Source: Pseudorhodoplanes sp. (GTDB lineage Bacteria > Pseudomonadota > Alphaproteobacteria > Rhizobiales > Xanthobacteraceae). From it: a stretch of DNA of 42,077 nucleotides. A program made the translations under genes and the position numbers. The notes under the pieces were generated by a model. That model worked only from the letters and a program-made list of their open reading frames with translations, did not search any database and was not told the origin of the DNA. The stretch is taken from positions 1-42,077 of the forward strand of contig JALHOD010000001.1 of the NCBI GenBank assembly GCA_022843165.1, in the 5' to 3' direction. This document shows positions 1 through 42,077 of this stretch, one piece after another (within the stretch, counting starts at the first letter, position 1; the number at the start of each line of letters is the position of its first letter).

Positions 1-2
1 CG

Positions 3-59
3 CGCTCAAGCGCCGGCAAGCCGGGGCAACGGGGCGGGTTCAAGAAGCGGGGACGTTAA
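3..59 (+). CDS. C-terminal tail of an unidentified upstream gene (partial)
   Basis: The frame starting at base 3 is open from the window edge to a TAA at 57-59 and encodes an 18-residue tail rich in Gly, Lys and Arg, ending GFKKRGR. Basic Gly/Lys/Arg tails of this kind are common at the end of alphaproteobacterial pseudouridine synthases and DEAD-box RNA helicases, but nothing diagnostic of either is inside the window. The stretch is too short to exclude chance; the call rests on composition and on the absence of another gene up to base 239. Confidence 0.35.
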   Translation, partial: RSSAGKPGQRGGFKKRGR

Positions 60-90
60 GGCGTTTTCGACGCGCCCTCACCTCTCCACC

Positions 91-178
91 GTCATGCCGG
101 GGCTTGACCCGGGCATCCACATTTTAACGGACCCTCCCCAAGCAAGACGTGGATGGCCGGGACGAGCCCGGCCATGAC
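91..178. repeat. Dispersed inverted repeat, family 1, copy 1
   Basis: A left arm at 91-120 (GTCATGCCGGGG...GGGCATCCAC) and a right arm at 149-178 (GTGGATGGCC...GGCCATGAC) are imperfect reverse complements around a 28-base centre. Each arm also contains its own small palindrome. A closely related copy lies at 4112-4199. Elements of this look are widespread between genes of Bradyrhizobium-type genomes. No coding role is expected; such hairpins may act in mRNA stability or termination. Confidence 0.8.
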
Positions 179-201
179 GGCTGGGGCTGCAAAGCCGCAT
201 C

Positions 202-230
202 TTGCATCGACTACGGCAATGCCGTATATA
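202..230 (+). promoter_or_regulatory. Promoter with overlapping palindromic operator for the toxin-antitoxin operon
   Basis: TTGCAT at 202-207 and TATATA at 225-230 are separated by exactly 17 bases, a good sigma70-type layout. A perfect inverted repeat, TACGGC at 212-217 and GCCGTA at 221-226 around AAT, fills the spacer and touches the -10 box. The expected start of transcription (about 237-239) coincides with the ATG at 239, so the mRNA would be leaderless. The palindrome is the likely binding site of the antitoxin at 574-870, giving autorepression. Boxes and palindrome are seen; function is inferred. Confidence 0.65.
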
Positions 231-238
231 GTGTTTCC

Positions 239-577
239 ATGCACACCGTCGTCGAAACGCCGTCCTATCTCGGCGACGCCGAACGGCTGTTCTCGCGCGA
301 AGAACGCGCCGCCATTGTCGACCAGATGGCCGCCGATCCTGAATGCGGTGTGGTCATTCCCGGTACCGGCGGCGTCCGCAATATCCGGGTCGGTTTCGGC
401 GGACGCGGCAAACGCGGCGGCGCGCGGGTGATCTACCTGTTCGGAGGCGATGACGTGCCGGTCTTTCTGCTGGCCGCGTTCGCCAAGAACGAAAAGGCCG
501 ATTTGACGGCGGCGGAGCGCAACGCGCTCGGCAAATCTGTCGCAGCAATGCTCGAAAACTACAGGACACGAACATGA
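239..577 (+). CDS. Type II toxin, RelE/HigB-like
   Basis: The 112-residue product resembles the RelE/HigB-type toxins of Pfam family PF06296. These fold like RelE and cut mRNA, usually on the ribosome. The family hallmark is visible in the middle: a Gly/Arg/Lys-rich stretch (GFGGRGKRGGARV) leading into a hydrophobic strand with FLLAAFAKNEKADLT, where the AFAKNEK block is typical. The ATG at 239 is chosen because the frame upstream runs through a dispersed repeat and the protein then has normal family length. No Shine-Dalgarno sequence precedes it, which agrees with a leaderless transcript from the promoter at 202-230. The stop overlaps the antitoxin start by four bases, so the two are translationally coupled with the toxin first, the HigBA order. 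Confidence 0.85.
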   Translation: MHTVVETPSYLGDAERLFSREERAAIVDQMAADPECGVVIPGTGGVRNIRVGFGGRGKRGGARVIYLFGGDDVPVFLLAAFAKNEKADLTAAERNALGKSVAAMLENYRTRT

Positions 578-870
578 CCAAACGCGCATTCGACAAGATC
601 AAGGCTGGCCTCGATGACGCTCGCGCGTTTCTCGACGACACAGCCGACAAGAAGAGCTATCGTGTGCATGTGCCGGCCACGGTAAATGTGAAGAAGATTC
701 GCAGACAGCTCGGACTTTCGCAGGAAAGCTTCGCAGCGACTTACGGCTTCGCACTGTCGGCCGTGCGCGACTGGGAACAGGGCCGCCGCCAGCCCGAGCG
801 CAGTGCCCGCATCCTGCTCAAGATCGTGGAGAAGGAGCCGCAGGCGGTGACACGGGCGCTGGCGCGTTAA
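574..870 (+). CDS. Cognate XRE-type antitoxin of the RelE/HigB-like toxin
   Basis: This 98-residue protein has a C-terminal Cro/CI-type helix-turn-helix from about residue 38 to 90 (RRQLGLSQESFAATYGF, then SAVRDWEQGRRQP). The QESFA and VRDWEQGRRxP wording is typical of the MqsA-like DNA-binding domains that partner PF06296 toxins. The N-terminal third (MTKRAFDKIKAGLDDARAF) is the likely toxin-binding part. It starts inside the toxin stop codon (ATGA overlap). By family precedent it neutralises the toxin and represses the shared promoter, most likely at the palindrome TACGGC-AAT-GCCGTA. The assignment of the pair is firm; mutual binding is inferred. Confidence 0.88.
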   Translation: MTKRAFDKIKAGLDDARAFLDDTADKKSYRVHVPATVNVKKIRRQLGLSQESFAATYGFALSAVRDWEQGRRQPERSARILLKIVEKEPQAVTRALAR

Positions 871-884
871 ACGTGGCAACGACA

Positions 885-1160
885 ATGACCAGGAAAACGC
901 TTGCTCCCATTCCGCCCGGCGAAATCCTGCTGGAGGAATTCATGAAGCCGAACAACATCAGCCAGAACCGGCTGGCGCGCGACATCGACATCAACCCGGC
1001 GCGGGTCAACGACATCGTGCATGGCCGCTCGGCCATCACCGCGCCGGTGGCCCTGCGGCTGGCCAAATATTTCGACACCACGCCCGAACTCTGGATGAAC
1101 CTTCAGGCCGGCTATGAACTGCAGATCGAGAAGCGCGTGCGGATCATGGCGGCGGAGTGA
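885..1160 (+). CDS. higA: HigA-family addiction module antidote, without an adjacent toxin
   Basis: The 91-residue product carries the standard HigA opening, LAPIPPGEILLEEFMKP, followed by an XRE helix-turn-helix (ISQNRLARDIDINPARVNDIVHGR) and the family ending ALRLAKYFDTTPELWMNLQ. These antidotes normally sit after a HigB-1 type toxin of about 90 residues that has a different sequence from the toxin at 239-577. No such gene lies on either side here. ATG 885 is preferred because it gives the common MTRKTLAPIPPGE start; a GTG at 873 would add four residues. It follows the first antitoxin by 14 bases and is probably cotranscribed. It could be a relic, a transcriptional regulator, or an anti-toxin acting on a HigB elsewhere. 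Confidence 0.9.
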   Translation: MTRKTLAPIPPGEILLEEFMKPNNISQNRLARDIDINPARVNDIVHGRSAITAPVALRLAKYFDTTPELWMNLQAGYELQIEKRVRIMAAE

Positions 1161-1209
1161 GTTATCCGAAAGATATTGCAAGCCCCCGCTTTCGAATGCC
1201 AGAAAATCA

Positions 1210-1983
1210 ATGAAACTTGGCTTTGAAGAATCCCAAACCGCCTACACAAACGGCTCGCAAAAAGCGCGTGATTTGACCGAGCGCTGGTTCCACGCATGGG
1301 GCTATTGCCCGAATTGCGGAGACCCAAAGATAGTTCGCTTTCCGAACAACAGCCCGGTCGCGGACTTCTTCTGTAATACCTGCAAAGAAGAATATGAATT
1401 AAAAAGCAAGAAGGGAAAACTTAGCAATCGGATCGCTGACGGAGCATTCAAAACCAAGTGTGAGCGTCTGGCGGCCAGCAACAACCCGAGTCTTGTCGTT
1501 CTCAACTACGACTTGAATAATCTAAGCGTCGTAAATCTGCTTGTCGTTCCAAAGCATTTCTTTGTCCGCGACATTATAGAAGAACGAAAGCCACTTGCGC
1601 CAACTGCACGACGTGCAAATTGGGTTGGATCAAATATTTTACTCAATCAAGTTCCGGCCTCAGGCAAGATTCATATTGTTCGAGGCGGCATACTTCGGCC
1701 AAAGGAATTGGTGTTAGCTGAATGGAAAAGAACCCTCTTCCTTCGTCAAGAAAACTTAGAGGCGCGCGGCTGGATTATTGAAGTGATGAAATGTGTGGAA
1801 GCCATCGGCAAGCAGGAATTTCAGCTTGATGATGTTTATGCCTACGAAGCAAAGCTAAGCGGCATTTATCCACGCAACCAGAATGTTAAACCGAAAATCC
1901 GGCAACAACTTCAGTTTTTGCGCGACAAGGGTTATCTGGATTTTGTGGGTCGCGGCACCTACCGCTTGCGATCTCAGGACTGA
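1210..1983 (+). CDS. dpnI: DpnI-like methyl-directed restriction endonuclease
   Basis: This 257-residue protein matches DpnI (about 254 residues) from end to end. DpnI cuts GATC only when the adenine is methylated. The PD-(D/E)xK core is intact: Asp52 in SPVADFFC, then Glu63 and Lys65 in EYELKSKKG. Four cysteines for a structural zinc are present as YCPNCG (33, 36) and FCNTC (55, 58). KPLAPTARRANWVGSNI and the C-terminal winged helix (KIRQQLQFLRDKGYLDF), which in DpnI also reads the methylated site, are both kept. ATG 1210 gives the family length; the upstream frame overlaps higA and has no homology. The gene is much richer in A+T than its surroundings (22 of 60 bases are G or C in 1381-1440, 24 of 60 in 1501-1560), a sign of transfer. 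A small inverted repeat, CGAAAG/CTTTCG (1167-1172, 1189-1194), precedes it. Confidence 0.95.
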   Translation: MKLGFEESQTAYTNGSQKARDLTERWFHAWGYCPNCGDPKIVRFPNNSPVADFFCNTCKEEYELKSKKGKLSNRIADGAFKTKCERLAASNNPSLVVLNYDLNNLSVVNLLVVPKHFFVRDIIEERKPLAPTARRANWVGSNILLNQVPASGKIHIVRGGILRPKELVLAEWKRTLFLRQENLEARGWIIEVMKCVEAIGKQEFQLDDVYAYEAKLSGIYPRNQNVKPKIRQQLQFLRDKGYLDFVGRGTYRLRSQD

Positions 1984-2036
1984 AATGCTGCAATATTGAT
2001 GTGCCTGACCAACGGCTCCCGCCAATGGAGGAGCAA

Positions 2037-2348
2037 ATGGCGTGGTTTCTAAATTACTATAAGTGCTACCACTGCGACACTTGCTGGACCGATGAATGGT
2101 CCTGCATGTGCGATGACGACTGCCCTCATTGCGGCGCACGACACATGTCGCCCTATGAGAGCGACGAATTGACAGGAATTATCGAGCGTCGCGGCAATAC
2201 GTTTGTCGTTCTTTGGTCTCCCGACACAGCCGGCCACTCTCCGAACTACGATGAGGTCGCAAGGTTTCGGAGCCAAAAGGCGGCCGATTCATATATTTTC
2301 AAGCGTTTGAGCAGCGATCATGAATTTTCTGGCCGCCCTGATCATTGA
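2037..2348 (+). CDS. Cysteine-rich, zinc-ribbon-like small protein of unknown function
   Basis: The 103-residue product begins MAWFLNYYKCYHC and packs seven cysteines into residues 10-32 (KCYHCDTC, SCMCDDDCPHC), followed by GARHMSPYESDEL. The spacing looks like a zinc ribbon. The C-terminal half has a small alpha/beta pattern (FVVLWSPDTAG, then YDEVARFRSQKAADSYI). I recall similar unnamed proteins in Bradyrhizobium-type genomes without dpnI beside them, so a role in restriction is not established. ATG 2037 is chosen because a strong GGAGGAG lies just upstream; longer starts at 2025 or GTG 2001 are possible. It begins 53 bases after dpnI and may be cotranscribed with it. Confidence 0.8.
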   Translation: MAWFLNYYKCYHCDTCWTDEWSCMCDDDCPHCGARHMSPYESDELTGIIERRGNTFVVLWSPDTAGHSPNYDEVARFRSQKAADSYIFKRLSSDHEFSGRPDH

Positions 2349-2640
2349 GGCGGCTCCCACGTCACCCACCCGTGAACGCCCCGCCTCTCCGTCGCGAGAA
2401 ACACCAAAGCGCGCGCCGGACCGACTCGCATAAGAGCGGCCCCCACGACCGAGCAGACTTGGCCGCATCGCCGCCTTCCTTGCGTCAAACAAACCCGCCG
2501 CCGCGCCCGCCGACGTGCTAGCCTGACCGCACCAACCGACAATCCGGCCCGGCGCGTCCGCGAGTCCCTCGCGGGCGTGACTGCAGCTTGCCTGAACCGC
2601 GTTCACGGCAGCCTGTCCCTCTCATCGCAGGACGAAAATC
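2349..2640. other. Non-coding stretch of 292 bases
   Basis: No reading frame here looks like a gene. The stretch is C-rich on the + strand and separates the accessory patch from the next gene. GTGCTAGCCTGACC near 2515-2528 resembles a -10 region often seen in this group, and could start the transcript of the 2641 gene, but I cannot find a convincing -35 partner. Confidence 0.5.
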
Positions 2641-2997
2641 ATGTTCAAGCTTCCACCCGAGACCATCCCCACGCTCTGGGGCGCGGCCGGCGGCGCGATC
2701 GCGCTCGCCATTGTGGGCTTCACCTGGGGCGGCTGGACCACAAGGGGCAATGCCGAGCTGCAGACCATGCGCAGCGTCGACGCCGCCGTGATCAAGGTGC
2801 TGGCGCCGATCTGCGCCGACCGCTTCCGGCAGACCGCCAATGCCACCGCCAATCTCGCGGAAATGACCAAGATGCAATCGTGGGATCAGGGCAGGTTCGT
2901 CGCCAAGGGCGGCTGGGCCACGATGCCCGGCGCCAAGGAGCCGGGCGAAGGCGTGGCGGAGGCCTGCGCGCGATTGCTCGAGACGCCGAAGACCTGA
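2641..2997 (+). CDS. Small membrane-anchored protein of unknown function
   Basis: The 118-residue product has one N-terminal membrane segment (about residues 12-31, LWGAAGGAIALAIVGFTWGG) and then a soluble domain with SVDAAVIKVLAPICADRF and two cysteines. The orientation suggests an anchored protein with the domain outside the cytoplasm, or an uncleaved signal anchor. I recognise it only as a conserved hypothetical of this bacterial group. The start at 2641 follows a purine-rich GCAGGACGAAAATC. No operon partner is apparent; the gene downstream is on the other strand. Confidence 0.75.
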   Translation: MFKLPPETIPTLWGAAGGAIALAIVGFTWGGWTTRGNAELQTMRSVDAAVIKVLAPICADRFRQTANATANLAEMTKMQSWDQGRFVAKGGWATMPGAKEPGEGVAEACARLLETPKT

Positions 2998-3050
2998 GGC
3001 GGTCGTTGCACTTGCTTCGCCCTCCCCCTCAAGGGGGTAACAGCGCGCAG

Positions 3051-3118
3051 GGTGGGTTAGCGCCACCCGGATCGGCGCTTCGCGCCGTCCGGGCGCAGGC
3101 TCCGGCGCGTAACCCACC
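3051..3118. repeat. GTGGGTTA-type inverted repeat, large copy
   Basis: GGTGGGTTAGCGCC at 3051-3064 pairs with GGCGCGTAACCCACC ending at 3118. The inside also holds a GGATCGGCGC...GCGCCGTCC palindrome, so the element can fold into a long hairpin. It is a dispersed non-coding repeat of a type common in proteobacteria. Confidence 0.75.
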
Positions 3119-3143
3119 GCCTGAATTCGCTGCGGGTCCCGAT

Positions 3144-3176
3144 GGTGGGTTATGGCGCTGCGGCGCCTAACCCACC
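3144..3176. repeat. GTGGGTTA-type inverted repeat, small copy
   Basis: GGTGGGTTATGGCGC and GCGCCTAACCCACC form a compact perfect-looking hairpin, 25 bases after the larger copy of the same family. Together they sit between the ends of two convergent genes (2641-2997 and 3199-4017), where they could serve as a bidirectional terminator or mRNA-protecting structure. Confidence 0.75.
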
Positions 3177-3198
3177 CTACGGGCTCGGAGAGGGAAGA

Positions 3199-4017
3199 TT
3201 ACTCCGCGCCCGCGACCGTGGCCTGCTGGTTGCTGCGCTTCAGCCCCTCGGCGACAAAGCCCGACGCCTTCATCTCCTCGACAAAACCTTTCAGATACGC
3301 TGCGCCGGCCGCCCTGCCCTGCGGCGTGCCCATGGCCTGGCGGATATCCATGAAGCGGTCGCTCATCACCCGCACCGACGGATCGGTTTTCGCATACGCC
3401 TCCAGCGGCTGGCGCACGCCGGCGGCGGCGTCGAGCCTGTCCTTCAGGAACAGCTCGACCATCGCCGCGCCGCCGCCCGCCGCAGCGCGCACCAGCTGCG
3501 CGTGTTTCAGCGTGCGGGTGAGATAGAGGTCGTAGGCCGAGTTCGGCCCGACCGCGATGCGGATGCCGGGTCGGTCGACATCGCCGACGCTCTTCAGCGG
3601 CGAATCCTTGCGCACCATGTAGGTGCCCTCGATCAGCACATAGGGTGGCGAGAACGCGATCTCGGCGGCGCGCACCGGCTCGATCGCGAGAAAGGCGACG
3701 TCCCAGGCTTTCGCGTCATTCGGCCCGGCCTTCAGCGCCTCGAATACTTTTCCGGCGGCGTCGAAGCCGATGAAGCTGACCGGAACGCCGAGACGTTTCG
3801 CCAGTTCGCGCGCCAGATCCGCCGACACGCCCCTGGCGTCCTGTTCGTCCGCGCCGCGCTGCGCCAGCACGCCGTTGCCGTAATTGATGGCGGCGCGGAG
3901 TTTTCCGGTGGGGGCGAGATCCTTGAGCACGTCAGCGGACACGGGAGAGCCTTTCGGGGTTTGCGCGGCGGCGGGCGCGGTCATCAGAGCGAGCGCAATG
4001 CAGACGATGCGGAGCAT
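3199..4017 (-). CDS. Periplasmic amino-acid-type solute-binding protein (SBP_bac_3 family)
   Basis: The 272-residue product begins with a clear signal peptide (MLRIVCIALALMTAPAAAQ) and continues as a family 3 periplasmic binding protein: GKLRAAINYGNGVLAQ, GVSADLARELAKRLGV, KAWDVAFLAIEPVRA, IAFSPPYVLIEGTYMV and the later GIRIAVGPNSAYDLYL. Such proteins deliver polar amino acids or related solutes to an ABC permease, or act as sensors. No permease or ATPase gene is nearby, so this is an orphan binding protein and its ligand cannot be read from sequence. ATG at 4017 (- strand) is chosen because the signal peptide starts there; the longer frame runs into a dispersed repeat. Confidence 0.88.
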   Translation of the reverse strand: MLRIVCIALALMTAPAAAQTPKGSPVSADVLKDLAPTGKLRAAINYGNGVLAQRGADEQDARGVSADLARELAKRLGVPVSFIGFDAAGKVFEALKAGPNDAKAWDVAFLAIEPVRAAEIAFSPPYVLIEGTYMVRKDSPLKSVGDVDRPGIRIAVGPNSAYDLYLTRTLKHAQLVRAAAGGGAAMVELFLKDRLDAAAGVRQPLEAYAKTDPSVRVMSDRFMDIRQAMGTPQGRAAGAAYLKGFVEEMKASGFVAEGLKRSNQQATVAGAE

Positions 4018-4111
4018 GACGGACCTCGCGGGCGGTTTTTCTTCCGGTGCGACTTTATATGAAAACCGGAGGACGCGCGGAATTCCCGCAAGCGGTCGGA
4101 CCGTTCTCGAC

Positions 4112-4199
4112 GTCATGCCCGCGCTTGGCGCGGGCATCCACGTCTTCGCAACAGATCGGCAAGAAAGACGTGGATGGCCGGGACAAACCCGGCCATGAC
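4112..4199. repeat. Dispersed inverted repeat, family 1, copy 2
   Basis: A left arm at 4112-4146 (GTCATGCCCGCG...CATCCACGTCTT) and a right arm at 4165-4199 (AAGACGTGGATGG...CCATGAC) pair with each other and match the copy at 91-178 closely. It lies upstream of the binding-protein gene at 3199-4017 and downstream of the gene ending at 4219, both on the - strand. Confidence 0.85.
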
Positions 4200-4218
4200 G
4201 AAACGGGTGAACGGAGAA

Positions 4219-4533
4219 TTACTTCGGCTTGTATTTCAGCTTGCGCAGCTCGGCGTCCATCTGCAGGCAGGTCAGCAGCTCGACATAGCTCGGCGTGCCC
4301 ATGCCCGCGAGCGTGGCGCAGTTGGCGCGGTCGGGCGCCGGATACTTTGCCCAGCCGGCGGCGAGCGTCGCCTTCGCCGCATTCTCCTCGTTCAGGCATT
4401 GCTGGTAGCGCAGATTGTCGCCGGGATTGGTCAGCCCGCCGCGGCAGCTCGGCTCGACATTGAAGGCCGGCAGCGTGTCGGACACCGCCATCGCAAGCGG
4501 CAGCAGCAACAGCGGCAGAATGGGCATGGCCAT
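4219..4533 (-). CDS. Small exported four-cysteine protein, paralogue of the 6614-7000 gene
   Basis: The 104-residue product has an N-terminal hydrophobic signal (MPILPLLLLPLAMAVSD) and then four cysteines at about 30, 46, 72 and 89. The end contains PSYVELLTCL. The protein at 6614-7000 shares EPSCRG, the order of the four cysteines, a Trp between the second and third, and the same PSYVELLTCL, so the two are paralogues. Four cysteines in an exported protein suggest two disulfides. I know of no function. The start at 4533 removes a poor N-terminal extension. Confidence 0.75.
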   Translation of the reverse strand: MAMPILPLLLLPLAMAVSDTLPAFNVEPSCRGGLTNPGDNLRYQQCLNEENAAKATLAAGWAKYPAPDRANCATLAGMGTPSYVELLTCLQMDAELRKLKYKPK

Positions 4534-4708
4534 GACGTCTGGTCTCCGGTTCGCGACGGGCGGAAATCCTGTCGCCAAAAGCTTATCGGAGTGTGACGGC
4601 ACTCGCTAGGATGCGGGGGAATGCGCCGGCGGCTTCTCCCCGGCCGGTGAATCAGCGATAATCCGCCGCGCGCCGTATCACGGCGCGACGCAACAGCAGG
4701 AGGACGTC

Positions 4709-4825
4709 ATGGGAAAAAGTCAGGACCGCCCGAGCAAGGAAAAGAAGAAGCCGAAAGCCGACAAGAACAAGGTCAAGCAGGTCTCGGCCTACAAGGCGGC
4801 GCAGCAGACCAGCAAGAAACCCTGA
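4709..4825 (+). CDS. 38-residue Lys-rich small protein
   Basis: An ATG at 4709 is preceded by a near-ideal ribosome binding site (CAGGAGGACGTC) and opens a 38-codon frame ending in TGA at 4823-4825. The product is strongly basic and hydrophilic (MGKSQDRPSKEKKKPKADKN at the start, then VSAYKAAQQTSKKP). It has no membrane segment and is probably disordered; nucleic-acid or ribosome contact is plausible from charge alone. The strong ribosome binding site is the main evidence that it is real. Confidence 0.7.
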   Translation: MGKSQDRPSKEKKKPKADKNKVKQVSAYKAAQQTSKKP

Positions 4826-4870
4826 CCGGTCTGCTCTCGTGGACGCGCGGCCGGCTGGCCGCGCTTGGGC

Positions 4871-5170
4871 TCAGTTCGCGGCGGCGACGCGCTCCAGCGG
4901 ATAGCCGCCGTCGTCGTAGAGCGAGCGGATCTCGAGATGGCCGTAGCGCACCTCGTTCACTTCGAGCGTCGCGCCCAGAAGTCCGCTCGCCGGCAGCACC
5001 TCGATCGCGTAGCGCAAGGCTTCCGCCGCGCTGTTGAAGCGCTTGTAGGCGACCGGCCCGCGCGTCCTGCGGCTGCGGCTCGGAAACAGTTCGGCCGGCG
5101 CGCCATAGTCGAACGCCTTGGTACGCACCGGCGCCGGAGCGCGGTTGAGGACCTGGGATTGCTGCGACAT
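4871..5170 (-). CDS. Conserved hypothetical protein, 99 residues
   Basis: The product starts MSQQSQVLNRAPAPVRTKAF and has a basic linker (FPSRSRRTRG) followed by a compact domain: YKRFNSAAEALRYAIEVLP, then LEVNEVRYGHLEIRSLYDDG. The last part looks like strand-strand-helix, but I cannot assign a family. ATG at 5170 is preceded by AAGGAG at good spacing, so it is preferred over the GTG at 5185. It is convergent with the 38-residue gene on the + strand, and a predicted terminator at 5227-5246 separates it from the gene upstream on its own strand. Confidence 0.75.
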   Translation of the reverse strand: MSQQSQVLNRAPAPVRTKAFDYGAPAELFPSRSRRTRGPVAYKRFNSAAEALRYAIEVLPASGLLGATLEVNEVRYGHLEIRSLYDDGGYPLERVAAAN

Positions 5171-5226
5171 TTTTTTCTCCTTCACACCCGCGCAAGCTCA
5201 CACACGCGCCGTCGGTTAAACAACAA

Positions 5227-5246
5227 GGGCCGCCCGCAAGCGGCCC
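5227..5246 (-). terminator. Predicted terminator after the His/Arg repeat gene
   Basis: GGGCCGC at 5227-5233 pairs with GCGGCCC at 5240-5246 over a six-base loop. Read on the - strand it is followed by TTGTTGTTT, so it fits an intrinsic terminator for the gene at 5428-5709. Confidence 0.55.
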
Positions 5247-5427
5247 GATCTCGGTCTGAATATGCACCATATATGGGGTGCCATCGCGTCAAAAACGAGG
5301 GGCGCGCACGGGGCCATTCTGAGCCCGAAAATGCCGGTTTTTGGCGGATTTCAGCGATTTCACCGGCACTCTAGCAAAAATGGCCCCGTTGCCGGAGCCA
5401 TTTCTGCACTCGTGCTGAACGTGCTGT

Positions 5428-5709
5428 TTACCAGCGGCAGACGCGCACATAGCCCGCATGCGGCCGCCAGACCGTACGGCAGCGGTTCCAGCCATAGCGA
5501 TGGCCGCGCCAGTGGCGGTGGCCCCGCCAGTGCCGGTGCCCGCGCCACTGCCGGTGGCCGCGATAATGCCGCGCGCTGAACTCGTCGGCCTGCTGCGACT
5601 GCGCCGCCGGCGCCTGCGTGTGACGGGCCGCGCTCCCGCCCGCAGCATAAGCCGGCGCGGCGGCCGCCAGCGCGCCGATTGCGGCGACGATCAAAGCCAG
5701 TGTCCTCAT
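5428..5709 (-). CDS. Exported His/Arg-rich repeat protein
   Basis: The 93-residue product has a standard signal peptide (MRTLALIVAAIGALAAAAPAYAA), an Ala/Gln-rich linker, four tandem six-residue repeats of the form RGHRxW, and a C-terminal segment with two cysteines (WNRCRTVWRPHAGYVRVCRW). Exported proteins that combine His-rich repeats with a CRTV...VCRW ending are common in Bradyrhizobium-type genomes and remain uncharacterised. The histidines could bind metal, and the positive charge could hold polyanions at the envelope; both are guesses. AGGAGAACACC precedes the ATG at 5709. Confidence 0.78.
   Translation of the reverse strand: MRTLALIVAAIGALAAAAPAYAAGGSAARHTQAPAAQSQQADEFSARHYRGHRQWRGHRHWRGHRHWRGHRYGWNRCRTVWRPHAGYVRVCRW
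5491..5562 (-). repeat. Four tandem 18-base coding repeats
   Basis: Read on the - strand, four consecutive 18-base units encode RGHRQW, RGHRHW, RGHRHW and RGHRYG. Third positions differ between units (for example CGC/CGG and GGC/GGG) while the protein is held, so the repeat is not freshly made and is probably under selection at protein level. Confidence 0.85.
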
Positions 5710-5934
5710 GGTGTTCTCCTCACGCGTTGGGTGTCCGCCCTCGCGCAGAAGACTGGCCGGCAAATGCGGCGCGGTCATGAGTTACAGGAAATTCACGTTG
5801 ATAAACAAACGTTTAGAGAGGAACCGGGCGGTCGCGCGCCGGGCCTGATCGCAGCCTCGAACCTTTTCCTGGAAGGCTGCGACCAACAGGCTCACTCCTC
5901 GTTCGGGGAGGATCATCAGAAACGGAGAAACCAC

Positions 5935-6144
5935 ATGTCGATTCTCAAGACCGCCTTGACCGCCGCGACCTTCGCGCTTGTTGCGGTGTCCGCCAACGCC
6001 CAGACCTACACCACCGCACCGGTCGCTCCGGTGAAAAAGCCGGTGATCAGCCAGGACGCCCGCTCGGCTCATGGCTCGGTCGTGATCGTGAAGGACAAGG
6101 CGCCGTTCAGCCGTGAAGCGCTCGAGGGCGTCACCTCGAACTAG
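5935..6144 (+). CDS. Small exported protein, paralogue of the 8860-9093 gene
   Basis: The 69-residue product has a signal peptide (MSILKTALTAATFALVAVSANAQ) and a short mature part with SQDARSAHGSVVIVKDKAPF ending in the family signature APFSREALEG. The gene at 8860-9093 encodes the same arrangement (MSLIKSTLIVASLALAGAL, then APFSRASVES), and both are followed by nearly the same terminator. The start at 5935 is set by the signal peptide and a GGAG upstream. A 9-bp stem (5849-5857 with 5874-5882) lies in the upstream region. The function is unknown. Confidence 0.78.
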   Translation: MSILKTALTAATFALVAVSANAQTYTTAPVAPVKKPVISQDARSAHGSVVIVKDKAPFSREALEGVTSN

Positions 6145-6157
6145 GCCGGTCCAGACA

Positions 6158-6188
6158 ATGCCGGCAGGCGCGGCCTGCCGGCATTTCT
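6158..6188 (+). terminator. Intrinsic terminator of the 5935-6144 gene
   Basis: ATGCCGGCAGG at 6158-6168 and CCTGCCGGCAT at 6174-6184 form an 11-bp perfect stem with a five-base loop, followed by TTCTGTTTT. The same stem core occurs after the paralogue at 8860-9093. Confidence 0.85.
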
Positions 6189-6276
6189 GTTTTCAGGCGT
6201 GGACGGTTTGCCGCGCGGGCTGCCGCGCCCTGCCCCGCTTGCTAGACTGGTGCATTCGGTCTCAGGGAGTTCTGTC

Positions 6277-6606
6277 ATGACATTGCTGAAATCCACGATT
6301 CTCTCCGGCGTGCTCGGCGCCGGTCTCGGCGTTGCGTTCGCCGCCAGCGTGCTGGCGCAGGGCACCAGCGTGACCATCGAGAATTTCAAATTCGGACCGG
6401 CGAGCATTTCCGCCGCCGCCAATGCGCCGATCACTTTCATCAACAAGGACGGCGCGCCGCATCAGGTCGTCGTCACCGGCAAACCGTTCAAGACGGCGGT
6501 GCTGCAGAAGGGACAGAGCGGCGCCATCACCATCGCCGACAAGGGCAGCTACAACTACATCTGCGGCCTGCATCCCAGCATGACCGGCAAGATCGAGGTG
6601 AAATGA
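6277..6606 (+). CDS. Cupredoxin (blue copper protein), amicyanin/pseudoazurin-like
   Basis: The 109-residue precursor has a signal peptide (LLKSTILSGVLGAGLGVAFA...LAQ) and one cupredoxin domain. All four type 1 copper ligands are visible: His62 in GAPHQVV, Cys96 and His99 in YICGLHPSM, and Met102. The order His...Cys-x2-His-x2-Met matches amicyanin-like proteins, in which the copper accepts and donates single electrons in the periplasm. No obvious redox partner is adjacent, so the electron donor or acceptor is unknown. ATG 6277 lies after GGGAGTTCTGTC. A TGCTAGACTGG element near 6240 resembles a -10 region. Confidence 0.9.
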   Translation: MTLLKSTILSGVLGAGLGVAFAASVLAQGTSVTIENFKFGPASISAAANAPITFINKDGAPHQVVVTGKPFKTAVLQKGQSGAITIADKGSYNYICGLHPSMTGKIEVK

Positions 6607-6613
6607 ACCGGGC

Positions 6614-7000
6614 CTAGCGCCGCGCGCTGCCGCCGCTCATGCCGGTGGTGCCGCGCAGCGGCGGGTCGGGCAGCCTGCGTGCCTCTTTCGCAATTTCCAG
6701 ACAGGTCAGCAGTTCGACATAGCTGGGGATGCCGCCGGCCGTGGTCGAGCGCACGCAGCTGGCGCGATGGTCGCGGTCGAAGTCCTGCCATTGCCGGGAC
6801 AAGTCGTCGCGCGCGGCCCTCTCCTTGCCGAGACAGACGTCGCGCATCTCGGCCGCGGTGGGAAGCTGGCCGTCCGCCTTCGGCACCGCCATCTGGGCGG
6901 CGCCCCGGCAGCTCGGTTCAAGATTGAGCGCCGGCGGCGCATCGGCGGCGGTCATGACCAGATGGCCGACAAGGGCAAAGGCAGCCGGATCGACAAACAT
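6614..7000 (-). CDS. Small exported four-cysteine protein, paralogue of the 4219-4533 gene
   Basis: The 128-residue product has a weak N-terminal hydrophobic segment (FVDPAAFALVGHLVM), then LEPSCRG, with cysteines at about 31, 56, 82 and 100, and the block IPSYVELLTCLEIAKEARRL. It shares EPSCRG, PSYVELLTCL and the four-cysteine order with the protein at 4219-4533. The tail after residue 110 is Gly/Ser/Arg-rich and looks disordered. GGAGACC precedes the ATG at 7000. It ends only eight bases from the cupredoxin stop on the other strand. No function is known. Confidence 0.75.
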   Translation of the reverse strand: MFVDPAAFALVGHLVMTAADAPPALNLEPSCRGAAQMAVPKADGQLPTAAEMRDVCLGKERAARDDLSRQWQDFDRDHRASCVRSTTAGGIPSYVELLTCLEIAKEARRLPDPPLRGTTGMSGGSARR

Positions 7001-7120
7001 GGCGGTCTCCTGTCGTTCCTCCCGCCTGTCGCCAACGCCGGATCATCGAAACAGTTGCGGTCCTGAGAGCCTCCTTTCGTCCAAAAACCCGTCGTCCGGG
7101 GAAGCGCCCAAGGATTATGC

Positions 7121-7150
7121 TGCTATGCAACATAACATTGTTGCTATGCA
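7121..7150. promoter_or_regulatory. Operator-like site with direct and inverted repeats
   Basis: TGCTATGCA occurs at 7121-7129 and again at 7142-7150, 21 bases apart, which is two helical turns. Nested between is an inverted repeat, GCAACA at 7127-7132 and TGTTGC at 7139-7144. It lies between two divergent genes (6614-7000 and 7279-7710), where a dimeric regulator could act on either. No regulator gene is next to it. Confidence 0.55.
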
Positions 7151-7184
7151 GCAATTTCGCTCGTTCTACAGGCCGGACTGGTGT

Positions 7185-7199
7185 AATTTGATTCAAATT
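7185..7199. promoter_or_regulatory. Perfect 15-base palindrome upstream of the SnoaL-like gene
   Basis: AATTTGA, T, TCAAATT is a perfect palindrome of two 7-base arms in otherwise GC-rich DNA, 79 bases before the ATG at 7279. Its centre contains a GATTC (GANTC) site. It may be a second operator in the same divergent region. Confidence 0.5.
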
Positions 7200-7278
7200 G
7201 TCGGTGCGGTGGCACATCCCGGATCGGAAAGACGCCGGGGCCGTAGGGCTGCCTGAAAGTCCATTTCCGGAGTCAGCT

Positions 7279-7710
7279 ATGACCGAAGAAGCCGCGCGTG
7301 GCTTTGTCCACGCCTTCTGCGATGCCATGACGGCGCGCGACGCCGGGCGGATCGCGCCCTTTCTCGACGACGATATCGAATGGACGGTGTTCGGGCCGGT
7401 GGACCTGTTTCCGTTCTTCGGCCAGCGGCGCGGCAAGGCCGCGGTGCTCGCCATGTTCCGCGAACTGCTTTCCACCCTGCAACTGCGCCGCTGCGAGAAG
7501 GACAGCTTTCTGACCGACGGCGACAACGTCGCGGCGTTGCTGCGTCTGTCCGCGCTCGACATGAGCACCGATCGCGTGATCAGCCTGCGGCTCGCCAAGT
7601 TCGCAAAATTCCGCGACGGCAAGCTGGTATCGCTGAAGGCGGTGTTCGACAGTTTCGACGCCGCCGAACAGGCGATGGGCCGGCACATCGATCTCACCCG
7701 CGCCGCCTGA
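7279..7710 (+). CDS. SnoaL-like / NTF2-fold protein
   Basis: The 143-residue product fits the SnoaL-like family of the NTF2 fold: an N-terminal helix pair (ARGFVHAFCDAMTARDAGRI), then APFLDDDIEWTVFGPVDLFPF, FFGQRRGKAAVLAMFREL and a sheet-rich second half ending KLVSLKAVFDSFDAAEQAMG. These proteins are small cone-shaped enzymes or ligand binders with very varied activities, so no substrate can be named. GGAGTCAGCT precedes the ATG. Two palindromic sites at 7121-7150 and 7185-7199 lie in the upstream region and suggest specific control. Confidence 0.82.
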   Translation: MTEEAARGFVHAFCDAMTARDAGRIAPFLDDDIEWTVFGPVDLFPFFGQRRGKAAVLAMFRELLSTLQLRRCEKDSFLTDGDNVAALLRLSALDMSTDRVISLRLAKFAKFRDGKLVSLKAVFDSFDAAEQAMGRHIDLTRAA

Positions 7711-7994
7711 TCCGGCGTGCCGCTGCATTGAAAGCGACGCACGAATGGCGCGCCGTTTTTTTTGCGATGGTGGGCCGACGGCGTGGTGTGACAGAAAAGT
7801 GTGGATGACCGCAAGCCGGCCGCGTTCGAATTGCGCGCGCTATCAGACGTCCGTTAACTCCGGATGTCCGGGCGGTATCGCGCGCCAAATTCGCCGTATT
7901 CGGGCCGCTCGCACGACAATATCGCATGGCGCAATTCCGCTCCCTGGGGACAGCGCACGCTTCGCAAGCGGCGCATCATGGAAGGAGCGCCAGC
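7711..7994. other. Non-coding stretch of 284 bases
   Basis: I find no gene here. A GGCGCGCC palindrome followed by eight T residues (7749-7764) resembles a poor terminator for the SnoaL-like gene, and the rest is ordinary upstream DNA of the next gene. Confidence 0.45.
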
Positions 7995-8414
7995 ATGACA
8001 GCACTTCGAACCGACCGGCCCGAACGGCAAGGCACAGAGCGGCAGGCCCCCGAAAGGCTTGGCGACATCGCGCAATCTTCGACGCCGGAATTCGAAGGAC
8101 AGATTCGTGAATTCATCCGCCGCGACGTGACCGGCCGCCGCCGGTCGCGCGAGGACTCGGGCGACCCCGCCGTCGAGAACGTCAATCTCCTGATCGAGCG
8201 AGTCTCGGGCCAGACCGTGGCCGAGGTGGAGCGCGTGATCAGCGAACTGAAGACGATGCGCGACATGCTGCGCAGCGAGGGCGAGCGGGTGCAGCGCGAG
8301 CTCACCGGTTATGCCGGCCTGAGCCAGTCGGCGATGATGTCGATGAAGATCATCGGCGAAAGCCTGGCGCAGTGGAAACCCGGCGCCCTGACCATGCCGC
8401 CGGAAGCCGGCTGA
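7995..8414 (+). CDS. Conserved hypothetical protein, 139 residues, helical
   Basis: The product has a polar, probably disordered N-terminus (TDRPERQGTERQAPERLGD) and a helical body: EFEGQIREFIRRDVTGRRR, then NLLIERVSGQTVAEVERVIS and LKTMRDMLRSEGERVQREL, a likely coiled coil. No signal peptide or membrane segment is present, so it is cytoplasmic. GAAGGAG sits seven bases before the ATG at 7995, which decides the start. I do not recognise a named family. Confidence 0.75.
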   Translation: MTALRTDRPERQGTERQAPERLGDIAQSSTPEFEGQIREFIRRDVTGRRRSREDSGDPAVENVNLLIERVSGQTVAEVERVISELKTMRDMLRSEGERVQRELTGYAGLSQSAMMSMKIIGESLAQWKPGALTMPPEAG

Positions 8415-8459
8415 GATCACGGGCGCCGTCCGCGGGAGTTAATCGTTAAGTGCATAGCC

Positions 8460-8489
8460 GGGTTGGCGGTACTTGAATACGGCCAACCC
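8460..8489 (+). terminator. Hairpin downstream of the 7995-8414 gene
   Basis: GGGTTGGC at 8460-8467 pairs with GCCAACCC at 8482-8489 over a 14-base loop. GCACCGGTTTTC follows, so the T-tract is short and displaced. It is a candidate terminator of moderate quality. Confidence 0.45.
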
Positions 8490-8574
8490 GCACCGGTTTT
8501 CGTATACATGACCCGATCTGGATGCGTTCCGCATTGCCGGAACGTTTATTGTGTTGTGTTGCGTGAGACTGGAA

Positions 8575-8712
8575 ATGACTGACTTTCAACGAACCGAGGG
8601 GACGGCGCCGATGGCGACCAGCCGTCCGATCCTGTCCCCCTCGTTCCTTCTGATCGGCGCAGCCATTGTGGTTGTCGTGCTGCTGCTGGGCTTCCGCCTC
8701 GCCGTCGGCTGA
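8575..8712 (+). CDS. 45-residue single-span membrane protein
   Basis: A 46-codon frame from ATG 8575 encodes a polar N-terminus (MTDFQRTEGTAPMATSRPIL) and one strong membrane helix (LLIGAAIVVVVLLLGFRLAV), ending right after it. The shape, a short polar head and one helix, is that of small membrane proteins that modulate larger complexes. An internal ATG at 8611 preceded by GAGGGG could be the true start, giving a 33-residue protein. I have no family name; the clean helix in frame is the main evidence. Confidence 0.6.
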   Translation: MTDFQRTEGTAPMATSRPILSPSFLLIGAAIVVVVLLLGFRLAVG

Positions 8713-8859
8713 TGCGGGGTGTCATGCGCCCGTGACGGCGACGTGACGAACACTCACCGCCGATTGAACGCCGGGCGCGAAACAAATCCGACCGCAAGAG
8801 CGAACTTGTTTGCGAGACGCTTCATGGCGAAGCGATCTTTCGAACACGAGGATCACATC

Positions 8860-9093
8860 ATGTCGCTCATCAAGTCCACGCTCATCGTCGCGTCGCTCGC
8901 CCTTGCCGGCGCGCTGTCCGCGAATGCCGCAACCGCGTACGATTCCTCCCGCGTCGAAGCGATGCGCTTCCACGAGACCAAATCGCCCGTCGCGATTTCC
9001 AGCGAGGCGCGCCAGGCTCAGGCGCGTGCGATCATCCCGACCCGTCGGGCGGCGCCGTTCAGCCGTGCTTCAGTCGAAAGCCTGACCTGGTAA
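8860..9093 (+). CDS. Small exported protein, paralogue of the 5935-6144 gene
   Basis: The 77-residue product has a signal peptide (MSLIKSTLIVASLALAGALSANA) followed by a short mature part (PVAISSEARQAQARAIIPTR) and the signature APFSRASVES. The paralogue at 5935-6144 has the same plan with PVISQDARSAHGSVVIVKDK and APFSREALEG. ATG 8860 follows GAGGATCACATC, close to the GGAG context of the paralogue. Its own terminator at 9113-9147 has the same core as that of the paralogue, so gene and terminator were probably duplicated together. The function is unknown. Confidence 0.78.
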   Translation: MSLIKSTLIVASLALAGALSANAATAYDSSRVEAMRFHETKSPVAISSEARQAQARAIIPTRRAAPFSRASVESLTW

Positions 9094-9112
9094 TCACGCG
9101 GTTCTGATCGGC

Positions 9113-9147
9113 AAAATGCCGGCAGCGCCGTGCTGCCGGCATTTTCA
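9113..9147 (+). terminator. Intrinsic terminator of the 8860-9093 gene
   Basis: AAAATGCCGGCAGC at 9113-9126 and GCTGCCGGCATTTT at 9132-9145 form a 14-bp perfect stem with a five-base loop, with the T-tract inside the stem end. The A-tract and T-tract make it usable on both strands. Confidence 0.88.
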
Positions 9148-9277
9148 TCGGCAAGCTCGCCGCGATGGGCAGTAAGTTTTGATTAAGAGCTTCGCCCAAC
9201 AAACGCCACGCGAGGATGTTCACTCAGTTGCTTCCACGGACCGCAGCCGAGCCATGGATCGGCGGAGAATATGCGAG

Positions 9278-10174
9278 ATGTCATTCCCGGTTGACGGACG
9301 TTTGGCGTTTGCGTGTGCGTTGGCAGCGATCGTGAGTGCGCCGATACCGTCCGCTGCGCAGTCGCCCCAGTCCACGATCAGTGATATGGGACTGCGCCCG
9401 TCGCAATCGCCGGAGCCGGCATCCGAGGCCGAAGCGCCCGATCCGACGATCGACTGGAGCGTTCTCAACATCGACGCCGCCTCGCTCCTCGGCATCATCC
9501 CGGCAAGGAAGAATGTCACCATTGTTCCCACGACCCGCGAGCCGGTGAACTGGAACCGCACGGACAATCGCGACGGCTCGGCCGCCGTGACCGTCAACAG
9601 GCCGCTGCCCACCGTCTGGGATACCAAGATCGGCGTCGATCTCGGACTCGCCGCGCCGCGATCTCCGATGATGACTCCGGACCGCCTGCTCGCCGGTGCG
9701 GCCGCCGATCAATCCAGCGGCGCGGCCTGGGCCAGAACCACGGCGCCGGCGCTGAACCTTCCGATCGGCTGGGACAAGGCCTCGCTCGACGCACGTTTCG
9801 ATCCCGTGCAGGACCAGAGCAAGCTCGGCACCCGGCTGAGCAAATCCGTTCCGCTCGGCGAAGACCTGTCGATGACCATGGAGAGCGGTTTCGCGGTCAC
9901 GCATATCCGGTCGCAACCGCTGCCCGACGCCCTGTCCGGCACCCAGTCCGCCAATGTCTTCGACACCGACCGCATCGCGAAGCTGAATTTTCTCGGGACC
10001 GGCACCAGCCTCGGCGCCGGCACGAAAATGTCCACCGCGGACGGGGAATGGCTGCGCTCCCTGAGCGCCGAACAGAAACTTTTTGACGGGATCAGCATCA
10101 CCGGCACGGTGAGCGAGACGCCGGACGGACAGAACAACAAGAGCCTGACCGCGGGATTCAAGCGATCCTGGTGA
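9278..10174 (+). CDS. Exported protein of unknown function, possibly a small outer membrane barrel
   Basis: The product (298 residues from ATG 9278) has a signal peptide (LAFACALAAIVSAPIPSAAQ) and then a Pro/Ser/Glu-rich region. The second half has alternating polar and nonpolar strands with repeated turns: TKIGVDLGLAAPR, DLSMTMESGFAVTHI, TSLGAGTKMSTADGEWL, GISITGTVSETPDGQ and a last residue W preceded by AGFKRS. Strands of about ten residues and a terminal aromatic residue suggest a membrane barrel, but no family is recognised. ATG 9254 would add eight residues and is a fair alternative start. The next gene is on the opposite strand, 13 bases away. Confidence 0.78.
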   Translation: MSFPVDGRLAFACALAAIVSAPIPSAAQSPQSTISDMGLRPSQSPEPASEAEAPDPTIDWSVLNIDAASLLGIIPARKNVTIVPTTREPVNWNRTDNRDGSAAVTVNRPLPTVWDTKIGVDLGLAAPRSPMMTPDRLLAGAAADQSSGAAWARTTAPALNLPIGWDKASLDARFDPVQDQSKLGTRLSKSVPLGEDLSMTMESGFAVTHIRSQPLPDALSGTQSANVFDTDRIAKLNFLGTGTSLGAGTKMSTADGEWLRSLSAEQKLFDGISITGTVSETPDGQNNKSLTAGFKRSW

Positions 10175-10187
10175 GGCGCCGCCGACG

Positions 10188-10586
10188 CTATTTTTTCGCG
10201 TCGGCGCGCGTGATGATCTCGACGATCTTGCGGTTGGCGGGATCGACGATCAGGATCGATTGCCCGCCCTGCACGGTTGCGAACTTGAAATCGCGCAGCA
10301 CGCCGATCTCGTCCTTCACATGCACCGGCATCGCTTCCAGCATCAGCGAATCCGGAGCCGCCGCGCCGACCGACAGGGCCTTTTCATCCGGCACCCTTTG
10401 CTGCCGTTCGCCCGCCGTGTTGTCGTAGATGATCCGCTTCTGCTCCGGCGTCAGCCCGATACCCCGGATGCCCGGCGCGATCTCGTTGCCGGCCCCGCTT
10501 GCGGATTGCGCCTGCGCAGAAAGTCCCGCCGCCATCAGAAGAGCGGCGGTCGCGGCGGCACGACAAGCGGCGGCGAGTTCGGACAT
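10188..10586 (-). CDS. Exported DUF1236-like protein
   Basis: The 132-residue product has a signal peptide (AAATAALLMAAGLSAQAQ), then GIRGIGLTPEQKRIIYDN and a C-terminal block GGQSILIVDPANRKIVEII. The LTPEQ helix followed by a small domain ending ILVDPxxRxIVE is the pattern of DUF1236 proteins, which are abundant and uncharacterised in Hyphomicrobiales. It lies seven bases after the related gene at 10594-11181 and is the second gene of that operon. The role may be structural in the periplasm; no catalytic residues are evident. Confidence 0.8.
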   Translation of the reverse strand: MSELAAACRAAATAALLMAAGLSAQAQSASGAGNEIAPGIRGIGLTPEQKRIIYDNTAGERQQRVPDEKALSVGAAAPDSLMLEAMPVHVKDEIGVLRDFKFATVQGGQSILIVDPANRKIVEIITRADAKK

Positions 10587-10593
10587 CGCACAA

Positions 10594-11181
10594 TTATTTG
10601 AGCACCGCCACCACGACCGGCAGATGCGGATCCACGATCACAATCCGGTCGCCGATTGCAGCGTACTTATAGGGCTTCACCCACGGCATCTGCGCGACGA
10701 TGGAATCGGGCACGGGCCTGAGTTCGAGCGAACCTGAAATTTCGGTGCCGGCAATGAGCGAGGCACCGGACTCGGCCGCGGATGAGGGGCCGGACCCGGT
10801 CGTCGCGGGCTGCGACGACAAGGCGTCCTTGATCAGCTTCCGCTGGTCGTCGGTGAAGTTGAATGTATGCGCGAGGATGGGAAGCTTGTCGCGCGCAAGG
10901 ACAGCGGGGTTATGCGCAGCCGCATCCTGCGGCGAGGGGACGACCTGCCCGGCCAGCGACGGATTGGCGTTGTTGAAATAGGGATGATCCACATTCGCGT
11001 AGGGATTGACGGCAGGCGCCTGATCGAGGGCCGGCGTGGCCGGCGACATCTCGCTTTGGGGCGCGGCCGGCGGCTGAATCGCGGCCGGCGGCGTCTCGGT
11101 CTGGGCGAACGCCAGGCCCGGTCCGGCCAGCATGAGGGCGAGGACAATGAATGCAGGTGTGGGATGCGTTTTTGATTTCAT
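10594..11181 (-). CDS. Exported Pro/Ala-rich protein with DUF1236-like C-terminus
   Basis: The 195-residue product begins with a signal peptide (AFIVLALMLAGPGLAFAQ), continues with a Pro/Ala-rich linker (about residues 28-70), a helical part FNFTDDQRKLIKDALSSQ matching the LTPEQ helix of the next gene, and ends LELRPVPDSIVAQMPWVKPY followed by GDRIVIVDPHLPVVVAVL. The end matches DUF1236. It is the first gene of a two-gene operon with its paralogue. GGAGCCCGTC precedes the ATG at 11181. Function is unknown. Confidence 0.8.
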   Translation of the reverse strand: MKSKTHPTPAFIVLALMLAGPGLAFAQTETPPAAIQPPAAPQSEMSPATPALDQAPAVNPYANVDHPYFNNANPSLAGQVVPSPQDAAAHNPAVLARDKLPILAHTFNFTDDQRKLIKDALSSQPATTGSGPSSAAESGASLIAGTEISGSLELRPVPDSIVAQMPWVKPYKYAAIGDRIVIVDPHLPVVVAVLK

Positions 11182-11316
11182 GACGGGCTCCGTTTTGCCC
11201 CCGCGCCCCCGCGATTGCAGTCAACACAAGACAACGTGCAAGGCGACAGAAAGTTCGATCGGCAAGGCGCCGGCCGGGCGGTTCCCCTGCGGAAGCGGCC
11301 CGGCCTGCCGTGTCGG

Positions 11317-11577
11317 TCAGCAGCGCTTGATGCGCTTGGTGATGACGGTGTTGCCGCGGCGTTCCTTCACGACCACGGTGCGGCAATCGGCACGGTGGCG
11401 GTAATATTTCGAGCGATAGTGATGCCGGCGCGGACCGACGCGCACGCCATCGCCGCTAATGCGGACATTGACATCGGCCTGGGCGAGACGGATTGACGTA
11501 TCGCTGGTGGCGGTCTGCGCCGAGGCAGGCATGGTGAACAGCGCAGCCGCGATGGCTGCGAGGGCAAGCGTCTTCAT
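11317..11577 (-). CDS. Small exported basic protein
   Basis: The 86-residue product has a signal peptide (MKTLALAAIAAALFTMPASAQ), a short acidic-to-neutral region with VNVRISGDGVRVGP, and a strongly basic end (RRHHYRSKYYRHRADCRTVV, then TKRIKRC) containing two cysteines that could pair. AGGAGGACATCCAG is an excellent ribosome binding site before the ATG at 11577. Similar CRTV...RIKRC proteins are frequent in Bradyrhizobium-type genomes and are uncharacterised. The ending recalls that of the His/Arg repeat protein at 5428-5709. Confidence 0.78.
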   Translation of the reverse strand: MKTLALAAIAAALFTMPASAQTATSDTSIRLAQADVNVRISGDGVRVGPRRHHYRSKYYRHRADCRTVVVKERRGNTVITKRIKRC

Positions 11578-11645
11578 CTGGATGTCCTCCTGGAAGGTTG
11601 GCGCGGAGGTAACACCGGTCGCGGCACATTCGTTCCGAATGTGAA

Positions 11646-12122
11646 TCAGATGATCGCGTAGGCGCCCGCCACGCTGCCGACCGGCTGATCGTCGGCCACG
11701 CTGATCAATGTTGCGCGCGCAAAGATCGTGGTCGGACCGGTTCCCACGATGCGCGCTTCGGCCAGCACATCGCATGTCGCCGGTCGCACGAATTGCAAAG
11801 TCTGATCGATCGCGCGCATCGGGCGATAGCCGTTCCATGCCGCCGCGCAGGCGCACATCATCGCGGTGTCCGCCAGCGCCACCAGCGCAGGCGCGCCGAT
11901 GGCGGAATGTCCGCGGTACAGTTTCTGGGAATACGGCAGGCGCAGCACCGCACCCGGCTGCCAGTCGTTGCCGGCGCCCGACGGCCGCGCCGACTCGATG
12001 CTTTCGACCAGCAATCCGAGATCCTGGATCCACGGCACGACGACATCCAGCACCAGCCGGCTTGCGGCCTGCAGGCCGAACCCGCTGTTCTGTGGAGTGA
12101 GCTTGATGGCTTGCGCCACCAT
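11646..12122 (-). CDS. PaaI-like hotdog-fold thioesterase
   Basis: The 158-residue product matches the PaaI/4HBT hotdog pattern: YSQKLYRGHSAIGAPALVAL leading into ALADTAMMCACAAAW, then MRAIDQTLQFVRPATCDVLA, AEARIVGTGPTTIFARATL and a last strand VGSVAGAYAII. The position after the GH pair that carries a Gly in many PaaI enzymes is Ser-Ala-Ile here. Hotdog thioesterases hydrolyse acyl-CoA; the substrate cannot be told. It begins far from other - strand genes, 68 bases upstream of the exported basic protein. Confidence 0.8.
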   Translation of the reverse strand: MVAQAIKLTPQNSGFGLQAASRLVLDVVVPWIQDLGLLVESIESARPSGAGNDWQPGAVLRLPYSQKLYRGHSAIGAPALVALADTAMMCACAAAWNGYRPMRAIDQTLQFVRPATCDVLAEARIVGTGPTTIFARATLISVADDQPVGSVAGAYAII

Positions 12123-12348
12123 GTCGTTCTGCCCCGCCCGATCCGCGCGCCGTTGCGAATCACCCGTGTCCCGAGATTACGGCTTGCCGCGCGATCCGCC
12201 AGCGGCGCCGATTCCGCGCTGCGCCGGCGGGCCAGAAACCTGTGCATAGCGGGCGTGATCGGATTGCGACAGGTGCGGCGCATCTCGCAAGGCGGCCTTG
12301 ACCGGACCCGCGGCTCGCGGCACGGTCCGGCCAGCACAGGGGAATACG

Positions 12349-12813
12349 ATGTCCGGTCGCCGTTCGCGTCGCGCGCTTTGGGGTTTGGCCGCGCTGGCCG
12401 CTTTTTGCCTGCAGGCCGCGCCGGCCACCGCCGCCAGCTGGTTCGAACAGAATTTCTGGCTCAGCGGTCCGCGCTATTCGGGCCGGCTGCCGGCCTGTGA
12501 CAGTTCGCTCGCGCTCGCCGAAATCCAGTCCCGGTTCGCGAGCAAGGAACGCATGTTCTGGAATTCGAGCCTGCAACTCGTGGCGTTCGACCGCATCCGC
12601 GAAACCGCCAATCGGCCCTGGGCCTCCGACACCATTCCGCGCCGGTTCTGCTCGGGCCGGGTGCAGGTCTCCGACGGCGTCTGGCGCCCGGTGCATTACT
12701 TCATCGGCGAGGATCTGGCCGAGATCGGCCTGTCCTGGGGTGTGGAATGGTGCGTGGTCGGCCTCGACCGCAACTGGGCCAACAGCCCGGTCTGCCGTAT
12801 GGCGCAGCCCTGA
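12349..12813 (+). CDS. Exported four-cysteine protein upstream of RNase T2
   Basis: The 154-residue product has a twin-basic N-terminus and signal peptide (RALWGLAALAAFCLQAAPATA) and a mature domain with cysteines at 50, 101, 135 and 149, enough for two disulfides. Recognisable blocks are LPACDSSLALAEIQSRFASK, PRRFCSGRVQVSDGVWRPV and WGVEWCVVGLDRNWA. I recall it as a conserved hypothetical of Hyphomicrobiales without known function. AGGGGAATACG precedes ATG 12349. It is 95 bases upstream of the RNase T2 gene on the same strand; an A+T-rich gap between them leaves cotranscription open. Confidence 0.8.
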   Translation: MSGRRSRRALWGLAALAAFCLQAAPATAASWFEQNFWLSGPRYSGRLPACDSSLALAEIQSRFASKERMFWNSSLQLVAFDRIRETANRPWASDTIPRRFCSGRVQVSDGVWRPVHYFIGEDLAEIGLSWGVEWCVVGLDRNWANSPVCRMAQP

Positions 12814-12908
12814 TCGTTTGATCCCGTTTTATTTTTGTTTTGTTCTTGCCTTGTTCTAATTGGCGGGATAAACATTCAATGGTGCAACGAGCGTAGAAGG
12901 GGCGTCCC

Positions 12909-13652
12909 ATGATCCGCGTTGCTTATATTTCCGCCGTCTACCGGCTGGCCGCTGCCGCGGCCTTCTTTGTCATCCTCACCATCTCGGCTTTTTCCCAGGA
13001 CCAGGTCGCGCAGCGATCGTCCGAGCAGCGGCCCTTTGCGCAAGGCTCCTCGGTCGGCCGCAACGACCCCGGCCAGTTCGATTTCTATGTGCTGGCCTTG
13101 TCCTGGTCTCCGTCCTTCTGTGAATCGGCGCGCGAGCGCGCGCCCGACCGCGTGCCGCAGCAGCAATGCGCCGCCCGCCCCTATTCGTTTGTCGTGCACG
13201 GCCTGTGGCCGCAGCACGAGACCGGTTTCCCGCGCGAATGCCAGGTTCCGGCACCACGGCTGAACCGCAATATCGTCTCGTCCATGCTCGACATCATGCC
13301 GAGCCCGCGTCTGGTGTTTAATCAGTGGGACAAGCACGGCACCTGTTCCGGCCTGAGCCAGCAGAGCTATTTCGACAGTGTGCGCAAGGCGCGCGAATTG
13401 ACGGTGATCCCGCCGCAATTCCAGGACGTGACATCCTATCTGACCGTCACCGCCGACGAGGTCGAGCAGGCTTTTGTCGCGGCCAATCCCGGCCTGTCAC
13501 GCACCGCGATCGCGGTGACCTGCGACACCCGGCGGCTGACCGAGGTCCGCATCTGCATGACCAAGGATTTCCGTTTTCGCGATTGCGCGGAAATCGATCG
13601 CCGGTCGTGCCGGCGCGACAAGCTGGTGATGCCGCCGGTGCGCGGCGGCTGA
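12909..13652 (+). CDS. RNase T2 family secreted ribonuclease
   Basis: The 247-residue precursor has an N-terminal hydrophobic signal (AAAAAFFVILTISAFSQ) and both catalytic signatures of the RNase T2 family: CAS I FVVHGLWPQ with His97, and CAS II QWDKHGTC with Lys142 and His143. DFYVLALSWSPSFC is the usual first strand. The family cleaves single-stranded RNA through a 2',3'-cyclic phosphate and acts in the periplasm. The residue before the CAS II Trp, usually Glu in a HEW context, is Gln139 here (NQW), so the third catalytic position may be altered. Several cysteines fit disulfides. Confidence 0.93.
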   Translation: MIRVAYISAVYRLAAAAAFFVILTISAFSQDQVAQRSSEQRPFAQGSSVGRNDPGQFDFYVLALSWSPSFCESARERAPDRVPQQQCAARPYSFVVHGLWPQHETGFPRECQVPAPRLNRNIVSSMLDIMPSPRLVFNQWDKHGTCSGLSQQSYFDSVRKARELTVIPPQFQDVTSYLTVTADEVEQAFVAANPGLSRTAIAVTCDTRRLTEVRICMTKDFRFRDCAEIDRRSCRRDKLVMPPVRGG

Positions 13653-13660
13653 CCGCGATC

Positions 13661-13684
13661 GCGCGGCGCTATTCGGCGCCGCGC
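13661..13684. terminator. Hairpin between convergent genes
   Basis: GCGCGGCGC at 13661-13669 pairs with GCGCCGCGC at 13676-13684 over a six-base loop. There is no long T-tract. It sits after the RNase T2 stop and overlaps the end of the convergent gene at 13669-13899. Confidence 0.45.
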
Positions 13685-13899
13685 ATTTGCGTGTCCAGAT
13701 GCTGGACGTAACCCTTCACGGCGCTGACGGCGCGATCATCGTCGAATCGGGTGAGCGCGCGATAGCCCTCAAAGGCCACCGTATTGATGTCGCGGTGAAA
13801 GCCCTGCAACGGTGCGTCCAGGGCCGCCGGGCGAAAGACATCGCATGCCGGATGGCCGTAGCCGTAGATCAGAAGGCCCGCAATTGCGCCTCGCAACAT
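13669..13899 (-). CDS. Possible small exported protein, 76 residues
   Basis: The frame encodes an N-terminal hydrophobic segment (MLRGAIAGLLIYGYG) followed by a cysteine and a polar body with FHRDINTVAFEGYRALTRF and AVSAVKGYVQHLDTQMRG. The regular amphipathic helices suggest a real protein, but no good ribosome binding site precedes the ATG at 13899 and I do not recognise a family. It is the only candidate gene between RNase T2 and rlmJ. Confidence 0.5.
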   Translation of the reverse strand: MLRGAIAGLLIYGYGHPACDVFRPAALDAPLQGFHRDINTVAFEGYRALTRFDDDRAVSAVKGYVQHLDTQMRGAE

Positions 13900-14104
13900 G
13901 TCCGGTCACGCTGTTGCCCGCCGATGTGGCGGAAATTCGGGGATCGCCGACGCCACGACATGAGCGCCTGTGCCGACGATAGTGCCGGCCCGGCATGACT
14001 TTCGTGCTAAATGCGCGGCTGCAATTTTAGCGATAAATCCTCGCGATTCGCCCGCAATCCCGCCCGCCCAGGGTTAACGCTTCGACAACACCGTCCATGG
14101 CGCC

Positions 14105-14959
14105 ATGAATTACCGACACAGTTTTCACGCCGGAAATTTTGCCGATGTGGTCAAGCACGCCGCGCTGGCGCGCATCGTTCTTTATCTGCAGCAGAAGGAC
14201 ACGCCGATCCGCCTGATCGACACCCATGCCGGCGGCGGCCTTTACGATCTCGACGGCACGGAAGCCAAGCGCGGCGGCGAATGGCGCGACGGCATCGGGC
14301 GCCTGCTGGACAGCGACATCGATCCGCGCGCGCGCGAACTGATCGCGCCCTATCTCGACGCCGTGCGGAGTTTCAACATCAGCGGCAAGCTCAAAACCTA
14401 TCCCGGCTCGCCGTCGCTGCTGCGCCACTGGCTGCGCCGGGACGACCGGCTGATTGCGTGCGAACTCGAGCCCTCCGCCATCGCCGCGCTCAACCGCGCT
14501 GTGCGGACCGACAGCCGCGTCAAGGTGATCGAGATCGACGGCTGGACCGCGCTCACCGCCTATATCCCGCCCCGGGAACGCCGCGGCCTGGTGCTGATCG
14601 ATCCGCCGTTCGAGGAACGCAACGAATATGCGCGGCTAGCCGCCGCGCTCGGTGCGGCCTGGCGCAAATGGCCGACCGGCATCTTTCTCGCCTGGTACCC
14701 GATCAAGGATCCGAAGGACGTCGCCGGCTTCATGAGGAAATTGCTGCAGCACGGAATGGAAAAGACCTTGCGGATGGAACTAATTGTTGCAGCGCCCACA
14801 GACACCGCGCGGCTGCGCGGCACCGGTCTGATCGCGGTGAACCCGCCCTGGACGCTGGAACGCGAGATGAAAATTTTGCTGCCGGCCCTGGCAAAGATTT
14901 TCGCGCCGGGCGGCCAGGGTCAGACCATCGTCGAGCCGCTGACCTCACAAAGTCGCTGA
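14105..14959 (+). CDS. rlmJ: 23S rRNA (adenine-2030-N6)-methyltransferase RlmJ
   Basis: The 284-residue protein has the RlmJ opening MNYRHSFHAGNFADVVKH, the IDTHAGGGLYDL motif that binds S-adenosylmethionine, the family-specific YPGSP (99-103), and the catalytic IDPPFE motif (165-170), the D/N-P-P-F/Y type used for adenine N6 methylation. RlmJ modifies A2030 of 23S rRNA and, in E. coli, also supports growth on DNA as carbon source. Length and motif order are normal. It is a single gene with its own upstream region (13900-14104) and no operon partner. Confidence 0.95.
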   Translation: MNYRHSFHAGNFADVVKHAALARIVLYLQQKDTPIRLIDTHAGGGLYDLDGTEAKRGGEWRDGIGRLLDSDIDPRARELIAPYLDAVRSFNISGKLKTYPGSPSLLRHWLRRDDRLIACELEPSAIAALNRAVRTDSRVKVIEIDGWTALTAYIPPRERRGLVLIDPPFEERNEYARLAAALGAAWRKWPTGIFLAWYPIKDPKDVAGFMRKLLQHGMEKTLRMELIVAAPTDTARLRGTGLIAVNPPWTLEREMKILLPALAKIFAPGGQGQTIVEPLTSQSR

Positions 14960-15160
14960 CGCCACCCTCGCAGCCCTTTCCACAGACGCGGCATTGGTGT
15001 TGACTTGTTGTGCTGGCTTTGACGTTCCGCCTCCTTAGGGGGGCCGGCGGAGTGACCGAGGCTGTGAAAGGCTGACGCTTTCCCCGATTGTGAATGTTAG
15101 GCCGAGCCATCGCGCCGTGGGGGCCGGTGGCTTAGCAATTGTGGGAAGGGGAGTTCCTCG

Positions 15161-15376
15161 ATGGCTCAAGCAGGAACCGTCAAGTTTTTCAACGGTGAGC
15201 GAGGCTACGGCTTTATCAAGCCGGACGATGGTGGGCGCGACGTGTTCGTGCACATCACCGCGGTCGAGCAGGCCGGATTGAAGTCACTGACGGAGGGACA
15301 ACGCATCACGTTCGACGTCGAACCCGATAAAAAGGGCAAGGGTCCGAAGGCGGTGAATCTCGTCATCACCGGATAA
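15161..15376 (+). CDS. cspA: Cold-shock domain protein
   Basis: The 71-residue product is a single cold-shock domain with both RNA-binding motifs: RNP1 as KFFNGERGYGFIKP and RNP2 as DVFVHITAV. The family binds single-stranded RNA and DNA and unwinds mRNA structure. GGAAGGGGAG lies ahead of the ATG. The 200-base upstream region has no gene and may be a structured leader, as often found for csp genes; I cannot show cold inducibility. A strong terminator follows at 15414-15450. Confidence 0.95.
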   Translation: MAQAGTVKFFNGERGYGFIKPDDGGRDVFVHITAVEQAGLKSLTEGQRITFDVEPDKKGKGPKAVNLVITG

Positions 15377-15413
15377 ATCCGGCGCGGCGGGACTACGTTC
15401 TGGGAGCAAAGCG

Positions 15414-15450
15414 GGCGCGGCAGCGCAAGCAGCCGCGCCTTCTCTTTTTT
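15414..15450 (+). terminator. Intrinsic terminator of the cold-shock gene
   Basis: GGCGCGGC at 15414-15421 and GCCGCGCC at 15432-15439 form a perfect 8-bp stem with a ten-base loop, followed directly by TTCTCTTTTTT. Confidence 0.9.
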
Positions 15451-15475
15451 GAAATGGAAATCACGAGACAATGAC

Positions 15476-16084
15476 ATGATGATTCTTCTCAGCGCCCCAC
15501 CCTCGCCGTTCGGCCGCAAGGTCAAGATCGCGGCCGCCCTTCTCGGTCTGTCGGACCGGATCAAGATCGAAGCGACCGACACCAACAAGGCCGACGGCCC
15601 GCTGCGGACGCAAAATCCGCTCGGCAAAATTCCCACGCTGGTTCTCGACGACGGCACGACGCTGTTCGATTCTCGCGTGATCCTGGAATATCTCGATCAT
15701 CTTGCCGGCGGCGCACAGATCATTCCGCGTGAGGCCAATGCACGCTTCGCGGCCTTGCGCCTGCAGGCGCTCTGCGACGGCGTGCTCGATGCATCGATCC
15801 TGCGTGTCTATGAAGCGCGCTTCCGCCCGGAAGAGCATCGTCTGCAATCGTGGCTGGACTACCAGGCCGAGAAGGTGAAGCGCGCGTTTGACGTGCTGGA
15901 GAAAAATCCGCCGCAGCTCGATCCGCTGCCCGATGTCGGACAGATCACGCTGGCCTGCGCGCTGGGCTATCAGGATTTGCGCTTTCAGGGCCGCTGGCGC
16001 GACACCTATCCGCGGCTGGTGCAATGGCACGACCGTTTCGCGGCGCAGGTGCCGTCCTTCGCCGCCACCAAGGTCGAGCCATAG
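15476..16084 (+). CDS. Glutathione S-transferase family protein
   Basis: The 202-residue protein has the two-domain GST layout. The N-terminal thioredoxin-like half starts LLSAPPSPFGRKVKIAA, with Ser or its neighbours at the glutathione site, and has NPLGKIPTLVLDDGTTLFDS, the cis-proline and glutathione-contact region. The C-terminal half is helical (RLQALCDGVLDASILRVYEA, then LACALGYQDLRFQGRWR). No specific substrate can be named. ATG 15476 or the next codon 15479 can be the start; both are preceded by only a weak site. The end faces the outer membrane gene across a shared terminator. Confidence 0.92.
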   Translation: MMILLSAPPSPFGRKVKIAAALLGLSDRIKIEATDTNKADGPLRTQNPLGKIPTLVLDDGTTLFDSRVILEYLDHLAGGAQIIPREANARFAALRLQALCDGVLDASILRVYEARFRPEEHRLQSWLDYQAEKVKRAFDVLEKNPPQLDPLPDVGQITLACALGYQDLRFQGRWRDTYPRLVQWHDRFAAQVPSFAATKVEP

Positions 16085-16096
16085 TCCGAAAAGCAG

Positions 16097-16124
16097 AAGC
16101 CCCGGACCTTGCGGTCCGGGGCTT
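16097..16124. terminator. Bidirectional terminator
   Basis: AAGCCCCGGACC at 16097-16108 and GGTCCGGGGCTT at 16113-16124 form a perfect 12-bp stem with a TTGC loop between convergent genes (15476-16084 and 16151-16768). A and T runs flank it on both sides. Confidence 0.88.
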
Positions 16125-16150
16125 TCCGAGTTTCACGTGTGGCGCAGAAC

Positions 16151-16768
16151 TCAGAAGCGATAGTTGACACCGAAGCGCAGCAGGCTGGCTTCGAGGCCGT
16201 TTGACGTGCCGGTGACGGAATAGGCGCGATCGGCAAAATCGAGCCAGAGATATTCCACCTTGGCCGACCAGTTGGGCGTGAAGCCGACTTCCATGCCGGC
16301 GCCCAGGGTGTAGCCGTACTGCGTCTTGCTTTCCGACAGGCCGGCGAGTTCGCCTTCGACCCGGCCATAGGCGAAGCCGCCGGTGACATAAAGCAGCACG
16401 TTGTTCATGGCGACGCCGCCGCGTGCGCGCAGGGTTCCGAACCAGGGATTGGAGAATTTCCACGGCGCGAAGGTGTCGTCCGCGCTCGACGCCTGGATGT
16501 CGGCTTCCGCGCCATACACGAACTGGCCCGATTGCCAATTGTAGCCGGCCTGCAGGCCGCCCGCGATGCCCGTGGGCTCGGTCGGATTGCCGGTGATCTC
16601 GCCCCACTGGAAGCCGAGATTGGCGCCGATATACGGCCCCATCCAGCTATAGGCCGGCGGCGGCGCATAGGCCGGCGCCTTGTAGTAACCGCGGTTGAGA
16701 TCGGCCGCCATCGCGCTGCCGGTCAACAGGGCCATTGCGAGGCTGGCCCACGTCATCGTCTTTTTCAT
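16151..16768 (-). CDS. Outer membrane beta-barrel protein, Omp25/31-like
   Basis: The 205-residue precursor has a signal peptide (MKKTMTWASLAMALLTGSAMA), a Pro/Tyr-rich linker (YYKAPAYAPPPAYSW), then the typical first strand MGPYIGANLGFQWG, GGLQAGYNWQSGQFVYGAEA, GTLRARGGVA, TGGFAYGRVEG, WSAKVEYLWLDFAD and the final RFGVNYRF, ending in Phe as expected for outer membrane insertion. This is the OMP_b-brl family, abundant in Hyphomicrobiales as Omp25/Omp31-type surface proteins. ATG at 16768 is set by the signal peptide and a GGAGTG upstream. Confidence 0.92.
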   Translation of the reverse strand: MKKTMTWASLAMALLTGSAMAADLNRGYYKAPAYAPPPAYSWMGPYIGANLGFQWGEITGNPTEPTGIAGGLQAGYNWQSGQFVYGAEADIQASSADDTFAPWKFSNPWFGTLRARGGVAMNNVLLYVTGGFAYGRVEGELAGLSESKTQYGYTLGAGMEVGFTPNWSAKVEYLWLDFADRAYSVTGTSNGLEASLLRFGVNYRF

Positions 16769-17119
16769 ACCACTCACTCCTCGCGCACCGGCGGGATCTG
16801 GCGTGTCCAGACCTCTCGCAGCGGGTTCTCTGCCGTCCAAAAGCAGCGCTGGTGCGCCGCGCAGACGGCCGGAAACCGGCTTTTTCATGCATAGGATTTA
16901 TCGCAATATTTAAGTTAAACGTTTATGAATTGGTCAGAATTCCGTAACCTATCGCTAATGGTCCGTTTACTCTTGGCGCAATACTTAAGAATACGTTGAC
17001 TATACGGGGACCTCGCCGAACGCGGCCGGCCGCGCGCGCAGCAGCGTCGGCATTTCCCGGGCCGAGGCGAATGCGGACTTGCGCCATGCCGGGCGCATCG
17101 ACACTTTAGCGGCCATCCC
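16769..17119. other. Divergent intergenic region, 351 bases, with an A+T-rich centre
   Basis: No gene is visible. Bases 16896-17000 are clearly richer in A+T (for example AATATTTAAGTTAAACG) than the flanks and should hold the promoters of the outer membrane gene (-) and uvrC (+). A GCCGG-AAA-CCGGC hairpin with five T residues (16868-16885) lies in the leader of the outer membrane gene. I could not settle on -35/-10 pairs. Confidence 0.55.
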
Positions 17120-19174
17120 ATGAATGGCCGCAAGACAGACATCGAGCCCGAAATCGAGCTGCCGGAGGACGAGGACGACTCGAACCTGCCGGCAACCGAG
17201 GATGCCGGCTCCAGCCCCGACATCGACCTCGCCGAGGTGAAGGCCGGTTCGCTCGCGGCCGGCCGCAACGCCATTCTCGAACACGCCCGCCATGCGCCGG
17301 GAGGCCCGGGCGTGTACCGCATGATCGATGCCGGCGGCGACGTGCTTTATGTCGGCAAGGCCAAGAGCATCCGCAAACGCATCACCGCCTATACCCGGGC
17401 GGCCGGACATGACAGCCGCATCACGCGCATGATCGCGGCCACCGCGACGATGGAGTTCGTCTCCACCCGCACCGAAACCGAAGCGCTGCTGCTGGAAGCC
17501 AACCTGATCAAGCGGCTGCGGCCCCGCTTCAATGTGCTGCTGCGCGACGACAAGTCGTTTCCCTATATCCTCATCACCTCGGACCATCCCTCGCCACAGA
17601 TCATCAAGCATCGCGGCGCGCGCACGCGGCCGGGCGATTATTTCGGACCTTTCGCGTCGGTCGGGGCGGTGAACCGCACCATCACGGCGTTGCAGCGCGC
17701 CTTCCTTATCCGCTCCTGCTCGGACGCGGTGTTCGAGAGCCGCACGCGTCCCTGCCTCCTGCACCAGATCAAGCGATGCTCGGCGCCATGCACCGGCGAA
17801 ATCGGCGCGGAGGATTATGCCGAGCTGGTGCGCGAAGCGCGGGAATTCCTGTCCGGAAAAAGCCGCGTGGTGAAGGAAGAACTGGCCGCGGAGATGGAGA
17901 AGGCGGCGGAGGCGCTCGATTTCGAACGCGCCGCCGTCTATCGCGACCGGCTGGCCGCGTTCTCCGCGATCCAGTCGCAGCAGGGGGTCAATCCGCGCGG
18001 CGTCGAGGAAGCCGATGTGTTCGCCATTCATCAGGCCGGCGGATTCAATTGCGTGCAGGTGTTCTTCTTCCGCACCGGCCAGAACTGGGGCAACCGCGCC
18101 TATTATCCGAAAGCCGACCGCACGCTCTCGCCCGCCGAGGTGCTCGGCGCGTTCCTGACGCAGTTCTACGACGACAAGCCCTGTCCGCGCCTCATTCTGG
18201 TGTCGGAAGACGTCGCCGAACGCGACCTGCTGTCGGACGCCTTCACCACCAAGAGCGGCCACAAGGTCGAGGTCGGCTGGCCCAGACGCGGCGAACGCAA
18301 GGATCTGGCCGATCATGCGCTCGCCAATGCGCGCGAAGCGCTGGCGCGCAAGCTTGCGGAAACCTCCTCGCAGCAGAAATTGCTGACCGCGCTGGCGGAA
18401 ACGTTCGGGCTGCCGGCGCCGCCGCGCCGCATCGAGGTCTACGACAACAGCCATATCCAGGGCAGCAACGCGGTCGGCGCCATGATCGTCGCGGGTCCGG
18501 ACGGGTTTCAGAAAAACCAGTATCGCAAGTTCAACATCCGCGCCGCCGATCTCGTGCCCGGCGACGATTTCGGCATGATGCGGGAGGTGATGGAACGCCG
18601 GTTCAAGCGGCTGATCGGCGAAAATCCGCGCGCCGCGCCCGGCACCGGCCACGCGATCACGGATGCCATCCGCACCATCGCGGAGGCCGCACATACCGCC
18701 ATCGCCGGCGACGACTCGCCATGGCCCGATCTGGTGCTGATCGATGGCGGGCTCGGCCAGCTCAACGCCGCGCGCGACATTCTGGCCGGGCTCGGCATCA
18801 CCGATGTTCCGCTGGTGGGCATCGCCAAGGGGCTCGCCCGGGACGCCGGGCGCGAGACATTCTTCATTCCCGGCCGCGAGCCGTTCCGGCTGCCGCCGCG
18901 CGATCCGCTGCTCTATTTCATCGAACGCCTGCGCGACGAGGCGCATCGCTTCGCGGTGGGATCGCACCGCCAGCGCCGGAAAAAGGACATTCGCGAATCC
19001 GGGCTGCAGGAAATTGCCGGTATCGGCCCCACCCGCAAGCGCGCCTTGCTGCACCATTTCGGGACCCTGAAAGCGATCGAACAGGCCTCGCTCACCGATC
19101 TTGCCAAGGTTCCCGGCATCAATGCCGACACCGCGCGCCGCATCTATGACTATTTTCATGAACGGGCGGGCTGA
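17120..19174 (+). CDS. uvrC: Excinuclease ABC subunit C
   Basis: The 684-residue UvrC makes the two cuts around DNA lesions marked by UvrA-UvrB. An acidic N-terminal extension of about 50 residues precedes the GIY-YIG nuclease (GVY at 64-66, YVG at 77-79). Cys200, 212, 220 and 224 have the 11-7-3 residue gaps reported for the iron-sulfur ligands of E. coli UvrC. A UVR motif follows (about 257-281, [14 protein letters not shown]), then the RNase H-like nuclease ([33 protein letters not shown]) and a C-terminal double helix-hairpin-helix ([29 protein letters not shown]). All parts are present. pgsA follows on the same strand. Confidence 0.98.
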
Positions 19175-19267
19175 CCGGCATCGCCGCGGCGAAAAGGCCC
19201 GGGACAAATGGCAAGCATGCGCCGGGGGCTGGTTGACGCCGCCGCAGCGCGGGTGTTCGGTGCCTCC

Positions 19268-19924
19268 ATGAATTCAGTCACCTCCGGCCGGGTCTCGGCG
19301 CACACGCTGTCGCTGCCGAATCTGCTGACCTACGGACGCATCGCCGCGGTGCCTCTGGTCGTGGCCTGCATGTATTGGCAGTCCATCCTGCAGGGCGGGC
19401 TGTGGCTGCGGCTCGCGGCCCTGCTCATCTTCATCGCCGCCGGCATCACCGATTTCTTCGACGGCTATCTTGCGCGCTCCTGGGGCCAGCAATCCAAGCT
19501 CGGCCGCATGCTGGATCCGATCGCCGACAAGCTCCTGGTCTCGGCCTGCCTGCTGATGCTGGCCGCCGATGAAACCATCAAGGGCTGGTCGCTGTTCGCC
19601 GCCATCATCATTCTGTGCCGCGAAATCCTGGTCTCGGGCCTGCGCGAATATCTCGCCGAATTGCGCGTCAGCGTGCCGGTGACGCAGCTCGCCAAATGGA
19701 AGACGGCGATGCAGCTCGTCGCCATCGGCTTCCTGCTCGGCGGCGAGGCCGTCGACCTTGTGCTGCCGTCCTCCGTCCTGGAGTGGCGCTGGAAGACCGG
19801 CGGCGATATCTTGCCGATCGCCACCAGCATCGGGCTGGTGCTGCTGTGGATCTCCGCCATTCTCACGCTCTATACCGGCTGGGATTATTTCCGTGCCGGG
19901 CTGCGGCATCTGATCGAGGACTGA
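19268..19924 (+). CDS. pgsA: CDP-diacylglycerol-glycerol-3-phosphate 3-phosphatidyltransferase
   Basis: This integral membrane enzyme makes phosphatidylglycerol phosphate, the committed step to phosphatidylglycerol and cardiolipin. The full CDP-alcohol phosphotransferase motif D-x2-D-G-x2-A-R-x8-G-x3-D-x3-D is present (Asp62, Asp65, Gly66, Ala69, Arg70, Gly79, Asp83, Asp87). LPNLLTYGRIAAVPL opens the domain and several membrane helices follow. ATG 19268 gives 218 residues; a longer start at 19208 adds 20 residues with no homology to the core, though it is preceded by a GGGA. It lies between uvrC and moaD, an arrangement common in this group. Confidence 0.95.
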   Translation: MNSVTSGRVSAHTLSLPNLLTYGRIAAVPLVVACMYWQSILQGGLWLRLAALLIFIAAGITDFFDGYLARSWGQQSKLGRMLDPIADKLLVSACLLMLAADETIKGWSLFAAIIILCREILVSGLREYLAELRVSVPVTQLAKWKTAMQLVAIGFLLGGEAVDLVLPSSVLEWRWKTGGDILPIATSIGLVLLWISAILTLYTGWDYFRAGLRHLIED

Positions 19925-19926
19925 CC

Positions 19927-20178
19927 GTGAAGCTTCTGTATTTTGCGTGGGTGCGCGAGCGCGTGGGCAAGGCGGAGGAAGAGATCGCGCCGCCCGCCGA
20001 CGTCGCGACCGTCGCCGACCTGATGACCTGGCTCGCCGGACGCGGCGAGGAATACGCCCACGCCTTCGAGAAGCGCAAGGTCATCCGCGCCGCCATCGAC
20101 CGGGTGCATGTCAAGCCCGACACCGCGATTTCCGGCGCGCGCGAGATCGCCTTCTTTCCGCCCATGACCGGCGGATAA
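19927..20178 (+). CDS. moaD: Molybdopterin synthase sulfur-carrier subunit
   Basis: The 83-residue ubiquitin-like protein begins LLYFAWVRERVGKAEEEI and ends FFPPMTGG. The terminal Gly-Gly is thiocarboxylated and carries the sulfur that turns cyclic pyranopterin monophosphate into molybdopterin. The start is a GTG two bases after the pgsA stop, with GAGGA at good distance, so translation is coupled to pgsA. Its partner moaE follows 58 bases later. The GTG explains why a search restricted to ATG would miss the correct N-terminus. Confidence 0.95.
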   Translation: MKLLYFAWVRERVGKAEEEIAPPADVATVADLMTWLAGRGEEYAHAFEKRKVIRAAIDRVHVKPDTAISGAREIAFFPPMTGG

Positions 20179-20236
20179 GCTCGCCCCTTCGCCGGCGCGC
20201 ATGACGGCGGCCGGGCAATGGCGCTAGAATAAACAG

Positions 20237-20716
20237 ATGATCACCACGATCCGACTGCAGAGCGAGGATTTCGACGCCGCCGCCGAGGCCGCAAAGCTTT
20301 CGCACGGCCGCACCGACATCGGCGCCGTCGTCACCTTCACCGGCATCTGCCGCGATCACGAGGGCGGCCACGGCGTCTCCGCGATGACGCTGGAGCATTA
20401 TCCCGGCATGGCGGAAGACGAGATCGCCCGCCACGTCGAAGACGCCAAACGCCGCTGGCCGCTGCTCGGCGCCACCGTCATCCACCGCTACGGGCGCATG
20501 CAGCCGGGCGACAATATCGTGCTCGTGGTCACCGCCTCCGCGCACCGGCAGGCGGCCTTCGCGGCCGCCGATTTCCTGATGGACTATCTGAAAACCCGCG
20601 CGCCGTTCTGGAAGCTGGAAGAGCGTCCCGACGGGACGGGCTGGGTCGAGGCCAAGGAGACCGACGATTCCGCGGCCGCCCGCTGGCAGGCCAAACCCGG
20701 CGCGGCGGCGGAATAG
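20237..20716 (+). CDS. moaE: Molybdopterin synthase catalytic subunit
   Basis: The 159-residue protein has the MoaE landmarks: GAVVTFTGICRDHEGG, MTLEHYPGMAEDEI, HRYGRMQPGDNIVLVVTAS, HRQAAFAAADFLMDYLK and the active site TRAPFWKLE. Lys119 and Lys126 fall at the same numbers as the catalytic lysines of E. coli MoaE. It dimerises and accepts the MoaD C-terminus to insert two sulfurs into the pterin. It forms a small operon with pgsA and moaD. Confidence 0.97.
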   Translation: MITTIRLQSEDFDAAAEAAKLSHGRTDIGAVVTFTGICRDHEGGHGVSAMTLEHYPGMAEDEIARHVEDAKRRWPLLGATVIHRYGRMQPGDNIVLVVTASAHRQAAFAAADFLMDYLKTRAPFWKLEERPDGTGWVEAKETDDSAAARWQAKPGAAAE

Positions 20717-20738
20717 AACGACCGGTCGGAGCGGCTCT

Positions 20739-21683
20739 GTGAGTTTTCTGGTCGAAATCCCGCTTGAGGCTTACCGGCCCGATGCCTTTGCGGATTTTTC
20801 TCCGCAGCCCGGTTTCCGCATCGGCACCGCCCGCGCCATGATGTGGATGGCGCAGCTCGCCTACGAAGTGCGCGACGCGCGCCACAAGGTGATGCCGGTG
20901 CTGGCGCGCTGGGACCTGCAACGTCATGCGCTGGTTTCGAGGGAACGCATCGGCGCAGTCCCGCTCACCGCCACGCACGGGATTGTGGCGAAGGGACGCG
21001 GCGCCACCATCGTCTCCTTTGCCGGCACCGATCCGCTGGCGCTCGCCAACTGGGTGACGAATTTCCATCTCGGCCCGCGCTCGCGCGAGATGCATTACGG
21101 CTTTCGCAATGCCGTCGATACGGTGTGGAGCGATCTGTCCGCCGCCTTGCAGACGGCCGATAAAGACATGCCGCTCCTGATCGGCGGACATTCCCTGGGC
21201 GGCGCATTGGCAATGACTGTCGCCGAGCGATCCGCGCGCGAACTCGGGTTTACCGCCGCCGCCGTCTATACCTTCGGCGCGCCGCGGGTCGGCGCTGCGC
21301 GTTTCGTCGAGGCCTATAACGCAAGTGGTCTGGGCGAGCGCACCTACCGGCTGGTTCACGGCCTCGACATTATCCCGACCGTGCCGCCCACGCCGTTCGG
21401 ATTTCGCCATGCCGGCCGCATGATCGCCTGCGAGCGCGGGACATGCTTTGCTTCCGACCCGCACTTGTCTGCGACCGACAACAACGATCCGCCCTTCGGC
21501 GGCACGATCAGGAACGCTTATCGGCAGCGCTGGCGGGACGTGGTGACGGGCGATTTTCCCGCGTCGTCGCGCCGGGGATGGCTCGGCTGGTACCAGAGAT
21601 ATATCCTGCCGCCAGCGATCGCCGATCATCTGCCCGAGCGTTACCGGCGCGCGTTCGAGCCGTCCGTCCGGACCGCGGAATAA
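20739..21683 (+). CDS. Lipase class 3 family protein
   Basis: The 314-residue protein shows the class 3 lipase fold: ATIVSFAGTDPLALANWV near the oxyanion loop, the nucleophile elbow GGHSLGGALA with Ser152, YTFGAPRVGAARF, and the acid in LVHGLDIIPTVPP (Asp210). The catalytic His is probably in the DPHLSATDN stretch (His242). The family hydrolyses acylglycerol esters. No signal peptide is visible, so it looks cytoplasmic or is exported by another route. It starts with GTG at 20739, 22 bases after moaE, and may be read through from it. Confidence 0.9.
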   Translation: MSFLVEIPLEAYRPDAFADFSPQPGFRIGTARAMMWMAQLAYEVRDARHKVMPVLARWDLQRHALVSRERIGAVPLTATHGIVAKGRGATIVSFAGTDPLALANWVTNFHLGPRSREMHYGFRNAVDTVWSDLSAALQTADKDMPLLIGGHSLGGALAMTVAERSARELGFTAAAVYTFGAPRVGAARFVEAYNASGLGERTYRLVHGLDIIPTVPPTPFGFRHAGRMIACERGTCFASDPHLSATDNNDPPFGGTIRNAYRQRWRDVVTGDFPASSRRGWLGWYQRYILPPAIADHLPERYRRAFEPSVRTAE

Positions 21684-21727
21684 AGCGTAGTTTGCGTTGT
21701 TATGTGATCACGCAGCGGGAGAGCGAC

Positions 21728-22681
21728 ATGCGCCCAATGATCCTGATTGTGACGATCCTGCTCGCACTCGGCTGGACGTCGGCAAACGCCGCGCAGGTCG
21801 CCTATTTCGATGTCCCGAAAGGCTCGCATCCGCACGATGTCGCGGCCGCGCCCGACGGCACCGTCTGGTATACCGGGCAGCATAGCGGCGATCTCGGCCG
21901 GCTCGACCCGAAGACCGGAAAGATCGAACGCGTCCCGCTCGGCAAGGGATCGCGACCGCATGGCGTCATCGTCGGGCCGGACGGCGCGGCCTGGGTCACC
22001 GATAGCGGGCTCAATGCCAATCTGCGCGTCGATCCGAAAACCAAGGCCGTGCAGGTGTTTCCGCTTCCGAAAGAATTTCCGGACGCCAATCTGAACACCG
22101 GCACGTTCGACAACAAGGGCATCTACTGGTTTACCGGGCAGAACGGCGTCTATGGACGCGTCGATCCCTCGAGCGGCAAGGTCGATGCCTGGAAGGCGCC
22201 GCGCGGCCGCGGCCCGTACGGCATTGCCACCACGCCCTCCGGCGACGTCTGGTATGTGTCGCTGGCCGGCGATCATCTGGCGAAGATCGACACCGTGAGC
22301 GGGGAAGCCAGCCTTGTCGAACCGCCGAAGAAAGGCGTGGGGCCGCGCCGGGTCTGGTCGGATTCCAAGGGCCTGCTCTGGGTCAGCTTCTGGCACACCG
22401 GCGAAGTCGGCCGCTACGATCCGATGGCGAAAAGCTGGAAGACCTGGACGCTGCCGAACGCCAAGTTCGGCTGCTACTCGGTCTATGTCGACGACAAGGA
22501 CCGCGTCTGGCTGACGGATTTTTCCGCCAATGCGATCGTGCGCTTCGACCCGGCGACCGAGAAATTCGAAAGCTTTGCGAGCAACCGCAGCGGCGCGTCG
22601 GTGCGCCAGATGCTGGGCCGCCCCGGCGAGGCCTGGGGCGCGGAGAGCGGGACCGACCGGCTGGTCGTGGTCAGGGATTGA
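21728..22681 (+). CDS. Exported beta-propeller, virginiamycin B lyase-like family
   Basis: The 317-residue precursor has a signal peptide (MILIVTILLALGWTSANA) and repeated blades of about 42 residues, each with a xPHDVAAAPDGTVWYTG-type turn: HPHDVAAAPDGTVWYTG, RPHGVIVGPDGAAWVTD, GPYGIATTPSGDVWYVS, GPRRVWSDSKGLLWVSF. This is the streptogramin lyase (COG4257) propeller. In the lyase the later blades carry a His and a Glu needed for catalysis; here the comparable turns read GPRRV and WVSFW, so lyase activity is unlikely. A periplasmic binding or scaffold role fits better. Its stop is three bases from that of ilvE on the other strand. Confidence 0.88.
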   Translation: MRPMILIVTILLALGWTSANAAQVAYFDVPKGSHPHDVAAAPDGTVWYTGQHSGDLGRLDPKTGKIERVPLGKGSRPHGVIVGPDGAAWVTDSGLNANLRVDPKTKAVQVFPLPKEFPDANLNTGTFDNKGIYWFTGQNGVYGRVDPSSGKVDAWKAPRGRGPYGIATTPSGDVWYVSLAGDHLAKIDTVSGEASLVEPPKKGVGPRRVWSDSKGLLWVSFWHTGEVGRYDPMAKSWKTWTLPNAKFGCYSVYVDDKDRVWLTDFSANAIVRFDPATEKFESFASNRSGASVRQMLGRPGEAWGAESGTDRLVVVRD

Positions 22682-22684
22682 ACG

Positions 22685-23569
22685 TTACGCCGCCGCCGAT
22701 TTCGGATTCACCTCGGCGGTGTAGTCATCCATCAACTGCTTGGTGATGCCGCCGGGATTGAAATTCCAGTCGGCGATCTGCGCCACCGCGGTGACTTCTG
22801 CCGCCGTGCCGGTGATGAAGCATTCGGAGAAATCCGTCAGCTCCTCCGGCAGGATGCGGCGCTCGATCACCTCGAACCCGCGGCGCTTGGCCAGATCGAT
22901 CACCGTGCGGCGTGTGATGCCGTCCAGGAAGCAGTCGGCGATCGGGGTGTGGATCTTGCCGTCCTTGACGAAGAAGATGTTGGCGCCGGTGCATTCCGCG
23001 ACGCGGCCTTCCCAGTCCAGCATCATGGCGTCGGCAAAGCCCTTGCGCTCCGCGCGATGCTTGGACACCGTGCAGATCATGTACAGGCCGGCGGCTTTCG
23101 CAAAACACGGCGCGGTCCTCGGATCGGGCCGGCGATAATCGGCGAGATCGAGCTTGATCCCTTTCAGCCGCTGCGCCGGATCGAAATAGCTCGGCCATTC
23201 CCAGGTCGCGATCGCCAGATGAATCGTGTTGCTCTGCGCCGAAACCCCGAGCTGCTCCGAACCGCGCCAGGCGATCGGCCGCACATAGGCGTCCTTCATG
23301 CCGTTCTTGTCGAGCACCAGCTGCTTGGCGGCGTCGATCTCGGCCACGGAATAGGGAATCTCGAAATCCAGAATGGTGGCGGATTTCTTCAGGCGCTCGG
23401 AATGCTCCGCGCTCTTGAAAATGCGCCCGCCATAGGCGCGCTCGCCCTCGAACACGCAGCTGGCATAATGCAGGCCGTGGGTGAGGACGTGGATATTGGC
23501 CTCGGGTCCCGGCACCAGCTTGCCGTCGAACCAGATCAGGCCCGGAAGTTCGTGAAAAGGCACCGCCAT
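22685..23569 (-). CDS. ilvE: Branched-chain amino acid aminotransferase
   Basis: The 294-residue class IV aminotransferase interconverts Leu, Ile and Val with their 2-oxo acids using pyridoxal phosphate. IWFDGKLVPGPEANIHVLTH, ASCVFEGERAY, VRPIAWRG, the cofactor lysine in CFAKAAGLY (Lys158), AECTGANIFFVKDG and CFITGTAAEVTAV are all as expected. GAGGAACGTC precedes the ATG at 23569; a much longer upstream frame is not homologous. The gene is divergent from the MarR-petR operon, an arrangement I recall from other Hyphomicrobiales. Confidence 0.96.
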   Translation of the reverse strand: MAVPFHELPGLIWFDGKLVPGPEANIHVLTHGLHYASCVFEGERAYGGRIFKSAEHSERLKKSATILDFEIPYSVAEIDAAKQLVLDKNGMKDAYVRPIAWRGSEQLGVSAQSNTIHLAIATWEWPSYFDPAQRLKGIKLDLADYRRPDPRTAPCFAKAAGLYMICTVSKHRAERKGFADAMMLDWEGRVAECTGANIFFVKDGKIHTPIADCFLDGITRRTVIDLAKRRGFEVIERRILPEELTDFSECFITGTAAEVTAVAQIADWNFNPGGITKQLMDDYTAEVNPKSAAA

Positions 23570-23776
23570 GACGTTCCTCCTCGGGGTCAATGGCCGCTCA
23601 GGGGGTCTTCCGACCGCCAGCGAACCCGCTTTTTGCCTCGCGGGCCAAGTCCCGATATCTTTTCCCGGCCGGTCCATGAGAGCGCGCTTCGGGAACCGGC
23701 GCAATGACCGCCGCCCGCAGGATACGGGCACGATCCTTTCCTTTAGTCGCCGCTCTCGGTAACAATCTGCAGAAAA

Positions 23777-23797
23777 TATGTCAATATAGCTGACATA
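23777..23797 (+). promoter_or_regulatory. MarR-type operator upstream of the regulator operon
   Basis: TATGTCA at 23777-23783 and TGACATA at 23791-23797 are perfect 7-base inverted arms with a 7-base centre. The length and symmetry suit a MarR-type dimer. It lies 25 bases before the ATG of the MarR gene at 23823, where bound protein would block transcription start, so autorepression is likely. Its distance to ilvE is about 200 bases. Confidence 0.65.
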
Positions 23798-23822
23798 AAC
23801 TGGGCCCGGTGCATTGGCTGAC

Positions 23823-24359
23823 ATGACGATCTCACCGCTTCGCGACCGCACGGCATCCAAGGATCAGGCCGCCTCCCGCGACAGGGGCGACCCGCTCTGG
23901 GATATCATCGAGTTGCTGTTTTTCGCCTATCGCGATTTCGTCAGCGACCCCGACGACGTGCTGTCCAAGCTCGGCTTCGGCCGCGCCCATCACCGCGTGC
24001 TGCATTTCGTCAACCGCAATCCCGGCATGAAGGTCGCCGATCTGCTGCACATCCTGAACATCACCAAGCAGTCGCTCGGGCGCGTGCTGAAGCAGCTCAT
24101 CGACCAAGGCTATATCGTTCAGAAGGAAGGCGCCAACGACCGGCGCCAGCGCCTTCTTTATGCCACGCCGAAAGGCGAAGCGCTGGCCATGAAACTGGCC
24201 GGCCTGCAGACCGAGCGGATCGCCCGGGCACTCAATGAACTCGATCCCGGCGCGCATGCGGCCGCGTGCCGCTTCCTCACGGCGATGATCGACGCGGAGG
24301 ATCGCGGCATTGTGCAGAAGCTGATCGCCAGAGCCGATCAAAGCCGCAGTCAGAAATAA
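23823..24359 (+). CDS. petP: MarR-family transcriptional regulator, PetP-like
   Basis: The 178-residue protein has a MarR winged helix: LGFGRAHHRVLHFVNRNPG, VADLLHILNITKQSLGRVLK as the helix-turn-helix, and GYIVQKEGANDRRQRLLYAT as the wing with its conserved DRRxR. The arrangement MarR regulator, then OmpR-type regulator, matches petP-petR, first described in Rhodobacter capsulatus next to the cytochrome bc1 genes; here the bc1 genes are not in the window. ATG 23823 is used; a TTG at 23814 would add three residues. A palindromic operator precedes it at 23777-23797. Confidence 0.88.
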   Translation: MTISPLRDRTASKDQAASRDRGDPLWDIIELLFFAYRDFVSDPDDVLSKLGFGRAHHRVLHFVNRNPGMKVADLLHILNITKQSLGRVLKQLIDQGYIVQKEGANDRRQRLLYATPKGEALAMKLAGLQTERIARALNELDPGAHAAACRFLTAMIDAEDRGIVQKLIARADQSRSQK

Positions 24360-24369
24360 GGTGAGCAGC

Positions 24370-25086
24370 ATGCAAGCCGCGAGCCTGGCTCCTTCGATCC
24401 CCGCCGACGATGCGCCGCATCTTCTGATCGTCGACGACGACCGCCGCATCCGCGACCTGCTCTCGCGCTTCCTGGCGTCCGAAGGCTATCGCGTCACCAC
24501 CGCCGAGAGCGCGGCGGACGCGCGCGCCAAGCTGGAAGGCCTGCATTTCGACCTGCTCATCCTCGACGTGATGATGCCGGGCGAGTCCGGCTTTGAACTC
24601 GCCAAGTCGCTGCGCCAGACCTCGGAAGTGCCGATCCTGATCCTGACCGCGCGCGACGAGACCGCGATGCGGATCGAAGGCCTTGAGATCGGCGCCGACG
24701 ATTATGTCGCCAAGCCGTTCGAGCCGCGCGAGCTGTCGCTGCGCATCGCCAACATCCTCAAACGCGCGCAACCGGCGGCGGCGCCCGCGCCGGAATCGGT
24801 GCGCTTCGGCGAATTCGTGTTTCACATCGCGCGCGGCGAATTGCGCCGCGGAGAAGACATCCTCCGCCTCACCGACCGCGAGCGCGACATGCTGACGGTC
24901 CTGTCGGCCAGTCCGGGCGAGACCGTTCCGCGTCTGGCGCTCGCCGGCAACGACGCCGCCGCCAACGAGCGCGCGGTCGACGTGCAGGTTAACCGGCTGC
25001 GGCGCAAGATCGAAAAGGATCCCGCCAATCCGCTGCTGCTGCAGACCGTGCGCGGCATCGGCTACCGGCTCGTGGTGTCGACATGA
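24370..25086 (+). CDS. petR: OmpR-family response regulator, PetR-like
   Basis: The 238-residue protein has a receiver domain with LLIVDDDRRIRDLL, the phospho-acceptor Asp66 in LLILDVMMPGESG, the ILTARDE switch and the YVAKPFEPREL lysine, then an OmpR-type winged helix (LRLTDRERDMLTVLSASPGE, VDVQVNRLRRKIE, VRGIGYRLV). ATG 24370 has AAGGTGAG at good spacing and is preferred over the GTG at 24361. It starts just after the MarR gene and its stop overlaps the kinase start (ATGA), so MarR, regulator and kinase form one operon. The kinase is the likely phosphodonor. Confidence 0.94.
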   Translation: MQAASLAPSIPADDAPHLLIVDDDRRIRDLLSRFLASEGYRVTTAESAADARAKLEGLHFDLLILDVMMPGESGFELAKSLRQTSEVPILILTARDETAMRIEGLEIGADDYVAKPFEPRELSLRIANILKRAQPAAAPAPESVRFGEFVFHIARGELRRGEDILRLTDRERDMLTVLSASPGETVPRLALAGNDAAANERAVDVQVNRLRRKIEKDPANPLLLQTVRGIGYRLVVST

Positions 25087-26471
25087 CGACGCTCGATTCC
25101 GGCCTCGCCACCCTGCGCTCGGCGGCGAACCGGATCGGCTATGCCTGGGAAAGACTGGGTCGCTGGCTCAAGCGCTTCATGCCGACGGGCCTCTATGCCC
25201 GCGCGCTGCTGATCATCATCGCGCCGATGGTGATCCTGCAATCGGTGGTCGCCTTCGTGTTCATGGAGCGGCACTGGAATTCGGTGACGCAGAAATTGTC
25301 CGCCGGCGTCGTCGCCGACATCGCCGCGGTGATCGAGGTCTATCGCGGCTATCCGCAGGATGCCGAGCAGACCCAGATCCGGCGCATCGCGCAGGAGAAG
25401 CTCGGTCTGGTTGTGGATTTCCTGCCGGCCTCGGAAATGCCGCAGCCGGGCCCAAAGCCGTTCTTCTCGCTGCTCGATCAGGCGCTGTCGGTGGAGCTGC
25501 GCAAGCAGATCAAGCGCCCGTTCTGGATCGACACCGTCGGCCGTTCGTCGCTGGTGGAGATCCGCATCCAGCTCGAGAACGCGGTGATGCGGGTGATCGC
25601 GCCGCGCGGCGCCGCCTATGCCTCGAATTCCGGAATCTTCCTGATGTGGATGGTCGGCACCTCGCTGGTGCTGCTCACCGTCGCCATCCTGTTCCTGCGC
25701 AACCAGATCCGCCCGATCCTGCGGCTGGCCGACGCGGCGGAGGCCTTCGGCAAGGGCCGCGACATGCCGAATTTCCGCCCGCGCGGCGCGCGCGAGGTGC
25801 GGCGCGCCGCCGTCGCCTTCATCGAGATGAAACTGCGCGTGGAGCGCGCGATCGAGCAGCGCACCGCCATGCTGGCCGGCGTCTCGCACGACCTGCGCAC
25901 CATCCTCACGCGCTTCAAGCTCGAACTGGCCCTGCTCGGCGACACCCCGGAAATCGAGGCGATGAAGAAGGATGTCGACGAGATGGGCCGCATGCTGGAG
26001 GCCTATCTCGCCTTCGCGCGCGGCGACATGGGCGAATCCTCGGCGCCCACCGACATGGCGGCGTTCCTGGAGGAACTGAAGACCGACGCCGAGCGCACCG
26101 GGCATCAGGCCAGCGTGGAGTTCCACGGCCAGCCGGTGGTCACGGTGAAGTCGGCGGCGTTCAAGCGCTGCCTCGCCAATCTGGTGTCCAACGCCGCGCG
26201 CCATGCCAACGCCATCGCCATCACCGGCCATCGCGACCATCGCTGGCTGACGGTCACGGTGGATGACGACGGCCCCGGCATTCCTGCCGGCATGCGCGAG
26301 GAGGTGTTCAAGCCGTTCCTGCGGCTGGACGACGCGCGCAACCAGGATGAGGGCGGCACCGGCCTCGGCCTCGCCATCGCGCGCGACATCGCGCGCTCGC
26401 ATGGCGGCGACATCATGCTGGGCGACAGTCCGATGGGCGGCCTGCGCGCGACGGTGCGCGTTCCGGTCTGA
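25083..26471 (+). CDS. Membrane sensor histidine kinase, EnvZ-like
   Basis: The 462-residue kinase has two membrane helices (about 41-61 and 184-205) enclosing a periplasmic sensor of about 120 residues, a HAMP linker, the H-box VSHDLRTILTRFKLELALLG with His269, and the ATPase motifs NLVSNAARHA, DDDGPGIP and GGTGLGLAIARDIA. The H-box reads DLRTIL where most EnvZ-type kinases have DLRTPL: the conserved Pro is Ile. It is cotranscribed with the PetR-like regulator. Its stop (26469-26471) touches the stop of the convergent TetR gene with no gap. The sensed signal is unknown. Confidence 0.94.
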   Translation: MTTLDSGLATLRSAANRIGYAWERLGRWLKRFMPTGLYARALLIIIAPMVILQSVVAFVFMERHWNSVTQKLSAGVVADIAAVIEVYRGYPQDAEQTQIRRIAQEKLGLVVDFLPASEMPQPGPKPFFSLLDQALSVELRKQIKRPFWIDTVGRSSLVEIRIQLENAVMRVIAPRGAAYASNSGIFLMWMVGTSLVLLTVAILFLRNQIRPILRLADAAEAFGKGRDMPNFRPRGAREVRRAAVAFIEMKLRVERAIEQRTAMLAGVSHDLRTILTRFKLELALLGDTPEIEAMKKDVDEMGRMLEAYLAFARGDMGESSAPTDMAAFLEELKTDAERTGHQASVEFHGQPVVTVKSAAFKRCLANLVSNAARHANAIAITGHRDHRWLTVTVDDDGPGIPAGMREEVFKPFLRLDDARNQDEGGTGLGLAIARDIARSHGGDIMLGDSPMGGLRATVRVPV

Positions 26472-27179
26472 TCAGGCGGCGGCGGTCTCGTCGTCCGGCG
26501 ACCGGCGGCGCTGCGACCGCCAGCGTCCGCCGCCGCGGCACAACGCTTCCGGAATGCGGCACAGGTCGTCGAGGAATCCGGCCCAGCGCGCGCCGCGCGA
26601 CAATTCACGGTCGAGCGCGGCCATGGTGCGGGCCAGACCCGGATCCTCGTCGTCGACCCAGACGCCGAGCACGCGCCCGAACAGCAGCGCCAGTCCCTGC
26701 GCGCGCATCATGCCTTTCGGCCCGGCGGTGTCGATGTCGGCGGCGGCCAGCATGAACAGCAGCGATCGCACGGCGGAGGCATTGAGCGCCATCGCCAGAC
26801 CGGGATTGCGCGCGGCCGACCGCAGCAGCGAACGCATCGCTGCCTTGTCGGGCGTCAGCGCCTCGAGCCGCCGCATCAGCACATCGAACAGCTTTTCGCG
26901 CACGGATTCGCCGGCCATGTCGGAGTTGTCGGCCGCCAGCACCGCGCGGTCGATCCGCTTCATGTGCGCGGTGACGATGGAGACCATCGAGGAAAACTCG
27001 TCGCGCAGGTCGGCCAGCGAGACCTCGGCCTGCCGCGCCACATCGCCGAGCGAAATCTGCTCCAGCGCTTTTTCGGCCAGCAGGATCATCAGGGCATCGA
27101 TGATGCGGTCGCGCACCGGCCCGCCGGCTGCGCCCGCGGTCTGGCCGTGTGTCGGATTGCTTGCGGGTTTGCGCGCCAT
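26472..27179 (-). CDS. TetR-fold protein with COQ9-like C-terminus
   Basis: The 235-residue protein begins with a TetR-type helix-turn-helix region (RDRIIDALMILLAEKALEQI, then SLGDVARQAEVSLADLRDEF). The C-terminal part, ALLFGRVLGVWVDDEDPGLA followed by RTMAALDRELSRG, recalls the W-x-D-D-S-P...T...LDRR pattern of COQ9, a TetR-fold lipid-binding partner in ubiquinone synthesis. Most tools would call it a TetR regulator. The start at 27179 follows CAGGAGTCCGTC. Its tail (GRWRSQRRRSPDDE) is basic. Regulator and COQ9-like lipid binder both remain possible. Confidence 0.82.
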   Translation of the reverse strand: MARKPASNPTHGQTAGAAGGPVRDRIIDALMILLAEKALEQISLGDVARQAEVSLADLRDEFSSMVSIVTAHMKRIDRAVLAADNSDMAGESVREKLFDVLMRRLEALTPDKAAMRSLLRSAARNPGLAMALNASAVRSLLFMLAAADIDTAGPKGMMRAQGLALLFGRVLGVWVDDEDPGLARTMAALDRELSRGARWAGFLDDLCRIPEALCRGGGRWRSQRRRSPDDETAAA

Positions 27180-27255
27180 GACGGACTCCTGACCGGACAA
27201 ATCGACTGTCTCAGTCTAGGCCCGCGAACGGGGCCGTTCCAAGGCGGTTCGCGGC

Positions 27256-28086
27256 TCAGCCGGCTAGTTCGCGCGAGCGTTTGGTCGCAGCCGCGACCGC
27301 CCTGGTCATCAGCGGCGCGAGCCCGTCCGCACCCATCAGCACCTCAAGCGCGGCCGCGGTGGTTCCGCCCGGCGACGTCACATTCTGCCGCAGGGTGGCG
27401 GGATCGTGCGGCGAGCGATGCAGCAACTCGCCCGAGCCTGAAACCGTGACGCGCGCCAGCGTCTCGGCGAGGCGCGGCGGCAGGCCGGCGGCGATCCCGG
27501 CTTTCGCCAGCGCCTCGGCGAGATGGAAAATATAGGCCGGGCCGGACCCGGACACGGCGGTGACCGCATCCATCAGCGCCTCGTCCTCGACCCATTCCAC
27601 CGCGCCGGTGGCGGCCAGGAGATCGTGCGCCAGCTTGCGCTGCGCCGCCGTGACCTTGCTGTTCGGGACCGCGACCGTGATGCCGCGCCCGATCGCCGCC
27701 GGCGTATTGGGCATGGCGCGTACCAAGGCGGCGCCCGGCCAGACGCGGTCCAGAAACGCCAGCGTCTTTCCGGCCATGATCGAGACCACCAGCGTGTCGG
27801 CGCCGATCAGGCCCGACAAATCCGGCAAGACCTCCGCCGCCACCTGCGGTTTCACCGCCAGGATGACGACACGCACCTTGGACAAGGCGCCCTTCGCCGG
27901 ATTGAGCGTCACGCCCTGCCCGGCCAGCGTCTGGATCTCGGGTGACGGCTTCGGATCGACCACCAGAACGCTTTTGGGATCGAGCCCAAGCGCGAGCCAG
28001 CCGTCCAGCATGGCGCCGCCCATCTTGCCGGCGCCGACCAGCGCGACCGGGCCGATGCCCTGGAGGGAGGTGTTGTTTGTTGTCAT
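27256..28086 (-). CDS. proC: Pyrroline-5-carboxylate reductase
   Basis: The 276-residue enzyme performs the last step of proline synthesis, reducing pyrroline-5-carboxylate with NAD(P)H. The dinucleotide-binding start VALVGAGKMGGAMLDGW, the AVKPQVAAEVL loop, VRAMPNTPAAIGRGITV, and the substrate-site block TAVSGSGPAYIFHLAEAL plus SPGGTTAAALEVL are all typical. Length is normal. It is 76 bases upstream of the TetR-fold gene on the same strand. Only a weak ribosome binding site is seen before the ATG at 28086. Confidence 0.96.
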   Translation of the reverse strand: MTTNNTSLQGIGPVALVGAGKMGGAMLDGWLALGLDPKSVLVVDPKPSPEIQTLAGQGVTLNPAKGALSKVRVVILAVKPQVAAEVLPDLSGLIGADTLVVSIMAGKTLAFLDRVWPGAALVRAMPNTPAAIGRGITVAVPNSKVTAAQRKLAHDLLAATGAVEWVEDEALMDAVTAVSGSGPAYIFHLAEALAKAGIAAGLPPRLAETLARVTVSGSGELLHRSPHDPATLRQNVTSPGGTTAAALEVLMGADGLAPLMTRAVAAATKRSRELAG

Positions 28087-28099
28087 GACGCCACCGCTC

Positions 28100-28223
28100 G
28101 TGGTCGCCCCCGCGCAAGCGGAGACCCATAATCACAGAGGATGTAATCCAGCAGGCGGCGGAAACGAATTCTTTTCTTGCAGGACCGGAGGCTATGGGTC
28201 CCCGCTTGCGCGGGGACGACCAC
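28100..28223. repeat. Large inverted repeat, family 2, with 31-base arms
   Basis: Arms at 28100-28130 (GTGGTCGCCCCCGC...GACCCATA) and 28193-28223 (TATGGGTCCCCGC...GACGACCAC) are reverse complements at 29 of 31 positions, with 62 bases between. Each arm contains an internal CCGCGCAAGCGG-type palindrome. It fills the gap between proC and the YbjN gene, both on the - strand. This is a paired REP-like element of a type common between genes in Hyphomicrobiales. Confidence 0.85.
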
Positions 28224-28226
28224 ACT

Positions 28227-28739
28227 TTAAGCCTCGCCCGATGTTTCGAACATCGCCGCGTCGAGCGCTTCGCGCGACGGCTTACCGGCCCAGAGCACGA
28301 ACTGGAAGGCCGGGAAATAACGCTCGCAGGCGTCGAGCGCCGTCGACAGCACCGACTGGCATTGCTCGCCGGAGGCTTCCAGACCGCCGGCCAGAACCAG
28401 CGCGTGCCGGAACATCACCATGCCGTCGGCCGGCCACAGGTCGAAATGCCCGACCCACATCTGCTCGTTCATCAGCGCGATCAGTTTCTGCACTTCCGCG
28501 CAGCGCCGGTCCGGCACCTTCAGGTCGAAGGCGCAGGCCAGATGCAGGGCCTCCAGTTCACCCATCCAGGTGAACGACACCTGGTAGTCGCTCCACTTGC
28601 CCTTGATGAGAATGTTGATCTCGTCGTCGCCGGAGCGCTCGAAGCTCCAGTCGTTGACCGCGGCCAGACGCTCGACGGTGTCGAGCGGATTGCTGCGAAT
28701 CGAATCCGAATATTCTGTCAGGGACATGATCTGTTTCAT
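28227..28739 (-). CDS. YbjN domain-containing protein
   Basis: The 170-residue protein matches the YbjN family, which has a fold like type III secretion chaperones and no firm function: SNPLDTVERLAAVNDWSFER, SGDDEINILIKGKWSDYQVS, LHLACAFDLKVPDRRCAEVQ, VGHFDLWPADGMVMFRHAL and DACERYFPAFQFVLWAG. The start may be 28739 or the internal ATG at 28727, which gives the familiar MSLTEYSDSIRSNPLD; neither has a strong ribosome binding site. Its upstream region carries a dense cluster of GANTC sites and a predicted promoter at 28897-28925. Confidence 0.9.
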   Translation of the reverse strand: MKQIMSLTEYSDSIRSNPLDTVERLAAVNDWSFERSGDDEINILIKGKWSDYQVSFTWMGELEALHLACAFDLKVPDRRCAEVQKLIALMNEQMWVGHFDLWPADGMVMFRHALVLAGGLEASGEQCQSVLSTALDACERYFPAFQFVLWAGKPSREALDAAMFETSGEA

Positions 28740-29048
28740 CCGCCGCGTGCGAGGCCGTCATTGCCGCGCGCCGCCGCAAAGGCGCGGGCAATCTACTTCC
28801 CCGACGGGGGACGTCTTACCAGGACGCTGCTTTGTGACGCAGGACGGAACCGGCCCGGCAGGTTGACCGCCGGAAAACGAATCACTTGTGCAACCGAATA
28901 TAACCGGACCGATTCCGCGCAACAAAGCTTGAATGCATCGTGTGGGAATAGGTCGTGGATTCTTGGAATCGGCGCAACGCACAGCGACTCCGCTGTCCAC
29001 AATGGCCGCTGCGACAAGTTGACTCGGTTCGGAAAAAAGCGAGTCCGA
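28740..29048. other. Intergenic region between prs and ybjN with clustered GANTC sites
   Basis: No gene is present in these 309 bases. GANTC, the CcrM methylation target of alphaproteobacteria, occurs at 28879, 28911, 28958, 28966, 28986, 29021 and 29041. Three more lie just outside, at 28697, 28702 and 29071. A GACTCG...CGAGTC hairpin (29021-29045) built from two of the sites lies right after the prs stop. Confidence 0.75.
28897..28925 (-). promoter_or_regulatory. Predicted promoter of the YbjN gene
   Basis: On the - strand, TTGTTG (28925-28920) and TATATT (28902-28897) are separated by 17 bases. The -10 matches the consensus at five of six positions; the -35 matches only at TTG. A GANTC site (28911-28915) falls inside the spacer. 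Transcription would begin near 28890, leaving a leader of about 150 bases. Confidence 0.45.
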
Positions 29049-29999
29049 TCAGTCGAACAGGCTCGACACCGACTCTTCGGTGGCGGTGCGGCCGATGGCT
29101 TCGCCGATCAGCTGGGCGATCGGCAGGACGCGGATGTTGTGCGCGCCCTTCACCTCCTGGGTGGGCTGGATCGAGTCGGTGATGACCAGTTCCTTCAGCC
29201 GCGAACCGGTGATGCGCGCGACCGCGCCGCCCGACAGCACGCCGTGACTCAAATAGGCGTAGACCTCGGCGGCGCCCTGGGCCAGCAGCGCGTCGGCCGC
29301 GTTCACCAGCGTGCCGCCCGAATCCACGATGTCGTCCACCAGGATGCAGATGTGGCCCTTCGGCTCGCCGATGACGTTCATGACTTCGGATTCCCCGGCG
29401 CGCTCGCGGCGCTTGTCGATGATGGCGAGCGGCGCGTTGATCCGCTTGGCGAGGCCGCGGGCCCGCACCACGCCGCCGACATCCGGCGACACCACCATCA
29501 GCTTGGAAATGTCGAAGCGTTCCCTGATGTCGCGCACCATGACCGGCGAGGCATAGAGATTGTCGGTCGGAATATCGAAGAAGCCCTGGATCTGTCCGGC
29601 ATGCAGATCGAGCGTCATCACGCGGTTGGCGCCGGCATGGGTGATCAGGTTCGACACCAGCTTGGCGGAGATCGGGGTGCGCGGTCCGGGTTTGCGGTCC
29701 TGGCGCGAATAGCCGAAATACGGAATCACCGCCGTGATGCGGCGCGCGGAGGCGCGTCGCAGGGCATCGATGATGATCAGCAATTCCATCAGATGGTCGT
29801 TGGCCGGAAACGAGGTCGACTGGATCACGAACACGTCGGCGCCGCGGACGTTTTCCTGGATCTCGACAAAGATTTCCATGTCGGCGAAGCGCCGCACCAC
29901 CGCCTTGGTCATCGGCGTGCGCAGGTAATCCGCGATCTCGCCCGCAAGCACGGGATTGGAATTGCCGGCGACGAGCTTGATTGCCCCGTTCTTGGCCAT
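29049..29999 (-). CDS. prs: Ribose-phosphate pyrophosphokinase
   Basis: The 316-residue enzyme makes PRPP from ribose 5-phosphate and ATP for purine, pyrimidine, His, Trp and NAD synthesis. [60 protein letters not shown], the signature [20 protein letters not shown] and the PRPP loop [18 protein letters not shown] are all intact. GAGGAGACG lies directly upstream of the ATG at 29999. It is a single gene flanked by intergenic regions on both sides. Confidence 0.97.
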
Positions 30000-30179
30000 C
30001 GTCTCCTCGCTGGTCACACGTACAAAAGGGTTGGTCTCGAACGGCTGTCTTGGCGGCGTTCCGCCCGCCCCGGAAGGGCGCGAAGATCGATCGCTGGCGG
30101 CGTCCTGATAACAAGCCGGCCATGATCAGCGCAACATCCGAAAGTCCGTATCCTTAAGCTTTTTGGCCGCCGGCCTGCA

Positions 30180-30899
30180 TTACCGCGTCCCGGCGGATGC
30201 GACGCGCGTGGTCCGTCCTGCCGGCCGGGCCGGCGGAAGCGGCGCAGTGGTCTCGGCCGCCGGACCGGTCACGGCGGGCTCCGGCGCGGAGGCGGCCTGG
30301 CTTGCCCCGGAAAGGCGGAAAATGCCCTGCGCCTCGGGGCGGAAATCGTCGGCGGCCGCCACCGTCATCTGGCCGCGGTCCGGAACAGCCGGCGCCGGAT
30401 CCGATCCGGTTGCCGGCGGCTGGGTCTGTGATGCATTGAGATAGGCCGCCAGTTGCTCCATTCCGCTGCGGGCGACGCGCGCCAGCACGGTGTCATTCGC
30501 GGCATTCCAGGCATCGCCGGCAGCCGCGCCGGCCTTCTCTTCGCCCATGAAGCGGGCGGTGCGGCGCGTCTCGCCGTCATAGACATCCCAGACCCAGGAG
30601 ACGATGGTCTGCTTCCTGACCACGCTGGTCGCGACATAACCGCGGATACGATAGGGCGCATAACCTTCGCGCGTCACCATCGGCACCTGCCGCGCGGCCG
30701 CCTCCTCGTTCAGCTTCTGCACGAGCTTCTGAAAAACGGCGGGCGGCGGCCCATCGATGGATTCGAAGGCGACGGTGGCAGGCTGTCCGGGCTGTAGCGC
30801 GCCGGTGCGCGAACCGGCGGTCACGCAGCCCGACACCCAAAGGGCGAGCGCGCATATCGCAAGGCCGCGCGCCGCAGCGCATGCCGTCCCACTCTGCAT
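30180..30899 (-). CDS. Lipoprotein of unknown function
   Basis: The 239-residue product has a lipoprotein signal with lipobox VSGC; Cys25 would be lipidated. The mature protein has a folded part (about 40-165) with VAFESIDGPPPAVFQKLVQK, YAPYRIRGYVATSVVRKQTI and SWVWDVYDGETRRTARFMGE, then a Pro/Ala-rich C-terminus that is probably disordered. The middle resembles outer membrane-linked lipoproteins common in Hyphomicrobiales that I cannot name. Lipidation would use Lgt, encoded at 32908-33732. Confidence 0.82.
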   Translation of the reverse strand: MQSGTACAAARGLAICALALWVSGCVTAGSRTGALQPGQPATVAFESIDGPPPAVFQKLVQKLNEEAAARQVPMVTREGYAPYRIRGYVATSVVRKQTIVSWVWDVYDGETRRTARFMGEEKAGAAAGDAWNAANDTVLARVARSGMEQLAAYLNASQTQPPATGSDPAPAVPDRGQMTVAAADDFRPEAQGIFRLSGASQAASAPEPAVTGPAAETTAPLPPARPAGRTTRVASAGTR

Positions 30900-31011
30900 A
30901 AAACCCCCGCAGCCAAACCGCGGACTCTATGGTCCGTCGGCCCGCCGGGAGCAGGAGTAGCTTTATTTCATTCCGCGGTCCAGACGCCCGGCCTGCCCGC
31001 TGCCAACAACG

Positions 31012-31782
31012 CTAGCCCATCAGCGCGATCGCATTGACATGACGGCCGTAATCCGGCTCGCCGCGATGCACCGAGCGGCGGTAGCTGAAGAAGCGGTCCG
31101 GCGCGGCATAGGTGCACAGCCCAAGGTCTTCAACGCCGGCAACACCCAGGCGTTGAAGACGTGCTGCGATATAGGCCGGCAGGTCGAACAGCGAATGCCT
31201 CTCCCGCGCACCCGGCACAAAGAAGCGCGCATTGTCCGGGTCGTCCTTGCAGAAGCTCTCCACGAATTCCGCGCCGACTTCGTAGTTGCGTTGCCGGATC
31301 ATCGGACCTAGCGCCACGACAATGCGTTCGCGGTCCGCACCCAGTTGTTCCATCGCCGCAACCGTCGCATCCAGAACGCCGGTGAGCGCGCCGCGCCAGC
31401 CGGCATGCGCCGCGCCGATCACGCCCGCTTTCGGATCGGCGAACAGCACCGGCCCGCAATCGGCGGTGGTCACCCCGATGGCCAGACCGGGTATCTGCGT
31501 CACGATCGCGTCGGCGCGCGGCCGCGTCTGCGTGCTCCATGCTTTTTCGGCAATTACCGCATCCGGGGAATGAACCTGAAAGACGGTCGCGAAACAATCC
31601 GCACCGACATCCAGCGCCTTCGCCATGCGCGCGCGGTTTTCCGTCACATGCGCCGGATCATCCCTGGAGCCGACGCCGCCATTCAGGCTGGCGTAAATGC
31701 CCTGCGACACGCCGCCGGCGCGCGTGAAGAACGCGTGACGGATGCCTGGCACGGCCAGCAGCGACGGTGCAGTGAGCATCAT
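31012..31782 (-). CDS. pgeF: Peptidoglycan editing factor / purine nucleoside phosphorylase (YfiH/laccase-domain family)
   Basis: The 256-residue protein has the metal-binding triad of the YfiH (DUF152) family: His71 in FQVHSPD, Cys109 in TTADCGPVLF and His126 in GAAHAGWRG. IRHAFFTRAGGVSQGIYASL is the standard opening. Family members were first called polyphenol oxidases, later shown to phosphorolyse purine nucleosides; in E. coli loss of the gene allows wrong amino acids in peptidoglycan. Two adjacent ATGs (31782, 31779) can start it. It is the last gene of the lgt-methyltransferase-pgeF operon, 25 bases behind the methyltransferase. Confidence 0.93.
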   Translation of the reverse strand: MMLTAPSLLAVPGIRHAFFTRAGGVSQGIYASLNGGVGSRDDPAHVTENRARMAKALDVGADCFATVFQVHSPDAVIAEKAWSTQTRPRADAIVTQIPGLAIGVTTADCGPVLFADPKAGVIGAAHAGWRGALTGVLDATVAAMEQLGADRERIVVALGPMIRQRNYEVGAEFVESFCKDDPDNARFFVPGARERHSLFDLPAYIAARLQRLGVAGVEDLGLCTYAAPDRFFSYRRSVHRGEPDYGRHVNAIALMG

Positions 31783-31807
31783 GTGTCCGCGTGTCCTGAT
31801 CGCGCTC

Positions 31808-32911
31808 TCACTCGTCGAAGGCCGGCAGTTTCCCGAGTTTCGGATCGGCGATCGCCATCACCTTGAACAATTCGCCCATGCCAGTCGGACCGGTCTGCGT
31901 CAGGCGCACCACGGCGGATTCGATATCGGCCGCCTGCTGCACGGACGCGCTCGACTTCAGCGCCTGCGCGCGCACATCGATGCCAACGCGGCGCAGGAAT
32001 TCGCCCTGCGTGATCGGTCCCTGCACGCTGGCATTCATGCTTTCGGCAGCGCGGCCGAACGCCTGGAAATCGACATGCGCGGTGACGTCGACGCGGCCGG
32101 GCGCTTGCAGCGGATTGGCAAATTGATGACGGCCGATCGCCTGCAGGGTATCGCCCACGCCGCTTTGGCTGTGGCCGTAATCGATGATCAGCGCCGCGCC
32201 CTGGTGCCTCACCCTGCGGGCGATATCGTAGGCGATTGCATCCGGCCGCCATTCGTAGATCGACCCCGGCGCGGCGTCGCGCAGTTGGGACGGCAGGATC
32301 CGGTCGAAATGCGGAATCCGGTCGGGCGAGACGCCGAAGGCGAAATGGCCGGCGGAATCGAGGCCGACCACGCGCTCGTGCCAGCCGTCCGGCTGCTTCA
32401 CCGCCTGATAGACCGGCAAGGCGTCGATGAATTCATTGGCGATGACGATCATCGGGCCATCCGGCACTTCCGCGAAACTCGGATGCCACATCACCGGCAC
32501 GTCCTGCGACTCGAGCGTGTCGCGCTGGATCTTTTCCAGCACCGGACTGACCTCGACCAGATGCAGCGAGATCGCGGTGCGGAAGTCCGGCGCCACGCGC
32601 AGCGCACGCAATGCATCCTTCATCAGCGTGCCGCGTCCCGGCCCGAGTTCGACCAGACGCACATTCTCCGGCGCACCCATCATGCGCCAGACCGACAGCG
32701 ACCACAGCCCGATCAGTTCGCCGAAGATCTGGCTGATCTCGGGCGCGGTGGTGAAGTCGCCGGCGGCGCCGAACGGATCCTGCGTGACGTAATAGCCATG
32801 CTGCGGATGGCTCAGGCACAGCGACATGAATTTCCCGACCGGCATCGGACCGGCGACCGAGATCAGACGGCGGATTTCGGTTTCGATCGGAGAGACGGTG
32901 TCGTCGGTCAT
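31808..32911 (-). CDS. MidA/NDUFAF7-family SAM-dependent methyltransferase
   Basis: The 367-residue protein belongs to the family PF02636. Typical blocks are [39 protein letters not shown], the S-adenosylmethionine site [13 protein letters not shown] (about 87-99), [15 protein letters not shown] and [20 protein letters not shown]. In mitochondria the relative NDUFAF7 methylates an arginine of a complex I subunit; the bacterial substrate is not settled, though complex I NuoD is a fair guess. Its ATG (32911) overlaps the lgt stop by four bases, so the two are translationally coupled. Confidence 0.93.
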
Positions 32912-33732
32912 GCGTGTCCTTCGGCCGGCTTGCGCAAAGCGTAGACGACGAACGCGATCCCGGCCAGCAGCAGCGGGATCGAGAGCAGCATGCCCATGGT
33001 CAGTCCGCCCCACAGGAAACCGAGCTGCGCGTCGGGTTCGCGGAACAACTCGCAGAACGAGCGCGCCAGCGCATAGCCGATGGCGAAGATCCCGACGATC
33101 AGGCCCGGACGCTTCAGCGCGCCGGCGCGGACAAACAACGCCAGCACGATGAACAGGACCAGTCCTTCCAGCACGCCTTCATAGAGCTGGCTGGGATGGC
33201 GCGGCAGCGGGCCGGCATGGGGAAACACGAACGCCCAAGGCATATCGGTCGGGCGGCCCCACAATTCGCCGTTGATGAAATTCGCCACGCGGCCGAGGAA
33301 CAGCCCGATCGGCCCGGCGGCGCAGGTCAGGTCGCCGAGCGACAGCACCGAGATCTTGCGCCGCCATGCGAACAGCACCACAGCCAGAACGCAGCCGGCG
33401 AAGCCGCCATGGAAAGACATGCCGCCGTTCCAGAGCTGGAAAATTTCCGACGGGTGCGCGGCGAAATAGGCCGGGTTGTAGAACAGCACGTAACCGGTGC
33501 GTCCGCCGAGAATGATGCCGGCCGTCACCCAGACGATGAAGTCGTCATAGTCGGTCACGGTCATCGGCGGCTTGCCCGCCCAGAGGTCCGTCCTGCGGAT
33601 CATCCAGCGCGCATAGACCCAGCCCAGCAGAATGCCGAGGATATAGGCGAGCGCATACCAGCGAATGGCGAACGGCCCGATGCTGACCAGCACCGGATCG
33701 ATATTGGGAAATGGCAAAGCCGCGAATGGCAT
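32908..33732 (-). CDS. lgt: Prolipoprotein diacylglyceryl transferase
   Basis: The 274-residue multi-span membrane enzyme transfers diacylglycerol from phosphatidylglycerol to the lipobox cysteine of prolipoproteins. The Lgt signature [14 protein letters not shown] is at 147-160. His108 in GGMSFHGG, Arg148, Asn151 and Arg231 in LFREPDAQ align with residues important in E. coli Lgt. It is the first gene of an operon with the MidA-type methyltransferase (ATGA overlap) and pgeF. The order is common in Hyphomicrobiales. Confidence 0.97.
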
Positions 33733-33901
33733 GGTCGTCCGCCCGGGCGCGCGATGCGCCAGCCGGGGCGGTTTGCGGGGAGCGGAGGGCTCAAGTCAAG
33801 CGGCGCCCGCCACAATCCCGGTCACGCGCTTGCGAGAGCCCAGCCGACGCGCCATATCTGGACGAGACCAACCGGCCCATGCCAGTCTTGCGGAGACGAC
33901 G

Positions 33902-34186
33902 ATGACCCAGACCAACAGCCGTTTCTTTGACGAAATTGCGCGGCTGATGAACGACGCGGCGGGCGTCGCGCAGGGCGTGCGGCGGGAATTCGACACCCTG
34001 TTCAAGACCCAGGCCGAGCGCTGGCTGCGCGACATGGACCTGGTCAAACGCGAGGAATTCGAGGCCGTGAAGGACATGGCCCGGCTGGCGCGCGAGGAAA
34101 ACGAGGCGCTCAAGGCCCGCATCGAGGCGCTGGAGGCCAAGGGCGACGGCAAAGGCAAAAAGGCGCCAAAGGCCGATCAGGCCTGA
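33902..34186 (+). CDS. ubiK: UbiK/BMFP family accessory protein
   Basis: The 94-residue protein matches family PF04380: an amphipathic helix (FFDEIARLMNDAAGVAQGVR), then VKREEFEAVKDMARLAREEN and a coiled coil (ALKARIEALEAKGDGK), ending Lys/Ala-rich. Relatives trimerise, bind lipids and help the ubiquinone biosynthesis complex (UbiK), or alter membranes (BMFP). The start is ATG 33902, as the longer frame lies in the divergent lgt region. The gene precedes rplY on the same strand but a strong promoter separates them. Confidence 0.88.
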   Translation: MTQTNSRFFDEIARLMNDAAGVAQGVRREFDTLFKTQAERWLRDMDLVKREEFEAVKDMARLAREENEALKARIEALEAKGDGKGKKAPKADQA

Positions 34187-34232
34187 TTTTCCCGGTTTTT
34201 CGTCCCCGGAGCGCTGTTTTTTCCCGGTTTCC

Positions 34233-34261
34233 TTGTCAGGGCGAAGCAACCCCGCTATAAG
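34233..34261 (+). promoter_or_regulatory. Strong sigma70-type promoter of rplY
   Basis: TTGTCA at 34233-34238 and TATAAG at 34256-34261 are separated by exactly 17 bases; each hexamer matches the consensus at four or five positions. Transcription should begin near 34268, giving a leader of about 80 bases before rplY. Confidence 0.75.
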
Positions 34262-34269
34262 CCCGCGCA

Positions 34270-34305
34270 ACCGCGGCCCCCGCACCCCTGGAGGCTTGCC
34301 GCGGT
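34270..34305 (+). promoter_or_regulatory. Leader hairpin of the rplY transcript
   Basis: ACCGCGGC at 34270-34277 and GCCGCGGT at 34298-34305 are perfect 8-base arms around a 20-base loop, positioned at the very 5' end of the predicted mRNA. There is no T-tract, so it is not a terminator. It may protect the mRNA end or bind L25 or another ribosomal protein; this is inference. Confidence 0.5.
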
Positions 34306-34346
34306 CATTTCCGCAAATTCGCAGGGTTACATAAGGACTCAACGCT

Positions 34347-35063
34347 ATGGCGACCGTCAAGGAATTGAAGGCGACCGCGCGTCCGAAGGCCGGCAAGGGG
34401 GCCGCTCGGGCAGTTCGTCGCACAGGCCAGACACCGGCCGTGATCTACGGCGCAAACCAGCCGCCGCTGAACATCACGCTCGACCAGAAGGAAATCCGGG
34501 CGCGCATCTATGCCGGCCGTTTCCTCACCACGCTCTATGACGTCGAGGTCGACGGCAAGAAGCATCGCGTGATTCCGCGCGATTACCAGCTCGATCCGAT
34601 CAAGGATTTTCCGATCCATGTCGACTTCATGCGGCTATCCGAAGGACAGCTGATCCGGGTCAACATTCCGATCCACATTCTCAATGCCGACCAGTCGCCC
34701 GGCGTGAAACGCGGCGGCGCGGTCAACATCGTGTCGCACACGATTGCCGTGCGCTGCCCGCCCGACAAGATTCCGGCGTCGATCGACGTCGACGTGGCCG
34801 GCCTCGAGATCAACTATTCGAAGCATCTGAGCGACGTGAAGCTGCCCGAAGGTGTGAAGCCGATCGGCAGGGATGATGTGACTCTGGTCACCATCGTGCC
34901 GCCGTCCGGCTATGCGGAAGAGCTCAAGGCCGCCGCGGATGCCGCGGCCGCCGCCGCCGCCGCTGCCGCTGCGCCCGCTGCCGGCGCCGCTCCTGCTGCC
35001 GGAGCCGCCGCTCCCGCCGCCGGCGCTGCTGCGGGTGGCGACAAGGCCGCCGAGAAGAAGTGA
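34347..35063 (+). CDS. rplY: 50S ribosomal protein L25/general stress protein Ctc
   Basis: The 238-residue protein has the L25 5S rRNA-binding domain (about 1-95: KATARPKAGKGAARAVRRTG, TPAVIYGANQPP, VIPRDYQLDPIKDFPIHVDF) and the TL5/CTC C-terminal beta domain (about 96-190, with GGAVNIVSHTIAVRCPPDKI). The last 45 residues are almost only Ala, Pro and Gly with PAAGAA repeats, ending KAAEKK. ATG 34347 lies after AAGGACTCAACGCT. It leads an operon with pth and ychF. Confidence 0.96.
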   Translation: MATVKELKATARPKAGKGAARAVRRTGQTPAVIYGANQPPLNITLDQKEIRARIYAGRFLTTLYDVEVDGKKHRVIPRDYQLDPIKDFPIHVDFMRLSEGQLIRVNIPIHILNADQSPGVKRGGAVNIVSHTIAVRCPPDKIPASIDVDVAGLEINYSKHLSDVKLPEGVKPIGRDDVTLVTIVPPSGYAEELKAAADAAAAAAAAAAAPAAGAAPAAGAAAPAAGAAAGGDKAAEKK

Positions 35064-35096
35064 GACGGCGGCGCGTAATCGCGCCGTCCTCCTCCC

Positions 35097-35714
35097 ATGC
35101 TTCTCCTCGTCGGGCTCGGCAATCCGGGCGCCCGCCACGCGGGCAACCGGCACAATATCGGCTTCATGGCCGTCGAGGCCATCGGCAAGCGCCACGGTAT
35201 CACGCCGTGGCGACGCCGCTTTCAGGGCGTCGCGGCGGAAGGAACGATCGGCTCCGAGCGTGTCCTGCTGCTTCTCCCCGGCACCTTCATGAATGAATCC
35301 GGCCGCGCCGTCGCGGAAGCTGCGAAGTTCTACAAGGTGGGGCTCGGCGACATCGTCGTGTTCCACGACGAACTCGATCTTCCACCGGGCAAGCTGCGCA
35401 TCAAGACCGGCGGCGGCAATGCCGGGCATAACGGGCTGCGCTCCATCACCGCCCATATGGGCAACGAGTACAAGCGCGCGCGGCTCGGCATCGGTCATCC
35501 CGGCAACAAGGACATCGTGCATTCCTACGTGCTGTCCGATTTCGCCAAAAGCGAGCGCGACTGGGTGGAGACGCTGTGCGACGCGATCGCCGACAGCGCC
35601 GGCTTGCTGGCGCGCGGCGAGGATTCGAGTTTTCAGAACAAGGTTCATCTCGCGATGGCAGCAAAAGGTTTCGGCGATCCGGACGGACCGGCCGAAACGC
35701 CAGGCCGCGACTAG
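35097..35714 (+). CDS. pth: Peptidyl-tRNA hydrolase
   Basis: The 205-residue enzyme frees tRNA from peptidyl-tRNA that dropped off ribosomes. Catalytic and binding residues are present: Asn9 and His19 in [18 protein letters not shown], Asn66 in FMNESG, Asp91 in HDELDLPPG and Asn112 in GHNGLRS. Length is normal with a short polar C-terminal tail. It lies 33 bases behind rplY and 19 bases before ychF, all on the same strand, so one transcript is likely. Confidence 0.97.
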
Positions 35715-35733
35715 CAACGCACGGACGCAAGTC

Positions 35734-36831
35734 ATGGGATTCAAATGCGGCATCGTCGGATTGCCGAATGTCGGCAAGTCGACGCTCTTCAACGCGCTCA
35801 CCGAAACGGCGGCGGCGCAGGCGGCGAATTATCCGTTTTGCACCATCGAGCCGAATGTCGGCGAGGTGGCGGTGCCGGATCCGCGGCTCGACAGGCTCGC
35901 GGCCATCGCCAGGTCCGAGAAGATCGTGCCGACCCGCCTCACCTTCGTGGACATTGCCGGGCTGGTGCGCGGCGCCTCGAAAGGCGAAGGCCTCGGCAAC
36001 CAGTTCCTTGCCAATATCCGCGAGGTCGACGCCATCGCGCATGTGGTGCGCTGTTTCGAGGACTCCGACATCACCCATGTCGAGGGCAAGATCGATCCGG
36101 TCGCCGATATCGAGACCATCGAGACCGAGCTGATGCTGGCCGATCTCGACAGCCTGGAGCGACGGGTCGACGCGCTGGAAAAGAAGGCGCGCGGCAACGA
36201 CAAGGAAGCCAGGGAACTGCTCGACCTGGTCAACCGCGCCTTGCCGCTGTTGCGCGAGGGCAAGCCGGCGCGGCTAGTCGAGCGCAAGCCGGAGGAGGAA
36301 AAGACCTTCGCCATGCTCGGCCTGATGACCGCCAAGCCTGTGCTCTATGTCTGCAATGTCGAGGAAGCCGCGGCCGCAACCGGCAACGACTTCTCCCGCA
36401 AGGTCGAGGCGCGCGCCAGGGAAGAAGGCGCGGTCGCCGTCGTCATTTCGGCCAAGATCGAATCCGAGATCGCCGTGCTTTCGCGCGAGGAGCGCACCGA
36501 GTATCTGGAGGCCGTCGGGCTGAAGGAGCCGGGCCTGGACCGCCTGATTCGCGCCGGTTACGGCCTGCTTGATCTGGTCACTTATTTCACCGTCGGCCCA
36601 AAGGAGGCTCGCGCCTGGACCATCACCCGCGGCACCAAGGCGCCGCAGGCCGCCGGCGTAATCCATACCGACTTCGAGCGCGGCTTCATCCGCGCCGAAA
36701 CCATCGCCTATGACGATTACGTCACCCTCGGCGGCGAAGCCGGTGCCCGCGATGCCGGCAAGCTGCGCCTGGAAGGCAAGGATTACGTCGTCCTCGACGG
36801 CGACGTGATGCATTTCCGCTTCGCCACCTGA
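35734..36831 (+). CDS. ychF: Ribosome-binding ATPase YchF (Obg-like)
   Basis: The 365-residue P-loop protein has GLPNVGKSTLFNALT (9-23), DIAGLVRGASKGEGLGNQFL (switch II) and VCNVEE where GTPases have NKxD, the change that lets YchF use ATP. A coiled-coil part follows, then the C-terminal TGS domain (TYFTVGPKEARAWTITRG, GVIHTDFERGFIRAE). YchF binds ribosomes and modulates translation and stress responses. ATG 35734 gives the standard start MGFKCGIVGLPN. It closes the rplY-pth-ychF operon; a CTGTCC/GGACAG hairpin (36884-36898) follows without a T-tract. Confidence 0.97.
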   Translation: MGFKCGIVGLPNVGKSTLFNALTETAAAQAANYPFCTIEPNVGEVAVPDPRLDRLAAIARSEKIVPTRLTFVDIAGLVRGASKGEGLGNQFLANIREVDAIAHVVRCFEDSDITHVEGKIDPVADIETIETELMLADLDSLERRVDALEKKARGNDKEARELLDLVNRALPLLREGKPARLVERKPEEEKTFAMLGLMTAKPVLYVCNVEEAAAATGNDFSRKVEARAREEGAVAVVISAKIESEIAVLSREERTEYLEAVGLKEPGLDRLIRAGYGLLDLVTYFTVGPKEARAWTITRGTKAPQAAGVIHTDFERGFIRAETIAYDDYVTLGGEAGARDAGKLRLEGKDYVVLDGDVMHFRFAT

Positions 36832-36994
36832 CCGGGCGGCGGGAACTTTCTACCCTCTTGAACGTTGCCGATTTGGCCCTGCTCTGTCCGCCGGACAGGG
36901 CTCGGTTGCCGGTGGAATGCGGCGCCCGATCGCGCTAGCGTTTTCCGGGTCACAAGCTGGGCTCTGACATCCACAATCGACTTCCGGGACATCG

Positions 36995-39843
<2,849 letters not shown>

Positions 39844-39847
<4 letters not shown>

Positions 39848-40140
39848 CGGTCCATGCCGCCGCGCTGGCGGATGGCGTCGAGATTCTCGCTGATTCGGAA
39901 TATGATCATGATGAATTCGGCGCCGATGCGTGCCGCCATGATCCCGACCAGCACGAACAGCAACGCCGCGAACAACGCCGCCAGCCCGGCAAAAACATTC
40001 ACCGCCATCATCGCCAGCGCGGAAAACACGCCCGACAGGCCCGCGAGCGCAATCAGGCCGACTGCCAGCCAGTAGAAAATCCGGATGATGGAGAGCGTGA
40101 CGAAGCGGTCCCAGTTGAACAGATCGCCGAAGTTGAACAT
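39844..40140 (-). CDS. DUF4282 family membrane protein
   Basis: The 98-residue protein starts MFNFGDLFNWDRFVTLSIIR and has two membrane helices (IFYWLAVGLIALAGLSGVF and GLAALFAALLFVLVGIMAAR) followed by the family ending RIGAEFIMIIFRISENLDAI. This matches DUF4282, whose function is unknown. ATG 40140 is chosen because the conserved start begins there; a longer frame to 40191 adds a Gly/Asp-rich stretch. The stop codons of this gene and the kinase overlap on opposite strands. Confidence 0.88.
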
Positions 40141-40285
40141 GCGCGTGTCTTTCTTGTCCCCGGCGGGCCCTGCGTCGCCGCCCGCCCCCAAAATGCATAG
40201 GCGGCATGTCCATTGCCCCGCAAGTTGACGGGATCATGACCGGCCGATACGCAATCGGGAGATATCCCCCGTTTCCGGATCGGCC

Positions 40286-40747
40286 GTGTCCAAAATCTGG
40301 TTCGAAGACTTCAAGCCCGGCAGCGTCACCGAATACGGTCCGCGCGCGATCACGCGCGAGGAAATCCTGTCCTTTGCCGCCGAATTCGATCCGCAGCCGA
40401 TGCATCTGGACGAGGAGGCCGCGCGTCAGACGATGCTGGGCGGGCTGTCCGCCTCGGGCTGGCATACCTGCTGTCTGGTGATGCGGATGATCGCCGACGG
40501 CTTCATTCTCAATTCGAGTTCGATGGGCGCCAATGCCGTCGACGAAGTGAAATGGCACGCGCCGGTGCGGCCGGACGATTCCCTGACGGTGCGCGCGACC
40601 GTGCTCGACACGCGCCCCTCCAGAAGCCGGCCCGGCATGGGCATCGTGTCGATGCAGTTCGAAGTCTTCAACGGCAGCAACGTGCGCGTCATGACCATGA
40701 AGACGCCGCTGCTGATGGGCCTGCGGGAGCCGGACGCGGCGTCATGA
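40286..40747 (+). CDS. MaoC-family dehydratase (R-specific enoyl-CoA hydratase-like), first of a pair
   Basis: The 153-residue hotdog protein has the hydratase signature AAEFDPQPMHLDEEAARQ with Asp35 and His40, the pair that activates water in R-specific enoyl-CoA hydratases, followed by LSASGWHTCCLVMRM. VDEVKWHAPVRPDDSLTVRA is the family's second landmark. The start is a GTG at 40286. The stop overlaps the next MaoC gene by four bases (ATGA), so the two proteins are made together, possibly as a heterodimer. The acyl-CoA substrate is not known. Confidence 0.92.
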   Translation: MSKIWFEDFKPGSVTEYGPRAITREEILSFAAEFDPQPMHLDEEAARQTMLGGLSASGWHTCCLVMRMIADGFILNSSSMGANAVDEVKWHAPVRPDDSLTVRATVLDTRPSRSRPGMGIVSMQFEVFNGSNVRVMTMKTPLLMGLREPDAAS

Positions 40748-41232
40748 TGAAATTCTTCGAAGACCTGGCCGTCGGCGATCGCACCGGGATCGGCACCCAC
40801 CGTTTCACCGCCGACGAGATCAAGGCCTTTGCGAAGGCGTATGATCCGCAGCTGTTTCATCTCGACGAAGAGGCCGCCAGGCACTCGCATTTCGGCGCGC
40901 TCTGCGCCTCCGGCTGGCACACCGCCGCGACCTGGATGCGGCTGATGGTGCATTATCGCCGGCGCGAAGCCGAAGCTCTGGACCGGCGCGGCGAACCCAT
41001 TCCCGCTTTCGGACCCTCGCCCGGCTTCCGCGAACTGAAATGGTTCAAGCCGGTCTTTGCCGGCGACACCGTCAGCTACGCAACCGAAGTCGCGGAGAAA
41101 CGCGCCTCGCTCAGCCGACCGGAATGGGGACTCGTCGGGTTTCTCAATACCGGCACGAACCAGCATGGCGAGACGGTGGTATCCTTCCTCAGCACCGCCT
41201 TTGTCGGACGCCGACCGCGAGCCAGGGAATGA
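40744..41232 (+). CDS. MaoC-family dehydratase, second of a pair
   Basis: The 162-residue paralogue keeps AKAYDPQLFHLDEEAARHS with Asp34 and His39, CASGWHTAATWMRLMV, and RELKWFKPVFAGDTVSYATE. It is about as long as its neighbour and carries an insert (RRREAEALDRRGEPIPAFGP) before the third strand. Both the start, inside the stop of the first MaoC gene, and the end, four bases into the MFS gene, are overlapping, so the three genes form one tightly coupled operon. Confidence 0.92.
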   Translation: MMKFFEDLAVGDRTGIGTHRFTADEIKAFAKAYDPQLFHLDEEAARHSHFGALCASGWHTAATWMRLMVHYRRREAEALDRRGEPIPAFGPSPGFRELKWFKPVFAGDTVSYATEVAEKRASLSRPEWGLVGFLNTGTNQHGETVVSFLSTAFVGRRPRARE

Positions 41233-42077
41233 CCGCCATCGCACCGGAGACGGCCGACACCAAGCGCGACGAACGCCGCGCTCTGTCGGTCGCCTCCGGC
41301 GCGCACGCGCTGCACGACGGCTATACCGATCTGATCTACGTCATGCTGCCGGTCTGGCAGGCCGAGTTCGGCCTCAGCTATGCCGCGATCGGCCTGCTGC
41401 GCGGCGTGTTCGCCGGCACCATGGCGGGACTGCAAATTCCCGCCGGCTTTCTGGCCGAGCGCTGGGGCGCAGCCGCCGTGCTCGCGGGCGGCACCGCCCT
41501 GGCCGGCCTTGGCTATTGTCTGGCGGGACTGAGCGGCTTTGCCGGGCTGGTGGCGGCGCTCGTGATCGGCGGTCTCGGCGCCTCGGCGCAGCATCCGGTG
41601 GCCTCGGCGCTGGTGGCGCGCGCCTTTGCCGGATCGCGTTCGCTCAAGGCGCTGGGCGGTTACAATTTCGCCGGCGATATCGGCAAGATGACGGTGCCCG
41701 CCCTCGCCGCGCTGATGATCACGCTGATGCCGTGGCGGCCCGCGCTCGCCATTCTGGGGGCGCTCGGCTTTGTCGCCGCCGCCGCGATCCTGTTCCTCAC
41801 GCCACGCTATGCGGACGACGCCGCGCCACAGGACACAACAAAATCCGGCGCGGGCAATCCGCGCGCCGGGCGTTTTGCATTTCCCACGCTGCTGTCGATC
41901 GGCGTCATCGACAGCGCGACCCGCATGGGCTTCCTCACCTTCCTGCCGTTCATCCTGACCGCGAAAGGCGCGAGCCTTCCCGTGATCGGCATTGCGCTCA
42001 CTTTGGTCTTCGCAGGCGGCGCGGCCGGCAAGCTTGTGTGCGCGTTCATCGGCGCCCGCATCGGCGCCGTCGCCACC
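41229..42077 (+). CDS. MFS transporter, Fsr-like (3' end outside the window)
   Basis: The frame opens at ATG 41229, overlapping the second MaoC stop (ATGA), and stays open to the last base, giving 283 residues of a protein that should be near 400. SGAHALHDGYTDLIYVMLPV opens the first membrane helix and resembles the fosmidomycin-resistance (Fsr) branch of the MFS. The region with LLRGVFAGTMAGLQIPAGFL and AERWGAAAVLAGG contains the conserved loop after helix 2. At least seven helices are visible. The substrate is not known; linkage to the MaoC pair hints at a metabolite rather than a drug. Confidence 0.9.
   Translation, partial: MTAIAPETADTKRDERRALSVASGAHALHDGYTDLIYVMLPVWQAEFGLSYAAIGLLRGVFAGTMAGLQIPAGFLAERWGAAAVLAGGTALAGLGYCLAGLSGFAGLVAALVIGGLGASAQHPVASALVARAFAGSRSLKALGGYNFAGDIGKMTVPALAALMITLMPWRPALAILGALGFVAAAAILFLTPRYADDAAPQDTTKSGAGNPRAGRFAFPTLLSIGVIDSATRMGFLTFLPFILTAKGASLPVIGIALTLVFAGGAAGKLVCAFIGARIGAVAT

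Follow-up and report, generated by a model that had tools for sequence, protein, structure and literature searches.

The stretch of DNA analysed here, the first 42,077 nucleotides of its contig (hereafter the window), begins with the last codons of uvrB. Downstream lie a group of toxin-antitoxin type genes, a dpnI homologue, a gene for a small zinc-ribbon-like protein and a neighbour on the opposite strand (Table 1). The end of contig C4 is identical to window positions 1-119 over exactly 119 bases, and the C4 end and window positions 3-60 both align to a single uvrB stretch of G038, a genome of the same genus. A 289-aa open reading frame delimited mechanically from position 1114 was rejected as the dpnI gene because the homologues begin with MKLGF, which falls at position 1210. 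The NCBIfam search gave no match for the RelE-type toxin, and no HigB was recognised beside the HigA-family antitoxin. Homologues of the RelE-type toxin gene and of the gene after it also occur just upstream of dpnI in G118 (L083). Toxin-antitoxin genes recur by dpnI or in the place after uvrB (window 239-1160, L083 1173-1810, L075 4712-5011 and L061 3025-3333). Positions 84-182 and 4105-4210 carry a repeat of about 90 bases, partly palindromic, of which the host genome and the genus have many copies.

Table 1. Features at the left end of the window
Feature	Position	Strand	Remarks
uvrB 3' end	1..59	+	Stop TAA at 57-59, read by eye; rest of uvrB at end of contig C4
RelE-type toxin gene	239..577	+	PF06296, E = 5e-7; frame open with GTG from 149
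HTH antitoxin, MqsA/NadS type	574..870	+	Below NCBIfam cut-offs
HigA-family antitoxin	873..1160	+	TIGR02607, E = 1.2e-28, over cut-off
dpnI, predicted methyl-directed endonuclease	1210..1983	+	257 aa from ATG; PD-(D/E)XK domain with zinc site, about residues 1-182; winged helix, about 183-254
dpnI-linked zinc-ribbon-like protein	2037..2348	+	103 aa; ATG 2037 after GGAGGAG; mechanical ORF from GTG 2001
Right-hand neighbour	3199..4137	-	Common to G038 and G071; read by eye as transport substrate-binding protein

The first-pass annotation had described a full-length DpnI homologue with its catalytic residues, zinc cysteines and C-terminal winged helix, and this description was confirmed in every part. 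In the Pfam search the 257-aa protein matched PF06044 at E = 5.3e-66 and, over residues 184-252, the winged helix PF17726 at E = 1.4e-29. The match to DpnI in the PDB spanned residues 10-252 (E = 2.6e-80), and the PADLOC model mREase_II matched at E = 4e-96. Such a match is far beyond chance, and the predicted protein is a further member of an already known family. Asp52, Glu63 and Lys65 align with Asp53, Glu64 and Lys66 of DpnI, and Cys33, 36, 55 and 58 with its four zinc cysteines; Leu129, Arg135, Trp138 and Gly140 of the methyl cleft are present, and Lys229 and Arg231 of the winged helix are retained. The set checked consisted of the residues for catalysis, methyl cleft and winged helix named in the accessible part of PMC4117772, plus Glu64 and the four cysteines. 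All 14 positions were kept in the window protein and in 24 of 24 relatives, these 25 proteins having been picked by a start-motif pattern that missed at least L067, L082 and L089. The best of five AlphaFold models had a mean pLDDT of 75 (the other four, 50-54) and aligned with DpnI 4esj_A over 242 columns (TM 0.81/0.84, E = 1.4e-25). The dN/dS ratios were 0.03-0.15 in all nine pairs compared, dS being high in several, and purifying selection acts on the DpnI homologues.

The rarity of such an enzyme had been overstated in the first-pass annotation. Of the 391 family genomes, 35 (about one in eleven) had PF06044, spread over 12 of the 47 genera; these counts include fragments and the host genome itself. 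A class-wide draw gave PF06044 in 5 of 385 genomes, with the window's own as the only full-domain match. A scan of GTDB contigs confirmed at least 480 DpnI relatives, the best 80 of which include Bradyrhizobium, Rhodoplanes, Mesorhizobium, Devosia, Caulobacterales and Patescibacteria-type MAGs; 13 characterised DpnI isoschizomers were counted in the accessible part of a 2013 review (PMC3874153). Carriage as mobile cargo was considered and rejected: a search of 72,556 plasmid records gave two DpnI matches at E <= 1e-20, each in a chromosome-like Neisseria record of 2.17 Mb, and a search of 50,697 phage records gave one, in a partial contig (E <= 1e-10). A DpnI homologue by itself is thus ordinary as a headline. 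The adjacent zinc-ribbon gene and the place after uvrB, both overlooked earlier, are more interesting and set this DpnI apart as a variant.

The host was expected from the first-pass annotation to lack Dam and to carry CcrM instead, and both expectations were supported. No match to PF02086 (D12) or PF05869 was obtained in its genome (3.87 Mb), where a methylase could be missed since the draft is 96.4% complete and in 37 contigs. A search with PF01555 led to four places, namely a full-length CcrM (NF050803, 610 bits, under NCBI's cut-off of 830), a 222-aa frame holding part of a CcrM, a distant methylase-like protein and a place under the cut-off that was read as no DNA methylase. Besides CcrM, PF01555 was over its cut-off in L003 and L004, a family match that does not by itself fix the target sequence. 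The absence of PF02086 and PF05869 matches, together with CcrM, suggests that GATC is probably unmarked in the host. GATC is indeed frequent in the window, as had been noted (358 sites, 1.1 times the Markov expectation), but this frequency is uninformative on methylation and does not serve as a pointer to it. The DpnI-type enzyme is probably active, in a host without recognisable Dam.

Mutual exclusion between DpnI and D12 methylases was also considered across the family. Near full-length D12 (E <= 1e-9, 14 genomes with weaker matches being dropped) occurred in 2 of the 35 genomes with DpnI (G198 and G349) versus 36 of the 356 without it (p = 0.56); D12 was not significantly rarer alongside DpnI, and exclusion is therefore not supported. 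A D12 match does not itself fix the target, and the TIGR00571 scores of G198 and G349 (44.8 and 85.3 bits) were both under the cut-off of 114.85. Phages were also considered, and set aside, as a source of the mark. Dam-like genes were present in 287 phage records, but neither the 15 matches shown in full nor the organism and host names listed (all but 13 organism names and 72 hosts) included an alphaproteobacterial one.

The start codon of the zinc-ribbon-like gene lies 53 nt past the dpnI stop. In its product a zinc-ribbon-like part is followed by strands and a helix; Cys10, 23, 25, 29 and 32 are invariant in 28 aligned rows and Cys13 is nearly so. Neither Pfam nor NCBIfam gave a family over cut-off, PADLOC gave none, and the best PHROG match had E = 0.05. 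The structure model was good (pLDDT 88), with a best PDB match at only E = 0.52. The DpnD model PF14207 did not match the window protein at E 1 or three of its homologues at E 10. Among nine pairs, dN/dS of the partner was 0.02-0.05 in three; in the others dS was saturated (two), the sequences were identical (one) or the gene was not extracted (three).

A strong copy of this partner (E <= 1e-30 in the family counts) occurred in 31 of the 35 DpnI-positive genomes versus 7 of the 356 DpnI-negative ones (Fisher 7.5e-35, the genomes being related and not independent), and in all 31 it directly follows dpnI. Another 22 genomes of the family, all lacking DpnI, had weaker or partial zinc-ribbon relatives. 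The partner was missing from four genomes with DpnI, namely G047 (intact), G259 (a fragment), and G267 and G356 (distant). Among the seven genomes with the partner and no DpnI, the last 22 DpnI residues remain beside the partner in G353 (E = 3e-5), G052 has a doubtful remnant, perhaps of the first 19 residues (E = 0.44), and the partner lies downstream of uvrB in G158, G052, G090 and G353. The remnant and this position indicate loss of dpnI in G353 and a probable loss in the other partner-only genomes. In G328 (L080 6052-6811) the partner is intact and the last quarter of dpnI lies in a different frame, so that this dpnI is probably inactive.

Similarly, among the best 80 of the at least 480 DpnI loci, which partly come from the same genomes as the family survey, the partner was present in 46, being downstream of dpnI in 38, upstream in 6, and in a short form on the opposite strand in 2. 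It accompanied dpnI in 38 of 41 Hyphomicrobiales loci (34 downstream, 4 upstream) and in none of the 12 Caulobacterales loci. Among the records named as outside Alphaproteobacteria, the only copy was of the short form, in a Proteobacteria MAG that is unplaced. The two zinc ribbons on the opposite strand (L130 and L135) have this short form, which lacks the C-terminal part, and could be unrelated copies. Other small genes were observed beside dpnI elsewhere. A conserved small acidic gene precedes it in ten Caulobacterales/Maricaulales loci, one of them from Maricaulales (L133, L142, L152, L153, L158, L159, L161, L173, L181 and L182); one of five copies tested matched PF14207 (DpnD-PcfM) at E = 0.07, below cut-off, the other four gave no match, and the protein is perhaps DpnD-like. 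A different small gene lies 3' of dpnI in six Patescibacteria-type loci (L146, L155, L156, L160, L163 and L176), and the two copies searched matched no Pfam family.

The position after uvrB recurs as well. Of the 30 family genomes in which DpnI matches strongly (E <= 2e-44), 26 have uvrB upstream of dpnI, and two of the remaining four have less than 2 kb of contig on that side. For the best 80 named loci, uvrB was found in the fetched flank of 36, including 12 of 12 from Caulobacterales and 20 of 41 from Hyphomicrobiales. Within the genus of the window, G038 has uvrB, dpnI, the partner and the right-hand neighbour, and G071 has uvrB and the same neighbour with no dpnI or partner. The stretch after uvrB was read in 33 DpnI-negative genomes, a non-random choice in which some were picked for Dam-like genes. 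Seven of these had an AT-rich insert, i.e., a bin below 54% G+C among the first three bins of 500 bases, and four of the seven inserts held recognisable defence-type genes. For example, G385 (L207 8247-9053) carries a predicted Dam-family methylase gene (TIGR00571, 234.7 bits) 100 bases past the uvrB stop, together with a DGQHR/DpdB-like protein; no DpnII endonuclease was recognised beside it. This methylase is one of the six strongest D12 matches in the 391 genomes and the only Dam-family gene at the slots read. In G008 (L224 584-2308) uvrB is directly followed by genes for a BglII-family endonuclease and an MT-A70 methylase, arranged tail to tail. In G111, of the window's genus (L209 1244-2324), a PD-T4-2_A-like (GmrSD_N) sequence runs across two overlapping frames after uvrB, and the G016 insert holds a PDC-M41B-type protein. 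In the inserts of G024 and G104 the genes matched nothing in Pfam or PADLOC. Judged from these gene contents, the slot between uvrB and the conserved neighbour swaps defence genes. A literature search at the level of titles and abstract openings, covering few subscription papers, brought up neither a DpnI-uvrB slot nor a zinc-ribbon partner of DpnI among the papers listed.

The linkage of the two genes could possibly also arise if the zinc-ribbon gene were a passenger, sharing the slot with dpnI by common descent and having an unrelated job. Many of the linked copies do lie at a single syntenic place after uvrB, the seven partner-only genomes (one with a clear dpnI remnant, one with a doubtful one) keep a strong copy, and the Caulobacterales dpnI manages without the partner. 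However, 17 named alphaproteobacterial loci have the full partner although the roughly 4 kb upstream contain no uvrB (in L126 it is just beyond), the partner stands upstream of dpnI in six loci, few Hyphomicrobiales loci have dpnI alone (3 of the 41 above), and the partner-only state would be expected if dpnI were the half that is lost first. A passenger is therefore considered possible, although rather unlikely, and we propose that the partner is an accessory of the enzyme.

The pneumococcal DpnI cassette carries a second gene, dpnD, for which we know of no established role. CfuI of Caulobacter fusiformis is a GmATC-cutting enzyme reported from an alphaproteobacterium, and is likened to the window DpnI by this activity and origin alone. 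R.DpnI of Streptococcus pneumoniae (PDB 4esj, 4kyw) shares with the window protein the order of PF06044 and PF17726, the length, and the catalytic, zinc, methyl-cleft and winged-helix residues; the window gene differs in sitting in the uvrB slot and in having a zinc ribbon, not DpnD, as its neighbour. In pneumococci, DpnI, DpnII and DpnIII are alternative GATC systems at a single locus, according to the accessible part of PMC12707154, with whose account of DpnI biology the defence role suggested in the first-pass annotation agrees. The uvrB slot resembles these cassettes in holding DpnI in many genomes and a predicted Dam-family methylase in one; it differs in that this single methylase example is known from the gene alone and that the other occupants are not known GATC systems.

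Drg/NmeBII, the product of the dam replacing gene of Neisseria, is likewise a DpnI-type enzyme of a Dam-negative proteobacterium, and its gene is low in G+C and lies in an exchange locus at leuS where dam is the alternative (PMC4269198, accessible part). A record of N. gonorrhoeae, presumably drg (the record has no annotation), is 41% identical to the window DpnI over 98%. The locus differs, and the accessible part of that description has no zinc-ribbon partner. Gonococcal drg has been tied there to gene expression, viability and biofilm, and the window protein could similarly be mainly a methyl-dependent DNA-binding regulator, not a defence enzyme. However, neither the catalytic triad nor the zinc site is altered in the window protein or in any of the 24 relatives, Drg itself cuts GmeATC by the same account, other defence genes occupy the same slot, and a host without Dam would offer few marks to read. 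This role is regarded as improbable, and a restriction enzyme is preferred.

The first-pass annotation was also correct that dpnI is A+T-rich compared with its surroundings (47.4% G+C versus 64.8% in the window). Taking this as a sign of recent foreign origin would overstate it, as low G+C is common to the homologues, with dpnI below the upstream sequence (up to 1 kb) in 29 of 32 loci read, and DpnI distances track those of uvrB (Spearman 0.92 over 44 loci with both genes, reached in 0 of 999 permutations). In a quick tree of DpnI proteins, which left out 3 of the 80 named ones as too short and had no Neisseria rows, the window protein fell inside a starred Hyphomicrobiales group (96*) with Rhodopseudomonas and Bradyrhizobium. 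Streptococcal DpnI was outside it, grouped with Patescibacteria-type rows, Omnitrophica and a few others including one Alphaproteobacteria MAG. The nearest rows (Bradyrhizobium, Rhodopseudomonas, a Xanthobacteraceae MAG and two Alphaproteobacteria MAGs) agree with the earlier assignment of the host to Alphaproteobacteria. The window and G038 are sisters by uvrB, with 93% identity, but their DpnI proteins are only 66% identical, and a sister grouping of the two was rejected (AU p = 0.0097, the pair having been chosen after seeing the tree). The correlation with uvrB, the losses and these non-sister proteins indicate that dpnI has resided long in the lineage, with repeated loss and exchange at the slot. 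A recent import from streptococci or neisseriae, to which the low G+C and the non-sister copies within the genus would point, is very improbable, given the tree positions, the merely 41% identity of the gonococcal copy and the uvrB correlation, and within-family exchange at the slot accounts for the genus case.

The locus is thus probably that of a type IIM DpnI restriction enzyme, forming with a proposed accessory, the zinc-ribbon partner, a two-gene unit in the uvrB slot of a CcrM host without recognisable Dam. The expected activity of the chromosomal enzyme is cleavage of incoming double-stranded DNA at G6mATC, in which its nuclease domain and winged helix would be two separate readers of the methyl mark. 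The host would survive its own DpnI because CcrM marks GANTC and no recognisable Dam is present. The putative function of the partner is most likely that of a regulator or helper binding the enzyme or DNA. A broader suggestion, which is tentative and in our judgement doubtful, is that an alphaproteobacterial Dpn-type locus exists after uvrB, where cassettes destroying G6mATC, making G6mATC or of other kinds alternate. The accessory protein of DpnI would then be specific to the lineage, i.e., the zinc ribbon in Hyphomicrobiales, perhaps the DpnD-like acidic protein in Caulobacterales, another one in Patescibacteria and DpnD in streptococci.

DpnI is a textbook enzyme that is used as a single-gene tool. 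If the partner conserved in rhizobia and their relatives truly works with DpnI, the natural system would have a second part. Moreover, the uvrB slot may be a place to seek defence genes in Bradyrhizobium and its kin, and the content of the slot would predict which strains reject DNA from Dam-positive E. coli, which may be of practical use for engineering them.
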